From: Kofleriaceae bacterium
Lineage (GTDB): Bacteria > Myxococcota_A > Polyangia > Haliangiales > Haliangiaceae
Length of the DNA stretch: 64,000 bases
Assembly: GCA_024762925.1 (NCBI GenBank)
Contig: JANTGM010000008.1
Location: 1-64,000 of the forward strand
Reading direction: 5' to 3'
The position numbers were made by a program, and so were the translations under genes. How positions within the stretch are numbered: position 1 is the first letter of the stretch; each line of letters begins with the position of its first letter. Under the pieces are notes generated by a model that searched no databases, was not told where the DNA came from, and saw nothing but the letters and a program-made list of their open reading frames with translations. Positions 1 through 64,000 of the stretch are shown in pieces.

Positions 1-426
1 GACAAACCAACGCCCATGCCGCCGTCGGAAAAATGCCTGAAACCGAGAAACACTGATGTCATCAATCGTTATGTCGTTTCCATCGGTTCGGCCCAGGGTA
101 ATGAGGTCGACAAATGGCGTGCCCAACTTCTTTGCCAAGGGAATGATCTCCGTGGTGACGTGAGTGGCAAAGCTCGATCCAGCGAGAAGTGGGGAAGGGC
201 TGGGCTGCGCAAATTCCGAGATGCCACTGCCCGTGCCAAGCGCCAGTCCGCTCGGCGCGTCATCAGCACGATTGCGCACCAAAGTTGCCTGAGCAACAGA
301 CGCGCAGAAGGTGTTCCGGCCGAGACGACTCAGCTGGTAGTAGCGTTCCCCCAGATCCACTATCCCACCGTGTACCACCTTCACGGTGCCGTTGTCGATG
401 GAACTTTGCACCCCACTGGGAGGCAA
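1..426 (-). CDS. FHA-domain protein, 3' part outside window
   Basis: Only the N-terminal 142 codons are present; the frame is open to the left edge. Residues about 105-142 read GRTDGNDITIDDISVSRFQ followed by a basic stretch, the GR/N/D-x-SVSR-x-Q core of an FHA domain. FHA domains bind phosphothreonine peptides, so a role in Ser/Thr-kinase signalling is likely. The preceding 100 residues are not recognised. An in-frame TGA lies about 11 codons upstream, and the only starts available after it are TTG at 424-426 and GTG at 409-411, so the start is one of these. The gene diverges from efp across about 80 bp. The fold call rests on one motif. Confidence 0.72.
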   Translation of the reverse strand, partial: MPPSGVQSSIDNGTVKVVHGGIVDLGERYYQLSRLGRNTFCASVAQATLVRNRADDAPSGLALGTGSGISEFAQPSPSPLLAGSSFATHVTTEIIPLAKKLGTPFVDLITLGRTDGNDITIDDISVSRFQAFFRRRHGRWFV

Positions 427-508
427 GTCCTCAGACCGGGATCTGAAGCGCTGTCACAAGGTGCGACGCGTTGACATGGCCCACGGAGCTTGCTTAGGTC
501 AGCCGGGC

Positions 509-1072
509 ATGTACGAGACGTCTGATATTCGCAAGGGCCTGAAGGTACTCATGGACGGCAACCCGTTCACCGTCATTGAGTTTCAATTCGTTAAACCTGG
601 AAAGGGCAGCGCGTTTACCCGCACGAAGTTCAAGAACCTTCTCACCGGTGGTGTTGTTGAAAAAAACATTCGTTCTGGCGAGAAGCTCGAGCCTGCCAAC
701 GTGGAGGAGCGAACCATGCAGTTCCTCTACAAAGAGGGCGAAGACTTCGTCTTCATGGACGGCACCAGCTACGAGCAGGTGAGCATTGCGTCCGAGATCA
801 TTGGCAAGCAGCACGATCTTCTAAGCGACAACCTGGAATGTACTGTCTTGTTCTTCAACGAACGCCCGGTGGACGTCAGTCTTCCAAACTTCATCTATTC
901 TCACGTTACTTCCACCGAACCCGGTGCTCGTGGGGATAGTACCGGCAACGTTCTCAAACCGGCGATTCTTGAGACAGGGGCAGAAATTGGCGTGCCGCTT
1001 TTCATCAACGAGGGCGACTACCTAAAGATCGACACTCGTACCCGATCCTACGTCGAGCGCCAGAAGCAATAG
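509..1072 (+). CDS. efp: Elongation factor P
   Basis: A 187-residue protein, the usual EF-P length. EF-P binds between the ribosomal P and E sites and rescues stalling at polyproline stretches. The N-terminal KOW-like domain carries the loop PGKGSAF with Lys32 at its tip, equivalent to the Lys34 that E. coli EpmA beta-lysylates. Two OB-type domains follow; the last ends GDYLKIDTRTRSYVERQ, typical of the family. An ATG further upstream (386) would add 41 residues without family similarity, so the ATG at 509 is preferred. The epmA gene starts one base after the stop, which supports Lys32 being the modified residue. Confidence 0.97.
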   Translation: MYETSDIRKGLKVLMDGNPFTVIEFQFVKPGKGSAFTRTKFKNLLTGGVVEKNIRSGEKLEPANVEERTMQFLYKEGEDFVFMDGTSYEQVSIASEIIGKQHDLLSDNLECTVLFFNERPVDVSLPNFIYSHVTSTEPGARGDSTGNVLKPAILETGAEIGVPLFINEGDYLKIDTRTRSYVERQKQ

Positions 1073-1073
1073 G

Positions 1074-2246
1074 GTGCGCTGCGGTCGGGTGATCGCGCGC
1101 GAGGCTGGAGAGCTTCGCATTCGCTCCGAGGGGCGAGAGATGCAGGTGGTTGCCACCAGCGATGCTCAGCCCGGTGACTGGGTCGCGATCAAGGACTCTG
1201 GTGCTGTTTCGATTGTTCAGCGCTTTGCCGGTGAGGACTTTCCCAAACCACACTCCGAGACGGTGAGGCTTAACCCGGGCCGCATCCGGGGGCTTGAGAA
1301 CAGGGCTGCGGTCCTTGCCGAGATTCGCCAGTATTTCTCTGAGGAGGCGTTCTTGGAAATCGAGCCCCCCACCTTGGTTTCGGCACCGGGGCTTGAAGTT
1401 AATATCAAGGCTGTCGAAGCCCAAGGCGGTTATTTGATAACCTCGCCGGAGTTTTCCATGAAGCGGTTGCTCGCCGGTGGATTCCAGCGAATCTACAGCA
1501 TGCCTCGGTGCTTTCGCAGCGAAGAGGAAGGCGTGCACCACAGTATCGAGTTTACCATGCTTGAGTGGTATCGGGCGTTTGACGACTTGTCCTCGATCAT
1601 GCGTGACACGGAAGCTCTTGTGCATCGTGTCGTTCAGCGAATTGCAAAGCGCGACACCATTTGTGTTGGCGAGATTGCTGTGGATGTGCGCCCGCCTTGG
1701 AAGCGCATGAGCATCCAGGAGGCATTTGCGCTGTGGGCTAAGGTGTCGCTTGCAGGGGATGAGAGTGCCATTGCGCTTGCCGCGAAGGCCGCCAGCGCGG
1801 GAATCGACATCGGCTCGGCGACCGCATGGGATGACATCTTCTACGTCATTTTCCTCGAACGCGTCCAGCCTGCGCTAGAGGCTCTGGACACAGCGGTCTT
1901 TCTGACCGACTGGCCCGCTCCGTTGGCTGCTCTTGCTCGTACCAAGTCCGATGCCCCCCAGTGGGCGCTGCGATTTGAGGCATATGTTGGTGGGGTAGAG
2001 CTGGCAAATGCCTTTGATGAGCTGACCTGTCCGACAGAGCAACGCCGCCGATTTGTACTGGAGCAGGCAGAACGGAGCCGCCGAGGAAAGGCCGTGTACC
2101 CAATCGACGAGAATTTCATGGCAGCGCTCGAAGAAGGGCTCCCCCCATGTGCGGGGATTGCCCTCGGCGTAGATAGACTGGCGATGTTGGCTTCCGAGGC
2201 CACACAGCTGCGCGACGTCTGTGCATTCTTTGGGGATGAGATTTGA
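1074..2246 (+). CDS. epmA: EF-P (R)-beta-lysine/lysine ligase (EpmA/PoxA/GenX)
   Basis: A 390-residue class II lysyl-tRNA synthetase paralogue. The catalytic core shows motif 2 (FRSEEEGVHHSIEFTMLEWY, about 148-167) and motif 3 (GIALGVDRLAML, about 362-373). The complete anticodon-binding domain of LysRS is absent, as expected for EpmA. About 65 N-terminal residues form an extra segment (around REMQVVATSDAQPGDWV) that resembles a short OB-like remnant. GTG at 1074 starts one base after the efp stop, so efp and epmA are almost certainly one transcript; a GTG at 1089 is an alternative. No epmB-like lysine 2,3-aminomutase is in the window, so whether the substrate is beta-lysine is open. Confidence 0.93.
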   Translation: MRCGRVIAREAGELRIRSEGREMQVVATSDAQPGDWVAIKDSGAVSIVQRFAGEDFPKPHSETVRLNPGRIRGLENRAAVLAEIRQYFSEEAFLEIEPPTLVSAPGLEVNIKAVEAQGGYLITSPEFSMKRLLAGGFQRIYSMPRCFRSEEEGVHHSIEFTMLEWYRAFDDLSSIMRDTEALVHRVVQRIAKRDTICVGEIAVDVRPPWKRMSIQEAFALWAKVSLAGDESAIALAAKAASAGIDIGSATAWDDIFYVIFLERVQPALEALDTAVFLTDWPAPLAALARTKSDAPQWALRFEAYVGGVELANAFDELTCPTEQRRRFVLEQAERSRRGKAVYPIDENFMAALEEGLPPCAGIALGVDRLAMLASEATQLRDVCAFFGDEI

Positions 2247-2251
2247 GTAGA

Positions 2252-3250
2252 ATGCCTAGGGAAATGTCGGAGTCTTGCTGGGTGATAAGGCCAGGGGTAG
2301 CAGAGGTTCGCACGGCGCCTCTCGGTCCACTCGGCGAGGGAGAAGCACGTGTTCGGACGCGTTTTACTGCGATCAGTCGAGGAACCGAGACACTAGTCTT
2401 CCACGGCCTCGTGCCAACGAGCGAGCACACGCGTATGCGCGCTCCATTTCAGGAGGGCGAATTCTCGGGTGCTGTAAAGTATGGCTACATCAATGTCGGA
2501 GTTGTGGAGGCTGGGCCGAGTGAACTCGTTGGCTGCACGGTGTTTTGTCTGTACCCCCATCAGACAGTCTTCCAGGTGCCCGCCAGCGCACTAACTCCGG
2601 TGCCAAGCGAGCTGCCCGCGCGCCGAGCGGTTCTCACGGCCGGCATGGAGACCGCGCTCAACGCGCTTTGGGACTCGCAGATCAAGATTGGCGATCGGGT
2701 CGTCGTTGTCGGAGCTGGCGTCATCGGCACTCTCACGGCGTATCTTGCCAGTGAGGTTGCAGGCACCGATGTGCTTCTGATTGATGTAGACGAGGGCAAG
2801 CAAGCCATCGCATCTGCATTGGGACTTGCCTTTGCTCCCAAGCTGCCTTCGGGCCACGATGCCGACCTCGTCTTTCACGCAACAGGGCATCCCGAGGGGC
2901 TCGCCACCTCTCTCTCTGCTGCAGGCCAAGAAGCGCGAGTCATGGAACTTAGCTGGTATGGCACACGCGCTGTGCAAGCGCCGCTGGGGCAAGACTTTCA
3001 CGCAAAGCGTCTAGTCTTGCAGAGTTCTCAGGTCGGGAGCCTGCCGGCCTCACAGACTGCGCGCTGGGACTACGCCCGACGGCTTCAATGCGCCATGCGT
3101 TTGCTCTGTGACGATCGGCTAGACGCTCTCATTACCGGAGAGTGCGCGTTTGCCGATTTGCCCGCGGCCCTGGAGGAAATTTGCGCACCCGAAAGTCGTG
3201 CGCTCTGCCATCGTGTGCGATACCCAAGCGCATCAGAAAAGGAGATTTGA
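2252..3250 (+). CDS. Medium-chain dehydrogenase/reductase of a pterin-type gene cluster
   Basis: An MDR-family (zinc-type alcohol dehydrogenase-like) oxidoreductase of about 332 residues. The N-terminal GroES-like half contains [12 protein letters not shown]. The Rossmann half carries [17 protein letters not shown] followed by an acidic strand end (LLIDVD), consistent with NAD(P) binding. I do not see the usual GHE catalytic zinc motif, so zinc dependence is doubtful. A TTG at 2243 overlaps the epmA stop, and ATG codons occur at 2252 and 2264; the N-terminus is uncertain. The stop at 3250 is one base before the PTPS-like ATG, so the two are co-transcribed. The substrate is unknown; the neighbours suggest a pterin or a phospho-alcohol. 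Confidence 0.85.
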
Positions 3251-3251
3251 G

Positions 3252-3659
3252 ATGTTTTCAGTAGGCGTTCGAGACCACGTAATGATTGCCCATAGCTTCA
3301 GAGGCGAAGTGTTCGGGCCCGCTCAGAAAATGCATGGGGCCACGTTCGTGGTGGATGTTGAGTTTCGCGCCAAGCAAATGAATGACGCCGGTATCGTTGT
3401 AGATATCGGGCGAGCTCATGCCACGCTGGGAAGCATCCTCTCTGCCATCAACTACCAGAACCTCGACGAACTCGAGATGTTCGCTGGCAAGAACACCACA
3501 ACCGAGTTTCTCGCAAAGCATATCTTTGATTCGCTTCGCGGCGAAGCCAAAGCTGGCGGCAAGCTCGGACCGGGGGCGGACGCGCTCGACTCAATCAAGG
3601 TGACGCTAAACGAGAGCCACATTGCGTGGGCGAGCTATGAGGGGGCCATCGCTTCCTAA
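3252..3659 (+). CDS. Divergent 6-pyruvoyl/6-carboxy-tetrahydropterin synthase (QueD/PTPS) homologue
   Basis: A 135-residue T-fold protein. The first zinc ligand (AHSF, His14) and one of the HxH pair (MHGATF, His28) are present, and Glu121 in [13 protein letters not shown] matches the pterin-anchoring Glu. Compared with E. coli QueD, the second His of HGH is Ala30, the catalytic Cys position is Ala24, and the LDHHYLND segment reads INYQNLDE. The normal QueD/PTPS reaction is therefore unlikely, although a pterin-like ligand may still bind. The motif [16 protein letters not shown] matches the conserved N-x-T-x-E helix. It lies between the MDR dehydrogenase and the CDP-alcohol phosphotransferase, one base after the former. 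Confidence 0.9.
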
Positions 3660-3673
3660 CGCGCGTACACACC

Positions 3674-4390
3674 TTGAAATCGCTGTTTCCAATGCCGAAC
3701 TCTCTGCCGGTGCCACCACCCAGCAAGTATTCAGCGGGCCCACGCCGTTCTGTGTCTAAGAAAACTTCCAGCTCTCTCGTCTTCCCCGTGGCAATGCTGA
3801 CAGCCGCTGCGGTAGCCGTTTGGCAGGAACAACCAGAGGTCTTGTCGGTGGTTGCCATCTGGGCGCTATCGATCAAGACGGCAAACGAAGGGCGTGCGGC
3901 AATGGGCTGGGCGAACGCGCTCACCTGGCTGCGAATCCTGGCAACGGCAGGGCTCGTGCTCTTCTCGCCGGGCGGGCTCGTCTTAGCCTTGGCAGCATTG
4001 CTCGTCTTCGCTCTTGATGGTGTGGATGGTGCGATCGCGCGGGCTCGAGGTACAGCGTCAGATTTCGGCGCCGACCTCGACAAGGAGTGCGATGCCTTCT
4101 TTGTACTCATGGTCGGCATGCTGCTTTGGCATCAGGGCACGGCTGGGCTTTGGGTGCTCATTCCCGGTGCTTGGCGCTACGTGTATTCGCTACTCGTGGC
4201 CAGTGTGGCAGAACTTCGGGCTGCGCCACGCTCCAACTGGGGGCGTTACAGCTACTCTACCTCGTGCGTCTGTCTGATTCTCGCCCTTTGGAGAGTAACG
4301 CCGGGCTCTCTCGTGCTTTGCATCATCGCTGCAACACTCATCTCGGCGTCGTTCTTGCGCTCGCTGTATTACTGTTTGCCACGCAGCTGA
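3674..4390 (+). CDS. CDP-alcohol phosphatidyltransferase family membrane protein
   Basis: A 238-residue polytopic membrane protein. It contains the complete family signature D-G-x2-A-R-x8-G-x3-D-x3-D as DGAIARARGTASDFGADLD followed by KECD, at about residues 115-137. These enzymes transfer a phospho-alcohol from a CDP-linked donor to an acceptor alcohol at the membrane. Several hydrophobic helices flank the motif. The frame opens with TTG at 3674; ATG at 3692 is an alternative, and neither has a convincing ribosome binding site. It follows the PTPS-like gene by 14 bases, and its 3' end overlaps the convergent RibD-like gene by 22 bp. The acceptor is unknown. Confidence 0.9.
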   Translation: MKSLFPMPNSLPVPPPSKYSAGPRRSVSKKTSSSLVFPVAMLTAAAVAVWQEQPEVLSVVAIWALSIKTANEGRAAMGWANALTWLRILATAGLVLFSPGGLVLALAALLVFALDGVDGAIARARGTASDFGADLDKECDAFFVLMVGMLLWHQGTAGLWVLIPGAWRYVYSLLVASVAELRAAPRSNWGRYSYSTSCVCLILALWRVTPGSLVLCIIAATLISASFLRSLYYCLPRS

Positions 4391-5256
4391 CAGTCAAAGA
4401 GCAAATCGGTTCCACTTGTGAAGTGTCGAACATCGAGAAAGTGGCTTTCGCTCAGCTCGGACACTTCGGGAAGTGCGATTGCGGGTCGACCTGAGCCAAT
4501 GATCATCGGGGCGACACAGATGTGAAGCCTGTCGAGGGCACCGGCGCTGATGAACTGCGAAACCGTGACACCTCCACCTTCGATAAAGATTCTTCGCAGG
4601 CCACGTGCCCGAAGGGCGCTAAGAATATCTCTGGGATCGAAGAAGCCATCGCTGGCAGAGAGCCCGAGATGTGGAACCTTGGGCTCGGCAGGAACTAGAC
4701 TCTGCTCACAGATGACAAGCGTGTCAGAGGCGCCGTCCACAAAAAGGCTTGCAGTCGTATCGGCGGAGCAGCTTGGATCGATGAGCACACGTGTGGCATT
4801 TGCCCCCGAAGTGAGGCGGGTGGTTAGCTTCGGATTGTCGTGCTGGGCTGTGTGAGCGCCGATCACAACCGCATCAAAGAGCGCGCGCATTCGGTGCGTG
4901 TGCACGAGGTTTTCTTCGCCCGTGATGAACTGCGAGGCTCCGCTCGTTGTGGCGATGCGCCCATCAAGACTCTGGCCGAGGTGCGCGACTGTGAGTTCGT
5001 TTGCCAGCTCGCCAACACACAGAGGCATGTAGAGGTCCAGCATCGCGACGGCCTCTGGCTCCAGGTTGCTGCCAGGAGCAGGGCGCCAAAACCGCGGTGC
5101 GTTCTCATCTACAATCGCCGGTGCGTTGGAATCCAGCAGACCGGTGCAGCACGCTTCCCCATCTTTAGCCAGCGCGGCAAGCGCTCGCAGATAGTCCCAA
5201 GTTTTTGCTGCGCCGACAGAACCACCTGCGGAACCACTCTGCCTACTCTCCACCAT
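4369..5256 (-). CDS. RibD C-terminal/dihydrofolate-reductase-like reductase
   Basis: A 295-residue protein. Residues about 95-290 form a RibD_C/DHFR-type reductase: SLDGRIATTSGASQFITG, then HTHRMRALFDAVVIGAHTA, DNPKLTTR and FIEGGGVTVSQF. These are the substrate and NADPH-binding elements of pyrimidine or pterin reductases. The N-terminal 85 residues are not the zinc deaminase domain of bifunctional RibD. The gene begins 16 bases after the uvrA stop on the same strand and ends 22 bp inside the convergent CDP-alcohol phosphotransferase gene. With the PTPS-like gene nearby, reduction of a pterin or aminopyrimidine is plausible; riboflavin synthesis itself is less likely because no other rib gene is here. 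Confidence 0.87.
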   Translation of the reverse strand: MVESRQSGSAGGSVGAAKTWDYLRALAALAKDGEACCTGLLDSNAPAIVDENAPRFWRPAPGSNLEPEAVAMLDLYMPLCVGELANELTVAHLGQSLDGRIATTSGASQFITGEENLVHTHRMRALFDAVVIGAHTAQHDNPKLTTRLTSGANATRVLIDPSCSADTTASLFVDGASDTLVICEQSLVPAEPKVPHLGLSASDGFFDPRDILSALRARGLRRIFIEGGGVTVSQFISAGALDRLHICVAPMIIGSGRPAIALPEVSELSESHFLDVRHFTSGTDLLFDCQLRGKQ

Positions 5257-5271
5257 TGCCTCGGCGAAACC

Positions 5272-8223
<2,952 letters not shown>

Positions 8224-8353
8224 GATCCGGAGACGATACGGAACGTGTGTTCAGGCGTCAAGCGTTGTGCCACAAACCCAAGTTCGTGGGTGACACAGAT
8301 TCGGAATCCGACCGATGGCGGGAAGAATTCACTGGCCAGCTTCCAAAGGTACG

Positions 8354-8929
8354 CTAATTCGCGTCGCGGTCACGTTCCTTGCGGAGTTTGTCAGCGAAGG
8401 CAAGCATGACCTCTTGGAGGTGTTCCAGTGTGTCAAAGCGGCAACTGAGCGTGAAATAGTCGTTGCGACCAACGCTGCCCATGCGCTCCATGGCTTCCGT
8501 GAGCGCATCCATCAGCTTGGGTGGAGCCTGAAAGTCGCCATTGCCCTCACCCTCCTCGTCGAGAAGAATTGCCGATAGCGCCAATCGCACCGGTGAGAAC
8601 GAGAGCCCGCCCGGTAGGACAATGCGCCAATTGGCAGGATCCTCATCTTCGACTTTCCACTGACCACCAAGCGTCTGCCGTACCGCTTCGCCAAAATACG
8701 AGCCCGTCATGGCCGAGATGAGATTTGCCGCGTCAGTTTCCGTTCGCGGTACCTGCTTGATGTAGTGGTCGAGCAAGGGAAGGGTATGGCTGTCAAATTC
8801 AAGGCCCACCCCGACCGATGTTCGCACCGCATCAAGCGCACGTCGAACGAATTCGGCGGTGCGAGGAGGGCAACCTGGAAGCTCAATCGGTAGTTCAGAC
8901 ACAGCGTCGCGGATACTGCCTCCCGTCAT
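8354..8929 (-). CDS. Conserved hypothetical cytosolic protein
   Basis: About 191 residues from the ATG at 8929; an upstream start at 9112 would overlap the divergent CpXC gene and looks non-coding. The protein is acidic with no signal peptide or membrane segment. Segments such as TLPLLDHYIKQV, AMTGSYFGEAVRQTLGGQW and a later LSFSPVRLALSAILL look like a compact alpha/beta domain, but I cannot assign a family with confidence. The C-terminus (ERMGSVGRNDYFTLSCRFDTLEHLQEVMLAFADKL) is predicted helical. It is divergent from the CpXC/HEAT protein across about 80 bp, and the two may share regulation. Confidence 0.7.
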   Translation of the reverse strand: MTGGSIRDAVSELPIELPGCPPRTAEFVRRALDAVRTSVGVGLEFDSHTLPLLDHYIKQVPRTETDAANLISAMTGSYFGEAVRQTLGGQWKVEDEDPANWRIVLPGGLSFSPVRLALSAILLDEEGEGNGDFQAPPKLMDALTEAMERMGSVGRNDYFTLSCRFDTLEHLQEVMLAFADKLRKERDRDAN

Positions 8930-9009
8930 GGCCGATGTCCAGACTGGGATGGCCCGCCACCAGTTTTCCTTGTTCAATTGCGCCGCGCAAAATGGTACTA
9001 CGCGCCACC

Positions 9010-11766
9010 ATGACGGCTGGACGAGGCACGCGCACCGAGGAATCGAGCTACCGTGGAGTGCGCGCAGAGACAACCACGCAGCAGGTGCAGCATCGCTGTC
9101 GATGTGGGGCACTAACTCCTTGCAGTCTCGTGGTTAGCGTGGACGCCGAGGACAAGGATGTCGCTTGCCTTGCCACGGAGCAGGGGATTGAACGAGGCCT
9201 TCACAAGCTCGTCTGCGAATCCTGTGAAACCCCGCAGCTGGCATCGATTCCCTTCACGTACCACGACGGAAGCGAGCGGGTTTTCGTGCTTGTACTGCCT
9301 GAGAGCAGCCGAAGCCGGGAGCTTGAAGAGCGCGCTGACTTGCTTCGTTCGCTTGCGCAGGAAGCTGCCTTCATCCCCAACTATGTTGTCGAGCCTGTCG
9401 TGGTCTACGGGAGCGAGGGCCTCTCCGAGTTTCTGGTCGCACGGTTGCGCGAACGCGACGAACACAATCGTGACAGTCGCCGACTTCGCGAGGTGGAGAA
9501 GCGCATTGAAGAGGCGGTAAAACGCGAAGAGCGAATTGTGGAGCGAGAGCGAGAGCTCTCAGCTCTCACCGAAGATTTGGATGGCCGCTCAAGTGTGCTC
9601 ACCGAGAAAGAACTCGGTCTGCGAGACCGAAAAGGTGCTCTCGACCGGCGTTCGCAGGAACTTGAGCGCATGACCGTTGCGATTGAGGAGGTCAAGCAAC
9701 AGCTCCGCGCCGAGAGCCAGGGAGACTTGCCAGCGGTCCTGCGAGAAGACGCCACTGAGGCGCTCGGTATGGATGACATTCTCACGTCCGCTCCAAGTCC
9801 CGAGCGAGATGCACCTGTGCCTTCTGTGACTGTTGCATCCGGATCCGCTGAGACCAATACTCGAGTCTCTGCCACCGAAGATCCGCTGGGGCTCGACGAT
9901 TCAATCGATGAGGCGCCGATCTTGCTGACGGCCGAGACCCGGGTAGCGCCGGCCGAGTCTGTGGCGCGGGCCGCCTCGGAAATGATCACAGGGGAGCAGA
10001 GGAAGGTCTCCAGTCCCGGAGAAACCGTGCCCGATCTATCCGCAGCGCCAGTAAGTGCCCAGGCTGTCGAGAGCCCTCCGCAACACCTCGCACCGCAGAC
10101 CGAGGTTGGCGATCAAGAGATTACGGTCCCCACGACAACAGGCAGTGAAGTGGAAACCTGGCGACGCAATCGCGGCTCTCACCTTAAGGTCCTGCATGCC
10201 CACGAGGTGAGTCTCGTTGCCAGCATTCGCCAAAGTGCGTTAGAAGAACTCTTAGCATCGGACATTCGAGCACTCCTGCAACTGCATCGCATGCCCTCGT
10301 ATCCCCTCATTAGCCTAACGCTGGCCCGGGCAACGACGCTGGCAGGGAAGCCGGGCAAGCCGTACTCCTTCCACTTTGACGTTGGAAATGCGGAGGATCG
10401 AGCGGTTCTCAGTCAGCTGTCCGATTCGTTCCGGTTTCGGCTCGAGATTTTCGACGAGAATCACAACCCTGTGCGCCAACGACGGCTTGCAGCTCCACTG
10501 GCTTCGAACGTGAATTATGTGGTGGCTCTGGCAACCGACGCTCGCAAGGAGCTTCCGCCACATCAGCGCGACTTCGCTCAGGCGGTCAAGGCGTTTGACA
10601 ACAAGCGCTATGACAGGCTTGGCCGTGGGCATCGCCTCGCTCGCGACTTCAAGGACTCGCTGCTCGATCGGCTGGAGAGCCCCGCTTCATTGCTCGGTGC
10701 GATTGCCCAATGTGGGCGCTTCAGTGCGTCACCGGGTGAGGAGTACCTGGTGGCAATTCGCAGCTATCCGTTTGAGCGCTGGCACCGGCGTCGCCTGCAG
10801 GTCATCAAGAAAGCCATCGAGTATGGTCTCTGGATGGGGTCGGACCTTGCCATGGTGGCCGTATCAGAAGAACTCGTACGGTCCCGCCGTGAATTACTCG
10901 GTCTTTGCCAGACAAACTTCAAGGCTCTTGTTGAAGGCGAGGAGTCGGGGCTCAGCGAAAGCAGCATTCAAGTGAATTGGGCAGCGCTGGCAGCAGAAGC
11001 CGACGCCCTAGGCGTCTCGGTTGCGAAGGCTCGCCGTGCACCGTCCCCTGTAAAAATTGGCGATGAAGAGCAGCGCTTGCTGGCACAGCTGGAAGAGCCC
11101 AGTGCCCGTTTGCAAGCGATCGTCAGCCTGTGTGAGATGAAGAGTCTCACCGGAATGGACCCCCTGTTTCGCGCACTTGCCCAGTTGGATTCGCGGCAGG
11201 CTGCGGAGGCGTTTGCGTCCATTACGAAACTCGGCAACCAAGCATCGGAATCGCTTCTCGTTCTGCTCAGTTGCCCTTCGGGTCATCTCCGACATGGCGC
11301 AGCGCTGGCCCTGTGCGCACTCGGCAACGAGGAGGGCATCGACTCGACCTGCGAAAACCTAATCGCTAGCGAGGGGACCATCTGGCGCGAGTACGCTGTT
11401 GCGTTGGGCCACGTTGGGTCGTCAGCTGTCATGCCACTTGTGGCCCGCATTGCCGGCAGCGGGCAGCGGGGCCAAGCACGCGCAGTTTGGGCTCTGGGGT
11501 ACATTGCACTTGGTGGTGCCAGCAAGCCTGTTGAGACGCTCGCTAAAGGCCGCGATCAAGCCGTCTCACATGTGGCGCGCTCAGCACTGGAGCTCCGCCA
11601 GCGGCTGCAAGACCAGACCATTGGTTCGGAGCGCAGTGCAGTTGAACAAGAATTCACGGATGCGTTCTTCGCAGCGCTTGGCGGTCAGAATCCGGGGTAT
11701 GCAAGCGCCGATCTCTCAGGCCCCGCTATGCTTCTCGATGAGGCAGACCTTATCGAAGCCACCTAA
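9010..11766 (+). CDS. CpXC-domain, coiled-coil and HEAT-repeat protein
   Basis: About 918 residues from the ATG at 9010 (ATG at 8992 also possible). The first 115 residues hold Cys-rich pairs (CRCG, then VCESCETPQLASIPF and FVLVLPES) matching a CpXC zinc-ribbon-like domain. Residues about 145-240 are a highly charged coiled coil. An acidic, low-complexity linker follows to about 380. A middle domain contains HFDVGNAEDRAVL and a basic RHRRRLQVIKKAIEYG segment. The C-terminal 250 residues contain repeated ALxxLGxxxA-type helices consistent with HEAT/armadillo repeats. No signal peptide is seen, so it is probably a cytosolic scaffold. The function is unknown. Confidence 0.82.
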   Translation: MTAGRGTRTEESSYRGVRAETTTQQVQHRCRCGALTPCSLVVSVDAEDKDVACLATEQGIERGLHKLVCESCETPQLASIPFTYHDGSERVFVLVLPESSRSRELEERADLLRSLAQEAAFIPNYVVEPVVVYGSEGLSEFLVARLRERDEHNRDSRRLREVEKRIEEAVKREERIVERERELSALTEDLDGRSSVLTEKELGLRDRKGALDRRSQELERMTVAIEEVKQQLRAESQGDLPAVLREDATEALGMDDILTSAPSPERDAPVPSVTVASGSAETNTRVSATEDPLGLDDSIDEAPILLTAETRVAPAESVARAASEMITGEQRKVSSPGETVPDLSAAPVSAQAVESPPQHLAPQTEVGDQEITVPTTTGSEVETWRRNRGSHLKVLHAHEVSLVASIRQSALEELLASDIRALLQLHRMPSYPLISLTLARATTLAGKPGKPYSFHFDVGNAEDRAVLSQLSDSFRFRLEIFDENHNPVRQRRLAAPLASNVNYVVALATDARKELPPHQRDFAQAVKAFDNKRYDRLGRGHRLARDFKDSLLDRLESPASLLGAIAQCGRFSASPGEEYLVAIRSYPFERWHRRRLQVIKKAIEYGLWMGSDLAMVAVSEELVRSRRELLGLCQTNFKALVEGEESGLSESSIQVNWAALAAEADALGVSVAKARRAPSPVKIGDEEQRLLAQLEEPSARLQAIVSLCEMKSLTGMDPLFRALAQLDSRQAAEAFASITKLGNQASESLLVLLSCPSGHLRHGAALALCALGNEEGIDSTCENLIASEGTIWREYAVALGHVGSSAVMPLVARIAGSGQRGQARAVWALGYIALGGASKPVETLAKGRDQAVSHVARSALELRQRLQDQTIGSERSAVEQEFTDAFFAALGGQNPGYASADLSGPAMLLDEADLIEAT

Positions 11767-11907
11767 CCCAAGCCATGTGCTGGGGAGGAGTAGCAAATCA
11801 ATATTCGGGTTTTTGCCTGTGTCGTGGCGGCAGCTCGTCAAAGCATTGTAGAATCCATTGCACCCTGATGGGCCAACCATCGTCTTATTGAAAGCAGCGA
11901 GCCGTTC

Positions 11908-12639
11908 ATGCGCTACGGAATCTTCTCCGATACTCACGCCAACATCGAAGCCCTTTCTGCGGTCGTCAACGCCTTTGAGAGCGAAGGCATCGACCGATAC
12001 GCATGCATTGGAGACACGGTTGGCTATGGAGCTTCACCAAATGAGTGTTGCGACATCGTCCGGGAGATTGCCGAACACACAATTCTCGGCAACCACGATG
12101 CTGCGGTGTCAGGCCGCATGGATTACTCCTATTACTACGATGCTGCGCGCAACGCGCTAGACGCCCATGCGCGTATCCTCTCCGATGTGAACATGGAGTG
12201 GCTTCGTGCACTGCCGTACCAGGTTCGCGAGGGGGAAGTAAATTTTTGCCACGGCTCGCCTGTGAACCTCGAAGAATTCGAGTACATCTTCTCGGCCGAG
12301 CAAGCTGCTCGATGTCACGAGATTTGGGACGATCTGGCGACAGTTACGTTTATCGGCCACTCGCATTTGTGCAAGTCGTTTGCATTGACTGAGAACGAAG
12401 TGTTCGAGGTTGTTGCCGACAAATTTGAGCTGCGACCAGACCATCGCTACATCATCAGTGTTGGATCCGTGGGGCAGCCTCGGGACTACGACCCGCGTGC
12501 CAGCTACACGATTTACGATACTGAGACAAAGACCTTTGAGTTTAAGCGCGTCGAATACGACATCGACGCCGCCGCTCAGAAGATCTTTGCAACCGATCTT
12601 GAGCGCAACTTCGGAAACCGCCTATTTATCGGCGTGTGA
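11908..12639 (+). CDS. Calcineurin-like metallophosphoesterase
   Basis: A 243-residue protein with all metallophosphoesterase blocks in order: FSDTHANIEAL (D-x-H), GDTVGYGASP (GDxxGYG), LGNHDAA (GNHD), CHGSP and IGHSHL. The GDxxGYG variant is typical of the YfcE/diadenosine-type bacterial phosphodiesterase branch. These enzymes hydrolyse phosphomono- or diesters with a two-metal centre; the exact substrate cannot be read from sequence. The C-terminal SVGSVGQPRDYDPRASY matches the 'GSVGQPRD' element common in this branch. It starts about 140 bp after the HEAT protein and appears monocistronic. Confidence 0.92.
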   Translation: MRYGIFSDTHANIEALSAVVNAFESEGIDRYACIGDTVGYGASPNECCDIVREIAEHTILGNHDAAVSGRMDYSYYYDAARNALDAHARILSDVNMEWLRALPYQVREGEVNFCHGSPVNLEEFEYIFSAEQAARCHEIWDDLATVTFIGHSHLCKSFALTENEVFEVVADKFELRPDHRYIISVGSVGQPRDYDPRASYTIYDTETKTFEFKRVEYDIDAAAQKIFATDLERNFGNRLFIGV

Positions 12640-12650
12640 GCTCTGGGTGC

Positions 12651-12682
12651 GCTTTGCCGCGCATGTGCTTTGCCGCGCATGT
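12651..12682. repeat. Tandem 16-bp direct repeat in intergenic space
   Basis: Two exact adjacent copies of gctttgccgcgcatgt lie 11 bp after the metallophosphoesterase stop, followed by a partial gcatg. The rest of the 152-bp gap before the convergent transglycosylase gene shows no gene. Probably a slippage duplication. Confidence 0.85.
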
Positions 12683-12791
12683 GCATGGTGTGCAGCAGGA
12701 ACTGGGCGAAGATCGGCTCATCGCTCCAGGAGTGGCCGTTTCGGGGGGTATGACGCGCGTGCAGGCGAAACAGCAACCCTTTGAGGGCGAA

Positions 12792-14903
12792 CTATTGGGT
12801 GTTCGAAGCAGTGCGCTGTGCACGCCTCTGACTGCGCAACTCCAGCCGCTCAGATCGCGCCTTGCGGTACTCAGAGGAGCTGATGACCTTGGAGCGCTTC
12901 ATTGCGCGAAGGATTGTCGCCACACGGCCGGCGCTCACTGGGTCGAGCTTGCCAGCTTCGCGAATCCTCGCGCTCATCGAGGTGGGCTCGGGTGTTAGCG
13001 CCGCCAAGAACGCGGTCTGCAGAATGCTCAAATCTGCTGGCTCAACACCAAACCAGCGCTCAGAAGCCTCTGCCAGACCGTAGGTGTGCTCATCGCCGAG
13101 TTCAATGATGTTGAGGTAAATCTCGAGAATGCGCTCCTTGCTAACGTTGGATTCAAGTCGCCAGGTGAGAATGGCCTCTTGAAGTTTGCGAGCAAGGCTT
13201 CGCCGCCGATTGAGAAAGAGGTTCTTCACAAGTTGCTGACTAATCGTGGAACCGCCTCGCAGAAGCTTGCCGTTCTGCATGTCAATTGCCAGCGAGCGTT
13301 CGATCTGGTGTGGATCGAAGCCATCGTGTTTGAAGAAGCGCGCGTCTTCCGCAGCGACAAAGGTGCGAGGCACGTACGTTGGTAGCGAGCGAAATGCGAC
13401 GAAGTCTGCGTTCGATTTGTCAAGGATGCGCGTTCGTCCGTCAGGAGTTCGGTATTCGTAGCCACCGCGCAATGAGCGGGTGTTGGCCACTGGAGGCTCA
13501 GCTGCCACCTGGCAGCCATGGATGCCGCTAGAGACTTCCAGGTGTGTCGAGTCGGTGCTCGACCGGGTAAGTCCCAAGGAGACTCGACTCTTCATACTGC
13601 CCCGAAGCTCAAGGCCTGCGAGCGAAGGACGCAGGCCGGCAGGAAGCGAGCTGAGCGCGGCATCGCAGGGCACATCACCAAGGCGCAAATCCACTTGCGC
13701 AAGGTCGGGTAGGCGTTCTCCGCGGCGCCATTCTCCGCTCGCAGTTCCCGATAGCTCAAGGTCGCCACTGCGCATCGACGCAAGGGTTCCCGTGACAAGT
13801 GCGCCAGTCTTGGTGTGCCGCAGCACGGCCGACGCATCGAGCCATAGATCCAAATCCAGTTGCCGGCGAGAGAGCGCCGGTTCCAACACTGCAAGCTCCG
13901 TTAGGTGCATGTCTTCCACGTTAAGAGCAACAGAGGCGCGACGCCCGATGGTCGCTTCGGCTGTAACGTTCCCGCTCACACGTGCCACTCTTGGATCGAC
14001 AGACTGTGGCAACAAGGGCGCTACCAACGCTAGCGGCGTCTCAAGCAGGGATGCATCAACCGTGTATCCATCAAGTGTGGGCTGTGCGCGGAGCTTGATG
14101 CTTCCCGTTGTTCGGTCGATGCCAGCTCGCGCGCTAAACTGGTAGTGGTCTCCATCGACTCCCGAGGAGAGCATCACCTCCTTGAGGGAAGCACGGCCGC
14201 GCGGGCCCTTGAAATTGAAGGCTCCGCCATCGGCCAGAAGTCGGCGCAAGCCAAGGCCACGTCGGTAGTCCAATGCGGCGCGGGGCAGGGTGCCTCGAAT
14301 CTGAAACTCTTCTTCCTGCAGCTGGATATCGGTGCGCCCGAAAAGCGCGTGCAGCTTGCCTTCGCGCATCCACAGGTTGATTCCCTCGCTTGTTACAGAG
14401 CCAGCATCTGCGACATTGACTCGAAGAGAACCGTTGACGAATCGAAGCGTGCGCAGTCGAGAAGAAGAATCCCTAGGAAGTGTTCTTGGTTTCTCGGAGC
14501 GCTTGTTTCTCCGTCGGGAAAGCATCTCGTCGAGATTTGTCTTGCCAGAGCGGTCAATGCTGAGTTCTAGGCGCGGTCCATCGATAAGCAATTCGTTGGG
14601 AGCAAGGCCTCGAGAACTTGCGCTTGGGGCTATGCTCGCCATCACTCGCTTGGCGTGAAAAAACTCTCCAACGCGGACATCGCGGATTTCCAGAGTCCCT
14701 GTGAGGCCAACGGAGGCTTCCCCCAACTCAATCGGCAAGCCGAGTGAGTCGCTCGCTCGATTCGCAAGTTCAACAGAAACCCGCTGGTGGAGTTTGTGTT
14801 GCGCAAACACCGGCAGCACCACACAGCAAATACCAGCGATGGCCAAGACCCAACGCTCGCGCCGAGTCCGCTCTCGCAGTTGTTGCTCTTGCGTGGGGCC
14901 CAT
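12792..14903 (-). CDS. AsmA-like/GT51 peptidoglycan glycosyltransferase fusion
   Basis: About 703 residues. One N-terminal membrane helix (WVLAIAGICCVVLPVFAQ) is followed by about 470 residues resembling AsmA-type repeats, including DGPRLELSIDRSGKTNLDE. Residues about 515-690 are a GT51 transglycosylase: EDARFFKHDGFDP (catalytic Glu), GGSTISQQLVKN, RKLQEAILTWRLE and ILEIYLNIIELG. GT51 enzymes polymerise lipid II into glycan strands. No transpeptidase domain follows, so this would be a monofunctional transglycosylase with an unusual periplasmic N-domain. ATG at 14903 is preferred over TTG at 14915. It follows ddl after a very short gap, so both belong to one peptidoglycan transcript. Confidence 0.9.
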   Translation of the reverse strand: MGPTQEQQLRERTRRERWVLAIAGICCVVLPVFAQHKLHQRVSVELANRASDSLGLPIELGEASVGLTGTLEIRDVRVGEFFHAKRVMASIAPSASSRGLAPNELLIDGPRLELSIDRSGKTNLDEMLSRRRNKRSEKPRTLPRDSSSRLRTLRFVNGSLRVNVADAGSVTSEGINLWMREGKLHALFGRTDIQLQEEEFQIRGTLPRAALDYRRGLGLRRLLADGGAFNFKGPRGRASLKEVMLSSGVDGDHYQFSARAGIDRTTGSIKLRAQPTLDGYTVDASLLETPLALVAPLLPQSVDPRVARVSGNVTAEATIGRRASVALNVEDMHLTELAVLEPALSRRQLDLDLWLDASAVLRHTKTGALVTGTLASMRSGDLELSGTASGEWRRGERLPDLAQVDLRLGDVPCDAALSSLPAGLRPSLAGLELRGSMKSRVSLGLTRSSTDSTHLEVSSGIHGCQVAAEPPVANTRSLRGGYEYRTPDGRTRILDKSNADFVAFRSLPTYVPRTFVAAEDARFFKHDGFDPHQIERSLAIDMQNGKLLRGGSTISQQLVKNLFLNRRRSLARKLQEAILTWRLESNVSKERILEIYLNIIELGDEHTYGLAEASERWFGVEPADLSILQTAFLAALTPEPTSMSARIREAGKLDPVSAGRVATILRAMKRSKVISSSEYRKARSERLELRSQRRAQRTASNTQ

Positions 14904-14918
14904 GTTGACGGTCAACGG

Positions 14919-15923
14919 TTAATGCCTTGCAAGCTCTCCACAGTCACGACGCTCATCGCCAGGATACGGCCGGTGGCGCAGTCGGCGGTCGCGGTCCCCT
15001 CGCTCGACAGTGGCGAGCCGTGCACCACCCAAAATCGCTTCAACGAGGTCCGCAAAGGGCAGGCCTGCAGCGTGGGCGATTTTTGGAAGCAAGCTATTGG
15101 GTGTGAGGCCGGGAAGTGCGTTCACTTCGAGCACAAACTCGTTGCCTGTCGGGCTCAGAATCAAGTCGACACGTGTGGCGCCTGCGCACCCCAGGGCGCG
15201 ATGGGCGATTTCTGCCTGGGCCAAGATGCCTCGGTATCGCTGTGGGCTTACTCGCGGAGGAATGAAGTAGCGGTTTGCGGATGCGTCGTACTTGGCGGCG
15301 AAGTCGTAGAGTGGGCGGTCCGATTCGATTTCGATCGCACCAAGTGCGCGATCCTCAACCACGGCAACCGAAATCTCTTGGCCCCGAATCCACTGTTCAA
15401 CGATGACCTGGCTGTCGTACTGAAGCGCTCGCTCGCAGGCCGCTCGGAGTTGCTCGGTCGAGTCCACAAGCTGGACGCCTACCGAAGAGCCCTCGGCAAT
15501 GGGCTTCACAACAACCGGGAACCCAAGGTCGCCATGATGTCGTTCTACGTCCGCAATCTCGTCCTCGTGAAGGAGGTAGTAACTGGGAGTGGGAAGATTG
15601 TGGAGGCGAAAGAGTTCCTTGCTCTTCGCCTTGTTCATCGAAAGCGCCGCTGCGAGCACGTCACTTCCCGTGTACGGAATTCCCATCAGTTCCAGCATGC
15701 CCTGGATGCAGCCGTCTTCGCCGTAGCGACCATGAAGCGCGAGGAAAGCAATGTCGATTTCCTTCTGGCGAAGGACGAGGTCCAGATCCCGATCAACAAA
15801 GATCCCGGTTGCGTCATACCCACGGTCAACAAGGGCGGCCAAGATCGCCTGCCCACTGGCAATTGAGACACTCTTCTCGCTGCTAAGGCCCCCCATCAAT
15901 ACGCCAATTTTGCGATTTCGCAT
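14919..15923 (-). CDS. ddl: D-alanine--D-alanine ligase
   Basis: A 334-residue ATP-grasp enzyme that joins two D-Ala residues for peptidoglycan precursor synthesis. Visible elements are VLMGGLSSEKSVS, LHGRYGEDGCIQGMLE, IPYTGSDVLA, VVVKPIAEGSSVGV and the metal site FVLEVNALPGLTPNSLLPK. The C-terminal 30 or so residues (ARLATVERGDRDRRLRHR and on) are an Arg-rich extension beyond the normal Ddl end. The next gene on the same strand is the AsmA/GT51 transglycosylase, four to sixteen bases on depending on its start. The gene diverges from the HARE-HTH protein across about 218 bp. Confidence 0.96.
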   Translation of the reverse strand: MRNRKIGVLMGGLSSEKSVSIASGQAILAALVDRGYDATGIFVDRDLDLVLRQKEIDIAFLALHGRYGEDGCIQGMLELMGIPYTGSDVLAAALSMNKAKSKELFRLHNLPTPSYYLLHEDEIADVERHHGDLGFPVVVKPIAEGSSVGVQLVDSTEQLRAACERALQYDSQVIVEQWIRGQEISVAVVEDRALGAIEIESDRPLYDFAAKYDASANRYFIPPRVSPQRYRGILAQAEIAHRALGCAGATRVDLILSPTGNEFVLEVNALPGLTPNSLLPKIAHAAGLPFADLVEAILGGARLATVERGDRDRRLRHRPYPGDERRDCGELARH

Positions 15924-16141
15924 GCTCTACCCGGTCTTTCCTAATTTTAGACTTGTGATTTCAGTTAGTTAGGTGGCGGGCGAATGAGTTTGTCTTTCGG
16001 GCGACTACGCTCTGGAGCCCATTTCCGAAGGCCTTTGGAAGTGTTCTTCCTCGGGCAAACCGCCGCCTTCTGCCAGTGACGCTAGACGGCACCCACCTAC
16101 AGGGCAACTTTTCCGCAGTTGATGGTGTAGGGTCCCCGCGC

Positions 16142-17971
16142 ATGAATTTTGTAGACACGGCGATCACCTTGCTCCACGAATCTGGCAGGCCGATGGCAGT
16201 CCAAGAGTTGTGCGACCTCGCGCTCGATCGGGGGTTGCTCGACAAGCCTGGAGCCAATCCGCTGCGAAGCATGAAGACTCGTCTGACGGTCGAGTTTAAC
16301 AAGGGCAAGGCAAGCCGCTTGCTGCGCGATGGTGATGAGGCGTGGACACTGAGCAAAGGTGTAGCGCTTCCTGAAGGTGCACCTGCGAGTGCAAAGACGA
16401 AGGCTGCGGCGTCAAAGACCAAGAAAGCAACCGCCAAAGCCAAACCGGCAGCGAAGGCGAAGGCAACTACAAAGACCAAAGCTGCGACGAAGACCAAAGC
16501 TGCGACAAAGACCAAAGCTGCGACAAAGACCAAAGCTGCGACAAAGACCAAAGCTGCGACGAAGCCAAAGGCAAAGCCCGCTGCCAACCGTAAGAAGACT
16601 ACGGCAGAGGCGAAAGCGGCTGAGGCAAAGCCGAAGAAGGCAGCTGCGAAGGCAAAAGCCAAGACGAGCAAAGCGAAGTCTGCCACGACGGAAGCTGAGG
16701 AGACGACTTTGGCCAAGACGAAGGCCGCAAAGGGTACCCCGTCCACGAAAGCGAAGGACTCCGAAGAAGCCGCACCAATAAGGAAAACTCGCAGAACCCG
16801 CGCCTCGGCCAAGTCTAAGAAACCCTCTGAGGAAGATGCTGCGCCAGTGGCTGAGGAAGCGGTGGCTGCCGAGCCGCCCGTCAAGCTCACTGCTGAGGAA
16901 GAGGCGCTGGTAGAACTCTATGGAACCCCTGAAGGCACACATTCCGCCGCTGAACTCAATGAGTATCGGGACGAGCTCACAAAAGACGAAGATCGTCCCA
17001 TGCTGCCCGAAATTCGCGCAGAGCGTCGCCCGCACCGAGGTCGCGAACGAACCCGCAAGCGGCGAAGTCGCAGCGAACGTCCAGAGCGCAGCGAGCGCTC
17101 GGAGCGACCTAGCCGAAGCCGGAGCGAGACGGCTCGCAAGCGCTCGCGCTCTTCGGCACCTCGCGACATCGCTGGGGCACTCATCACCCTCGTGGATGCG
17201 GATGCAAGCCCTCGCGAGCAGCTCACAGCCGCAGCCTATGCCGTTTTGGGAACGCTTCCCACGGGCCAGAGCATGCCCGTGCGACAGCTAACCCAGACAC
17301 TGATTCGTCAGGGCCAACTTGAGGGGCGTGCGGACAGCCTGTGGCGAATGGTCAAGGGAACGCTCCTCGTCTCCGAGCAGCGACGCAGCACCCGCGGCCT
17401 ACCTCCTCTGGTTCGATATCGTGGCAAGGATCTGTTTTCTGCTGACTTCGTCCCCGGGCGCTCGGCCGTTGATATTGCCGAAGCTGCACTTGCCAAAGCC
17501 GCGGAGAACTACGCCGCTGCCGTTGAGAAGGAAATGCAAACCCGGCTTGCTCAGCTCGCGCCGCAAATGCTCGAGCGCATTGCCTACGTCTATCTTCAAG
17601 CAACGGGCTGGAAGGATATCTCCTGGATCAAGCGGGTTGAGAAGAGTTCTTATGCCCTCGCAACTGCCCCGGGAGCTGTGGACCAGACAATGGTCGCGGT
17701 TCGCGGCGGTCCTGAGGAAATTGATCGACGTGGCGTTGGCGAACTTCGAGCGGGTCTCTATGCAAAAGACCTGGACTCAGGGCTGTTGCTTACGCCCTGC
17801 GATCTATCTCAAGAGGCAAATGTGGAGCTGGCCAAGGAAGGTGCGCACGTCCGGATCGTGGCTGGCGCCGATTTTATCGGCGAACTCGTAGCTCGCGAAG
17901 TCGGCGTGTCCTGGCGGCATCAACAGCTGCCACGAATTGATCAGCGATTCTGGGATGCTCTTCTGAGCTAG
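16142..17971 (+). CDS. HARE-HTH / histone H1-like / Mrr-like chromatin-type protein
   Basis: About 609 residues from the ATG at 16142; TAGGG lies 9 bases upstream. Residues 1-75 resemble a HARE-HTH winged helix (FVDTAITLLHESGRPMAVQE, then MKTRLTVEFNKG). Residues about 80-245 are Lys/Ala/Thr-rich like a histone H1 tail, including five TKTKAA repeats. Then come an acidic patch, an Arg/Ser/Glu-rich basic stretch, and a second HARE-like segment (about 345-435). The last 130 residues resemble an Mrr-type nuclease fold (LAQLAPQMLERIAYVYLQATGW), but the expected D and Q/E-x-K residues are replaced (VDQTMVAVRGG), so cleavage is unlikely. lipB starts 4 bases after the stop. A DNA-compacting or modified-DNA-reading role is inferred. 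Confidence 0.82.
   Translation: MNFVDTAITLLHESGRPMAVQELCDLALDRGLLDKPGANPLRSMKTRLTVEFNKGKASRLLRDGDEAWTLSKGVALPEGAPASAKTKAAASKTKKATAKAKPAAKAKATTKTKAATKTKAATKTKAATKTKAATKTKAATKPKAKPAANRKKTTAEAKAAEAKPKKAAAKAKAKTSKAKSATTEAEETTLAKTKAAKGTPSTKAKDSEEAAPIRKTRRTRASAKSKKPSEEDAAPVAEEAVAAEPPVKLTAEEEALVELYGTPEGTHSAAELNEYRDELTKDEDRPMLPEIRAERRPHRGRERTRKRRSRSERPERSERSERPSRSRSETARKRSRSSAPRDIAGALITLVDADASPREQLTAAAYAVLGTLPTGQSMPVRQLTQTLIRQGQLEGRADSLWRMVKGTLLVSEQRRSTRGLPPLVRYRGKDLFSADFVPGRSAVDIAEAALAKAAENYAAAVEKEMQTRLAQLAPQMLERIAYVYLQATGWKDISWIKRVEKSSYALATAPGAVDQTMVAVRGGPEEIDRRGVGELRAGLYAKDLDSGLLLTPCDLSQEANVELAKEGAHVRIVAGADFIGELVAREVGVSWRHQQLPRIDQRFWDALLS
16469..16558. repeat. Five 18-bp coding tandem repeats (TKTKAA)
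   Basis: Five near-identical 18-bp units beginning ACAAAGACCAAAGCTGCG encode Thr-Lys-Thr-Lys-Ala-Ala in the H1-like tail. Differences are confined to synonymous third positions (aca/acg), which suggests recent slippage expansion and possible copy-number variation. Confidence 0.95.
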
Positions 17972-17975
17972 CGCG

Positions 17976-18635
17976 ATGGCCTGGTACGGGCGGCAGCCGT
18001 ATCCGCAGACGCTTGGCGAAATGCAGCGTCTGCGGGATTGCATGATTGCGGCACCAGAGCGGTCTGGTTGTCTGATCCTCTGCGAGCACCCACCAACGAT
18101 CACCTGTGGCAAGCACAGCAAGCCAGAGAATGTCTTGTTATCGAGCGCTGAACTTGAGAGTCGTGGCATCGCGGTCGAACCCGTCGATCGCGGTGGGGAC
18201 GTGACGTATCACGGGCCCGGGCAGCTGATGATCTACCCGGTTGTCCGCGTCGGCATACGCGTGAGTGCGTTTTTGGAATGCATTGCCGACGCCCTCTCGC
18301 TTCTTGCCTTGGAGTTTGGCGTCACAGGCGCCCGGTGGCAAAGCGACGAAGCGGGGCTTTGGCTCGAGCACCGAAAGCTGGCAGCCTGTGGACTCAATCT
18401 TCGCCGAGGTGTGAGCATTCACGGCTATTCCTTCAATGTGCGGACGCCACCTGGCGACTGGCGATGCATTGTTCCTTGTGGGCTCGCGGGACCTGGCCCA
18501 ATTTCGCTGCTCGAGGCGCTGGGCGGTGAGGACGGACCAAGCATCGAGGAGTGTGCAAGGGCAGCGCTGCCGCTTCTGCATCGAGCCCTGGCCCCCTACG
18601 GACTGGACCCGAACGCAAGGGCCGAGCTAGGCTGA
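17976..18635 (+). CDS. lipB: Octanoyl-[acyl carrier protein]:protein N-octanoyltransferase
   Basis: A 219-residue LipB, the usual length. It transfers octanoate from ACP to lipoyl domains of 2-oxoacid dehydrogenases and GcvH, the first step of lipoate assembly. Diagnostic elements are the signature RGGDVTYHGPGQLMIYP, the catalytic Lys region HRKLAACGLNLRRGVS with IHGYSFNV, and the catalytic Cys in IVPCGLAGPGPISL. No lipA is in the window. It sits 4 bases after the HARE protein and 4 bases before the ATP-grasp gene, inside a five-gene run. Confidence 0.96.
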   Translation: MAWYGRQPYPQTLGEMQRLRDCMIAAPERSGCLILCEHPPTITCGKHSKPENVLLSSAELESRGIAVEPVDRGGDVTYHGPGQLMIYPVVRVGIRVSAFLECIADALSLLALEFGVTGARWQSDEAGLWLEHRKLAACGLNLRRGVSIHGYSFNVRTPPGDWRCIVPCGLAGPGPISLLEALGGEDGPSIEECARAALPLLHRALAPYGLDPNARAELG

Positions 18636-18639
18636 AGTC

Positions 18640-19686
18640 TTGAAGCGCGTACGACTGATATACAATACCGACTACGATGAAGAACTGATTGCGAGCTCTG
18701 GCGTCGACGTTAGCGCGGTGGAAGAAGCTGCCCGCGCAGTTTGCAAAGGGATTTCTGATTTTGGTTTGCAAACCGAAATCATCGGAATTCACGGTAGGGA
18801 TATTTCTGAGGTTCTAACGACTTTGCAAGACGGCAAGGCCGACTTGGTGTTTAACATCGTCGAGTCACTGTGTGGCGATACTCGGAACGAGTTGGTGATG
18901 CCGGCTCTCTTGGAACTTTTAGGAGTCCCCTATACCGGGCCCGACGCGCTCGCAATCGGACTCTGCCTGCACAAGGTGAAGTGCAAGCACGTGCTGACAG
19001 GATGCGATATCCCGACGCCTGCACACCTGCTCTTGTCTTCGCCTAGCGAAGTGATCAGCGGAGCGCTCGATAGCAAGATGGAGAGCCTGGCCTATCCATT
19101 CTTTCTAAAGCTTGCACGCGAGGATGCCTCGATTGGCATTGAGGCGAGCAATCTGGTCTCCAGCCCTTCGGAGCTCAAGAAACGCGGGCTAGAGCTTCTC
19201 GAGCAGTACGGCCAACCCGTGCTTTGCGAGCGCTACATTGAGGGGCGGGAGGTTAACGTGACGGTTCTCGGCAATGGTGCAGACCTCGCGGTCCTGCCGC
19301 TCTACGAGATTGACTTTGGCGAGATGCCCGAAGGACGTCCTCACATCATTTCCTACGCTGCAAAGTGGGACGAAGAACATGTGGACTACGGCGGCACAAA
19401 GCCTGTGCCCATGCGCGATGTCTCGCCCAAGTTGGCAGCAACGATTGCCGATACGGCAAAGCGGTCTTTCAGCGCCTTGGGCTTGCGGGATTTTGGTCGC
19501 GTCGATCTTCGAATCGACAGGGAAGGAACGCCCTGGGTCATCGACGTCAATCCGAATTGTGATCTGTCGCCAGGCGCTGGCGTTGCGAATGCCGCGGCCA
19601 TGGCGGGAATGGACTACCCACAGCTTGTCGGCCGGATTTGTGAGCTGGCATGGAGTCGCCATGAGCGTAGCGCTGCGAAACCTTAA
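18640..19686 (+). CDS. ATP-grasp ligase, D-Ala--D-Ala ligase-like
   Basis: A 348-residue ATP-grasp protein distinct from ddl. Blocks seen: ADLVFNIVESLCGDTRNE, LLGVPYTGPDALAIGLCLHK, PFFLKLAREDASIGI, CERYIEGREVNVTVLG and the metal-binding WVIDVNPNCDLSPGAG. The DVNPNCDLSPGAG ending is characteristic of the Ddl-like ligases that occur with GNAT acetyltransferases, not of true Ddl (E-x-N-x-x-P-G-L). The start is TTG at 18640, four bases after lipB. It overlaps the GNAT gene by 26 bp. The likely product is an amino acid or peptide ligation, with the substrate unknown. Confidence 0.88.
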   Translation: MKRVRLIYNTDYDEELIASSGVDVSAVEEAARAVCKGISDFGLQTEIIGIHGRDISEVLTTLQDGKADLVFNIVESLCGDTRNELVMPALLELLGVPYTGPDALAIGLCLHKVKCKHVLTGCDIPTPAHLLLSSPSEVISGALDSKMESLAYPFFLKLAREDASIGIEASNLVSSPSELKKRGLELLEQYGQPVLCERYIEGREVNVTVLGNGADLAVLPLYEIDFGEMPEGRPHIISYAAKWDEEHVDYGGTKPVPMRDVSPKLAATIADTAKRSFSALGLRDFGRVDLRIDREGTPWVIDVNPNCDLSPGAGVANAAAMAGMDYPQLVGRICELAWSRHERSAAKP

Positions 19687-20137
19687 GCCTTCCGACCGTC
19701 CGATTCTCGAGGGCATCCTTCGTTCGGACGACACCTTTCGCGACGACGAGGTTGCTGTGGCTCTTGAGCTTGTTGACGACGCTCTAGCGAATCCAGATTC
19801 GGACTACTGGTTTCGCCTCGCAGAGCGAGAAGGGCAGGCTGCGGGCTACCTCTGCTTTGGACCCACGCCGATGACGGCATGCACCTACGATTTGTATTGG
19901 ATTGTGGTGCACGCGGAGCACAGGGGCCATGGCATTGCCCGATCGCTCATCGATGAGATGGAACGGGCGCTGCTCGCGCGGGGCCCAAAGGCGCAAATTC
20001 GCGTTGAGACATCTCAGAGCGAGGGCTACGGCGCGGCACGAAAGCTCTACGAGGCCCTCGGCTATCCAGAGACGGCGCGCTTCTCGGACTTCTATGGCGC
20101 CGGCGATGACTTGATTGTGTTCTACAAGAACCTATGA
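19661..20137 (+). CDS. GNAT-family N-acetyltransferase
   Basis: A 158-residue GNAT protein. The acetyl-CoA loop is in WIVVHAEHRGHGIARSLI (R-G-x-G-I), followed by the RVETSQSEGYGAARKLYEALGY element with the conserved Tyr. It starts at the ATG at 19661 inside the end of the ATP-grasp gene, and its stop overlaps the start of the next lipoprotein (ATGA). The tight coupling with the ATP-grasp ligase suggests both act on one small molecule or peptide; the substrate is unknown. Confidence 0.9.
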   Translation: MSVALRNLKPSDRPILEGILRSDDTFRDDEVAVALELVDDALANPDSDYWFRLAEREGQAAGYLCFGPTPMTACTYDLYWIVVHAEHRGHGIARSLIDEMERALLARGPKAQIRVETSQSEGYGAARKLYEALGYPETARFSDFYGAGDDLIVFYKNL

Positions 20138-21081
20138 GCCGGGTGCTTGCGATTGTTGCGGCACTTGCCTTGCTTGGGTGTTCGGCGAAGAAGAAAGCCC
20201 CATCACAAAGCAAGGACGATGCATCGCCGACGGTGGGGGTTCGAGACATTCAGCCTGAGCTGATGGTCTTGCGACAGGTGTTTGTGGAAGAGAGCAGCGA
20301 CCAAGGTGGACTTCATGTGCCTGCTAGTGACATGGCAAAGAAGCTCGGTAGTATTCTTGTGACCTCGGGATTTCTCGCAGCCCGTGACGGTGACGTGCCC
20401 GACACTCACTTGGCCAGGCCAGTCGAAGCGTTTCTGAGCATGAGCTATGACTGGGCGCCAAACGCGGAAGCCAACGCTGGCGCCCTGGTTCTAGCGGCCG
20501 AGGCGCGCCTGGAATTTATCGATAGCCGCAGCGATCTTGCACCCCAGGTTGCGGTACTAATGGAAGCCTCCGTCCCGCATCGAGGCGACGCCCCAGAGGA
20601 GACCGGGGACGCGCAAGCCGCCTTGGCTCAACTTGCTGAGTCGGCAGTCGTCAGCCTGGCCGAGTCTCTGGTGGCGCGTGAGCGGCTGAGGCGTGCCCCT
20701 CATGCCGAACTTCTCTCGGCCTTGTCGGTGGCTCTCAAAGAGCCGAGCATGCGGATCTGGGGCCTGCAGCTGGCAGCAGATCGGAGGTTGCGAGAAGCTG
20801 TGCCCGCGGCGATTGCGTCCCTCACGATGGGCGATGAAGCGCTCGAGGCGGCAGCAATCTCTACTCTGGTGGCACTGGGGGATCCGCAAGCCGTTCCAGC
20901 TCTGGTCAACGGTGTGGACTTCAATGACTACGAAGAACTCCGAGTGACCATGGAGGCGATCTCGGCGATTGGTGGCGAAGACGCTATCGAGTTTCTCGAA
21001 TTCGTCGCTAGTGGGCATTCGGACGCAGAGCTTCGAGAGCGCGCCAAGGAGAGTTTGGGGCGATTGCGCAAGGCTCCGTGA
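20134..21081 (+). CDS. HEAT-repeat lipoprotein
   Basis: A 315-residue predicted lipoprotein. The signal peptide (MSRVLAIVAALALLGC) ends in an LLGC lipobox, so Cys16 would be lipidated. After a Lys/Ser-rich linker, the C-terminal half contains repeated helices such as AVPAAIASLTMGDEALEAAA and AVPALVNGVDFNDYEELRVT, typical of HEAT/armadillo repeats. The start overlaps the GNAT stop by 4 bp. It is the last gene of the 16142-21081 run and converges on the kinase-activator gene. The function is unknown; a periplasmic or outer-membrane scaffold is likely. Confidence 0.88.
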   Translation: MSRVLAIVAALALLGCSAKKKAPSQSKDDASPTVGVRDIQPELMVLRQVFVEESSDQGGLHVPASDMAKKLGSILVTSGFLAARDGDVPDTHLARPVEAFLSMSYDWAPNAEANAGALVLAAEARLEFIDSRSDLAPQVAVLMEASVPHRGDAPEETGDAQAALAQLAESAVVSLAESLVARERLRRAPHAELLSALSVALKEPSMRIWGLQLAADRRLREAVPAAIASLTMGDEALEAAAISTLVALGDPQAVPALVNGVDFNDYEELRVTMEAISAIGGEDAIEFLEFVASGHSDAELRERAKESLGRLRKAP

Positions 21082-21133
21082 GCTGGGCTGGTCAGAGTTG
21101 TGCGCTGCCAAGCGCCCAAGTGAGCATTGCTCG

Positions 21134-24100
21134 CTAGGATCGTGAGCCGATGATCCCGTAGCGTTGAAGCTTCTTTTGGAGCCCATAGCGACTCAGGCCG
21201 AGTAAGATCGCCGCTTTACTCTGGTTGTTGTTGGTTTGCTTCATTGCGGCTTCGACAAGCCGCCTCTCCAGTGCGTCCACTTGTGGCTTGAGTTCAAGTT
21301 TGGTGGCCTCCGAGAATGTTTTGGCTTCTGTGGCTGTCGCACGGAGTGATAAGTGTTCCGCGGAGATGTACTTCGCGTCGGCCATTGCGCTTGCCCGAGC
21401 GAGCTCGTTTTCGAGTTCTCGAACATTGCCCGGCCAGTCATGGGCCTGCAAGACACGCAGAGCCGACTCACTGAGTTGATGATCGCCACTTGCTGAGGCC
21501 AAGAGATGCGCTGCTAGATCGGGGATGTCTTCACGTCGCTCGCGAAGCGAGGGCAGGCGCAACTCCAGAACCTTCAATCGATAGTAGAGGTCCTCGCGAA
21601 AGCGTCCCGCGACCACTTCCTGCCAAAGGTCTTTGTTGCTTGCGCACAAGACGCGGATGTCCACGTGCCGCACGTCCTCGGCACCAAGCGGGCGAATCTC
21701 GCCTTCTTGCAGGGCACGGAGTAGTTTGCTCTGCATGGCCAAGCTCGTGTCGGCGATCTCATCGAGAAAGAGGGTTCCGCCATCGGCGACTTCGAAGAGC
21801 CCGCGCTTGCCTCGCTCTGCCCCAGTGAAGGCGCCACGCTTGTATCCGAAAAGTTCTGCTTCCAAGAGACTGTCTGGGACGGCTCCGCAGTTGATGGGCA
21901 CAAAGGCGCTGGCCGCTCGCTCGCTCTCGTTGTGGACTGCGCGTGCCAACAGTTCCTTGCCGGTACCGCTCTCACCGTGAATCACGACGGGCAGGGCACA
22001 GGCTGCGGCTCTGGCGGCAAGTGCAAGCAGATCGCGCATCGGCTTTGAGCGGCCGATGATCGCATCAAACGATCCGCTTGGCCGAACGCTGGGAAGTTGT
22101 GCTCGCGTGCGAGCGAGTTGGACTTCAGTGGTTTGAAGGCGCTCTTCTAGCTGCTGGTTCAGTTGGCGAATCTCTTCTTGGCGATTGCGGTTCTCACGAG
22201 TGAGACGGGCATTTTCAATCGCCACGGCCGCAATGTCCGCAAGTTCACGCACGATATCTACAGCTGCTTCATTAAAGGCCGAGCGACGAAATCGGTGATC
22301 GAGATAGAGGGTGCCGACGATTCGTTCTTTCACGCGAAACGGCACCGCCAGGATTGAGCGCAGCTGAAGGGCTGCGACCGATTGAGAGCCATCGAAGCGC
22401 TGGTCGGTTTCCGCGTCAACGGTCATCACGACTTGGCCCGTGTCGGCGACCCGTTCGGCGATCGATGTACTCAGTTGCTCTTGGGAGCCAAGTTGCTCGC
22501 CACCCATGTTGCGGGCGACGCGAAACTGTAGTGCTCCACGCGCGTCGCGGAGCAGCAAGAATGCACGCTCGGCACGGCTTAGCTCTACCGCCGTATCAAT
22601 GATCTCATCGAGGAGAGGTTCGATGCGCTGCTCTGAGTTGAGTTTGCGGCTAAGGGCTAACAGTCGCCGCAGAGGTGCCGATGGGGAAGGTTCCGGCGCT
22701 ATCTCGCGAGATGCCTCGGCCAGACTTGCTAGCGCACGCGCCTCCGGATGGCGTGCAAGCCCATTGCGATAGGCCTCGGGGCACAGGTCCTTGACCGCGT
22801 TGAAGACCGCCTGGCCCTGGGCAATCGCTCGGTCCCGAAGCTCAGCGTCGCCAAGGGCCGCATAGGTTCTTGCAAGTAGCACGGAGAGTCGCCATCGCAG
22901 GTCCAAATCGCCACTCTCTACGGCTGCTTCCGTCGCAACCGCCAGATCGCGTGTGAGTTCTTGCGTAGGGTTTGCGAGCGACAGAGCAACTCGTGCGCGG
23001 CAGGCCAGTAGCTCGCCTCGGTGTTCTTCTGAATCAAACGATAGGCCTTGCAGAACATGCAACGCCTTCCCGGTGCCAGCCCTGGCGTGCCATTCTGCCA
23101 ACCGCATGGATGCATATGCTGCGTCACTTAGTCCGTGTTGCGTTCCCAGGGCCTGCGCTGTCTCATAATGTCCGTGCGCAGCTTCCTCGTGATGCTCGCG
23201 CTTGCAGATGTCTCCGAGCAGAAGGTGCACAAAGAACGCGATTCGCGGCTCATTGGCCCGCAATGAGAGGCGCTCGGCTTCCTCGGCTTGTCTCTTCGCG
23301 CTCGCAAATTCTCCAAGTGTGAGCAGGAGGTTTCCGCGATTGCAGTGCGCAGCGCACAACTCAAAGGGAGTGCCGCTACGAGTGAGCCCTGCGTGCGCAC
23401 TCTCATAGGTGGCTAGGGCTTCGCTGTAGCGCGCAAGTCGCTGTAACGCCGTTGCACAATTGAGACGGAAGACGGCAGCCGCGTGTACCGCACCACTGCG
23501 GTCGCTGCACTCAGCCGCCTCCTTGTATAGCTCAGCCGCCCTTGCAAGTTGGGAGTGCCGTTGCGCTGCCATTCCTTGCAACCCAAGGGCTCGGCCTAGC
23601 AGTCGCTCACGATCACACGCCTCAGAGAACTTCGTAAGCTCCGCGAAGGCCCGGTCACAGGCGTCTAGGTTGCCAGCGTAGAGTTCGGCGAGTCCGACGA
23701 TTTCTGTGGCGGCAAATCGATCTTCGGGAGTGGTGGCCAGCGCCAGTGCCTGCTGTGCCGTAGCCAGCGCCTCGGCGAGCTGCCCTTGGGTGAGCAAGGC
23801 CTTTGCCAAGGCGGCGTGGGTGTTGGTGCTCTCTGGCGTCTGGAGTGTGAGTACGCGAAGTAGCGCCACAGACTCCTCTACATCGCCTCGGTGCTGCGCG
23901 CAGCGGGCGAGCGCCTCAAGAGCCCGCAGTCGCAGCTCTGGGGAACGTGAGCGCTGAGCTTTTGTGGCGAACTGCTCTGCAAGTTCGTAGTCGCCCGTTC
24001 TAAGCGCGACCTCAGCTGCCGCGACTGCATGCTTAGAAATATTCTGTCCGCGCATCACGGCTTGCGATGCCATACACAGTGCGAGTGCTTCATCGAGCCG

Positions 24101-25990
24101 GCCTGCTGCACGCTCCTCTTCGATGGCGATTAAGCAGGCCTTGCTAGCCTCTGCGGTTGGCCCGACGACTAGCAGGTGTTTTGCTCGCTCGCTCGCCGAG
24201 AGGCTAGTGGCACCAATGAGAGCCTTGCGATGAAGTGCCTTGCGCCTAGCCGTTGGCAGGTGCGCATCGATCTGCTGCGCATAAGTGGCACTCGCGCACT
24301 GGATACGGCCGCTGGCAAATCGCACAAAGCCCGCATTGGCGAGTTCTTGGACCCAGCACGCGACGTCTCGCTCGGACGCCTCTATGAGCCTTGCAGCCTG
24401 CTCATAGGACATGGGAGCTGCGGCAACTGCGAGCAATTCGAGAAGCGCTGCTGCATCGCGACTTAGGGTTCGTACTCGAGAAAGCAGCGCCTTGGTCAGC
24501 CCGTCGTCGTGCAGGAGCACATCGGGTGGTCTTTCGTGCAGTGGATCGAGGGTGCTGGCAGCACGCATGAGTTCGATAAGCGCGCCGGGCAACGACTGGG
24601 TGAGCTCCGCCGCCCGTCGAACCCACTCGCCCGTTGGCGCTCGCGCACTCATCGATCGGCAGAGGAGCTCGGCTTCGGCGTCGGAGAGCGGTCCCATCTC
24701 GATACCTTCGTGTGCCAACGGAGCCTGCTCGCTGGTAGCTATCACAAGTGTGACAGCTGGGATTTGTGCGGCTCGAAGCTCTGAGAGTAGGTTTGCCGAT
24801 CGAACCTCTCCACAGAGGAGTACAGCCGGGCCATCGCCGGCATGTGCGGCTAGGAAGTCTGATGCGCTCGGAGTCGCCGCAGGCCAGCGACTTGGTAGCA
24901 CGATCTTGCGAACCTCGGGGCAGGCAAGGTCTTCTTGTGCAAGCTCCACTTGGGCGCGCAAGAGCGCTTCTGTCACAAAGCGGCTGCGCCCGCTGCCAAT
25001 CGGGCCCGTGACTTCACAGAGTCTGCCTTCTTGATGTGCGTCGTTGAGACCGCGAACCAGTTCGACAAGCCGTCGCGCTTCACTCTCACGTCCGAAAAAT
25101 TCTGAGACTAGAAGTGTGGGCGTCTCCATACCGCCTACGGGCTCCCCCAAAGCCTCAGCAACACGACGAATGTGGCTTCTCAGCGCGCGCATCCCGCTTG
25201 GTCGCTTACCGCGGTCCACTTGCATCATAGAGAGGAGCAGGGTGACCAGGGATTTGGGAAGCTCCGCACTGAGCCGAGGCTCGATGGCGTTCGATACCCC
25301 AGCGAGAATTGCGCCATAGAGTCCCTCTTCGTCCACAAAGACAGGTTCTCCGATTGCAATTTCCGTGAGACTCACTCCCAAACTGTAAAGATCGGTCTGC
25401 GCATCTAGATGCCCGGAAAGGGCTTCGGGGGCCATGTAGAGAGGAGTTCCCCGCACATCGCCCAAGCCTGCGGACCGCGCAAGGCCGAGATCGAGCAAGA
25501 TGGCTATGTGTGGGCCCGAGTCTGGGCAGAAGATATGTGCTGGCTTCACATCGCCATGCGCCAATCCCTGGTTGTGAAGGTGGGCCAGGCCGCTGGCCAT
25601 CGCATCTGCGAGTGTGAGGAGAAAGCTTGGCCGAGCAGCCCTTGGAATTTGGGCATAGCGCCTGGCTGCAGGCACGCCTTGGACAAACTCGCTGACAATG
25701 CAAAGACCTGTGGCGCTCTCATGCAGTCGCAGGACACGAGTTAGGTTCGGATGGGCAACGCTTGCAAGATGGGAAAACTCCTGAATTGCAGTGGCTCGCG
25801 ATGTGGGGTCTTGCACCCATTTGAGGGCCACTTGGGCGTCATCGTGTTCGCGGTCGAGTGCACAGAAGACCTCACCTTGTGCTCCCGAGCCAATCGCGCC
25901 GATCTCGTGGTAGCGATTTCTTAGGAGCGCTGCCAACTTTGTAGGCACCATAGCGCCAACAAGGCTAGCACTAAGCCTCCGCAACACCAC
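21134..25990 (-). CDS. Ser/Thr kinase-AAA-TPR-GAF-sigma-54 activator fusion
   Basis: A 1618-residue multidomain regulator. Residues about 28-280 are a protein kinase: VALKWV, HGDVKPAHIF (HRD written HGD, catalytic Asp kept) and DLGLARS. Near residue 327 a P-loop-like GPIGSGRS has Arg in place of Lys. About 600-1130 are TPR-like helices, then a GAF domain (about 1150-1320). Residues about 1345-1570 are a sigma-54 AAA+ domain with Walker A GESGTGKE and the sigma-54 contact loop GAFTGA. A Fis-type HTH ends the protein (NNNQSKAAILLGLSRYGLQK). An AAAGGAG stretch lies just before clustered GTG, GTG and TTG codons at 25990, 25987 and 25984; ATG at 25951 is another choice. It probably links a cytosolic signal to sigma-54 promoters. 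Confidence 0.94.
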   Translation of the reverse strand: MVLRRLSASLVGAMVPTKLAALLRNRYHEIGAIGSGAQGEVFCALDREHDDAQVALKWVQDPTSRATAIQEFSHLASVAHPNLTRVLRLHESATGLCIVSEFVQGVPAARRYAQIPRAARPSFLLTLADAMASGLAHLHNQGLAHGDVKPAHIFCPDSGPHIAILLDLGLARSAGLGDVRGTPLYMAPEALSGHLDAQTDLYSLGVSLTEIAIGEPVFVDEEGLYGAILAGVSNAIEPRLSAELPKSLVTLLLSMMQVDRGKRPSGMRALRSHIRRVAEALGEPVGGMETPTLLVSEFFGRESEARRLVELVRGLNDAHQEGRLCEVTGPIGSGRSRFVTEALLRAQVELAQEDLACPEVRKIVLPSRWPAATPSASDFLAAHAGDGPAVLLCGEVRSANLLSELRAAQIPAVTLVIATSEQAPLAHEGIEMGPLSDAEAELLCRSMSARAPTGEWVRRAAELTQSLPGALIELMRAASTLDPLHERPPDVLLHDDGLTKALLSRVRTLSRDAAALLELLAVAAAPMSYEQAARLIEASERDVACWVQELANAGFVRFASGRIQCASATYAQQIDAHLPTARRKALHRKALIGATSLSASERAKHLLVVGPTAEASKACLIAIEEERAAGRLDEALALCMASQAVMRGQNISKHAVAAAEVALRTGDYELAEQFATKAQRSRSPELRLRALEALARCAQHRGDVEESVALLRVLTLQTPESTNTHAALAKALLTQGQLAEALATAQQALALATTPEDRFAATEIVGLAELYAGNLDACDRAFAELTKFSEACDRERLLGRALGLQGMAAQRHSQLARAAELYKEAAECSDRSGAVHAAAVFRLNCATALQRLARYSEALATYESAHAGLTRSGTPFELCAAHCNRGNLLLTLGEFASAKRQAEEAERLSLRANEPRIAFFVHLLLGDICKREHHEEAAHGHYETAQALGTQHGLSDAAYASMRLAEWHARAGTGKALHVLQGLSFDSEEHRGELLACRARVALSLANPTQELTRDLAVATEAAVESGDLDLRWRLSVLLARTYAALGDAELRDRAIAQGQAVFNAVKDLCPEAYRNGLARHPEARALASLAEASREIAPEPSPSAPLRRLLALSRKLNSEQRIEPLLDEIIDTAVELSRAERAFLLLRDARGALQFRVARNMGGEQLGSQEQLSTSIAERVADTGQVVMTVDAETDQRFDGSQSVAALQLRSILAVPFRVKERIVGTLYLDHRFRRSAFNEAAVDIVRELADIAAVAIENARLTRENRNRQEEIRQLNQQLEERLQTTEVQLARTRAQLPSVRPSGSFDAIIGRSKPMRDLLALAARAAACALPVVIHGESGTGKELLARAVHNESERAASAFVPINCGAVPDSLLEAELFGYKRGAFTGAERGKRGLFEVADGGTLFLDEIADTSLAMQSKLLRALQEGEIRPLGAEDVRHVDIRVLCASNKDLWQEVVAGRFREDLYYRLKVLELRLPSLRERREDIPDLAAHLLASASGDHQLSESALRVLQAHDWPGNVRELENELARASAMADAKYISAEHLSLRATATEAKTFSEATKLELKPQVDALERRLVEAAMKQTNNNQSKAAILLGLSRYGLQKKLQRYGIIGSRS

Positions 25991-26034
25991 GCTCCTTTGA
26001 GGGATTCTCTGCAGATATGCTACCGTTCTCCCCC

Positions 26035-27672
26035 ATGTCGAAGGGCCGTAATGGCAAGGCGGGACGACTCGGCGACGACACCCGGGCCCGCATCAACGAT
26101 TTGAAGGGAGGATGGAAGCTTCCAGGCGCCCCTGCGGATGAAGACGAACCTACCAAGGTGGCCCCCGACCAGTCGGAGCCAACTGTCCAGGTCGAGTCAC
26201 AACCTGAGGCGAAGGTCGAGGTCTCGCTCCCCAGTCTGCCAAAGGCTCGCCCTCCGAAGCGCCCGACTCAGCCTCCGCCCCCACCATTGGGACGCTCTAG
26301 GAAAAACTCCCAACCACCGCCCTTTTCCCAAAACTCCCGTGGGCCCGACTCTCCCGCACCAGTGCCTCGTGAGAAGAGTGCCTCGGTCCCGCCGCCCGCG
26401 CCAGTCTCGGTCACTCGTGCGAAGTCCGCTTCGGTGCCGCCCCCGGCTCCAATCGCCCGCGCGAAGTCCGCCTCGGTGCCTCCGCCCGCGCCACCGCGAA
26501 AGAAGCCAACGCTACCTCCACCCGCCGTTGTCTCAGCCGTTGGAGCTGACGATGATGAGCCAACCCGACTCACCAGCACAGATGAGCCACTTGGAGTGGC
26601 GCCTGCGGCTGCTGTTGGACCAATGGGGAATGCGACTGGCACCGTGAGGCTCCCGGACAGCCTCCCTCGTGATTCTGGAGTGATCGGCGATGTCGCGTAT
26701 TGGTTCCGGGTGCAAGCCAAGCGTCGCTCGGCAAAAAAGGAGATGTTCGAAATCACTGCACGCATTACGAGTGAGAAAGAGGCGCGCAACACAAAGCTAT
26801 TGGACTATGCCCGTCATGCTGTCGGAGATGATTCTTATGATCAGACGCTTGTGGGGCGCGCACGCGCTTCGCTATTGAGCATCGAAGAGAAGCGCTCGCA
26901 TCACGCAGGTCGCATTGCTTCGGCGAATGAGAAGGTGGCTGCCCTGGAGCGGCAACGCAAAGAACTCAAGGCCAAACGAGATGACGACATCAAGACGCTG
27001 GAGATGGAGATTGAGGCCGTCGCCACAAGCCTTGAGCCGTTGGTTGCGCGCGCCAGTGCCGCCCGGAAGAAGACCACGCGTTTGCGGCTGCAACTTCGAA
27101 CACTCGATGATGAGATTCAGAAGAAGGAATCCAGTCTCGTCTCGGTTCATGGGGCTGCCGACAAGGCCTCGGTTCATGCGGAGATGGCGAGTTTGCGAGC
27201 CGAGCGCGACGCAGTTGCCGCTGACGAACCCACAATTGCGTCTGAAATTGATGACTTAGAACCCAAGATCGCAAGTCTAGCTTCATCCCGAGGCGAGTTG
27301 GCTGACAAGATTGCCGTACTCCGAGCGGAGGAAGAACTCGATATCATTCGAGTGAATGAGAAAGCCAATGCGGTAAAGGCTAGCCGCGTCGTTGAAGAGC
27401 GAGCGGTGAGCGATCAAGCGGCCAAGCAAGAGAGGCAACTGCTTGAGCTTGGGGAGGGGCTGCACCACAACCCACCCGACAGTCGGGATCCAAAGGCTGT
27501 TGCAATCATGCGCCATGACTTGGAAATCGGCACGCTCGAGCGCCGCAGTCTAGAGCTGAGCGAGCTGCTCGATAGCGTGGAGCGTGGTCCAATGATTCGC
27601 GGGGCGGCCTACCTTGGGGCGGTAGCTACGATCGTCCTCGCCGCTGCCGCGTATCTCGTGTTTCTACGCTAG
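26035..27672 (+). CDS. Pro-rich, coiled-coil, C-terminally membrane-anchored protein
   Basis: About 545 residues from the ATG at 26035 (an in-frame ATG at 26017 is also possible). Residues 1-190 are disordered, basic then Pro-rich, with three KSASVPPPAP repeats and acidic DDEPT motifs. About 215-500 form a long charged coiled coil. The final 20 residues (AAYLGAVATIVLAAAAYLVF) are a single hydrophobic segment, giving a tail-anchor topology. It is divergent from the large kinase-activator with about 45-80 bp between starts. The Ser-rich repeats could be kinase targets, which is inference only. No known family was recognised. Confidence 0.82.
   Translation: MSKGRNGKAGRLGDDTRARINDLKGGWKLPGAPADEDEPTKVAPDQSEPTVQVESQPEAKVEVSLPSLPKARPPKRPTQPPPPPLGRSRKNSQPPPFSQNSRGPDSPAPVPREKSASVPPPAPVSVTRAKSASVPPPAPIARAKSASVPPPAPPRKKPTLPPPAVVSAVGADDDEPTRLTSTDEPLGVAPAAAVGPMGNATGTVRLPDSLPRDSGVIGDVAYWFRVQAKRRSAKKEMFEITARITSEKEARNTKLLDYARHAVGDDSYDQTLVGRARASLLSIEEKRSHHAGRIASANEKVAALERQRKELKAKRDDDIKTLEMEIEAVATSLEPLVARASAARKKTTRLRLQLRTLDDEIQKKESSLVSVHGAADKASVHAEMASLRAERDAVAADEPTIASEIDDLEPKIASLASSRGELADKIAVLRAEEELDIIRVNEKANAVKASRVVEERAVSDQAAKQERQLLELGEGLHHNPPDSRDPKAVAIMRHDLEIGTLERRSLELSELLDSVERGPMIRGAAYLGAVATIVLAAAAYLVFLR
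26368..26493. repeat. Three coding repeats of (K)SASVPPPAP
   Basis: Three imperfect copies encode R-x-KSASVPPPAP with variable linkers, inside the disordered N-terminal half of the coiled-coil membrane protein. The unit has an RxKS-type basic-directed serine, as many kinase sites do. Confidence 0.85.
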
Positions 27673-27787
27673 AACCCCTCGCTCGCTTATTTGCCCTCTG
27701 GACGCACTGGCATGGCTTGCTCAGCTCCCCTGGCAAGGTCGTCGTTCGTGCCTCGCCAGAGAACAAGCCTGCTTCACGAGAGGAGAT

Positions 27788-28063
27788 CTATGCTCCTGAA
27801 CTTGGCACTAGCAGGGTTGAGACTTTGCCGATTGCCCACCACGTGAGGGCAAAGCGTCCACCTGAGAGCACCAGAGCTGCCAGAGCAACCGTCACGCCTC
27901 CTGCTCCGGCAAGCCGGGACCAGCCTGAGGTTTCCCGCCTGCGATACGCCAAGACGCCCATGGTGGCGGCAAACGCGGCCATTCCCATCGCAAGGTAGGT
28001 GCCTGCCGGCACGAGCGAAGCGGCAAAGGCAATGATGGCCATGGCTAGGGCGAGCTTTCCCAT
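27788..28063 (-). CDS. Small integral membrane protein
   Basis: A 91-residue hydrophobic protein with about three membrane segments (LALAMAIIAFAASLVPAG, LAMGMAAFAATMGVLAY and a GGVTVALAALVLSG stretch) and a positively charged loop RRRETSGW. It has no recognisable family motif. It lies between two genes on the opposite strand, in the gap between the coiled-coil protein and era. The 115 bp after its stop hold nothing I can identify. The regular hydrophobic pattern makes a real gene likely. Confidence 0.65.
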   Translation of the reverse strand: MGKLALAMAIIAFAASLVPAGTYLAMGMAAFAATMGVLAYRRRETSGWSRLAGAGGVTVALAALVLSGGRFALTWWAIGKVSTLLVPSSGA

Positions 28064-28184
28064 TCATTGACGCTAACAGCCCGCAGACGTTGGCCCAACT
28101 TTCTGCGACGTTGCGAGCATCTGGTTTGGCGATCTCATTGTAATTGCCAGCGGGCAATGGACCTTGTATACGCCTGCCCAGCGC

Positions 28185-29129
28185 ATGGATGCTTCAACAC
28201 ATACCGCTTTGGCGCACGTGGGTAGCTGCGTGATCCTCGGCCTGCCGAATGTCGGCAAGTCCACCCTGATGAATCAGGTGATGGGCCTGCGCTTAATGGC
28301 GGTCTCCCCCAAGCCGCAAACCACGCGGAATCGGGTGATGGGAGTTGTCAATACCGATGGCGAGGATGGCGCCTCGCAGATTGTCTTTGTCGACACTCCA
28401 GGCATGCAGCAGGGGGCTGGGCCATTTCGGCGCTTCATGCGTGAAGAGGCGCTTGGGGCAGCTGGTGACTCTGATGTAGCCCTTTTGGTCATCGATCTCT
28501 CGAGCCGCAAGCAGCGCACAATCGAGAGTCTGCTCGATTCTGATGCCAAGCCCATGCTCGATGCTCTTGAGGCATTTGGTGGAGCGGTGATTCTGGCGCT
28601 AAACAAGGTCGACCTGCTGGAGGACAAAGAGGCTCTCTTGCCCATCCTCACCGACTTTGATGCGACAGGGCGCTTTGCTGCCATGGTGCCAATCTCCGCA
28701 AAGACGGGCAGCGGGACCGAGGCCTTGCTGGCAAACATTGCGGGGCATCTTCCGCCTGGGCCAATGCTCTTCCCCGAAGAGATGTACACCGACAAGGCCG
28801 AGCGATTCTTGGCAGCCGAGTTGATTCGCGAGCAGCTCTTTCGCCAGCTCGGTGATGAGTTGCCCTATGCAAGCGCTGTGGTGATCGAGGATTTTCACTC
28901 GCGGGATAAGGGCGACATCGTGATTTCCGCGGCGATTCATGTGGAGCGTGAATCGCAAAAGGGCATTGTGATTGGCAAAGGTGGCAAGCGCATCAAAGCC
29001 GTTGGGGAACGCGGTCGCCACGCGGTAAGCCAGCTCTTTGGCTGCCCTGTGCACCTAAAGCTCTTCGTCAAGGTCAACAGCAACTGGTCGCAGCAGGTTC
29101 GCTCCTTGCGCGAGCTTGGATACGAGTAA
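28185..29129 (+). CDS. era: GTPase Era
   Basis: About 314 residues. Era binds 16S rRNA and helps 30S maturation. The G domain has G1 GLPNVGKST, a G2/switch I region with [11 protein letters not shown]3 DTPGM, G4 NKVD and G5 ISAKTG. The C-terminal KH domain has the [19 protein letters not shown] GxxG loop. The frame opens at TTG 28164; ATG at 28185 gives the normal Era N-terminal length and is preferred. The stop codon TAA overlaps the der ATG by one base, so era and der are translationally coupled. Confidence 0.97.
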
Positions 29130-30607
29130 TGAAAGCGTCACGAACACCTCCGCTCATCGCCATTGTAGGGCGTCCCAACGTTGGGAAGTCGACGCTCTTT
29201 AATCGCCTTGTTGGCGGCAGGCCTGCGCTTGTGCACGACACGCCCGGCCTAACCCGTGACCGTCGTTATGGCGAGTTAGAATACTTCGCAAGAAAACTTC
29301 GCATCGTGGATACGGGCGGACTCGATCCTGACGCCGAGCAAGATGTCATTGGTGCAGGCATTCACCGCCAAGCTCACGCCGCGCTCAAGGAGAGCGATGC
29401 TGTGGTGCTGGTTGTCGATGCAAGGGCAGGCATTACCCCACTTGACCAAGAAGTGGTGATCATGCTCCGCAAGCTCAATCTTCCCGTCATCGTTGCAGCG
29501 AACAAGGTAGATAGCGCCAAGAGTGACGACCTTGTTCACGAGTTGCACGCGCTGGGAATGGGCGATCCCATGCCGATTTCGGCAGCCCACGGTCGTGGTG
29601 TCGATGATCTGGTTCAGGGGGTTGTCGATCTTCTCGCACTGGAACCCAATGTGGGGGATGACGATGACGAAGAAGTCGACGCGCATGAGACCGAGGAGCA
29701 AGCTCTCGAGCGCCCCCTGCGCATCGCCTTCGTGGGCAAGCCAAACGCGGGGAAATCCTCTCTCGTCAATCGGCTCTTGGGCGTAGAGCGATCGCTTGTG
29801 CACAACGTGCCGGGCACGACCACCGATCCTGTGGACACCGACTTCGAGTTTGGCGGCAGCTCTTACACCTTGGTGGATACGGCCGGCATTCGCCGTAGGG
29901 GCCGCATTGATGAGGAGACCGAGCGTATCTCGGTATCACTGGCGATTTCGCAGTTGCGACGGGCCGATGTCGTGATTCTGGTGATTGACGGCAACGAGGA
30001 GCCAAGTGAACAGGACGCGCGCCTCGCTGGCATGATTGAGGACTCTGGCAAGGGACTCATCATTGCGCTCAACAAGAGCGACCTTTTGGGCGGCCAAGGC
30101 GCGCTCACGAAGCTCAAAGAGAAAACGAAGGACGAACTGCACTTTCTCAACTTCGCTCCCATGCACCTAATCTCCGCGCTTCGTGGTGATGGTGTGAGTG
30201 AGCTTATGAAACTCGTGGATCGGGTTGCCAAAGAGAGCCGCAAGCGCATTACAACCTCCGAGCTCAATCGGTTCTTTGCAGAGGTCTGTCAAACGCATCC
30301 ACCGCCCAACAAGGGGGCCAAGATGGTGACCATTCACTACCTAACCCAAGCTCGGGTTAGCCCTCCAACCTTCTTGCTCTTCGCCAACCATCCAACCGCG
30401 GTCGACAAGAGCTACAATCGCTTCATCGCCAACCAGCTGCGGAGTCGATATGGCTTTGAGGGCACGCCACTTCGCGTCTTCGTCAAGCCAAAGTCACAGG
30501 GACGCAATCGGAAGAGTGGTGCCAAGAAAGGTGTGAACAAGCGAGTTCCAAAGCCGGCACCCGGTCCCAAGCGAGGACAGCGTAATGCTCGCCGCAAACG
30601 TCGCTAA
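29129..30607 (+). CDS. der: Ribosome-associated GTPase Der (EngA)
   Basis: A 492-residue tandem-GTPase needed for 50S assembly. Domain 1 shows [13 protein letters not shown] and NKVD; domain 2 shows [14 protein letters not shown] and NKSD. The C-terminal KH-like domain is followed by a very basic tail (about 35 residues rich in K/R). An acidic linker ([14 protein letters not shown]) separates the G domains. It is coupled to era by a one-base overlap. A perfect 8-bp hairpin spans its stop codon. Confidence 0.98.
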
Positions 30608-30622
30608 GAATTGCTCTTAGCG
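30602..30622 (+). terminator. Hairpin at the end of der
   Basis: An exact 8-bp stem CGCTAAGA / TCTTAGCG with a 5-base loop spans the der stop codon. No U-tract follows on either strand, so it is a poor classical intrinsic terminator. It may protect the 3' end or act with a factor. The convergent outer-membrane protein gene ends 76 bp further on. Confidence 0.4.
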
Positions 30623-30697
30623 CAAGGAAGCCAGCGTTGGTCGGGGTACTCTAGCGAGTGCTATGGCGAATCCGGGAACGTCCGTTGACCATGCTGC

Positions 30698-31222
30698 CTA
30701 AAAGAATCCTGACCGCCAGCTTGTACGAACGCCAAGTTGGAAGAAGGCGCTGCGGCTGAGAAATGACTCGAATCGGACGAACACGCCCATCGAACGGGAG
30801 CGCGACTCGAGGAGGTCAAGGCCGCCGCCGATTGCGACCAGAGGCTGGACAGGCTGTTCGATTTCGTCACCATGCATCACGATTCCTCCGACTCCGAGAT
30901 CGACATGGGGGACGTATTTTAGGACATCGAGGAAATAGGTGATGCCAACTTCGCCATAGCCTGCATAGGCCGGCGCCTCGGCCGTGGTGTCGTAGAGGAC
31001 GCCCCCTCCGCCACTGGCTCGAAGCCAGATAAGGTCGGTGAGCCCATACTCATAATCGGCCCCAACAACGCCTCCAAAGGCCCTGTGATCCGGGATCGAA
31101 AACCCGGCTGCTGCGGTGTTTAGGCTAACGACCCTCTCGCCCTCATCTGCATGAGCGGCCCGGTCCCGAATGAGGGGCAAAACCAGGATCGGCAGGACTG
31201 CTAGGAGAGTCTTGGAGTGCAT
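30698..31222 (-). CDS. Predicted outer-membrane beta-barrel protein
   Basis: A 174-residue exported protein from the ATG at 31222. A signal peptide (SKTLLAVLPILVLPLI, then AHADEGE with a likely AHA cleavage site) precedes alternating hydrophobic/polar strands rich in Gly and aromatic residues, ending in the aromatic SWRSGFF. This is the pattern of a small beta-barrel. A longer upstream frame to 31732 is the shadow of the yfgM-like gene. It is divergent from that gene, with about 127 bp between starts. The function is unknown. Confidence 0.78.
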   Translation of the reverse strand: MHSKTLLAVLPILVLPLIRDRAAHADEGERVVSLNTAAAGFSIPDHRAFGGVVGADYEYGLTDLIWLRASGGGGVLYDTTAEAPAYAGYGEVGITYFLDVLKYVPHVDLGVGGIVMHGDEIEQPVQPLVAIGGGLDLLESRSRSMGVFVRFESFLSRSAFFQLGVRTSWRSGFF

Positions 31223-31349
31223 GTACGGGGACAATACCGAGGTTGCAGGCAACCGGGCAGGGCGCGGGGATGTCCAAATTGACACTCGCGCTTTTCCGGT
31301 GTTACTACGCGGATCTAGCGCGCTGGCTGCGCGGCTCAGACGAGGAAAT

Positions 31350-32156
31350 ATGGCGAAAAATAAGGGTACACACGGTCGGGGCAAAGAGCCCACGGAAGAA
31401 CCGGATGAGTTCGTACAACGAGTAACCTCGCTTGGCGACATCATCCAGCCGCACATCAAGAAGATGGTCATCATCGGTGGTCTTGTGATGGCCGGCCTCA
31501 TCGCTTGGAAAGTGATGGACTGGCGCAACGAGAAGAAGGCCACGAAGGCCACAACCGCATTCGTTACAGCCATGAAGATCGTAGATGCGCCCGTGATTGG
31601 CGAGGACGATCCTCCACTGCCAGAGGGGCCGATAACTCCGCTCACGTACCCAACCGCAGAAGCGCGCCAGAGCGCCGGCCTAGCTGCCCTAGAAAAGCTG
31701 CAGAGCGAGCACGGCGACGTTGCGCTGTCCAAGCTTGGCTTGCTTAGTGAGGCGCGCCTCTTGCTCGACGCTGGGAAGTACGATGAGGCTCTTGCGGACT
31801 TTCAGAAGTTTTCTAAGAGTAGTGCACCAGAGCCATTGCGCATGGCTGCGCTTGAGGGAGCTGCATATAGTCTTGAGGCCAAAGCAATGGCGAACGAAGA
31901 TGCTGCCGCTCGGCAAGCTGGACTCGAAACGGCACTGCAGGCATTTGCCAATCTCCAGCCTGCTGAGGGGGGGCCGATGCGCGACTACTCGCTCTATCAC
32001 CAAGGGCGCCTACTGGTCGCCATGGGCAAGATCCCAGAGGGCATCGCCAAGTTCCGCCAGGTTCTCACAGAGCTTCCCGATTCCCCTCTCAAGCTGACCA
32101 TTGAAGCGCGTCTTGCCAATCTAGACCCAGGCGGATCCGAGAAGGACTCGGAGTAG
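31350..32156 (+). CDS. YfgM-like TPR membrane protein
   Basis: About 268 residues with a charged cytosolic N-terminus (to about 36), one membrane helix (VIIGGLVMAGLIAWKVM) and a periplasmic TPR region (AGKYDEALADFQKF, MGKIPEGIAKFRQVLTELP). This is the architecture of YfgM, a periplasmic chaperone-like partner of the Sec translocon. bamB follows 7 bases on and der lies upstream, as in the E. coli yfgM-bamB-der group, which supports the assignment. GAGGAA lies just before the ATG at 31350. Sequence identity to YfgM cannot be measured here. Confidence 0.82.
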   Translation: MAKNKGTHGRGKEPTEEPDEFVQRVTSLGDIIQPHIKKMVIIGGLVMAGLIAWKVMDWRNEKKATKATTAFVTAMKIVDAPVIGEDDPPLPEGPITPLTYPTAEARQSAGLAALEKLQSEHGDVALSKLGLLSEARLLLDAGKYDEALADFQKFSKSSAPEPLRMAALEGAAYSLEAKAMANEDAAARQAGLETALQAFANLQPAEGGPMRDYSLYHQGRLLVAMGKIPEGIAKFRQVLTELPDSPLKLTIEARLANLDPGGSEKDSE

Positions 32157-32163
32157 CGATTCG

Positions 32164-33327
32164 ATGAAGCTGCCCCGATTGCAGAACTGGCTATTGCCCG
32201 CATGCCTTGGCCTCAGCGCGTGCATCGGAGGATCGGGGCGAGTTAGCAAGGTATCTCACGATGTAGAGAGCGCAGTGCCACACCAAGATCCGGGCACCGC
32301 CGTTCTCTCGCTATTCTGGCGCAGCGAGGTGGCGGATGTTTCAGGAGACTCGTCCCCACAGGAGTTTGCGAGCCCAGCTTTTCGCCTCGGGGCAAGTGCT
32401 CATGAAGACCAGCTCTTCGTGGGGTCGCATGATGGCTGGTTCTACGCGATGGATGCGGTTACTAGCAAAATTCAGTGGAAGGTGAAGCTGGGCTCCGTTA
32501 GCTCTCGCCCACTGGTGCACCGAGGTCGCATTTATGTCGGGACGGATGATGGCTTTGTGATTTGCCTCGACACACTTGGCGACGAGCAATGGCGCTATGC
32601 CACGCGTGCACCGATCTTGAGTCAGCCTATCATCGCCGGGGATGCACTCTTGGTCGCCAACGAAGGTGATCAGGTCTACTCATTGGACTTAGAGAGTGGC
32701 AAGTTTCGCTGGCTGTACAAGACTGACTCTGACGAAGAGTTCACGCTTCGTGGCCACTCGGGCCTGGTTCTCGATGGCGACTTCGTATACGCCGGCTTTG
32801 CTGATGGCAGCGTTGTTGCTCTTCGCAGCGCAACGGGTTCGGTTGCATGGCTCTCGTCACTACGAGGGGGCAAAGATCGCTTTGTCGATGTTGATACAAC
32901 ACCTGTGGTTCTCGGTGACATGGTTGTGGCGGCCTCGTCTGCTGGTGGCCTCTATGCACTCAACAAAGAGACAGGACGCATTCTTTGGAACCGCGACGTG
33001 AGTGGGGGGGGCGGCCTGGTCGCTTCTGAGGACATGATCTATTTTGCCGCTGCAGAGCTGGGCATTTACGCACTCGACCTCGATGGCAACGTTCGGTGGC
33101 GACAAGGACTGCGCGGTGGCGGTGAGCCAACAGAGCCACTCTTGCACGGTGACTATCTGTTCTATGGCTTATCCGAGGATGGGCTCTTTGTCGCCAACGC
33201 AGCAAGCGGCGAAGTGGTGCAGTATTTCGACCCGGGGTTCGGCATCTCGAGCCCTGCGAGTCTTGGTCGCGACCGTCTCTTCGTCATGAGCAATAGCGCC
33301 ATCTTGTACGCGCTCTCGATCAACTAG
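32164..33327 (+). CDS. bamB: Outer-membrane assembly lipoprotein BamB-like beta-propeller
   Basis: A 387-residue lipoprotein; the signal peptide ends in a LSAC lipobox (Cys20). The remainder is a PQQ-type beta-propeller with repeated units such as GWFYAMDAVTSKIQWKVKLG, GFVICLDTLGDEQWRY, DQVYSLDLESGKFRWLYK and GLYALNKETGRILWNRDV. This matches BamB, the scaffold lipoprotein of the BAM complex that inserts outer-membrane proteins. It starts 7 bases after the yfgM-like gene. A PQQ-dependent dehydrogenase is unlikely at this length. Confidence 0.88.
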   Translation: MKLPRLQNWLLPACLGLSACIGGSGRVSKVSHDVESAVPHQDPGTAVLSLFWRSEVADVSGDSSPQEFASPAFRLGASAHEDQLFVGSHDGWFYAMDAVTSKIQWKVKLGSVSSRPLVHRGRIYVGTDDGFVICLDTLGDEQWRYATRAPILSQPIIAGDALLVANEGDQVYSLDLESGKFRWLYKTDSDEEFTLRGHSGLVLDGDFVYAGFADGSVVALRSATGSVAWLSSLRGGKDRFVDVDTTPVVLGDMVVAASSAGGLYALNKETGRILWNRDVSGGGGLVASEDMIYFAAAELGIYALDLDGNVRWRQGLRGGGEPTEPLLHGDYLFYGLSEDGLFVANAASGEVVQYFDPGFGISSPASLGRDRLFVMSNSAILYALSIN

Positions 33328-33451
33328 CGGTCAATCGATCGCTTGGGCCTCGACCTATCGTGGGCGCGTTTTCTCCCGCCACGAAGTCGACGACGAGCTC
33401 TTTTGCGTCGAAGAAGATCGCAAGGCACTCGCCGAGAACACCTTCTCTTAG

Positions 33452-34096
33452 CTACGCAGCCAAAGCTGAGTGTTCGATGCGACGAATGAGCTCTCGAAGC
33501 CGGCGCATGCCGCCAATGTCGCGACACCGAAACTCCACGCCGACTCCCTCAGCACCGGGCTTTGAGCTCGTCCAAGCAACCCGGCCTTCGATGCTTTGGG
33601 AGCCTGGACGCCCCGGAGAGGCGAGTTCAAGAACCAAAGGGCTCCCTTGCGACGGCGCTGCAGTAGTGCGAATGAAGACCCCACCTGTTCCAATGTCGTC
33701 AAGAGAGCTTTGGTGGCTCTCGACTTGATTGGGAACTCGCCACTGCACGGGCAACGCGACGGGGAGGCGACGGTGTTTGCGCTGTGCATCTTCGGGCACA
33801 ACATCGCCGCGGCACAGACCAAGCAGATGGTCACGCTTGCCCGTTTCGCTTGCTGCGAAGGCCACACCAAGACCCGCTCGCTGCCCCGTTCCCCGCTTGC
33901 CACGTTGGCGCCATGCAACAGTGCCCCGAAGTAACATGCTGTCCTTCAGGAGCGGCATGCGAATGTCTAGGACAACCGCCTCTCCAATGTCCAAAGCCTT
34001 GCGCGTGGGATGGAAGAGGCCACCATTGGGCGTGTCTTCCAGGTAGCGCTGGAGAACGTCATCTCCGCTTTGAAATCGTGCAATCAGCATGGTCAT
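33452..34096 (-). CDS. Tandem PilZ-type protein (paralogue of the 62169 gene)
   Basis: A 214-residue protein with two PilZ-like halves. The first has NGGLFHPTRKALDIGEAV; the second has RKHRRLPVALPVQW and DDIGTGGVFIRT. The second half contains the R-x3-R and D/N-x-S/G-x-x-G type motifs that bind cyclic di-GMP, although the Ser is Gly here. The C-terminus GGMRRLRELIRRI is almost the same as that of the gene at 62169. It is probably a cyclic di-GMP effector. It is a single gene converging on bamB; the 124 bp between them show no gene. Confidence 0.85.
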   Translation of the reverse strand: MTMLIARFQSGDDVLQRYLEDTPNGGLFHPTRKALDIGEAVVLDIRMPLLKDSMLLRGTVAWRQRGKRGTGQRAGLGVAFAASETGKRDHLLGLCRGDVVPEDAQRKHRRLPVALPVQWRVPNQVESHQSSLDDIGTGGVFIRTTAAPSQGSPLVLELASPGRPGSQSIEGRVAWTSSKPGAEGVGVEFRCRDIGGMRRLRELIRRIEHSALAA

Positions 34097-34190
34097 GGGG
34101 CAGTTCCAGGGGTAACTGAGCTGACTCTACCCTCCAAGATTCGCACTAGCAATTGACAAGTCTGCGCGAAGATCCCTGCCGATATGCAAA

Positions 34191-34214
34191 GAGCCTGAGC
34201 ATGAGCCCAGGCTC
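34191..34214 (-). terminator. Intrinsic terminator after the Gly/Pro/Gln-repeat membrane protein
   Basis: On the minus strand a 7-bp stem GAGCCTG / CAGGCTC with a 10-base loop is followed by TTTGCAT. It lies 20 bp after the stop at 34234, in the right orientation to end that transcript and to insulate the PilZ gene. Confidence 0.5.
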
Positions 34215-34233
34215 CAAGACATCCAGCAGCTGG

Positions 34234-35028
34234 TTAGCGGGGCGGGTAACCGCCGCCACCCTGAGGCGGGTAACCGCCGCCGCCCTGAGGAGGGTAGCCG
34301 CCACCTTGTGGCATTCCGCCGCCCTGAGGAGGGTAGCCGCCACCTTGTGGCATTCCACCGCCCTGAGGAGGGTAGCCGCCACCTTGAGGCATTCCACCGC
34401 CCTGAGGAGGGTAGCCACCACCTTGTGGCATTCCGCCCTGAGGAGGGTAGCCGCCACCTTGAGGCATGGGAGCGGGGCGACTTGGTGCGGTCCAGCCGCT
34501 AAGTCCCCCAAGTTTGTTCAGCGCGAGATACGCAACACCACCGTAGGTAGTGCAGTGGGCAAGGAATGCAGACTTTTCGATCCATTCTCCGCCACCCATG
34601 ATCATGCTCGAGACAAATAGGTAGAAGAAGACAATGGCCGCAGATCCAGAGATCGCTGCAACGTACCCGAGCGTCATTCGCAACACCTTGGGATGCTCGC
34701 TGGTGTTTGTGCGGGGAAGCATCATCATAACGAGTCCCGCGAGAATCAGGCCACCAGCAGCAAGACCAGAGATGCCAGCCTTGAGTCCGGGAGTCTTGGT
34801 CTTGGCTCCACTCACCAGGTAGTGCATGAGGGTGTCGACACCACCAACAGCGACCCCCAGAGCGCCAATGATCAGGGTGTAGAGCACCAACTTGAGACCG
34901 ATTTGCCCATCGGGTTCTGCCCCTTCACGTCGTGAATCCCAAACTGCGAAGAAGTACGCACCGACGAAAAATGATAGAGCCAGTGTGACTCCCATTCCCG
35001 TGCTGGCGAGTGCCATTAATTCACCCAT
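34234..35028 (-). CDS. Multi-spanning membrane protein with PQGGGYPP repeat tail
   Basis: About 264 residues from the ATG at 35028. Four hydrophobic segments are visible (around GVTLALSFFVGAYFFAVW, LVLYTLIIGALGVAVGG, GLILAGLVMMMLP and SGSAAIVFFYLFVSSM), separated by charged loops. The last 75 residues are six or seven Gly/Pro/Gln-rich repeats of the type MPQGGGYPPQGG. A start at 35142 would add an unlikely Arg-rich extension. The repeats may mediate protein contacts or phase separation, which is speculative. A terminator hairpin follows the stop. Confidence 0.8.
   Translation of the reverse strand: MGELMALASTGMGVTLALSFFVGAYFFAVWDSRREGAEPDGQIGLKLVLYTLIIGALGVAVGGVDTLMHYLVSGAKTKTPGLKAGISGLAAGGLILAGLVMMMLPRTNTSEHPKVLRMTLGYVAAISGSAAIVFFYLFVSSMIMGGGEWIEKSAFLAHCTTYGGVAYLALNKLGGLSGWTAPSRPAPMPQGGGYPPQGGMPQGGGYPPQGGGMPQGGGYPPQGGGMPQGGGYPPQGGGMPQGGGYPPQGGGGYPPQGGGGYPPR
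34239..34470. repeat. Gly/Pro/Gln coding repeats (MPQGGGYPPQGG)
   Basis: About seven units of 36-39 bp (plus-strand core gccaccttgtggcattcc..gccctgaggagggta) encode the C-terminal tail of the membrane protein. Units differ by a few third-position changes and by indels of single Gly codons, so copy number may vary between strains. Confidence 0.92.
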
Positions 35029-35246
35029 AATTGATCCGCGTGCCTTTCCTTCAGAGCGATGGGTGCACCTACGCAGCCAAAGTCCGTTTAAGAAAAAGCG
35101 TACACGCCGATACAAAGGGGATCCAAGTCTTGGGCCACGCAATTTCCACTATGTGCGCGGGAATACTCTGACCTACATGTAGTGCAAAAACTTGTGCTGC
35201 TCGGTTCCATATTGCATTCATAGATAGGGGGGATCGTCTGCGACTT

Positions 35247-36344
35247 ATGAAACTGCGTCAGCTATTGAGCTTCATCACCTGTATCGTTGCCTTGGGAACC
35301 ACAACCATCGCGGAGGCCAAGCAGTTTCACGTCGTTGATGAGGGCGACACTCTTTGGGACATTTCCCGTAGTTATGGCTGCAAACTTGAAGCCCTTCGCA
35401 AGGAAAACGACATCGTCGGTGACCGTCTTCCCATCGGTCGTCGATTGCAGATTCCAGGGCAGCGCAAGCCCAAGCCTGCTCGGGTTGCTGTTGCACTGCC
35501 AACGGCACAAGAAGTTGCAACCAAACCTAGAAAGGCCAAGCGAGCCAAAGCCAAACACCAACGAGGCATCGTCACTCATAAAATCACCAATGGGGAAACG
35601 CTCGGTTCGATTGCCGAACGCTATGAAACATCAGTCGAGGACCTCGTTGGCCGAAACAGTCTTGCAGGGACGGAGATTTTCGCGGGAAAGAACCTAAGAG
35701 TTCTTCCAGGGGAGGGCAAGCGTGGCAAGAACACCCCCCCTCGCGTTCAGAGCGTTGGGGCCACCAACCGCGGCCATCTTCGCAACGCGTCCCGTCTGAA
35801 GGCCAATCCTGGCTATTACATCCGCCGGCCAGAACGAGCCTATGGAGCGGAGTACACGATCAAGCATGTGCAGCGCGCGATAGCCCACGTGCGCAAGCGC
35901 CACTCCAAGACGCACCGCTTGGCTGTGGGGGACATCTCCGCAAAGCACGGCGGCAAGATTTCCATGCATGCCTCGCATCAATCCGGCCGCGACATTGATC
36001 TCGGTTTCTATTTCAAAAGGCGCCCCAAAGGCTATCCGCAGAGCTTTGTCGACGTTACGGCAAAGAACCTCAACTTTGATGCAACCTGGACCTTGCTGAT
36101 GTCATTTGTTGAATCTTCTGGAACCCCGGGTGGCGTGGAAAAGATCTTCATTAGCTACGAGACGCAGAAGGTGCTCTACAAACAGGCTCGCAAGCGTCAC
36201 ATCGGCAAAGCGAAACTTGCCGGCATCCTTCAATACCCACATGGGCGATCCTCCAAGCAGGCACTTGTGCGGCATGAGCCGGGGCACAATGAGCACATGC
36301 ACGTTCGCTTTGCATGCCCAGCAAACGACACGCGCTGCAAGTAG
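35247..36344 (+). CDS. Double-LysM penicillin-insensitive murein endopeptidase (MepA type)
   Basis: A 365-residue exported protein. A signal peptide (LLSFITCIVALGTTTIAEA) precedes two LysM domains (HVVDEGDTLWDISRSYG at about 28; HKITNGETLGSIAERYE at about 112). The catalytic part carries the MepA (peptidase M74) zinc motifs HASHQSGRDIDLGF and GHNEHMHVRFACP. MepA cuts D-Ala-meso-DAP cross-links in peptidoglycan, and LysM anchors it to the glycan. E. coli MepA lacks LysM. The gene is divergent from the repeat-tail membrane protein across about 218 bp, which holds no further gene. Confidence 0.93.
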   Translation: MKLRQLLSFITCIVALGTTTIAEAKQFHVVDEGDTLWDISRSYGCKLEALRKENDIVGDRLPIGRRLQIPGQRKPKPARVAVALPTAQEVATKPRKAKRAKAKHQRGIVTHKITNGETLGSIAERYETSVEDLVGRNSLAGTEIFAGKNLRVLPGEGKRGKNTPPRVQSVGATNRGHLRNASRLKANPGYYIRRPERAYGAEYTIKHVQRAIAHVRKRHSKTHRLAVGDISAKHGGKISMHASHQSGRDIDLGFYFKRRPKGYPQSFVDVTAKNLNFDATWTLLMSFVESSGTPGGVEKIFISYETQKVLYKQARKRHIGKAKLAGILQYPHGRSSKQALVRHEPGHNEHMHVRFACPANDTRCK

Positions 36345-36392
36345 CCGCATCTAGAGCTGAATGTTATCGCTGTTATTGGCGATACTAGAGGG

Positions 36393-37412
36393 GTGGAGTA
36401 TGCAAGGCTCGATGGGGTGAAGGCGCAATCTTGGTGCTTGGTGAGTCAGCATCGACCTGGCGTTCCTGCCACGATTGTCTTTGGGGATCCCAAGCAGGTG
36501 CTGGGCATTGCCAGCGACGGCTTCGACGAAGAAGCTCTGGAGGCAGCTGTCGTTGGCGAGGTTTCGAGATTTGCTTGGCGCGAGCCAATCGACAAAGCTC
36601 TCTACCTTTTTTCGGCGGGTGGCGGATCGGCCAGATGGGTGGAAGTGAGCTCGGTGGCGTTGCCCGAAGGGGGCTTGCTTGTGAGTTCGAGGCCCGCCCA
36701 ACTCGGAGACTACGAAGAACTCTTACTTCGTGCGCGTCTGAGCCTAGGAGGAAGCCTGTTGGGTCCAATGGCCCACGAACTCAATAACCTGGTTCAAGGG
36801 CTCTCTTCCGCTGAGTATCTCTTTCGGGACTGCCTCGAGAATGGCGATGCAATTGAGATGGAGGATGTGGATCAGCTTGCAGAGGCCGTGGTTGGGCTTA
36901 AGGGCATGGGAGCGCAGCTGCAATCGTTTGCCCGCATCACATTGGCGCCGGCCGAAGCGGTATCGCTTCCGCGGATTCTCACACGCGCCGCAAAGTTCCT
37001 CTCCAGCTTGGGGCGCATGGGCATCGTCGACTTCACCAACGCGGTTCCAGAGGACTTGCCCGACATGCATTGGCGTGCGCTGGAGATCGATTTTGTGGTG
37101 CTGGCACTTCTTGCGAATGCCGTGGATGCGAGCCTGGTGAATGGCCAAGATCCGGAGGTCTTTGCGAGAGCAAAGTCTTTGGGGGAGACAATCGAACTGG
37201 AGTTTGGCAACTCCGGGCCACCACTGGATTTGGCCGCGCATTCCAAGCCGGGAATCACGACCAAGCAGCGAAATCGCCACCTGGGATTGGGGCTGAGCGC
37301 GGTCATGGCGGTGCTCTCAAGGCGCGGCGGAAGTGCAGAGCAGGTGGAGAGTGGTGAGACCACCGTTTTGCGCGTTGTATTGCCGTTGCGTGCTAGAGAG
37401 GAAGCCGCATGA
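36393..37412 (+). CDS. Soluble histidine kinase
   Basis: About 339 residues from GTG 36393. No membrane segment is seen. The H-box is GPMAHELNNLVQGLSSAEYL (about residue 130), followed by a dimerisation helix and a HATPase domain: LANAVDAS (N box), GNSGPP (G1) and GLGLSAVMAVLSRRGG (G2). The N-terminal 110 residues may be a sensor domain that I do not recognise. There is a short 6-bp stem hairpin (TATCGC/GCGATA) in the gap after mepA. Its 3' end overlaps the convergent EEP lipoprotein gene by 20 bp. No response regulator is adjacent. Confidence 0.85.
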   Translation: MEYARLDGVKAQSWCLVSQHRPGVPATIVFGDPKQVLGIASDGFDEEALEAAVVGEVSRFAWREPIDKALYLFSAGGGSARWVEVSSVALPEGGLLVSSRPAQLGDYEELLLRARLSLGGSLLGPMAHELNNLVQGLSSAEYLFRDCLENGDAIEMEDVDQLAEAVVGLKGMGAQLQSFARITLAPAEAVSLPRILTRAAKFLSSLGRMGIVDFTNAVPEDLPDMHWRALEIDFVVLALLANAVDASLVNGQDPEVFARAKSLGETIELEFGNSGPPLDLAAHSKPGITTKQRNRHLGLGLSAVMAVLSRRGGSAEQVESGETTVLRVVLPLRAREEAA

Positions 37413-38343
37413 TCACGGGCAAGTGATCGCTAATCTGGCCTTCATAGCCGCTCATCTGCATGTCGAGTCGTGGAATGATCGTATTGCCATCAGCGAAGGC
37501 CTCATCAAATTCCTGTGTTGTGACAATGTGATCGAGCAAGACGGAAGATGGCACAAAGCTCACATCGCCAGCGGCATCATTGCCAGCAGTTCGAATTGTA
37601 TACCGATCCGCCGATCCGGTGAGTGGCGCAAAGACGGCGGCCCCGCCACTGAGTGTTTCGTTAAAGTCCCCTATTACCGCAATGCGATCGTTTCCTGGGC
37701 CGTCGACAGCTGTTCGTAAGAAATTCTCTAAGAGTACAATGGCTTCTTGGCGACGCTCGCGGTCGCTAAAACCGCCACCAGCCTTCAGGTGCAGAGCAAT
37801 CGCTGTGAAGTTGACGGCGGGTTCGGTCTTCACCACAACGTCGAGCTTGAGCGCTGGCCGGGGGTACTCGTAACCATTGTCGTCAAATAACAAGAACGCG
37901 CCACTTACACTCACAAGCTCTGTTCGATAGATGTAGCCAATTTTCTGATAGCTGCCATCGCTGTAGGTGTGGCTCGATACGAGCCCGTCATAGCCACGCA
38001 ACCGCGCGACAACCTCTTCAAAGGCCGCCTGATCTTGCACTTCCTGCAGCGCCACCATGTCGACGTCGAGCGAAGCAATCAGGTCTGCCACAATCTTGGG
38101 TGTCGAGACTCCCTTGGGGAAGTTCTCGATATTCCAAGTTGCCAACTCAAACGTGGAATCATTGCCGGCTGCTGGAACCAGATCGGTCCGAGGGGCGGGG
38201 TATTCAGAGTTTCCATCGACCTGGTTGTCCGGCCCCGAATCCGCTGCGGGAGTTCCCGGATCTCGACATCCGGTTGTCGCAAAGGCGCAGGCCGTCACGA
38301 ATAAGAGCCACGTTCGAAGAAATCTGGAGCGCGATACCGACAA
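37393..38343 (-). CDS. Endonuclease/exonuclease/phosphatase-family lipoprotein
   Basis: A 316-residue lipoprotein; the signal ends in a TTGC lipobox, followed by an acidic/Pro linker. The EEP fold shows ATWNIENFPKG, MVALQEVQD (catalytic Glu), IALHLKAGG, IGDFNETL and the C-terminal ISDHLPVIMRL (catalytic Asp-His). Family members cleave phosphodiesters in nucleic acids or phospholipids; outside the cytoplasm it could act as an extracellular nuclease or sphingomyelinase-like enzyme, and sequence alone does not say which. It is divergent from the Cys-rich lipoprotein. Confidence 0.9.
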   Translation of the reverse strand: MSVSRSRFLRTWLLFVTACAFATTGCRDPGTPAADSGPDNQVDGNSEYPAPRTDLVPAAGNDSTFELATWNIENFPKGVSTPKIVADLIASLDVDMVALQEVQDQAAFEEVVARLRGYDGLVSSHTYSDGSYQKIGYIYRTELVSVSGAFLLFDDNGYEYPRPALKLDVVVKTEPAVNFTAIALHLKAGGGFSDRERRQEAIVLLENFLRTAVDGPGNDRIAVIGDFNETLSGGAAVFAPLTGSADRYTIRTAGNDAAGDVSFVPSSVLLDHIVTTQEFDEAFADGNTIIPRLDMQMSGYEGQISDHLPVIMRLPL

Positions 38344-38416
38344 GATGGGCAGCTTACACAGCCACTGCGAAACGTTGGCGAAAAACTGCGAACAAAGCTG
38401 CTATATAGCAATCTCG

Positions 38417-38695
38417 ATGTACCACGGCGCATTCTACATCTGCCTCTTTCTCACAGCCTGTAGTGGCGGCGACAGCCGTCTAGTTCCAGCGTCAGATCCA
38501 CAGTTTCAGCTCCTAGAAGCGCCGGAATCGGAGGGCGAATGCCAGGCCACAGGGGACTGTGAGGCATCTTGTGTCCATAGCTGCATACTCGGGAGCCAAG
38601 GCCCAATCACATGCCCAGCGGAGCCAACGGAGCGTCCCGAGCGACTTGTGGGAGCGAGCTGTGAATGTGAGCAGAGTCGCTGCATCTGGAACTAG
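38417..38695 (+). CDS. Small Cys-rich lipoprotein
   Basis: A 92-residue protein with a signal peptide (HGAFYICLFLTAC, lipobox LTAC) and a mature part with eight further Cys residues (ECQATGDCEASCVHSC, then TCPAEP and CECEQSRCIWN). The Cys pattern suggests a disulfide-knit module. Its TAG stop is inside the CTAG that begins the MITE-like element at 38692, so the C-terminus may have been altered by that insertion. The function is unknown. Confidence 0.68.
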   Translation: MYHGAFYICLFLTACSGGDSRLVPASDPQFQLLEAPESEGECQATGDCEASCVHSCILGSQGPITCPAEPTERPERLVGASCECEQSRCIWN

Positions 38696-38874
38696 TGCGC
38701 GATCCATAGACATTGATTCGTGATCGCGAACTCAGCTCGTTTGCTGGCGAGGCAAAAAGAGGGAGTTTGCTGGGGCAAGCGACCGAGGAACAACGAAGAA
38801 GACTGGCAGAGCCAGTTTGTCCAGCGGGCGAGAAGACGAGTGAGCGCGTTCTATCTTCATGAATCGCGCACTAG
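38692..38874. mobile_element. CTAG-bounded MITE-like element A (183 bp)
   Basis: Begins and ends with CTAG; the ends are inverted repeats CTAGTGCGCGATCCAT and, on the other strand, CTAGTGCGCGATTCAT (one mismatch). It has no credible gene. Its first 150 bp match, in reverse orientation and with about 10 differences, the right part of element B (43993-44142). The small size, TIRs and multiple copies fit a non-autonomous transposable element. Confidence 0.8.
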
Positions 38875-38892
38875 TGCGCGATCCATGGACAT
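38871..38892 (+). repeat. 22-bp MITE end fragment
   Basis: Starts in the CTAG shared with the right end of element A and matches the reverse complement of 44121-44142 at every base (start CTAGTGCGCGATCCATGGAC). It then breaks off where the IS481-type element begins, so it looks like a MITE copy truncated by that insertion. Confidence 0.75.
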
Positions 38893-38893
38893 C

Positions 38894-40241
38894 AGTATGA
38901 ACCCGGAGCATAGGTTCCCAAACGAACTTGGAGCATGGGTGACAAGCAAAGGTGTCTCTGCCACATGGCAGCGGTGCCTTGGAAAGAGACTTGTCGCGTG
39001 GAACAGAGAAAGAAATTCATCGAAGCGATGCTCGAAGGTAACTACAGCCAGACCGAGCTCAGCCGCGAATTCGGCATAAGCCGCAAGACGGCCAGAAAGT
39101 GGTGGAAGCGCTTCCAGGAGGAAGGTTTGCTCGGCCTGGTGGACCGGGATCGCATCACGTATTCGAGGCCGCATGCGACGAAGCCTGACATGGTGGCGCT
39201 CATCGTAGGAGCTCGTGTGAGGCATCCAAGCTGGGGCCCAAGAAGATTCACGCATGGTTACAAGGGCGCCGCAGCGGCCAGAAACTGCCGGCTGTGAGCA
39301 CGATAGGGCGCGTGCTCGAGCGCGAAGGAATGGTGCGCCGCAGGCGCTCTCGACAGCGGCGCAACGACTACTCGGACGGCCTCCACAAACAAGATGCTCC
39401 GAACGCAGTTTGGGCTGCCGACTTCAAAGGCCATTTCAAACTTCGCACCGGCATCAAGTGCTATCTGCTCACGATTTCCGATGGCTGCAGCCGCTTTCTG
39501 CTGCGTTGTCACGGCATGCAGCATCCAACGCACGACAATTCCAAGGCCGTGTTTGAGGCCGCATTTCACGAGTATGGGCTCCCAGGCGTCATGCGAACCG
39601 ACAACGGAGCGCCGTTTTCGAGCGTCTCAGGCATCAGCATGCTGTCGCTCTGGTGGATCAAGCTCGGCATCAAACCTGAGCGAATTGAGCGCGGAAAATC
39701 GACACAAAATGGCCGCCACGAGCGCATCCACCGGACGCTCAAAGCCGAGGTTCTGACTGGCAAAACGCCCAAGTCCTCTTTCTGGTCACAGCAGCGCGAG
39801 TTCGACCATTTTCGCCAAGAATACAACGAGGAAAGGCCTCACGAAGCGCTCGGACAAACTACGCCGTCATCGGTCTACAAACTGTCAGCGAGACGATATC
39901 CCACCAAACTTCGTGAGCCCGAATATGGCGACGCATTCACCGTCCAGCGAGCCACCAACGACGGATCGATCGAAGTCGCTGGCCAAAAAATCCGGCTCTC
40001 CATAGTGCTTGCTCAAAAACCCATTGGACTTCTCGAGCAAGAAGATGGAAGCATGGAGGTTCACTATGGACCGCTGCAGTTGGCAACGATCAGTCGCAAA
40101 GGCCGGCTACGAAGAGGCTCGAAACGCCGATCGAGCAAACCCGCAGCAGAAGAGAAATCACCTGAAACTTCCGTTTCTTAACTACGAAAACCGTCACCCA
40201 TGCTGCGAGTTTAAGTAGTTACCCATGGTCCGGGTCATACA
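38894..40241 (+). mobile_element. IS481-family insertion sequence
   Basis: About 1.35 kb. The ends are imperfect inverted repeats: left AGTATGAACCCGGAGCATAG, right (reverse complement) TGTATGACCCGGACCATGGG. A second shared block GCATGGGTGAC lies about 40 bp inward on each side. It carries one transposase gene in two frames. No clear target-site duplication is visible. Confidence 0.85.
38974..40181 (+). CDS. IS481 transposase, split by a -1 frameshift
   Basis: Frame 1 (38974-39297) starts with GTG and reads PWKETCRVEQRKKFIEAM, the usual IS481 N-terminus, and holds the HTH FGISRKTARKWWKRF. Frame 2 (39294-40181) holds the DDE catalytic core: AADFKGHFK (D), MRTDNGAPFSS (D) and NGRHERIHRTLK (E). 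Protein similarity passes from frame 1 to frame 2 at WGP/KKIHAW. The switch point is G GGC CCA (39234-39240), a heptamer of X-XXY-YYZ form in the zero frame; a -1 slip there restores the full protein. It may be programmed frameshifting or a one-base deletion that inactivated the element. Confidence 0.88.
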
Positions 40242-40448
40242 CTTATGCCGGGTGTAAACCCAATCTAGAGATGTCCGGTTCTCTGCAATTTGCAGATGTC
40301 CGGTCAGAGGGGCTTTTTAGCCCAAGGCACGTCGCTGAAAATCGCTCCACCGCCGCTATTTCGGGCCCGGTGAGTGAGCTGGAGGCACCGCGGAACTCTC
40401 GTCGTCGGAGCGTCAGCCATCGCGTATAGTCGCCGTGAGGCAGTAGTG

Positions 40449-40985
40449 GTGGCGCAGCAATCTCTTCCCATAATTCGACCCACGCAAGCGCTCTGGAAGG
40501 CGTGGGGCGGCAAAGGGCGGCTCCCAGACGTCGAGAGCTCGCCACAAGACAGCAGTGAGCGTCCGTGCCGGCTCTGCAACTGGTTTGCTCGCGAGGTGGC
40601 GCCGCTGGGCAAGCCGATGGTTCTGACGGCTGAGGCAAGCACCATGCTTACGTTACTTCTGCCGCTGAGTGAACTGAGCATGTCGATGGTGATCTTCCGA
40701 GAGGCTCTGCAGCGAGAGCTGAGGCGTCTGGAGATTCCGGCAGAGGCGATTGCGAGCGAGGTGGATGCTCTCGAGGACATCACCATCGCCAAGAACAACG
40801 ACCGCAGCACCATGGGCTCGCTAACCCAGCTCGCGAGCGACCTCGAGTACATGGTGGACTACGACCTGGAGCGAGGGCGACAAGTGGATCTGCAGGCCCT
40901 GCAAACCAAGCTGAACCAAACACCGCACGTTAAGCGCAGGGAGTCCTTTGCTGAGGACGCGGTACGCGGTCTCTTTGGCCTCTGA
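40449..40985 (+). CDS. DUF6933-like protein carried in the ISNCY element
   Basis: About 178 residues from GTG 40449 (GTG 40446 is equally possible; the open frame begins at 40374). The sequence PTQALWKAWGGKG, VLTAEASTMLTLLLPLSELS and ITIAKNNDRSTMGSLTQLA matches the order of elements I know from the DUF6933 family (KTNNRS-like motif). The function of that family is unknown. It lies between the left IS end and the 3' end of the transposase and is convergent with it, so it is a passenger gene or a captured host gene. Confidence 0.68.
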   Translation: MAQQSLPIIRPTQALWKAWGGKGRLPDVESSPQDSSERPCRLCNWFAREVAPLGKPMVLTAEASTMLTLLLPLSELSMSMVIFREALQRELRRLEIPAEAIASEVDALEDITIAKNNDRSTMGSLTQLASDLEYMVDYDLERGRQVDLQALQTKLNQTPHVKRRESFAEDAVRGLFGL

Positions 40986-40997
40986 CAAGCCACCTGG

Positions 40998-42044
40998 CTA
41001 GCCGGCGACCTTCGCTGCGATGCGTTCCTTTTCGCGTTTGCGAGCACGCGCAGGGACTTTGCCTTGAGCAAGCCGGTCTTTCTGCTTTGCCTTCACCCAC
41101 CTCATGGCGGCGCCCAGGCGCTTGTTTTCGACGATCTCAGTACGAGGCTCGGCCCAGCCCTTATCGAAGAGAGAGCATAGGGAAGGGTGACACCGTCACA
41201 TCGGAGCTCGACACTGCCATCAATCCACTCGACGACTTCGCAGGTCTTACGGACCATTTTAAGCGTCTCTGGCGACGGCAAGATTCGATACAGCTTGTGC
41301 TTGTAGTGAACCATCAAATCGCCCGTGATCTTCCGGGACTCGCGCAGCGCCATGGTGTCGTGCAAATAAACTGCGTCTTCGACAGCGCATCTTCGCCTTT
41401 GTGTTTCTTCTTCGAGACGCGAAAAATGGCGTGCTTGTCGCTGTAGAAGCACACGGGCTTGCCGTGCTGGCGGATGTACGATTTCGTTGCCTCGAAGTAA
41501 TCCAGCGCCGTTTCCGTCGTCACAAATCGAAGCTCCATCAGCCAACTTGTGGCGTCATCGACGAAAACCAGCAGCGTGCACACCGGGCCGCGATCTTCAA
41601 ACCACACGCATGCGGACTGCCATCGATTTGAACGAGTTCGCCGAGGCATTCTCGGCGATTTCGTGGCTGGTAGACGCGCCTGCGGGCGGCTCTCGGAACC
41701 CACATGCCGGCCTCGACCATCCAGGCGCGCAGCGTCTCCGTGGACAGCGAGATCCCGTGAATCTCGAGCAGCTTCTCGTTAGCCAAGGTCGGCCCGAAGT
41801 CGCTGTAGTGGCGCTTCACGAGCGCCAGAGCCTTCTTGCGCTTCGTCCGGGACAAGCGGCGGTTACTGGGAGCGCCACGCCGCTTCGAGCGCAGTCCAGC
41901 GGCGCCTTCGGCCTCGAGCGCCCGCATCAGCCGGCGCACCTGGCGCTCGCCAATGCCCAGCATCTCAGCGGCCTTACGCTGCGTGAGCCGTTAGTCGGCA
42001 ACGCGCTGCAAAACCTCTAAACGGTTCAATTCCTAGCGACTCAT
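40998..42044 (-). pseudogene. ISNCY/IS1202 transposase remnant
   Basis: An AGGAG site precedes ATG at 42044, but codon 4 is TAG and a second stop follows at codon 18. The N-terminal HTH (KAAEMLGIGERQVRRLMRAL) and IDGSPHA then shift frame at a 2-base TG insertion before WFEDRGPVCTLLVFVDDATS. After YSDKHAIFRVSKKKHKGEDA a large part of the core, including the expected catalytic Glu segment, is missing, and the C-terminal part resumes (GDLMVHYKHKLYRILPS to NKRLGAAMRWVKAKQKDRL). Stops, frameshifts and deletion make this a pseudogene. Confidence 0.88.
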
Positions 42045-42370
42045 GACCAGGAGATCTCCTTGAAACATGGCCCGGATATGACACCAAACCGGACATTTCT
42101 ACTTGGGAGAAACCGGACATTTCTACTTTGGTCTTATGTCTGGAGTTTACATAATATCAATTATGCGACGCATTGTTGTGGGCGTTACCCAAAGGCGTGC
42201 ACTGTCTCAGTCCTGCCTGATCTGCCCCAGATCTCGGCATCCCGCCACCTTCTTCGTCGCGAGCCACCCATGGGTGCGCAGAAACCTCAAGGCCGAGCCC
42301 GTCTGGCCGATGCTCTAGTTTGCGTGATGGCCATGTGTACTTGCCGCTGCGCCTTAAGTTGGAGACGATC

Positions 42371-43897
42371 ATGCCAGTGCCCGGAATCGCCGAGAGTCAG
42401 GAAGCCACGTTGCCGCGTGCTCGCAATGAGCACAACTGGCAAGTGTTGGCCGTTGACGATCAGCCAGAGGTTTTAGCGTCCCTGCAACGGCTGCTTCGGC
42501 GTCGTGGTTTCGAGTTGGACTGTTACACAAGTCCGCTTGAGGCATTGGATGTTCTGCAGAGCGGTTCACACCGCTATGACTTGGTGTTGCTGGACGTCAA
42601 TATGCCTGAGATGAGCGGCCTGGAGTTGCTGCCAAAGGCAAAGGAAATTGATGGTTTCCTGCCAGTAGTCATGCTCACGGCCGATGACAGCGCCGAAACG
42701 GCAGTGGCCGCGCTCAAAGGCGGCGCGTTCAACTACCTCATCAAGCCGCTTGATGATCCGGATGCGGTTGCGATTACCCTGGCACGCGCCGGTCATCACT
42801 GCAGGCTCCAGCGACGGACTCGCGACCTCGAAAAGAAGGTATCGGAGAGCGAGCGCTTTGAGACGCTTGTTGGCTCTACCCCTGCGATGCGCGAGGTTTT
42901 TGGACAGATCAGCAAGGTCGCCGATTCTGACGTCAATGTACTTATACAAGGAGAGTCGGGTACCGGTAAGGAGCTTGTAGCGCGCGCGATTCACGATCGC
43001 TCCAGTCGCTCTCAAGGTCCTTTTGTCGCACTCAATTGCGGGGCGATTCCCGAGGCGCTCATTGATAGCGAGCTGTTTGGGCACACGCGCGGAGCATTCA
43101 CAGGCGCCACTGGAGCGCGTCCTGGTGTGTTTGCGGAGGCACACGGGGGCAGCCTCTTTCTCGATGAGATTGGTGACGTTCCTCTGCCAGTGCAATTGCG
43201 GCTCCTGCGCGTCTTGCAAGAAGGCGAAGTACGCGCGGTTGGTGGCACGGGCACACGTCCAATCGATGTACGTGTGATCACCGCGACCCACGTCGATTTG
43301 GAGCAAGCGACAGCGTCCAAGCAGTTCCGGCTCGATCTCTATTACCGCCTCAATGTCGTCAATCTCTCGCTGCCCGCACTTCGCGACCGACTTGACGATG
43401 TTCCGATTCTCGCCAGCCATCTCCTCGATAAGCACGCAACGCGAATTGGTCGCGAGGAGAAGATGCATTTCTCAGTTCGAGCCATGGAGGCGCTGTGCAT
43501 CTACGATTGGCCCGGCAACGTTCGCGAGTTGGAGAATGCTGTACAGCGCGCTCTCGCAATGACGGCTGGCAACCAAATTGATTTGCCCGCCCTTCCACGG
43601 CGCATCACTGGCGGCCTTGCAGCGCTCACACGCAACAACTCCGATGAGTCGATAGGCGTCGTTTCAAACCTTCCGGCAACAGGGCCGGAATTCCCCGACC
43701 TAACCTGGACAGACTCACATGGCTTCTCTGATGCCAAGCGGATGGCGCTACACGAGTTTGAGCGCGCCTACCTAAAGCGCCTACTTGAGCGCACCAAGGG
43801 CAACATCTCCGAAGCTGCTCGAGTTGCGGGCATCGATCGATCAAACCTTAAGCGTGTGCTCAGCCGACTGGGCTTACGCGGCACGGGAACCTCCTAG
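42371..43897 (+). CDS. NtrC-family sigma-54 response regulator
   Basis: About 508 residues. REC domain: VLAVDDQPE, the phospho-acceptor in LVLLDVNMPEMSGLELL, and LIKPLDD. AAA+ sigma-54 domain: GESGTGKELVARAIH, ELFGHTRGAFTGATGARPG and GGSLFLDEIGD. The C-terminal Fis-type HTH reads GNISEAARVAGIDRSNLKRVL. ATG 42371 has GGAG 6 bases upstream. The 245 bp before it, after the ISNCY end, include an AT-rich stretch (42145-42170) but no gene. The TAG stop is inside the CTAG that begins MITE element B. It probably works with the REC and hybrid-kinase genes downstream. Confidence 0.95.
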   Translation: MPVPGIAESQEATLPRARNEHNWQVLAVDDQPEVLASLQRLLRRRGFELDCYTSPLEALDVLQSGSHRYDLVLLDVNMPEMSGLELLPKAKEIDGFLPVVMLTADDSAETAVAALKGGAFNYLIKPLDDPDAVAITLARAGHHCRLQRRTRDLEKKVSESERFETLVGSTPAMREVFGQISKVADSDVNVLIQGESGTGKELVARAIHDRSSRSQGPFVALNCGAIPEALIDSELFGHTRGAFTGATGARPGVFAEAHGGSLFLDEIGDVPLPVQLRLLRVLQEGEVRAVGGTGTRPIDVRVITATHVDLEQATASKQFRLDLYYRLNVVNLSLPALRDRLDDVPILASHLLDKHATRIGREEKMHFSVRAMEALCIYDWPGNVRELENAVQRALAMTAGNQIDLPALPRRITGGLAALTRNNSDESIGVVSNLPATGPEFPDLTWTDSHGFSDAKRMALHEFERAYLKRLLERTKGNISEAARVAGIDRSNLKRVLSRLGLRGTGTS

Positions 43898-44142
43898 TGT
43901 GCGATCCAAAATGTTTGACCGGCCCTCGCTTGGTTTCTCACCTTCTAGGCGCTTCGCTCTGCGTTGCTCGTCGGTCACGTATCTCGATACGCACTCGTCT
44001 TCTCGCCCGCTGGACAAACTGGCTCTGCCAGTCTTCTTAGTTGTTCCTCGGTCGCTTGCCCCAGCAAGCTCCCTCTTCCCGCCTCGCCAGAAAACGAGCT
44101 GACTTCGCGATCACGAAGCAATGTCCATGGATCGCGCACTAG
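43894..44142. mobile_element. CTAG-bounded MITE-like element B (249 bp)
   Basis: Begins with CTAGTGTGCGATCCA and ends, on the other strand, with CTAGTGCGCGATCCA: a 15-bp terminal inverted repeat with one mismatch. Its right 150 bp match element A in reverse orientation (about 93% by eye). The left 95 bp are not in element A. It has no credible gene. The remaining 132 bp before the next gene (44143-44274) hold an AGGAGAGAGG ribosome binding site at its end and nothing else that I recognise. Confidence 0.82.
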
Positions 44143-44274
44143 TTCCCGCCTCGTTGTTCGACTGAATATCGGGCGAAAAGCGCAGAGATCGCGGACTTTT
44201 ACCGCTGAATCCTCAAGCTTGCTCGGCTTGGTCCGATTCCCTAAACGTAGCAGCACTCGTTAGGAGAGAGGTAC

Positions 44275-44682
44275 ATGGCAGACAACTATTCCATCCTATT
44301 GGCAGACGACGAGCCAGACATTCGCAGAGCCCTAAAGCGCTCTTTGCATGTGCCTGGCTACACAATGCATGAGGCCGGTGACGGCGTTGATGCGCTGGCG
44401 CTTCTCAAGAAGACGCCTTGTGACGCCATCATCAGTGACTTCAATATGCCTCGGATGAATGGGCTCGACTTGCTCACGCAAGTACGGATCATGTATCCGA
44501 ATATGCTAAGAATTCTTCTTACGGCAAGGGCTGACGTGCACCTGGCGGTTCGAGCCCTCAATGAAGGCGCCGTGCACCGCTTCTTGCTCAAGCCATGGGA
44601 TCATGTCGACCTTAAGGGCATTGTTCGAATGGCCCTGCACTCGATGCAGACCGCGGCCCCAGAGCAACCCGAGGATCGATAG
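44275..44682 (+). CDS. Single-domain response regulator
   Basis: A 135-residue stand-alone REC domain: LLADDEPDIRRAL (acidic pocket), IISDFNMPRMNGLDLL (phospho-Asp), LLTARAD and FLLKPWDHVDL. The KPWD element is typical of REC domains found in HD-GYP or hybrid systems. A strong AGGAGAGAGG ribosome binding site precedes the ATG. It is followed after 5 bases by the REC-histidine-kinase gene, so the pair forms an operon. Confidence 0.95.
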   Translation: MADNYSILLADDEPDIRRALKRSLHVPGYTMHEAGDGVDALALLKKTPCDAIISDFNMPRMNGLDLLTQVRIMYPNMLRILLTARADVHLAVRALNEGAVHRFLLKPWDHVDLKGIVRMALHSMQTAAPEQPEDR

Positions 44683-44687
44683 GAGAA

Positions 44688-45872
44688 ATGGGCAGCGCTG
44701 CCGCAACTATGGACTCCGCATTGACGGCGTTGAGTCCATCCTCGTCGGACAAGTCGTCTCCCGACGCGGAGACGCATGCAGCCAGAATTCTTCTGGCCGA
44801 TGACGATCGGCAGGTTCGTCGCACGGTTGGCCGGGTCTTGCGAAAACGGGGCTTCGAGGTGATTGAAGCTGTCGATGGTGTTGAAGCCATGGAGGCCGCA
44901 GGAGAGCATCCACCCGATCTTGCGCTTGTCGACCTCCGAATGCCTCGCAAAGACGGATTCGATGTGGTTCGCGAGCTCAAGGGCAGCAATCCTCGCCTCC
45001 CAGTCCTGGTTCTCTCTGGTTGGGATGATGCGGAAGACCGGGTTCAGGCCTTTGACGTTGGAGCGGACGACTTTATCGCCAAGCCTGTGTACATGAAGGA
45101 GCTTCTGCGACGAATTGACGCCTTTGAGCGAACACGCCGTGCCTACCTGGAACTCCAAGCTCTCAATGAACACGCCGACCACCTTCGATTGTTTGCCGCA
45201 GAGGCCGCTGCCCTGCTCGCTCACGACCTCAACAACGGACTGAGCATTGCCTCGGCAAACATGCAGTTCATCGACGAAGAGCTGCGTGAGACGAAAGGTG
45301 ATCCAGAACTTGTGGAAGCATCCTCTGCAGGAAGACGCGCCCTTCGACGCATGATTGGGCTTGTCGCCAACTTCGTGGACATTTCTCGGCTTGAGGACGC
45401 GGCGCTCCAAGTCGTGCGCTTTCCAACAAAAGTCGGTGATCTTCTGAAGAGCACTGGGCAAATCCATGAGACCAGTCGAAACGATATCGAGGGCCTCACC
45501 GTCTCCTGCGACATGGACCTCGTTTGCGAGATTGACCCCATGCTAACCGAGCGTGTGCTGCACAATCTCCTCAACAACGCCACTCGCTATGTTGATGTGG
45601 GGGGGCGAATTGGTGTCGAGGCCTATCTCGAAGATGATGGAGAAACGCTCTTCATTGGCGTCGGCAACACGGGGGCTGGCATTCCCCACGAAAAGCGCGA
45701 TGGTCTCTTCGACAAATACGGCAAAGCGGGCGATGGGAAATCGCAACGCGGCATGGGACTCTACTTCTGCAGGCTCGCCTGCGAAGCACACGGTGGCAGC
45801 ATTCGCATCGAAGACTCGCCCGACTTTGCGACGCTATTCGCGATTCGCCTGTCTATCGCTAGCCAGGGTTAG
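44688..45872 (+). CDS. Response regulator-histidine kinase hybrid (REC first)
   Basis: A 394-residue cytosolic protein: an N-terminal REC (ILLADDDRQVRRTV, LALVDLRMPRKDGFDVV, FIAKPVYMKELL) joined to a kinase with H-box LLAHDLNNGLSIASANMQ and a HATPase domain (NNATRYVDVGG, GNTGAGIPHEKRDGLFD, GMGLYFCRLACEAHGG). In the REC-HK order the REC usually receives phosphate from another kinase and controls this kinase. The C-terminus overlaps the convergent Hsp70 gene by 4 bp. Confidence 0.94.
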   Translation: MGSAAATMDSALTALSPSSSDKSSPDAETHAARILLADDDRQVRRTVGRVLRKRGFEVIEAVDGVEAMEAAGEHPPDLALVDLRMPRKDGFDVVRELKGSNPRLPVLVLSGWDDAEDRVQAFDVGADDFIAKPVYMKELLRRIDAFERTRRAYLELQALNEHADHLRLFAAEAAALLAHDLNNGLSIASANMQFIDEELRETKGDPELVEASSAGRRALRRMIGLVANFVDISRLEDAALQVVRFPTKVGDLLKSTGQIHETSRNDIEGLTVSCDMDLVCEIDPMLTERVLHNLLNNATRYVDVGGRIGVEAYLEDDGETLFIGVGNTGAGIPHEKRDGLFDKYGKAGDGKSQRGMGLYFCRLACEAHGGSIRIEDSPDFATLFAIRLSIASQG

Positions 45873-47413
45873 CGATGGCTCAGCTCGCGGATTTCCCGAT
45901 CGCTTAAGCCGCCAGCGGGCTCGATCGTCACGCTAGCGGCTTTCCCGGAGTCGTGCTCGGTTGCTGAGACTGCCAAGAGGCCATCGACATCTACCGTGAA
46001 GTCCACCTCTACTCGCGTCTTGCCTTTGGGGCGCGGCGGCAGGTCACCCAGAGTGAATCGCCCGAGATAGCAATTGTTCGTCACCTTCTCGTGATCGCCC
46101 TGGTAGACCTCGAGGGTTACAAAGGTCTGGTTGTCCTCGGTCGTTGCAAAGGTCTTCTGGGCCCGGGTTGGAACGGTCGTGTTGGCGTTGAGCAGAATCG
46201 ACATGCGATCGCCGGTGACGCGAATGCCAAGAGAATGCGGAGTCACGTCGAGTAGAACAACCTCCTGCAGCTCCCCCCCCATGATTGCGCTCTGGGTGGC
46301 GGCCCCTTGGGCAACAATTTCGTCGGGGTTTACGCCCTTTGACGGTTCACGGCCAAAAATCTCAACCACTCTGGACTGCACAGCGGGCATGCGACTCATG
46401 CCACCAACCAGGAGAACCTGATCAATGTCACTTGCACTCATGCGAGCGTCTCGTAGGGCTCGCTCACACGGCGCTGCGAGTGCGTCCAACAGAGGCGCGC
46501 ACATCGACTCCAGTTCGTCACGTCGCAGTTCGCGCTGCAGGTGCACCGGACCTGCGGGCGATGCCGCCAAGAATGGAAGATTCATGTCGGTGCTGATGGT
46601 CGACGACAGCTCGATCTTGGCTCGCTCTGCGGCTTCTTTGAGGCGCTGCAATGCCACCGGGTCTTCGTGAAGGTTGAGCTGGTTGTTCTTGGCGAACTCT
46701 TCACAGAGCAGCTCGATGATTTTTCGGTCGAAGTCATCACCGCCAAGTTCGGTATCGCCGTGACTTGAGAGCACCTCAAAGACGCCCGATTCGATAACCA
46801 AGATTGAAACGTCGAAGGTCCCACCCCCCAAGTCAAACACCGCGAGGCGCTGGTCTTGGCCATGATGTGCTCCGTAGGCGAGCGCTGCAGCCGTTGGCTC
46901 GTTGAGAATTGCGCGAACCCGAAGTCCGGCAATGGCACCAGCGTCCTTGGTTGCCTTGCGCTGCACTTCATCAAAGTAGGCAGGCACGGTAACAATGGCT
47001 TCTTCCACTTGCTCACCAAGGTAGTCCTCGGCAATCTCTTTCATCTTGCGCAAGATGTGGCTTGAGACTTCTTCTGGTGACATCTCATTGCCGTTGATAC
47101 GTACCCAGGCATCACCGTTCTTAGACCGGACAACCGAGTACGGCAAGGTGGGGCGCAATTCCTCAATGGCTTGAGAATCAAAGCGTTTGCCGATTAGGCG
47201 CTTCACGCCGTAGACCGTGCGCTCGGGGTTGGTGACCATCTGGCGCTTTGACGGCGCTCCGACGACAACCTCCCCCTCCGCATTCCACGAAACCATCGAA
47301 GGGGTGGTTCGCCCGCCCTCGTGATTGTGGATGACGACAGCTTCGCTGCCTTCGAGCACGGCCACGCACGAGTTCGTCGTGCCGAGATCGATACCGATGA
47401 TCTTGTTTTCCAT
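45869..47413 (-). CDS. Lidless Hsp70 (DnaK paralogue)
   Basis: A 514-residue Hsp70. The ATPase domain is complete: GIDLGTTNSCVAV, VTVPAYFDEVQRKATKDAG, ILNEPTAAALAYG, VFDLGGGTFDVSIL and LVGGMSRMPAVQ. The substrate-binding beta domain is present (LLDVTPHSLGIRVTG to VEVDFTVDVDGLLAVSA), but the protein stops at GGLSDREIRELSHR, within the first lid helix. About 110-130 residues of helical lid and the C-terminal tail are missing. Without a lid, substrate release should be fast. The J-like/TPR gene lies 10 bases upstream on the same strand. Confidence 0.93.
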   Translation of the reverse strand: MENKIIGIDLGTTNSCVAVLEGSEAVVIHNHEGGRTTPSMVSWNAEGEVVVGAPSKRQMVTNPERTVYGVKRLIGKRFDSQAIEELRPTLPYSVVRSKNGDAWVRINGNEMSPEEVSSHILRKMKEIAEDYLGEQVEEAIVTVPAYFDEVQRKATKDAGAIAGLRVRAILNEPTAAALAYGAHHGQDQRLAVFDLGGGTFDVSILVIESGVFEVLSSHGDTELGGDDFDRKIIELLCEEFAKNNQLNLHEDPVALQRLKEAAERAKIELSSTISTDMNLPFLAASPAGPVHLQRELRRDELESMCAPLLDALAAPCERALRDARMSASDIDQVLLVGGMSRMPAVQSRVVEIFGREPSKGVNPDEIVAQGAATQSAIMGGELQEVVLLDVTPHSLGIRVTGDRMSILLNANTTVPTRAQKTFATTEDNQTFVTLEVYQGDHEKVTNNCYLGRFTLGDLPPRPKGKTRVEVDFTVDVDGLLAVSATEHDSGKAASVTIEPAGGLSDREIRELSHR

Positions 47414-47422
47414 CGTGGCTTC

Positions 47423-48388
47423 CTATTTGCCAAAGAGCTTGGACATGAGACTGCCCTTCTTCTTGCCCTCTTTTGGGAGACTCGCCATAGATTCATGGGC
47501 CAGCACGAAGCTCGCATCGAGCCCGAGGCATCGCTTGTACTCAGCACGGGCTTCATCAAGCTTGCCACTGCTTTGCAGTAGCCGCCCCTGGGCGTAGTGC
47601 ATATGAAGTCGATATCGCTTTTCGCTTGGTCGCGAGACGGCAACTGCCTTGAATGCCGACGCCGCGGCCGCGAAGTTTCCGGATTGCATGATCTTCATCG
47701 CCTTCTCAAATTCGGCTTCCTGGAGATCCGCCGACCCAGAATCCGAAATCTTCCGATCCGTCGCTGCCCTCACCTGTGCAATGCGCTGAGTACCGCTGGC
47801 AGTTCCAAGGCGATCTCGCAACTGGCTTCTACGCCGATCCTTCTGCTGCTGCCGATCTGCGGGGTTTACGGGCGGTCGACTGCTTGCGTTGCGCCGGCGC
47901 TCGAGGCGCTCTTGCTTCTCATTGGCAATCTTTGTGCGTGTTTCCTCAAGAGCCAGAGCTGCAGCTTCACCCTTGGCGCGGTCGTAGGACTTCTTGAGAG
48001 CAAGAAACACTTCGTTGGCAAGGAGACGAATTGCCTCTGGTCGTCGTGCGAATCGATTTGGATGAAAGACCTTGGTCGCTTCGAGGAACGAGGTGCGCAC
48101 CTCGCTCGTGTGACTGCACCCAAGGGCCTCCATAGAGGTAGCGGCGGCCCGCAAGCGGAGCAGTTCCGCTTGCAAGCGCTCATGCACAACCTCATCGGTT
48201 GCCTGTATCCACTGATGATCTCTCACTTCCAAGGGTGCTGGCAACGATACCAACCAAAAGCGTCGTCTCACAATCCCCGAACACAAAGGGATTTGTGGCA
48301 ACGATCCAACACGGATGCCGATCTCGCAACGCTGGTAGTACCTTGGCGCACTTGCATCTAAGCCTTTGAATTGCAAAGGTCCCGCCAT
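47423..48388 (-). CDS. J-like/TPR partner protein of the lidless Hsp70
   Basis: Up to 321 residues; the true start may be internal because the first 45 residues look atypical. Residues about 86-140 resemble a J domain (MEALGCSHTSEVRTSFLEAT, ANEVFLALKKSYDRAK), but the invariant HPD is HPN (109-111 in KVFHPNRF). A charged linker follows, and residues 225-300 form TPR-like helices (QSGNFAAAASAFKAVA, SGKLDEARAEYKRCL). HPD is needed to stimulate Hsp70 ATPase, so this may be a binding-only partner. It precedes the Hsp70 gene by 10 bases. Confidence 0.82.
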   Translation of the reverse strand: MAGPLQFKGLDASAPRYYQRCEIGIRVGSLPQIPLCSGIVRRRFWLVSLPAPLEVRDHQWIQATDEVVHERLQAELLRLRAAATSMEALGCSHTSEVRTSFLEATKVFHPNRFARRPEAIRLLANEVFLALKKSYDRAKGEAAALALEETRTKIANEKQERLERRRNASSRPPVNPADRQQQKDRRRSQLRDRLGTASGTQRIAQVRAATDRKISDSGSADLQEAEFEKAMKIMQSGNFAAAASAFKAVAVSRPSEKRYRLHMHYAQGRLLQSSGKLDEARAEYKRCLGLDASFVLAHESMASLPKEGKKKGSLMSKLFGK

Positions 48389-48430
48389 CCGGCGCAGCCA
48401 TGCGCCAAAATGACGTCTCTGGAGGTTTCA

Positions 48431-48679
48431 ATGGCAAAATCCCGACCAACAATTATGAAGCGACAGCGCGAGCTCGCTCGTGCCGAAAAGCGCCGCGACA
48501 AAGCAGCACGTCGCGCAGTCAACACTCGTTCCGAAGGGCCGAGAGAGCGCCCGGAAGGCGAAGGCGATGACTACGATCCAGACATCGCTCACATTGTCGC
48601 AGGACCACAACCAATTCCTTGGGCTGACGAGTTCCCCGACGACGAAGAAGAAGACGACAGCGACGAAAACAACGACTAG
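48431..48679 (+). CDS. Small charged conserved protein
   Basis: An 82-residue protein that starts MAKSRPTIMKRQRELARAEK and ends in an acidic tail (PDDEEEDDSDENND). GGAGG lies 6 bases before the ATG at 48431, which decides this start over one at 48371. I recognise the basic N-terminus (PTIMKRQREL) as a short hypothetical protein common in myxobacteria-like genomes, with no known function. It is divergent from the J-like gene. Confidence 0.78.
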   Translation: MAKSRPTIMKRQRELARAEKRRDKAARRAVNTRSEGPRERPEGEGDDYDPDIAHIVAGPQPIPWADEFPDDEEEDDSDENND

Positions 48680-48728
48680 GGAGAACCCCCACGCTTGACT
48701 GGCGCGTGTTGCGTGCCAGACTCGCGCG

Positions 48729-50297
48729 GTGCCCCCATCTCTCGAACGACTCGGCCTCTCAACAGTTCTCGCCCTCGCGGTTTTCGCGGTGGGTTGTGGT
48801 GGGCCTAGTCGACACGAGACGCTCGTCAAGCACGCACGTGAGGCGGAGAAGCGAAGAGCTTGGCTGGAAGCTGCTGAGATGTACGAAGCTGCCTGTGCAC
48901 TGAAGCCAGGCGATCAGGTAACCTGCCAGCGAGCACAGGCGATGCGCGACTACAGCATCGAGATTCGCACCTACCGCGCCCGCCAGCTTTGTGCCTCTGG
49001 GCAACTGGGGCCCTGCATTCAGGAATTCCACCCGCTGCTCTCCATACCGAGTGACAAGCAACACCTTGTGCAGGGCATTGTCCAAGAAGCGGGCGCTCTT
49101 GCCATGCGCCAGTGCAAAGCCCGCGATGCCGCGCTGACAAGCACGCTAGCCGAACTTAGCTGTCTTCAGCATTGGCAGGCTCCGTTGTGGCGAGGGGAAA
49201 ACTTTCGTCGTCACTTCGCGGACCGCTCAAGAGGGGTTGCTGGGCAACTCGCGCTCATGGCCGACTCTCAGAGCGCTGACAACGTTGGAGCGCGCATGAG
49301 CTTGCTTGAGGCTGCTCACTGCGTCGCTCCTCTCTCCGCCGAACAAAACCGTACCTGGACTGCTGCAGCCGCACAGTTTCGCTCGAAACTCACCACGCCA
49401 CTGGTTCTCAACTACACCGCGAACGGGGTAACGCGCCCAGCACCAGGAACCTGCGCCACGATCGTAAAAGCCTTGGGACGGGGCCTCACCTGCGACGCCT
49501 CTGCTATCGGAAGCGCCAGCCGGAATATTGATACTCATGTGGAAGTATTTGGCGTTCGTCCTCATTGGAAGCACTCTCACCGAGAGACTCAGCATGTCGC
49601 ACAGTACAAAGCTGGAACGGAGCAGGTCGTGAATCCAGACTACGACAAGGTGCGTCTAGAGTACGAGCTGGCGGAGACCCGACATGGCGACGCCGAGCGC
49701 GACATGCGCGAACAGGAGCGGCGCTGCAACGAAACCGAATCCACGTCCGATTGTGACTCGTTTGACAGGCTCCGACGAGAGTTCGATTCCCGGAAACGCG
49801 AACGAGACCAGGCTCGCAGGCGTTTTACCAATGAGCCATCCACGATCACCCGTGACGTCTACAAGGACCATCCCTACATCACTCGGCACCATGAGTGGAC
49901 GTCCCCATTTCGTGCAAGCGTGAAACTTGGTGACAACGAATGGTCACCGGAAGTCACAAACATCGTCTATCTAGACACCGAGCAGACGGGATTCTCCCCT
50001 GCTGGGATTCAATCCGATCCGTTTGAGCCACCTGCACAGACGTATTTCCGCGACCAGAGCAGTCGCTGGCTCACGTCTCGCTTGCAGGCTCATGTGGGGG
50101 GGGAGATGCGCAGGCGAGCTCAGTCGCTCATAGAGCAGTGCGATGGCGAGCGTATGGAATGCTGGGCCCGTGCACGCTATTGGAACGGAGACGAGGGCTT
50201 TGGGCTGCCACTACTGCGCGCACTTGCCAACCAGGGTGCAGACGCACAGAAGGCCGTGAAGCGCGAGTTACGCTGCACGGCCAGTCTGCTCCAGTGA
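48729..50297 (+). CDS. Large hypothetical lipoprotein
   Basis: A 522-residue predicted lipoprotein starting with GTG; signal LSTVLALAVFAVGC with an AVGC lipobox (Cys23). The mature part begins with a TPR-like helix pair (AWLEAAEMYEAACALKPGD) and later has a charged region (ETRHGDAERDMREQERRC) predicted as coiled coil. Cysteines occur in loosely spaced pairs. The C-terminal part carries SSRWLTSRLQAHVGGEMRRR. No family is recognised. It lies 49 bp after the small charged protein and may be co-transcribed. Confidence 0.78.
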   Translation: MPPSLERLGLSTVLALAVFAVGCGGPSRHETLVKHAREAEKRRAWLEAAEMYEAACALKPGDQVTCQRAQAMRDYSIEIRTYRARQLCASGQLGPCIQEFHPLLSIPSDKQHLVQGIVQEAGALAMRQCKARDAALTSTLAELSCLQHWQAPLWRGENFRRHFADRSRGVAGQLALMADSQSADNVGARMSLLEAAHCVAPLSAEQNRTWTAAAAQFRSKLTTPLVLNYTANGVTRPAPGTCATIVKALGRGLTCDASAIGSASRNIDTHVEVFGVRPHWKHSHRETQHVAQYKAGTEQVVNPDYDKVRLEYELAETRHGDAERDMREQERRCNETESTSDCDSFDRLRREFDSRKRERDQARRRFTNEPSTITRDVYKDHPYITRHHEWTSPFRASVKLGDNEWSPEVTNIVYLDTEQTGFSPAGIQSDPFEPPAQTYFRDQSSRWLTSRLQAHVGGEMRRRAQSLIEQCDGERMECWARARYWNGDEGFGLPLLRALANQGADAQKAVKRELRCTASLLQ

Positions 50298-50346
50298 CCG
50301 GGCCTTCGCGAGAAACGAGGCGCCGACACCGATCTAGAGGGTTGCG

Positions 50347-50598
50347 TTACTTGGTCGGGATGCGGATGAGCTTGTGGCGAACTCCGAAGTGCACAAGCTG
50401 CACTGCATTGCTGAGCCCAAGCCCAGCAAGAAGAGTTAGACGATGGCTATCAACCGTCTTGAGGCCAACGCCGAGAGCGTTTGCCATCTCCTCGCGGGAC
50501 ATGTCGCCGCCCATCATCATAAGACCGATTTGCCGCTGGCGATCAGTGAGTGACCACCAACGATCAAGAGAATCATTTCCACGTGCTTTGAAGCCCAT
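50347..50598 (-). CDS. Stand-alone LuxR/GerE-type HTH protein
   Basis: An 83-residue protein that is little more than one LuxR-type HTH: LTDRQRQIGLMMMGGDMSRE (helix 1-2) and MANALGVGLKTVDSHRLTLL (recognition helix). There is no REC or autoinducer domain. Such small proteins act as DNA-binding regulators on their own or with a partner. A perfect inverted repeat TCCCCAT/ATGGGGA lies 24-47 bp upstream of its ATG and may be its own operator. Confidence 0.82.
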   Translation of the reverse strand: MGFKARGNDSLDRWWSLTDRQRQIGLMMMGGDMSREEMANALGVGLKTVDSHRLTLLAGLGLSNAVQLVHFGVRHKLIRIPTK

Positions 50599-50621
50599 GA
50601 CTGAGGTCTACCACATAAGAA

Positions 50622-50645
50622 TCCCCATGTATCACCCTATGGGGA
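50622..50645. promoter_or_regulatory. Inverted repeat upstream of luxR-type gene (candidate operator)
   Basis: TCCCCAT-N10-ATGGGGA is a perfect 7-bp inverted repeat at 50622-50628 and 50639-50645. It lies just upstream of the stand-alone LuxR-type regulator. The half-site spacing of about one helical turn fits a dimeric regulator. The rest of the 283-bp gap to the next gene shows no coding signal. Confidence 0.45.
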
Positions 50646-50881
50646 GGATATTTTCTGTGTCAGATCACCTAGAGGCCGACTGCGGCACGTATGCGGGTAC
50701 GTTTTCATCGTTTCACCGAGAAGATGCGATGTTGGCGTACCTCGGAATTACCTCGTGAATAGCTGGGTCTCGAGCGTAAGTGTTCTTCTGCCCTGCCCCC
50801 GAATTCTTCCATCCCGGTCGGACCGAACCTGAAGCAAGTTCGCTTGGCAAAACCCCTGCGAGAAGTTCCTACGAAGAGTCT

Positions 50882-51868
50882 CTACCAACGGATTCGCAGT
50901 TCATCGAGTCGAACGGTCTCGCCAAGTGGCCAAGAACCGCCCACAGTGAACTCGTACACGGCGAGCTTAGCGCTCTCGTACGTAAGTGGAACACTCAAGC
51001 CCTCTTGCCCAAAGGCCTGCAGCGGAATTTGATATAGGTGATAGTTATCTCCTGCTTTGAGGACAAAGGGCGCGTAGACGAAGAGTTCTCTGCTGCCATC
51101 GGCTTGTTGGAACATAAGGCGCGCCTGGCTCCAATAGGAGTGTTCCGCCCCGGACGACGCTAGGGCAAATTCGTAGTATGCCCGTCCAAAGTCTTCTTCG
51201 GTCATGCTTGCAAGAGAGACATCAATGGCCTGCCTGCGTAGGTTCTCAAAGCATGCGTTGCCCTCGCACGGGGAGAGAAATTCGTAGTATTGCGATCCCG
51301 CGTAGGCGGGTCCCGAGGCATAGGTCAAGTCGCTGGGGATGGAGTACCCTGCGGTGTCGTCCTCGGAGAACAGCACCACTTGCCCCGAGGGTGGAGGTGC
51401 GGTTTGGGCGCTCACGAGCGCGCTGGAAAGCTCGCCACCGTTTCTGTCGCGCACGATGAGTTGCACGACATAGGTCGTTTGGGGAGCCAGCTGACCAATG
51501 CTGGTGGAAGTGATCTGGTGGCCCACCGTGGGACTCCGAAAGTACCCGAGACCAGGGTTGCTGCTGGAGTCGAAGCGCTGGACCTGGCATTCCGCCTGCT
51601 CCGAATCCATGAGGTGGACCTCATACTGAGAGAACTCGTCCATGGGGTCGGTGGACTCCCAGCGAAGTCGCAAGGTGTTTGGCGTTGCATACTCGACTTC
51701 GAAGACATCTAGGCTGAGCGTTGAGGTGCTTCCGGGATCAGCAAAACACCGAGCGATACCTGTGTTCCCATCGACTATGCCGGCATCGTGCGACTCAAAA
51801 GAGATTCTCCCGCAAGATGCCAACACCAGCGTTATGCTGAGAATTGGCACAGGGATTCGCGACTCCAT
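50882..51868 (-). CDS. Exported FN3-like lipoprotein
   Basis: About 328 residues from the ATG at 51868; the longer frame to 51988 overlaps the glycosyltransferase start and adds no signal. Signal SRIPVPILSITLVLASC ends in an LASC lipobox. Residues about 45-155 resemble a fibronectin type III domain (LRLRWESTDPMDEFSQYEVH, LAPQTTYVVQLIVRDRNG). The C-terminal half is beta-rich with aromatic residues (YYEFALASSGAEHSYWSQAR) and may be a carbohydrate-binding-type sandwich. It is probably a surface protein of unknown function. Confidence 0.78.
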   Translation of the reverse strand: MESRIPVPILSITLVLASCGRISFESHDAGIVDGNTGIARCFADPGSTSTLSLDVFEVEYATPNTLRLRWESTDPMDEFSQYEVHLMDSEQAECQVQRFDSSSNPGLGYFRSPTVGHQITSTSIGQLAPQTTYVVQLIVRDRNGGELSSALVSAQTAPPPSGQVVLFSEDDTAGYSIPSDLTYASGPAYAGSQYYEFLSPCEGNACFENLRRQAIDVSLASMTEEDFGRAYYEFALASSGAEHSYWSQARLMFQQADGSRELFVYAPFVLKAGDNYHLYQIPLQAFGQEGLSVPLTYESAKLAVYEFTVGGSWPLGETVRLDELRIRW

Positions 51869-51981
51869 CACCCGACTATACGGCGAAACCAGGGTTCTGC
51901 AGCGCTTTTCTGCAGTGCGCATACACCCACCGCGCCAACAGCTCCAGATGCGTCCCGCTAGGTGTGCGAGACTGGGACCGC

Positions 51982-52998
51982 ATGACAAGCAAACCTCGAA
52001 TCAGTGTTGTGATGACTGCCTACAACCACAGCCAGTACATCCCAGCTGCCATCGAGAGCATTCTTGATCAAGATGTGGGTGCTGTTGAGCTCATTGTTGT
52101 CGATGATGGCTCAAAGGAAGATATTGCCTCGGTGGTGAGGCCCTATGGCGACAAGGTCCTGTTCATAGCGCAGGAAAACGCTGGCCTCGGATCCGCCCGC
52201 AACACAGGGCTTTGGGCGAGCAAGGGCGAGTATGTCGCCTTCTGTGACTCCGATGACATCCACCTTCCCTTTCGACTCTCTGCTCATTCTCGATTGCTCG
52301 ATTTGCATCCAGGTGCCGCTCAGGTGTTTTCCGATCTGGCCATGTTCAGCGACGGAGAAGTAACGTCGCAGACGACACTTCGGGGCCGCTTTGACTACGA
52401 TTTTGATGCGGAGATCGAAAGCGCATTTCCGAAGCCAAAGGCAGCGCGTGACTATGGCATCGCTTTGCCGGAGCCCTATGCGGATGCAAGAGTGTTTCAC
52501 GGTCGCATCACGGATCTCATCGCGGCCTATCACGTCGCCTGGGGTGGAGCTTCGCTCTATCGACGAGCCGCCCTAATTTCGGTTGGAGGGCATGACGAGA
52601 CACTGCGCCGCTGGGCGGATTGGGGGCTTGCCTCACGGCTCTCTAAGAACTTTGAGATGATCTATTTGGATGCACCGGTCCTTTGGTATCGGCAACACGG
52701 CGGACAGCTCACCAAGCAGCCCGCGATTGGCGCGGCCTGCTATCGGGATATCGTCTACCGCGAGTGGAAGAGCGACCCCATCTTTGCAGCTCGGCGCCCC
52801 GACCTACTTGCGAAGATGGTTGCACGCGCCTCGATTCGCCACGCGCACTACCTCATGGAAGCGTCGCACTATCGAGAAGCACGGAAGCACTTGTACGACT
52901 ACATCCGCCTGCGTCCCACTGACCGCCATGGCTACACAGCGACACTGCGCAGTTTGGTTATGGAGAAGGTCTTGGGGCGGGATGTACCGGGAGCGTAG
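51982..52998 (+). CDS. Family 2 glycosyltransferase
   Basis: About 338 residues from the ATG at 51982. GT2 GT-A fold: SVVMTAYNHSQYIPAAIESI, VELIVVDDGSKEDIA, SARNTGLWASKGEYVAFCDS with the metal-binding DSDD, and a catalytic-region Asp in RRWADWGL. It probably adds a sugar to a surface polysaccharide or protein. There is no membrane segment. It converges on the asparagine-synthetase-type gene with a 41-bp overlap. Confidence 0.92.
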   Translation: MTSKPRISVVMTAYNHSQYIPAAIESILDQDVGAVELIVVDDGSKEDIASVVRPYGDKVLFIAQENAGLGSARNTGLWASKGEYVAFCDSDDIHLPFRLSAHSRLLDLHPGAAQVFSDLAMFSDGEVTSQTTLRGRFDYDFDAEIESAFPKPKAARDYGIALPEPYADARVFHGRITDLIAAYHVAWGGASLYRRAALISVGGHDETLRRWADWGLASRLSKNFEMIYLDAPVLWYRQHGGQLTKQPAIGAACYRDIVYREWKSDPIFAARRPDLLAKMVARASIRHAHYLMEASHYREARKHLYDYIRLRPTDRHGYTATLRSLVMEKVLGRDVPGA

Positions 52999-54931
52999 GC
53001 ACTGCTCGGCGAACGCCTTCGGGGGCTTTCCACGGTGAGTCGATCCGCTCAATGTAGCGCTGAAACCACCCTTCGAACATGAGCGCATTCCAAAGCTGGT
53101 GGCCGTGTTTGGCTAGTCCGCGTTGCGATTCGTACCACATTCGCTTGACTCCAAACCTTGAGAGCAAGCCGCTATGGCCGCCTGACCTCGCTAGGATCAA
53201 TGACTCAAAGCGGGTCGCAAGTGGGCCCTGCAGCCAATCTCGTAGTGGTATTGCGAAGCCCTGCTTGTCCCGTTCGAAAAACTCTGAGTCCACCCACGGG
53301 TTGACGGCTGCCTTAAGTGCGATCTTAGAACGTCCGGCCTGCATCTTCTGCTCAAGCGGCATTCGGGTGGCGAGCTCGATAATCCGGTGATCGAGGAGCG
53401 GACACCGAACTTCCAGAGAGTGCGCCATCGACGCTCGATCAACTTTCACGAGTATGTCGTCACACAGGTAGGACTTGAGATCGCAGTACTGCATCCGTGA
53501 GACAAGACAATCGGTGCCTGACCGGGCGTAGAGGTCTCGAACGGATGTGAATGGATCGTAGTCGTCCAAGCTGGCGAGAAAGTCCCGAGAGAGCAGCTCG
53601 CGAAATCGGTAGGGCTGCGGCAACAGCTGATTGTAGGCGTTTCGATCTCTGTCTTCCTTCGATGCAAAGAGTGCAGCCTGATTGAGATCGAGTGCCTTGC
53701 GGTTGTACCGACTGAGGTTTAGGAGATGCTGAAGCGGCGCACTGCTTACCTGGCGAAGCAATCGTGGGATGCGGTCTCGTATATTGTTTGTCCACTGCGC
53801 TTGCTCGTAGTGATCGTACCCAGCAAAGGACTCATCGCCGCCATCGCCCGAGAGCGCAACGGTGACACGTTTGCGGGTCTCTTCGCACAAGTAGTACGTG
53901 GGAGCCGCGGATGAGTCGCCAAAGGGCTCATCGTAGAAGTAGCCCAGTTGTTGCACGACGTCGCTGGCACTGGTCGAGAGCACTTGCTCGTGGTGTTCCG
54001 TAGCAAACCTGTCGGCAATCTCTCGGGCAAACTGCCGCTCGTCAAATGCCGACTCATCAAAGCCCACCGATTGCGTTACAACCCTCGATGTACCGAAACT
54101 TGCCATTGCAGCAACGACAGCAGAGCTATCGAGCCCACCCGAGAGAAACGCTCCCAGTGGCACGTCGGAACGCATTCGCAAGCGCACCGAGTCTTCGAGC
54201 AGCGCATGCAGCGCTGCGGCGTTGTCCTCAAGGGTGGCGGTCTTGTCGACATGGGCGAAGCTTGGGTCCCAGTAGGAGTCGATCTCTGGCGCCAAGCTCT
54301 TGCAGTGCGCTCGATGCCCTGCGGGTAACTTGAAGATTCGCTTGAAGATGGTCTTTGGCGCAGGAACGTATGCCAGCGCAAAGAAATCAGCGACCGCAGT
54401 GGGCTCGATTTCGCGAGGAATCATTGGATCGGCGAGCAAGGCCTTGAGTTCAGAGCCAAAGACGATGCGCTCTTTGTCAACGTAGTAGAACAGAGGCTTT
54501 TGGCCGAGACGGTCGCGGCCTAAGAAAAGTTCGTGAGTCTCACGATCGTAGATCGCAAAGGCGAACATTCCATTGAAGTGATCGACGCAAGCGCTGCCCC
54601 AATGGGCAAAGGATGCCAGCAGCACTTCGGTGTCCGATTGACTTCGAAACTGGTAGCCAACACCTTGAAGGCGCTCTCGCAGTTCGCGGTAGTTGTAGAT
54701 TTCACCGTTGTAGGCGACCACGTACCGCCCGCTCACGTCGAACATAGGCTGAGCACCACCGCCAATGTCGATGATCGAAAGCCGCCGGTGGCCCAGGCCA
54801 ATCCCCGGCCCTGTCCACACTCCTCCGCCGTCAGGGCCTCGATGTACCAGCGTGTCACACTGCTGCGTCAAAAGCCCTTCGTCGACGGGCCTAGAGCGAT
54901 CGAATTGATACACGCCGACGAAGCCACACAT
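52958..54931 (-). CDS. asnB: Glutamine-hydrolysing asparagine synthetase-type amidotransferase
   Basis: A 657-residue class II amidotransferase. The N-terminal nucleophile is Cys2 (MCGFVGV), with RGPDGGG, NGEIYNY and SDTEVLL in the glutaminase domain. The synthetase domain shows SGGLDSSAVVA (PP-loop), SGDGGDESFAGYDHY and LVKVDRASMAHSLEVRCPLL. This branch is common in exopolysaccharide or exosortase clusters, where it may amidate a sugar acid, so free asparagine synthesis is not certain. It starts 2 bases after a small membrane protein gene and converges on the glycosyltransferase. Confidence 0.92.
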   Translation of the reverse strand: MCGFVGVYQFDRSRPVDEGLLTQQCDTLVHRGPDGGGVWTGPGIGLGHRRLSIIDIGGGAQPMFDVSGRYVVAYNGEIYNYRELRERLQGVGYQFRSQSDTEVLLASFAHWGSACVDHFNGMFAFAIYDRETHELFLGRDRLGQKPLFYYVDKERIVFGSELKALLADPMIPREIEPTAVADFFALAYVPAPKTIFKRIFKLPAGHRAHCKSLAPEIDSYWDPSFAHVDKTATLEDNAAALHALLEDSVRLRMRSDVPLGAFLSGGLDSSAVVAAMASFGTSRVVTQSVGFDESAFDERQFAREIADRFATEHHEQVLSTSASDVVQQLGYFYDEPFGDSSAAPTYYLCEETRKRVTVALSGDGGDESFAGYDHYEQAQWTNNIRDRIPRLLRQVSSAPLQHLLNLSRYNRKALDLNQAALFASKEDRDRNAYNQLLPQPYRFRELLSRDFLASLDDYDPFTSVRDLYARSGTDCLVSRMQYCDLKSYLCDDILVKVDRASMAHSLEVRCPLLDHRIIELATRMPLEQKMQAGRSKIALKAAVNPWVDSEFFERDKQGFAIPLRDWLQGPLATRFESLILARSGGHSGLLSRFGVKRMWYESQRGLAKHGHQLWNALMFEGWFQRYIERIDSPWKAPEGVRRAVPTLPVHPAPRPSP

Positions 54932-54933
54932 GC

Positions 54934-55281
54934 CTACTTACCCGTCTCGGTGGGCGGTGTCTTTGGTTCCACAACTGTTGCTGGCAGTCCACCTTTGACG
55001 TTTGCGTTGCGTTGCTCGCTACTCTTATTCCCCATGCACGAAGAGATGAAGTTGATCTGATAACCAAAGCCCATGGCGATGCAATACGCACCAAGCGCCA
55101 AGTAGGCAACGCCGTAGATCGCGTGGCTCCGTTTTGAGCGGGCGTAGTAGCCGCCCTTGCGAAAGTTTGGACGATCGTCGTCACCAGGTTCGTCTTTGCG
55201 GGTCGCAATGCGAATCCGCAGAATGCCAAAGGCGATGACCCAGAAGGCAACGGCAAACGGTATCCAGCGCGGCAACATCAT
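54934..55281 (-). CDS. Small membrane protein upstream of asnB
   Basis: A 115-residue protein with two hydrophobic segments (IPFAVAFWVIAFGILRI at about 7; AIYGVAYLALGAYCIAMGFG at about 54), a charged loop between them (RKDEPGDDDRPNFRK), and a polar C-terminal tail ending VVEPKTPPTETGK. Two Met codons are available (55281 and 55278). It lies 2 bases before asnB, so the two are translationally linked. No family is recognised. Confidence 0.75.
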   Translation of the reverse strand: MMLPRWIPFAVAFWVIAFGILRIRIATRKDEPGDDDRPNFRKGGYYARSKRSHAIYGVAYLALGAYCIAMGFGYQINFISSCMGNKSSEQRNANVKGGLPATVVEPKTPPTETGK

Positions 55282-55302
55282 GGCGGGGTTCTACCGCGGG
55301 TC

Positions 55303-56688
55303 TCAGAATAAATCGAGGTGAAGCTCTTCGTACTGCTCTTCGCCGCCTGCCACAGCTGCCAGCTGCCGCTCCCTCTCAGTGGCAAGGTCTCCGACAAAGG
55401 CCAGGACATGGGGATGCGTCATGATGGTCTCGCGAAACACATCGCGAGGCAGCTCCAAAAGCAGGCACTTGGTGTCAGCCCTGACGGTTGCAACGGCCTC
55501 CGATTGGGCAAGCAGTGACATCTCCCCAAAGATGTCGCCACTGCCGAGAGTCGCCAGGTCGCGAGTCTCTCCATCGTCTTCAATGCGGTTGACGCTCAAG
55601 CGGCCTGCCAAGACGACGAAGAGCGCTGGCGAGTGTTGGCCCTGCCGCACAAGCGCCGTGCCCTGGGAGACCTCGAGGAAGCCAAAACGGCGGATGAGTT
55701 CCTGGCGCTGCTCTTTGAGAAACGGGGCAAAGAGCGGGCTTGTCCCCATGAGATTGCGAACCAGCCTCTCGCGCAAGAAGCTCAGTAGCACCGTTAGCAC
55801 CGAAGACTCCTCTTGAATCATTTCCATGAGGAGCTGTCTGCGAATGGCCAAGAGCTCACAGTCGACGAGCGCCCGAACTGTGGCACTTCGCGGTTGCTTC
55901 GTGACCAAGCCAAGCTCGCCGAAGAAGTCGCCCTCGCGCAGTTCGCCCAAGATCGTATCGTCGGTGCCATCACCGCTTGTGTCCGCCAAGATGGAGATTC
56001 GCCCCTCGACCACGACGTATAGGGTGGTGCCCTCATCGCCTGCGCGAAAGAGCGTTTCCCCCGCTGAGAGCTCCACAAAATCTACCTCGGATATCAAGTG
56101 ACGCAGACTGGCTGCTGGCAAATGCTCAAACAGCGGAGTCGCCGTGAGTGCTTCACGAGCATCGGCTAGCGACTCCTCGGTGACTTCGACAAGATCGTCT
56201 AAGTCGATCTCAATGGGAATTTCCACGATGCCAGATGGCTCGCCACCTTCGAGTCGCAGTTTTGCACCCGCCGCCGCCTTGTGTAGCGGGAGCGTCTCAA
56301 GCGGAGCATCTTCAACTTCGATGAGTACTTCTGGCGTATCATTGGGCTGTGAAGCGGAGGGCTTCACAAAGATACCCCGTTGCTCGTTGTAGGCAATGAG
56401 TTGCTCCCTCGCCCTCGACGATTCGGGATCCATTCGCAGGATGATCTTGCACACGGCAACGGCTTTGACAACAAAGCCAACGGCAGCATAGCGCTGGCAT
56501 GCGCGCTCAAACGCGCGAACCGCGGCAACATCGTCTTTGAGGTTGCGATGCATCTCGCCTTCCTTACGAGGCCACATGCCATCGCTAGGCTCTAAAAATG
56601 AGAGTTTTTCGTAGATCCGGAGGGCCTTCTCGTACTTGCCTCTTGCTACCGCTGACGCCGCCTTGTCTCGAAGCTTGCCCGCATCCAT
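55303..56688 (-). CDS. TPR and double cyclic-nucleotide-binding-domain protein
   Basis: About 461 residues from the ATG at 56688. The N-terminal 100 residues are TPR-like (KYEKALRIYEKLSFLEPSD, AVRAFERACQRY). A linker is followed by two cNMP-binding beta-barrels: about 190-305 (FVELSAGETLFRAGDEGTTL, LREGDFFGELGLVTKQPRSA) and about 320-435 (GTALVRQGQHSPALFVVLAG, LGSGDIFGEMSLLAQSEAVA). The first keeps GELGLV..PRSAT, the phosphate-binding cassette with Arg; the second has SEAVAT and no Arg, so it may not bind ligand. There is no DNA-binding domain. A cAMP/cGMP-responsive scaffold is likely. Confidence 0.88.
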   Translation of the reverse strand: MDAGKLRDKAASAVARGKYEKALRIYEKLSFLEPSDGMWPRKEGEMHRNLKDDVAAVRAFERACQRYAAVGFVVKAVAVCKIILRMDPESSRAREQLIAYNEQRGIFVKPSASQPNDTPEVLIEVEDAPLETLPLHKAAAGAKLRLEGGEPSGIVEIPIEIDLDDLVEVTEESLADAREALTATPLFEHLPAASLRHLISEVDFVELSAGETLFRAGDEGTTLYVVVEGRISILADTSGDGTDDTILGELREGDFFGELGLVTKQPRSATVRALVDCELLAIRRQLLMEMIQEESSVLTVLLSFLRERLVRNLMGTSPLFAPFLKEQRQELIRRFGFLEVSQGTALVRQGQHSPALFVVLAGRLSVNRIEDDGETRDLATLGSGDIFGEMSLLAQSEAVATVRADTKCLLLELPRDVFRETIMTHPHVLAFVGDLATERERQLAAVAGGEEQYEELHLDLF

Positions 56689-56708
56689 TGGAAGAATTAT
56701 ACCAAGCC

Positions 56709-57569
56709 CTAAGGGCCTTCTTCGAGGAAGGTCGCATACGCCCGCATTACCTGTGCGCACAAGGGTCCAGGTGCTCCAAGGCGCAGCGCGACGCCATCCA
56801 CTCTTGCAATCGGCAGTACGCCTCGAATTGAGCTCGTGAGAAAGGCTTCCGGGGCCTCGCGAAGTCGTTCGGGGCCAAAGTGGCCCTGCTCAACCTCCAC
56901 ACCGAGTTGCTGTGCAATCTCCAGGACGCGCTGGCGGGTGATGCCAGCCAAGAGACCAACCGAGAGGCTGGGTGTGAGTAGACGCTTGCCTTCGACAAAA
57001 AAGACATTGGAGCTGCTTCCCTCGGCTAAGAGTCCATCGCGATCGCACATAATGGCCTCATAGTCGCCTGCGCGCTTGGCCTCGGAGAGCGCCATGATGT
57101 TGTTGAGATAGTTCCCCGACTTCACCGCTGGGTCCATTGCCTTCGCTGAGGTGCGCTGAACATTGACGAGACGAACCGCAACGCCATCTTCGTACATCGC
57201 CTGTGTCGGCAGGACCAGGGGCTTGACGATGACGAGCGTTGTTCTCCCTTCGGCAAGCGAGGTGTCGAGGCCAACCTCCCCTGAGCCGCGGGTTACAACG
57301 AGCCGCACGTAGGACTCGGTGTTGTCTGCGGATGCGAGCGTGTTGGCGATTGCTGCGCGCAAGGTGTCCTCGTCGGGCGGGTCTAAGGCAATTGCCGCCG
57401 CCGATTTGTAGAGCCGCGTGAGATGTCGCTCGAGATCGACCAGTCTTCCTTTGGAGGTTCGAATGACCTCGTAGACGCTATCGCCATACAAAAAGCCTCG
57501 ATCAAAGATCGAAATCTTCGCTTCTTCTGGGCCAGTAATGCTGCCGTTTAGATAGATGCGCGTTGACAC
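56709..57569 (-). CDS. Class IV (branched-chain/D-amino-acid type) aminotransferase
   Basis: A 286-residue PLP fold-type IV enzyme: FDRGFLYGDSVYEVIRTSKG, catalytic Lys in AMDPAVKSGNYLNNIMA, AIMCDRDGLLAEGSSSNVFF and TSSIRGVLPIARVDG. Candidates are branched-chain aminotransferase, D-amino-acid aminotransferase or aminodeoxychorismate lyase. The conserved GYLN-type Lys loop and the EGSSSNVFF block fit a transaminase. I cannot choose the substrate from sequence alone. The TPR/cNMP gene follows on the same strand after 20 bases. Confidence 0.9.
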   Translation of the reverse strand: MSTRIYLNGSITGPEEAKISIFDRGFLYGDSVYEVIRTSKGRLVDLERHLTRLYKSAAAIALDPPDEDTLRAAIANTLASADNTESYVRLVVTRGSGEVGLDTSLAEGRTTLVIVKPLVLPTQAMYEDGVAVRLVNVQRTSAKAMDPAVKSGNYLNNIMALSEAKRAGDYEAIMCDRDGLLAEGSSSNVFFVEGKRLLTPSLSVGLLAGITRQRVLEIAQQLGVEVEQGHFGPERLREAPEAFLTSSIRGVLPIARVDGVALRLGAPGPLCAQVMRAYATFLEEGP

Positions 57570-57610
57570 ACCACCTGGTTACGCCATTTGGCCGCAGGGA
57601 GCAAGGCGTG

Positions 57611-58564
57611 CTATTTGCCAGCGCGTAAGAGGTCCTCAACGGACGCCAATCCAAGGCTAGAGGCATCGCTCCAGGGCTTTGCCGCTGCAACCGACGAGAC
57701 CGATGCTGCCAAGCTGCGAATGTAGGCACTTCTCGCGCGCGCACGCACCTGCCGCACCTCCGAGCGCAGAGAACTGCGCATATTGGCGGCCACCTGGGGC
57801 GAGAGTTCACTGGGAAGCTCGAAGGTGAGCGATAGGGAGAAGTCGTAGTGAAGGCTGGCAATGCGAAACTCGGCTGCGACAATGGCGGTTTGATTGCCAG
57901 ACTCCGCAACCTCCCGATAGGCGCGAACGGCGCGTTCCATGGCCGAGCGTTTGCCGCGGACGCTTGCTACAAGTGCCTCCAGCCGCGGTTGTAGTCGTCG
58001 CATGTGGTAGGCGCTCAAGAGTTCCTCTGCCACAGCGAACTTCTCGGCAATCTCGGGGCTCACGCCTAACAAGGCCGTGCCCGCCGCTGGCCCCCGAACC
58101 TCGATGTCCTGGGCGCGAACGGTGAGCGCAAGCCGCTGCCAAATGGCGTCGGCAGAGTTCTTGACGCGGGGAATGTCCGAACCGAGCACGGAGGCGCGCA
58201 CCGCAAGATCCATCGCTGTGCGTCGCTCTCGGCGAATCTCCGCCCAAACCGCCAATCGCAAAGCAGCCTCTGCCACAAGCTTTGGTTGCTCAGCCCCAAA
58301 GCCCAAGACGCCTTCGTAGTGCTTAGCTGCGCGCTCTCGATCCCCTCCGACAACATCGGCGAGATAGCCTCGATAGTACTCATGACGCGCGTCTTCCACT
58401 GCCGCCTCGGGCCGATGTGGAGCTGTCTGTGGCCCTGGAATCGGCGCTCTTGGAGTTGGCGGGGGCGCTGGGCCCTCTTCGCCGCAAGATGGTAAACAAG
58501 CGAAGCTGAGCGCAATAAAAACGGCGCAGCGTCGATACCAGTTACATGTCCGCCTACCTTTCAT
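57611..58564 (-). CDS. Hypothetical Pro-rich lipoprotein with TPR-like helices
   Basis: About 317 residues from the ATG at 58564; the signal YRRCAVFIALSFACLPSC ends in an LPSC lipobox. A Pro-rich linker (PAPPPTPRAPIPGPQTAPHR) is followed by an almost wholly helical region with TPR-like patterns (YYRGYLADVVGGDRERAAKH, LVAEAALRLAVWAEI). No known family is recognised. The 185 bp upstream to the OmpR-type gene end hold a Pho-box-like repeat. Confidence 0.75.
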   Translation of the reverse strand: MKGRRTCNWYRRCAVFIALSFACLPSCGEEGPAPPPTPRAPIPGPQTAPHRPEAAVEDARHEYYRGYLADVVGGDRERAAKHYEGVLGFGAEQPKLVAEAALRLAVWAEIRRERRTAMDLAVRASVLGSDIPRVKNSADAIWQRLALTVRAQDIEVRGPAAGTALLGVSPEIAEKFAVAEELLSAYHMRRLQPRLEALVASVRGKRSAMERAVRAYREVAESGNQTAIVAAEFRIASLHYDFSLSLTFELPSELSPQVAANMRSSLRSEVRQVRARARSAYIRSLAASVSSVAAAKPWSDASSLGLASVEDLLRAGK

Positions 58565-58648
58565 GGTTTCTGGTACCGACGCCTTCGCCTCGCCCATGTA
58601 CAGGTGTAGCAATCTTCAAAGAGCGAGGTGTCGGCCCCTTGCAAAACC

Positions 58649-58667
58649 TTGTCACGCTTTTGTCATG
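58649..58667 (+). promoter_or_regulatory. Pho-box-like direct repeat (weak)
   Basis: TTGTCAcgcttTTGTCATG carries two TTGTCA half-sites with an 11-bp period, the geometry of a PhoB box. It lies between an OmpR/PhoB-type response regulator and a lipoprotein gene. Both neighbours run on the minus strand while the repeat reads plus, so the target is unclear. A chance match is possible. Confidence 0.25.
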
Positions 58668-58749
58668 TGGCAAATCCCTCCGGGATCCTATTGGGAGCAG
58701 CAGCCAACCCCATATCGAGCAAGGATGGACCGTGGTCGGACTTCGAGCG

Positions 58750-59448
58750 TCACGCCTCCTCAGGGACGAAGCGATAGCCAGCGCCGTGAACCGTGCGAAG
58801 GTAGACAGGCGAATCGGGTTCGTCCTCTAACGCCTTGCGCAGCTTCACAATGTGATTGTCCACAGTACGCGTGTTTGGGTATTTGTCGTAGCCCCACGCC
58901 TCGTTCATCAGATCCTGCCGGCTCACGACCTCCCCAGGCCGCATCGCCAGCGCCTTCAATATGGCGTACCCCCGGGACGGCAGATCGAGTGACTCGCCAT
59001 CCTTGGTTGCGGTTTGTGATTTGAAGTTGATGATGACGTTGCCAAATCGCATCTGTTCCGGCGCTGCCCCCTCCCCTCGGCCACTTCGCCGAAGCACTGC
59101 CGAGACACGCGCTAGCAGTTCCATCAATGAGAACGGCTTTGTGACGTAGTCGTCGGCACCAAGCTCAAGGCCACGCACACGATCGAGTTCGGCGCCCCGC
59201 GCGCTGAGAATGATAACGGGAATTTCTCTTAGATCTGGCGAGGCCTTCAGGCGCCGGCATACCTCGAAGCCATCCATGTCGGGCAACATGATGTCGAGCA
59301 CAATGAGATCGGGAGGATTGTCCTGCGCCTTGGCCAGCCCCACATCCCCTCGGGTTACTGCGGTGACGGTATATCCCTTGGCCGCAAGCGTGTCTTCGAG
59401 CCCAAGGCGAATGGACGCATCGTCTTCCACTACTAGTATGCGTGTCAC
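58750..59448 (-). CDS. OmpR/PhoB-family response regulator
   Basis: A 232-residue regulator: REC domain ILVVEDDASIRLGL, LIVLDIMLPDMDGFEV (phospho-Asp) and ADDYVTKPFSLMELL; winged-helix domain LDLPSRGYAILKALAMRPGE, NTRTVDNHIVKLRKALED and RTVHGAGYRFV. It should bind tandem direct repeats. It starts as its cognate kinase gene ends (59448/59449), forming a two-component operon. Confidence 0.97.
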   Translation of the reverse strand: MTRILVVEDDASIRLGLEDTLAAKGYTVTAVTRGDVGLAKAQDNPPDLIVLDIMLPDMDGFEVCRRLKASPDLREIPVIILSARGAELDRVRGLELGADDYVTKPFSLMELLARVSAVLRRSGRGEGAAPEQMRFGNVIINFKSQTATKDGESLDLPSRGYAILKALAMRPGEVVSRQDLMNEAWGYDKYPNTRTVDNHIVKLRKALEDEPDSPVYLRTVHGAGYRFVPEEA

Positions 59449-61437
59449 CTATCCAACCTCCGGTAGCTCGATAGTAAAGGTAGCGCCCTCTCCAAGTACA
59501 CTGTGAACCCGTACCTCCCCGCCTTGTGCCTCCACATGGCGCTTGACCAGGGCCAAGCCCAAGCCTGTACCCTCAATTGCAGACTTGACGGCAGCTGGAG
59601 CCCGGTAAAACTCGCGGAAGATCTTTTCCTGCTCGCTGCTGGAAATTCCTGGGCCATGATCACGCACGCTCAAGGCGACGACACCCGCATCTGCGTCGCG
59701 TTGCACGCGCAATTCAATGGGGCCGTCCTCGCCGTACTTTGCGGCATTGGAGAGCAAATTGAGCACGCACTGCACCAGGACGTTTCGATCTGCCTGCACA
59801 AATCGCTCTGCGGCATTCTCATCAATTGTCTGCGTGAGCTCCTGCCCCTCGCCCTCCCGAAAGCGCGCGAACGTTTGGGCCGCTTCCCGTGCGATGTCCC
59901 CCACCCTCTGCTTCTCTTGCTTGTAGGTTCGGCTTCCGCGCTCAATCTGTGAGTAGTCCAAGAGATTGGCAATGAGCAGCCCCAAACGCTCGCTCTCTTT
60001 CACGATGATGCCCTGATAGTGGCTCTCTCGAGCCCGGTCGTCACCAGCAACCCCTTGTTGGAGCATCTCGGCGAACATGCGGATCGAGGTGAGTGGTGTC
60101 TTTAGTTCGTGAGAGACCGTCGAGACAAAGTCGCTCTTGAGGCGGGCAAGTTCCCGTTCGCGGGCCGCTCCGCGAATGGTCGCCAAAAGGCCAAGCACCA
60201 AGACAGCAATGAGGCCGCCCGTGATCGCGCGATGTCGCCGCCGAGCTTCTGCGATGTCGCCCATGCCATCGCTGCCTTGGCCTTCTTGCCACAAGACCAG
60301 CGCCAAGTGAGGCCATAGCGGGCCTAGGCTCACCTGTGCCCGGCGTGTGTTCCGATCGACCTTCTCCACAGCCTCTGGCCGCTGCAGGTTTTCTACACTG
60401 ACGTGCAGTGAGGAGTGCAAGCCAACTCCGCGAGCTTCCACTGTTGCATGCTCCCGGATCTGGGCCTCGGTTAGCACGAGTCCGTAAATCCGATCGTCTG
60501 CCCCGCGCTGATACACCAACATGCTCTCCTGCTGCCAGGGCGCCACCACGGCCTTTGCCGCGAATGTCGCGTCTGCTGCCAGCTCGGCCCCGCGGGAGGT
60601 GAGCCGCATGGCGAGAGCAGCGGTCTCTTGCAGTCCTTGCATGTCGCGGCGAAGCGCCTCTTCTTGATCGCCGCTCTCTGGGAAGCGTGCAAGAGTCCGG
60701 AACGCTTCCTGGGCTGCCACCTCAAGCAGCGCATTGGGGGCATTGTACTGGGCGCCGAGGATTGAACGCAGCAGCTTCAGGGTGGGGCCTGCCGTCTTTC
60801 CCACCTCTGAGAGCCCAATCTCTGCAAGGAGTGCATAGGGCAGCCCTGCGTCGCTCACTCGCTCCCCAAAGCGACCAATAAGCTCTCGATACCGACTCGC
60901 CGCCAGATCGTTCTGGCCCGCCATTCGGTGCAGTCGTGCCAATCCGAGCAGCGCCTCTGCGCCAGTATCAGAAAACTTCTCAATTCCCTCGTAAAGCGTT
61001 GCCGCCTGGCGCAACTTTGGCGACTCAGATGTGCACGTCTTTCCTGGGCATGCCCGCGCCTCCAGAGCTCGGGCGCGCTCGAGATTTCGTTGCCGCGCTT
61101 GGAAACCACGAAGAGGAAGGAGCCCCTCGAGGATCGTTTCCTCACGCCCGCGAAGAGGTTCGATCGAGGGCACTAGGACCTTGCCTTGGGCATCGATGAT
61201 GAAGTGCGCCCCATCGCTCGGGCCAACCTCCGACACGCTCCGCACCTCTTCGACGATCGCGGCTTGCACTCTTTCGCCAATTTCTTCGGCCTTTTCTTGG
61301 TGTTGCCTTCGACGCGCGTCGACGATTCCCAGCTCATCGGGGTAGGAAACCGAGGCCATATAGGCGATACCACCAGCCGACAAAAGCACTGCTAGCATCG
61401 CCACTAGGCTAAATCGCGCGCTGTGGCCGCTGCCCAT
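59449..61437 (-). CDS. Membrane sensor histidine kinase
   Basis: About 662 residues from the ATG at 61437 (61455 also possible). A membrane helix near residue 15 and a second near 420 (AITGGLIAVLVLGLLATI) enclose a periplasmic domain of about 390 residues with TPR-like helices (GLARLHRMAGQNDLAASRYR) and a Cys-x4-Cys segment (ACPGKTCT). The kinase core has H-box STVSHELKTPLTSIRMFAEM, N box LLSNAAKYG, G1 VRDHGPGIS and G2 GTGLGLALVKRH. It is the partner of the OmpR-type regulator. The signal is unknown. Confidence 0.95.
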   Translation of the reverse strand: MGSGHSARFSLVAMLAVLLSAGGIAYMASVSYPDELGIVDARRRQHQEKAEEIGERVQAAIVEEVRSVSEVGPSDGAHFIIDAQGKVLVPSIEPLRGREETILEGLLPLRGFQARQRNLERARALEARACPGKTCTSESPKLRQAATLYEGIEKFSDTGAEALLGLARLHRMAGQNDLAASRYRELIGRFGERVSDAGLPYALLAEIGLSEVGKTAGPTLKLLRSILGAQYNAPNALLEVAAQEAFRTLARFPESGDQEEALRRDMQGLQETAALAMRLTSRGAELAADATFAAKAVVAPWQQESMLVYQRGADDRIYGLVLTEAQIREHATVEARGVGLHSSLHVSVENLQRPEAVEKVDRNTRRAQVSLGPLWPHLALVLWQEGQGSDGMGDIAEARRRHRAITGGLIAVLVLGLLATIRGAARERELARLKSDFVSTVSHELKTPLTSIRMFAEMLQQGVAGDDRARESHYQGIIVKESERLGLLIANLLDYSQIERGSRTYKQEKQRVGDIAREAAQTFARFREGEGQELTQTIDENAAERFVQADRNVLVQCVLNLLSNAAKYGEDGPIELRVQRDADAGVVALSVRDHGPGISSSEQEKIFREFYRAPAAVKSAIEGTGLGLALVKRHVEAQGGEVRVHSVLGEGATFTIELPEVG

Positions 61438-61475
61438 AGACAACCACGATAGCAAGGCTTCTTACTCTTGACGAC

Positions 61476-62111
61476 ATGACGCATTGCGTTACCATTAACA
61501 CCATGCCTGCTCTCATGCGCTTGGCCCAGTCCCAAACCGAAGAAACAGAAAGCACTCAGATGCAATCCATGACTCAACGAATGCGCTCCATGGCACTCGA
61601 ACTCGCAAACCGACTTCGCATGAGCCTGGACATTCCAAGCCGCACCGAAGTGCTGGAACTCGCCAAGCGACTCGAGACCATCAGTGGACAAATCGCGAGG
61701 ATGGAGGAGCGCCAGGCCAAGGACAGCAAGCTTGTGACCGATCTGGAAGAGCAAGTTAGGGCGCAGAAGAACTCGAAGGAGAAGACTAAGACCCGCAAGA
61801 AGAAGGCCTCGTCTGACGACGCGTCCAAGAAGAGCGAAGGAAAGAAGGCCACGACAAAAACGCCGAGCCCCAAAAAGGCCAAGAAAGCTGAGAGCAAGTC
61901 GAAGAAGGGCACGTCGAAAAGCACCACGACAAAAAAGGGCACGGCTAAAAAAGGCACCGTCAAAAAGGCTGCGAAAACCGCCAAGACTGTGAGCAAGCCA
62001 ATGAAGAACGCACCGACAAAGGTGTCAGCTGCCAAGACGTCGCCCAAGCCGTCTATAAAGCCTGCGCCGCCCAAGGCTGTGAGCAAGACATTACGGAAGA
62101 AGCCGGTGTAG
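61476..62111 (+). CDS. Phasin-like protein with histone H1-type Lys/Ala tail
   Basis: Up to 211 residues; ATG at 61503 or later could be the start. The helical part (QRMRSMALELANRLRMSLDI, PSRTEVLELAKRLETISGQI) fits the poly-hydroxyalkanoate-granule (PhaF-type) phasin pattern, in which an amphipathic helix precedes a PSR/PTR-x-x-V-x-x-L heptad region. The last 110 residues are Lys/Ala/Thr/Ser-rich (KKGTAKKGTVKKAAKTAKTV) like PhaF and H1 tails that bind DNA. A DNA-associated role is likely; granule binding is inferred, and no PHA synthase is in the window. Confidence 0.7.
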   Translation: MTHCVTINTMPALMRLAQSQTEETESTQMQSMTQRMRSMALELANRLRMSLDIPSRTEVLELAKRLETISGQIARMEERQAKDSKLVTDLEEQVRAQKNSKEKTKTRKKKASSDDASKKSEGKKATTKTPSPKKAKKAESKSKKGTSKSTTTKKGTAKKGTVKKAAKTAKTVSKPMKNAPTKVSAAKTSPKPSIKPAPPKAVSKTLRKKPV

Positions 62112-62168
62112 GTGCCTGGGCGCCCAAAGTCCATACCTCTCGTGCTGTGCTAGTCTAAGGCCTCTGCC

Positions 62169-62792
62169 ATGCAAATCCTAAAGGTTCGGTTTCGAACGCA
62201 CGCTGAGTTCGAAGAGCACTACCAGGAAGATCTGGAGTCGGGCGGTCTCTTCTGCCCCACGACTACAGCTCTCGAGCCGGGCAGCATGGTCATTATCGAG
62301 CTGAGTGTTCCAGCGCTGCCCAACAAGCTGCTCATCCGAAGTACAGTGAAATCTTGGCGTCCTGCGCTTCCGCGACTTCGAGTTCGGGCAGGCGCCATTG
62401 TGGAATTCGCCGCAGACGAGGGGGACAAGCGCGCCTTCCTGCTTGGCACTGTGCGCGGAGACATCACCTCACCGAGAAAGCGCAAGCACAGCCGTCTGCC
62501 GGTCGAGATTCCGATCCAATACCGAACGGGCGAGAGCGCGGATCTGATCGATTCGCGGTTAGGGGAAATCAGTGTTGGTGGCGCTCTGCTCGCCACGACC
62601 GTGCCTGTTCCCATTGACACGGACGTCATCTTGGAAATCACCCCCCCCGGCTCGGTAAGCCCCATTTCGATCTCTGGGAAAGCCACGTATCACCTTCCTA
62701 ACGGCGCCACTGGTCTCAAATTCCTCTATCGCGATTCAGGTGGTTCTCGCCGGCTTCGGGAACTGGTTCGAAGGCTTCGGGACGGTCAATAG
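62169..62792 (+). CDS. Tandem PilZ-type protein (paralogue of the 33452 gene)
   Basis: A 207-residue protein with the same two-half layout as the 33452-34096 gene: SGGLFCPTTTALEPGSMVII in the first half, RKHSRLPVEIPIQYR and GEISVGGALLATT in the second, and a C-terminal GGSRRLRELVRRLRDG. The second half carries R-x3-R and x-x-S-x-G-G, the cyclic di-GMP contacts, including the Ser missing from the paralogue. The stop TAG is directly followed by the DciA ATG. Confidence 0.87.
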   Translation: MQILKVRFRTHAEFEEHYQEDLESGGLFCPTTTALEPGSMVIIELSVPALPNKLLIRSTVKSWRPALPRLRVRAGAIVEFAADEGDKRAFLLGTVRGDITSPRKRKHSRLPVEIPIQYRTGESADLIDSRLGEISVGGALLATTVPVPIDTDVILEITPPGSVSPISISGKATYHLPNGATGLKFLYRDSGGSRRLRELVRRLRDGQ

Positions 62793-63311
62793 ATGCGTTT
62801 TTCCAAGCGCAGGTCTCGTGTTCGTGGTGCCGCCTTGGGGCCTTCGTCCGCGCGTCGTGCGTTCGGAAATGTTCTTAAACGCCATGGAATCGCCAAAGAA
62901 GTGCGAGAGCACCGGCTCTTGCTCCAGTGGGACAAGGTTGTGGGGCCCCGGGTCGCTGATCGCACCCTTCCCGACCGTCTCGAAAAGGGCGTCCTCTGGG
63001 TTCGTGTCGAAACCTCCAGTTGGATGCATCAGCTCAGTTTCATGAAAGAGGACATCATCGCCAAAGCCAACGCGCTCTGTGGCGAGGATGTCGTAACCGA
63101 TCTTCATTTTCACCTCGGTCGCCACAATCGCAAGGCCAACGACCCACTCTCGGCGGCGATTCGCATTCGCCGACCACCACTGCCTGAGCGAGCGTTGCCC
63201 CAGCCGGCGCGAGGTCGAGCGCTGCGCGCGATTGAAGACGAGGCGAAGGGCGTTGAAGACGACGATCTGCGAGAGGCAATCATTGACGTTCGGCGACGCC
63301 TAAACCTGTGA
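62793..63311 (+). CDS. DciA/DUF721-family protein
   Basis: A 172-residue protein with a DUF721 domain (about 20-100): FGNVLKRHGIAKEVREHRLL, QWDKVVGPRVADRTLPDRLE and LWVRVETSSWMHQLSFMKED. DciA proteins load or regulate the replicative helicase DnaB. The N-terminus is Arg-rich and the C-terminus is charged and probably disordered. It begins on the base after the PilZ stop, so the two are coupled. Confidence 0.9.
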   Translation: MRFSKRRSRVRGAALGPSSARRAFGNVLKRHGIAKEVREHRLLLQWDKVVGPRVADRTLPDRLEKGVLWVRVETSSWMHQLSFMKEDIIAKANALCGEDVVTDLHFHLGRHNRKANDPLSAAIRIRRPPLPERALPQPARGRALRAIEDEAKGVEDDDLREAIIDVRRRLNL

Positions 63312-63370
63312 GTCGCCATCGATACGAGTTCTTCCTAGAAACTGCGAATGCGATCCTGGGCGCTCGCCTC

Positions 63371-64000
63371 CTAGCGTTTCATTGCAGCGCGCAGCTCTGA
63401 GACTAGCTCAGCCACCGACGAGCAGGCGCTTTGAGGGTCTCCTGCGGAAGCAATGCGGCGCACCACCGCCGAGCCTACTACGACGCCATCGGCGTAGGCT
63501 GCGATCTGTTCGGCATCCGATCCGGTCTTGATACCAAAGCCCACGGCCACAGGTGCTTTGGTCGCCGCCTGAATTGCTTGCACGCGCTCTGCGCCGCCAC
63601 AGGCGCCTCGGAAGGCAGAGCCGGTCACTCCGGTCATACTCACGTAGTACACAAACGCGGGATCAAAGTCGGAAACTCTGGCGATGCGTTCTGGTGTGGA
63701 GGTTGGCGCAACCAACGGCACTACACCGATCCCAACCTTTGCGAGCGGCTCGTGAAGCTCCGCCAATTCATCAATTGGCACATCGACCGTTAGCAAAGCG
63801 TCCACGCCAGCATCGGCGGCCTCGGTGGCAAAGCGCTCCACGCCGCGTACGAAAATCGGGTTGGAGTAGCCAAAGAGCACAATCGGCGTTTGGTATCCGC
63901 GGTCCCGAAAGGCCCGTACTGTCCCAAGCGCCGACGATAGGCCGCCGCCAGCTTCAAGCGCCCGCTGCATTGCCGCTTGAATGACAACACCATCCGCGCT
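63371..64000 (-). CDS. trpA: Tryptophan synthase alpha chain, 5' part outside window
   Basis: Runs off the right edge, so only the C-terminal 209 or so residues are seen. The frame begins SADGVVIQAAMQRALEAG, the alpha-subunit consensus, then shows PIVLFGYSNPIFVRGVERF, LTVDVPIDEL, VYYVSMTGVTGS (phosphate loop) and PVAVGFGIKTGSDAEQI. It cleaves indole-3-glycerol phosphate to indole and glyceraldehyde 3-phosphate, working with TrpB. The neighbouring trp genes are presumably to the right. Confidence 0.96.
   Translation of the reverse strand, partial: SADGVVIQAAMQRALEAGGGLSSALGTVRAFRDRGYQTPIVLFGYSNPIFVRGVERFATEAADAGVDALLTVDVPIDELAELHEPLAKVGIGVVPLVAPTSTPERIARVSDFDPAFVYYVSMTGVTGSAFRGACGGAERVQAIQAATKAPVAVGFGIKTGSDAEQIAAYADGVVVGSAVVRRIASAGDPQSACSSVAELVSELRAAMKR

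Follow-up and report, generated by a model that had tools for sequence, protein, structure and literature searches.

A vertically inherited HARE-Mrr protein of the Myxococcota that lacks nuclease active-site residues: a candidate housekeeping DNA-binding protein

A gene in the 64,000-nucleotide Kofleriaceae contig segment analyzed here (the window) encodes a 609-amino-acid protein (16142 to 17971, + strand) in which an N-terminal HARE-HTH winged helix, a charged linker, a second HARE-like winged helix, and a connecting helix precede a domain with the fold of an Mrr nuclease and none of its catalytic residues. The ORF, Pfam matches, and orthologs all contribute to this layout. Most of the sampled class carries the gene as a normal inherited gene, and it therefore looks like a restriction enzyme that has turned into a chromosome or transcription protein. 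Our preferred reading, to which we assign a probability of roughly 55%, is that of a housekeeping protein of the Myxococcota, passed on vertically and derived from a HARE-Mrr (type IV-like) enzyme, that would bind DNA multivalently without cutting it and would be associated with the nucleoid or, broadly, with transcription.

HARE domains and the variable linker

The ORF (16142 to 17971, +) starts with the ATG at 16142. The closest named relatives lie on contigs of Kofleriaceae MAGs (72 and 67% identity), and no NCBIfam model matches the 609-residue protein. An AlphaFold model (22 sequences, mean pLDDT of 84.6) contains a winged helix, a long helix, and a PD-(D/E)XK fold. The initial annotation had described two HARE-like winged helices bracketing a Lys/Ala tail in front of an Mrr-like C terminus, and HMM searches recovered both families, PF05066 and PF04471, above their curated cutoffs. 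The first HARE domain (HARE1; residues 1 to 70, 16142 to 16351, +) matches PF05066 with an E value of 5.8e-9 (36.7 bits against a cutoff of 25.9) and of 2.8e-8 in the genome scan, and it is also seen in an alignment of 14 relatives. Pfam makes no second HARE call in the window protein itself; the central domain (HARE2; 17210 to 17449, +) emerges from profile comparison, in which hhalign pairs the family profile of HARE1 with that of the central region (probability 80.7, E value 1.3e-5), the N-terminal HARE profile reaches the central region of relatives (E values down to 4e-7), and, reciprocally, the HARE part of the C-terminal profile picks up HARE1 in those proteins. Two HARE stretches are called by Pfam in the orthologs L128 and L043. 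As modeled, HARE2 is a helix-strand-helix-helix-two-strand unit whose structural matches include the winged helices CUL1 WHB, PadR, and LmrR, so the claim of two HARE domains stands.

Both HARE domains are basic, with a net charge of at least 0 in 46 of 46 cases for HARE1 and in 59 of 61 for HARE2. HARE1 is missing or degenerate in several Kofleriaceae; no HARE1 is recognizable in the Kofleriaceae relatives L040, L041, L057, and L064, where a Lys/Ala-rich tail is found instead. A second HARE-HTH protein, stand-alone and 180 amino acids long, is encoded elsewhere in the same genome (L062:2362-2904, contig 240), just after a biotin-carboxylase-like ORF.

HARE1 is followed by a disordered Lys/Ala-rich linker (16352 to 16891, +) that carries a net charge of +36 and 16% Lys in the window protein and whose composition varies strongly among relatives, with charges from +37 (L131) to -37 (L147) and -38 (L133). 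Within it, TRF delimits 5.7 tandem copies of an 18-bp unit that encodes KTKAAT (16469 to 16570, +), which probably reflect a recent, lineage-specific expansion of the tail. The tail is thus real, but its earlier description as a defining, histone H1-like part of the protein does not hold for the family. Histone H1, Hc1, and Hc2 profiles were all missing from the Pfam matches up to an E value of 10, so the likeness is one of composition only, and because linker charge and composition vary so widely among relatives, the histone-like look is a property of this protein's own lineage. The acidic linkers of many relatives sit uneasily with a histone-like compactor as the common function of the family.

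The next segment holds the motif ELYG...EYRDELTxDEDRPMLPEI (16892 to 17026, +), a candidate binding peptide that is conserved in family f1 (Kofleriaceae) and its order (alignment A5), and only f1 and its close relatives show it clearly. A folded domain around DEDRPMLPEI was considered and rejected; the segment is modeled at low confidence (pLDDT of about 45 to 70) and is therefore treated as a peptide motif. An Arg/Ser-rich disordered stretch (17027 to 17164, +; pLDDT below 50 over most of its length) separates it from HARE2, beyond which a long connecting helix (17465 to 17551, +; model helix 101 to 129) leads to the C-terminal domain.

Loss of the active site in the Mrr-like domain

The C-terminal domain (17558 to 17908, +), here called pseudo-Mrr, matches Mrr_cat (PF04471) over residues 470 to 579 with an E value of 1.1e-4 (22.8 bits against a cutoff of 21). 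Structure comparison places it in the PD-(D/E)XK fold, closest to AF1548 (Z score of 12.1), AspBHI (12.0), and MspJI (11.1), the last of which is also the top Foldseek match (E value 1.2e-4). Rpb5 chains recur among the fold matches at Z scores of 7 to 8.8, values near 8 being low enough for the aligner to caution that no more than a common arrangement may be shared. Sequence searches against the PDB returned only armadillo-repeat noise for the C-terminal part (phmmer), and for the family profile AspBHI at an E value of only 0.34 together with a thermosome noise match.

Aligned to the intact GGIDV...VQVKR of the paralogs L145 and L146, the window protein has Tyr in place of the catalytic Asp (17651 to 17653, +) and A-V-R in place of Q/E-x-K (17696 to 17704, +; alignments including A1). 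An Mrr-like C terminus without these residues is what had been proposed for this gene, and the loss extends throughout the family: in an alignment of 67 rows, comprising 62 relatives and five intact paralogs (L145, L146, L153, L154, and L155), the D plus Q/E-x-K motif is kept in none of the 62 relatives. Their Asp column holds Tyr, His, Phe, or another residue, with no conserved acidic substitute, while the catalytic Lys position is occupied by an Arg that hardly varies across the diverse alignment A1 and is kept in most of the class. The residues invariant in the diverse set (G60, L126, G130, R177, E203, and D241) form no usual motif. Pseudo-Mrr is slightly acidic (median charge of -2). Five relatives in families f16 and f17 (L135, L136, L150, L151, and L157) carry an extra C-terminal extension that runs roughly 90 to 220 amino acids past this domain.

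Inheritance, neighborhood, and intact paralogs

The gene is vertically inherited and core in its class. A single-query search found relatives in 40 of 56 related genomes and a profile search found matches in 66 of 144 genomes of the phylum; among the genomes listed, all 29 of the same class match and every nonmatching genome lies outside that class, with further relatives elsewhere in the phylum. On a tree of 67 rows drawn from 23 taxonomic groups, the group labels change 22 times, which is the minimum, versus 50.2 times in shuffles. Searches of plasmids, phages, and viral contigs found no relatives. Directly downstream lies lipB (17976 to 18635, +), identified by Pfam LplA-B_cat, TIGR00214, and synteny; it is near the gene in 31 of the 67 loci, including 7 of 7 in family f25, mostly directly downstream on the same strand, and many lineages share this gene order. 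The divergent neighbor ddl (D-Ala-D-Ala ligase; 14919 to 15923, -), assigned by domain search and synteny, is recurrent in the class and occurs in 25 of the 67 loci, often in the same divergent arrangement, and a phosphoesterase further upstream recurs in 13. The locus is not a defense island, and the combination of vertical inheritance, position beside lipB, and lack of plasmid or phage matches points to a domesticated pseudo-nuclease rather than a defense gene.

Several other genes of the neighborhood deserve mention. A large ORF in the window (8818 to 11766, +) resembles, by eye, proteins upstream of the phosphoesterase in L035, L037, and L064. At 18640 to 20137 (+) lie genes for another ATP-grasp protein resembling D-Ala-D-Ala ligase and, after it, a GNAT acetyltransferase, a pair that is recurrent after lipB in several relatives. 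Modification of the tail by the adjacent GNAT was considered and rejected, since no more than 11 of the 67 loci were found to contain a GNAT and the richness of the tail in Lys is lineage specific.

The five intact paralogs form one clade (support of 99/96) and differ in architecture from the orthologs. They keep Q-x-K and an Asp at the catalytic column or next to it, the Asp of L154 and L155 standing beside the aligned column. Two of them, L145 and L146, have the arrangement Mrr_N-HARE-HARE-Mrr_cat, match PADLOC models of type IV restriction, and are likely type IV restriction enzymes; these two genes, with GGIDV...VQVKR intact, occupy L145:5276-6844 and L146:5916-7385 in two complete f25 genomes that also carry the dead ortholog. 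The paralog pattern fits an origin from a HARE-Mrr restriction enzyme. Since the tree is rooted by midpoint only, that an active nuclease became a dead one, and not the reverse, is something we infer.

Possible functions and comparison with known systems

Under our preferred reading, a HARE-Mrr (type IV-like) restriction enzyme would have lost its active site and become a housekeeping protein, whose two basic HARE winged helices, disordered charged linker, and dead Mrr domain would together bind the chromosome but leave its DNA uncut. The Mrr domain would clamp DNA or mediate dimerization, and the protein as a whole may act as a nucleoid-associated or broadly transcription-associated factor. 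The slight acidity of pseudo-Mrr and the erosion of HARE1 in several Kofleriaceae count against this. The bacterial chromatin role suggested in the initial annotation survives in part, chromosomal DNA binding being the natural inference, while the H1-like tail and the reading of modified DNA that accompanied it are not supported.

The main rival, which we regard as tentative, is an RNA polymerase accessory factor. The N-terminal domain of the polymerase subunit delta is a HARE relative, and one HARE domain of the window protein could dock in the same manner; the disordered linker would then either enter the main channel or point away from it, and the dead nuclease domain would rest on downstream DNA like the eukaryotic Rpb5 jaw. 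Delta itself consists of a folded N-terminal domain and a disordered tail and has been placed at the polymerase jaw (PMC7749165). The recurrent Rpb5 fold matches, linkers that are disordered at charges from -38 to +37, and the core vertical inheritance of the gene are consistent with such a factor. However, Rpb5 scores below AF1548, AspBHI, and MspJI, and its Z score near 8 may reflect the shared PD-(D/E)XK arrangement only; moreover, a PDB search with the HARE1 profile returned no delta chain up to an E value of 10, and no polymerase gene is among the recurrent neighbors identified. In its most specific form, an ancient, phylum-specific polymerase partner that joins delta-like HARE domains to a dead restriction nuclease holding downstream DNA as the Rpb5 jaw does, the proposal is unlikely; if true, it would mean that bacteria had convergently put a dead PD-(D/E)XK fold to work in transcription.

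We also think it improbable that the protein is a reader of modified DNA, in which the HARE domains would recognize a base carrying a methyl group or another modification and the dead Mrr domain would strengthen binding, so as to mark self DNA or direct other factors. MspJI is a modification-dependent enzyme, as is AspBHI, and these are the nearest solved relatives of pseudo-Mrr; HARE domains, too, have been proposed to read modified bases (cited in PMC11037411 and PMC10853773). Yet a 5mC methylase went undetected in 13 of 22 carrier genomes, that of the window included, which makes 5mC reading unlikely as a common function and leaves the modified-DNA reading first suggested for this gene unsupported. 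Of those 13 carriers, 12 have N6/N4 methylases, so any mark that is read may lie on adenine or at N4, but in the carrier G050 neither methylase family was detected, and no methylase is among the recurrent neighbors identified. Less probable still is that the protein remains a nuclease whose active site has moved or is atypical. Active sites do migrate within the PD-(D/E)XK fold, Mrr_cat scores above its Pfam cutoff, and most of the class keeps Arg at the Lys position, but the Asp has no conserved acidic replacement, the invariant residues compose no usual motif, and class-wide presence without a partner methylase would be odd for an enzyme that cuts DNA. We likewise give very little credence to a defense component such as a decoy or a dominant-negative restriction subunit: true type IV-like enzymes exist among the paralogs and there is a weak PADLOC match (PDC-S02, E value 3.1e-6, Mrr part only), but the housekeeping neighbors, vertical inheritance, and absence of copies on mobile elements speak against it.

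The domain families and restriction fusions of HARE with nucleases are already known. Our literature search for HARE-HTH in combination with Mrr or with myxobacteria, which covered few subscription papers, found no description of such a protein, and as far as this literature shows, no HARE-linker-HARE-Mrr protein that is catalytically dead, vertically inherited, and class-wide has been described. It would clearly exemplify how an enzyme of the restriction type can become a conserved chromosomal protein that does not cut DNA, here across a whole bacterial class. The Myxococcota have large, complex genomes, and their chromatin and general transcription factors have received little study; this gene is a concrete, testable candidate for such a factor.

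Among known systems, the myxobacterial protein CarD, from the same phylum, is described as a global DNA-binding regulator, but its domain families differ from those found here. The Rpb5 N-terminal jaw domain, which is catalytically dead, has a PD-(D/E)XK-like fold in common with pseudo-Mrr, although the similarity is lower than that to nucleases and no Rpb5 C-terminal domain is seen in the window protein. RNA polymerase delta (RpoE of Firmicutes) shares the plan of a small folded N-terminal domain with a long, disordered, charged tail; the window protein differs from it in its additional HARE2 and pseudo-Mrr domains and its cationic linker, and the PDB search gave no sequence match to delta. 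MspJI and AspBHI share the C-terminal PD-(D/E)XK fold (Z scores of 11 to 12), but their N-terminal part is SRA-like, whereas the window protein has HARE N-terminally and has lost the catalytic residues. Type IV enzymes of the HARE-HTH/Mrr kind (PF05066 plus PF04471) have both domain families in common with the orthologs, which differ from them in lacking the active site and Mrr_N, in the long disordered linker between the HARE domains, and in being a core, vertical gene beside lipB rather than a sporadic defense gene. Intact paralogs of this kind occur in f25 genomes, and their presence in relatives allows the dead ortholog to be compared with them.
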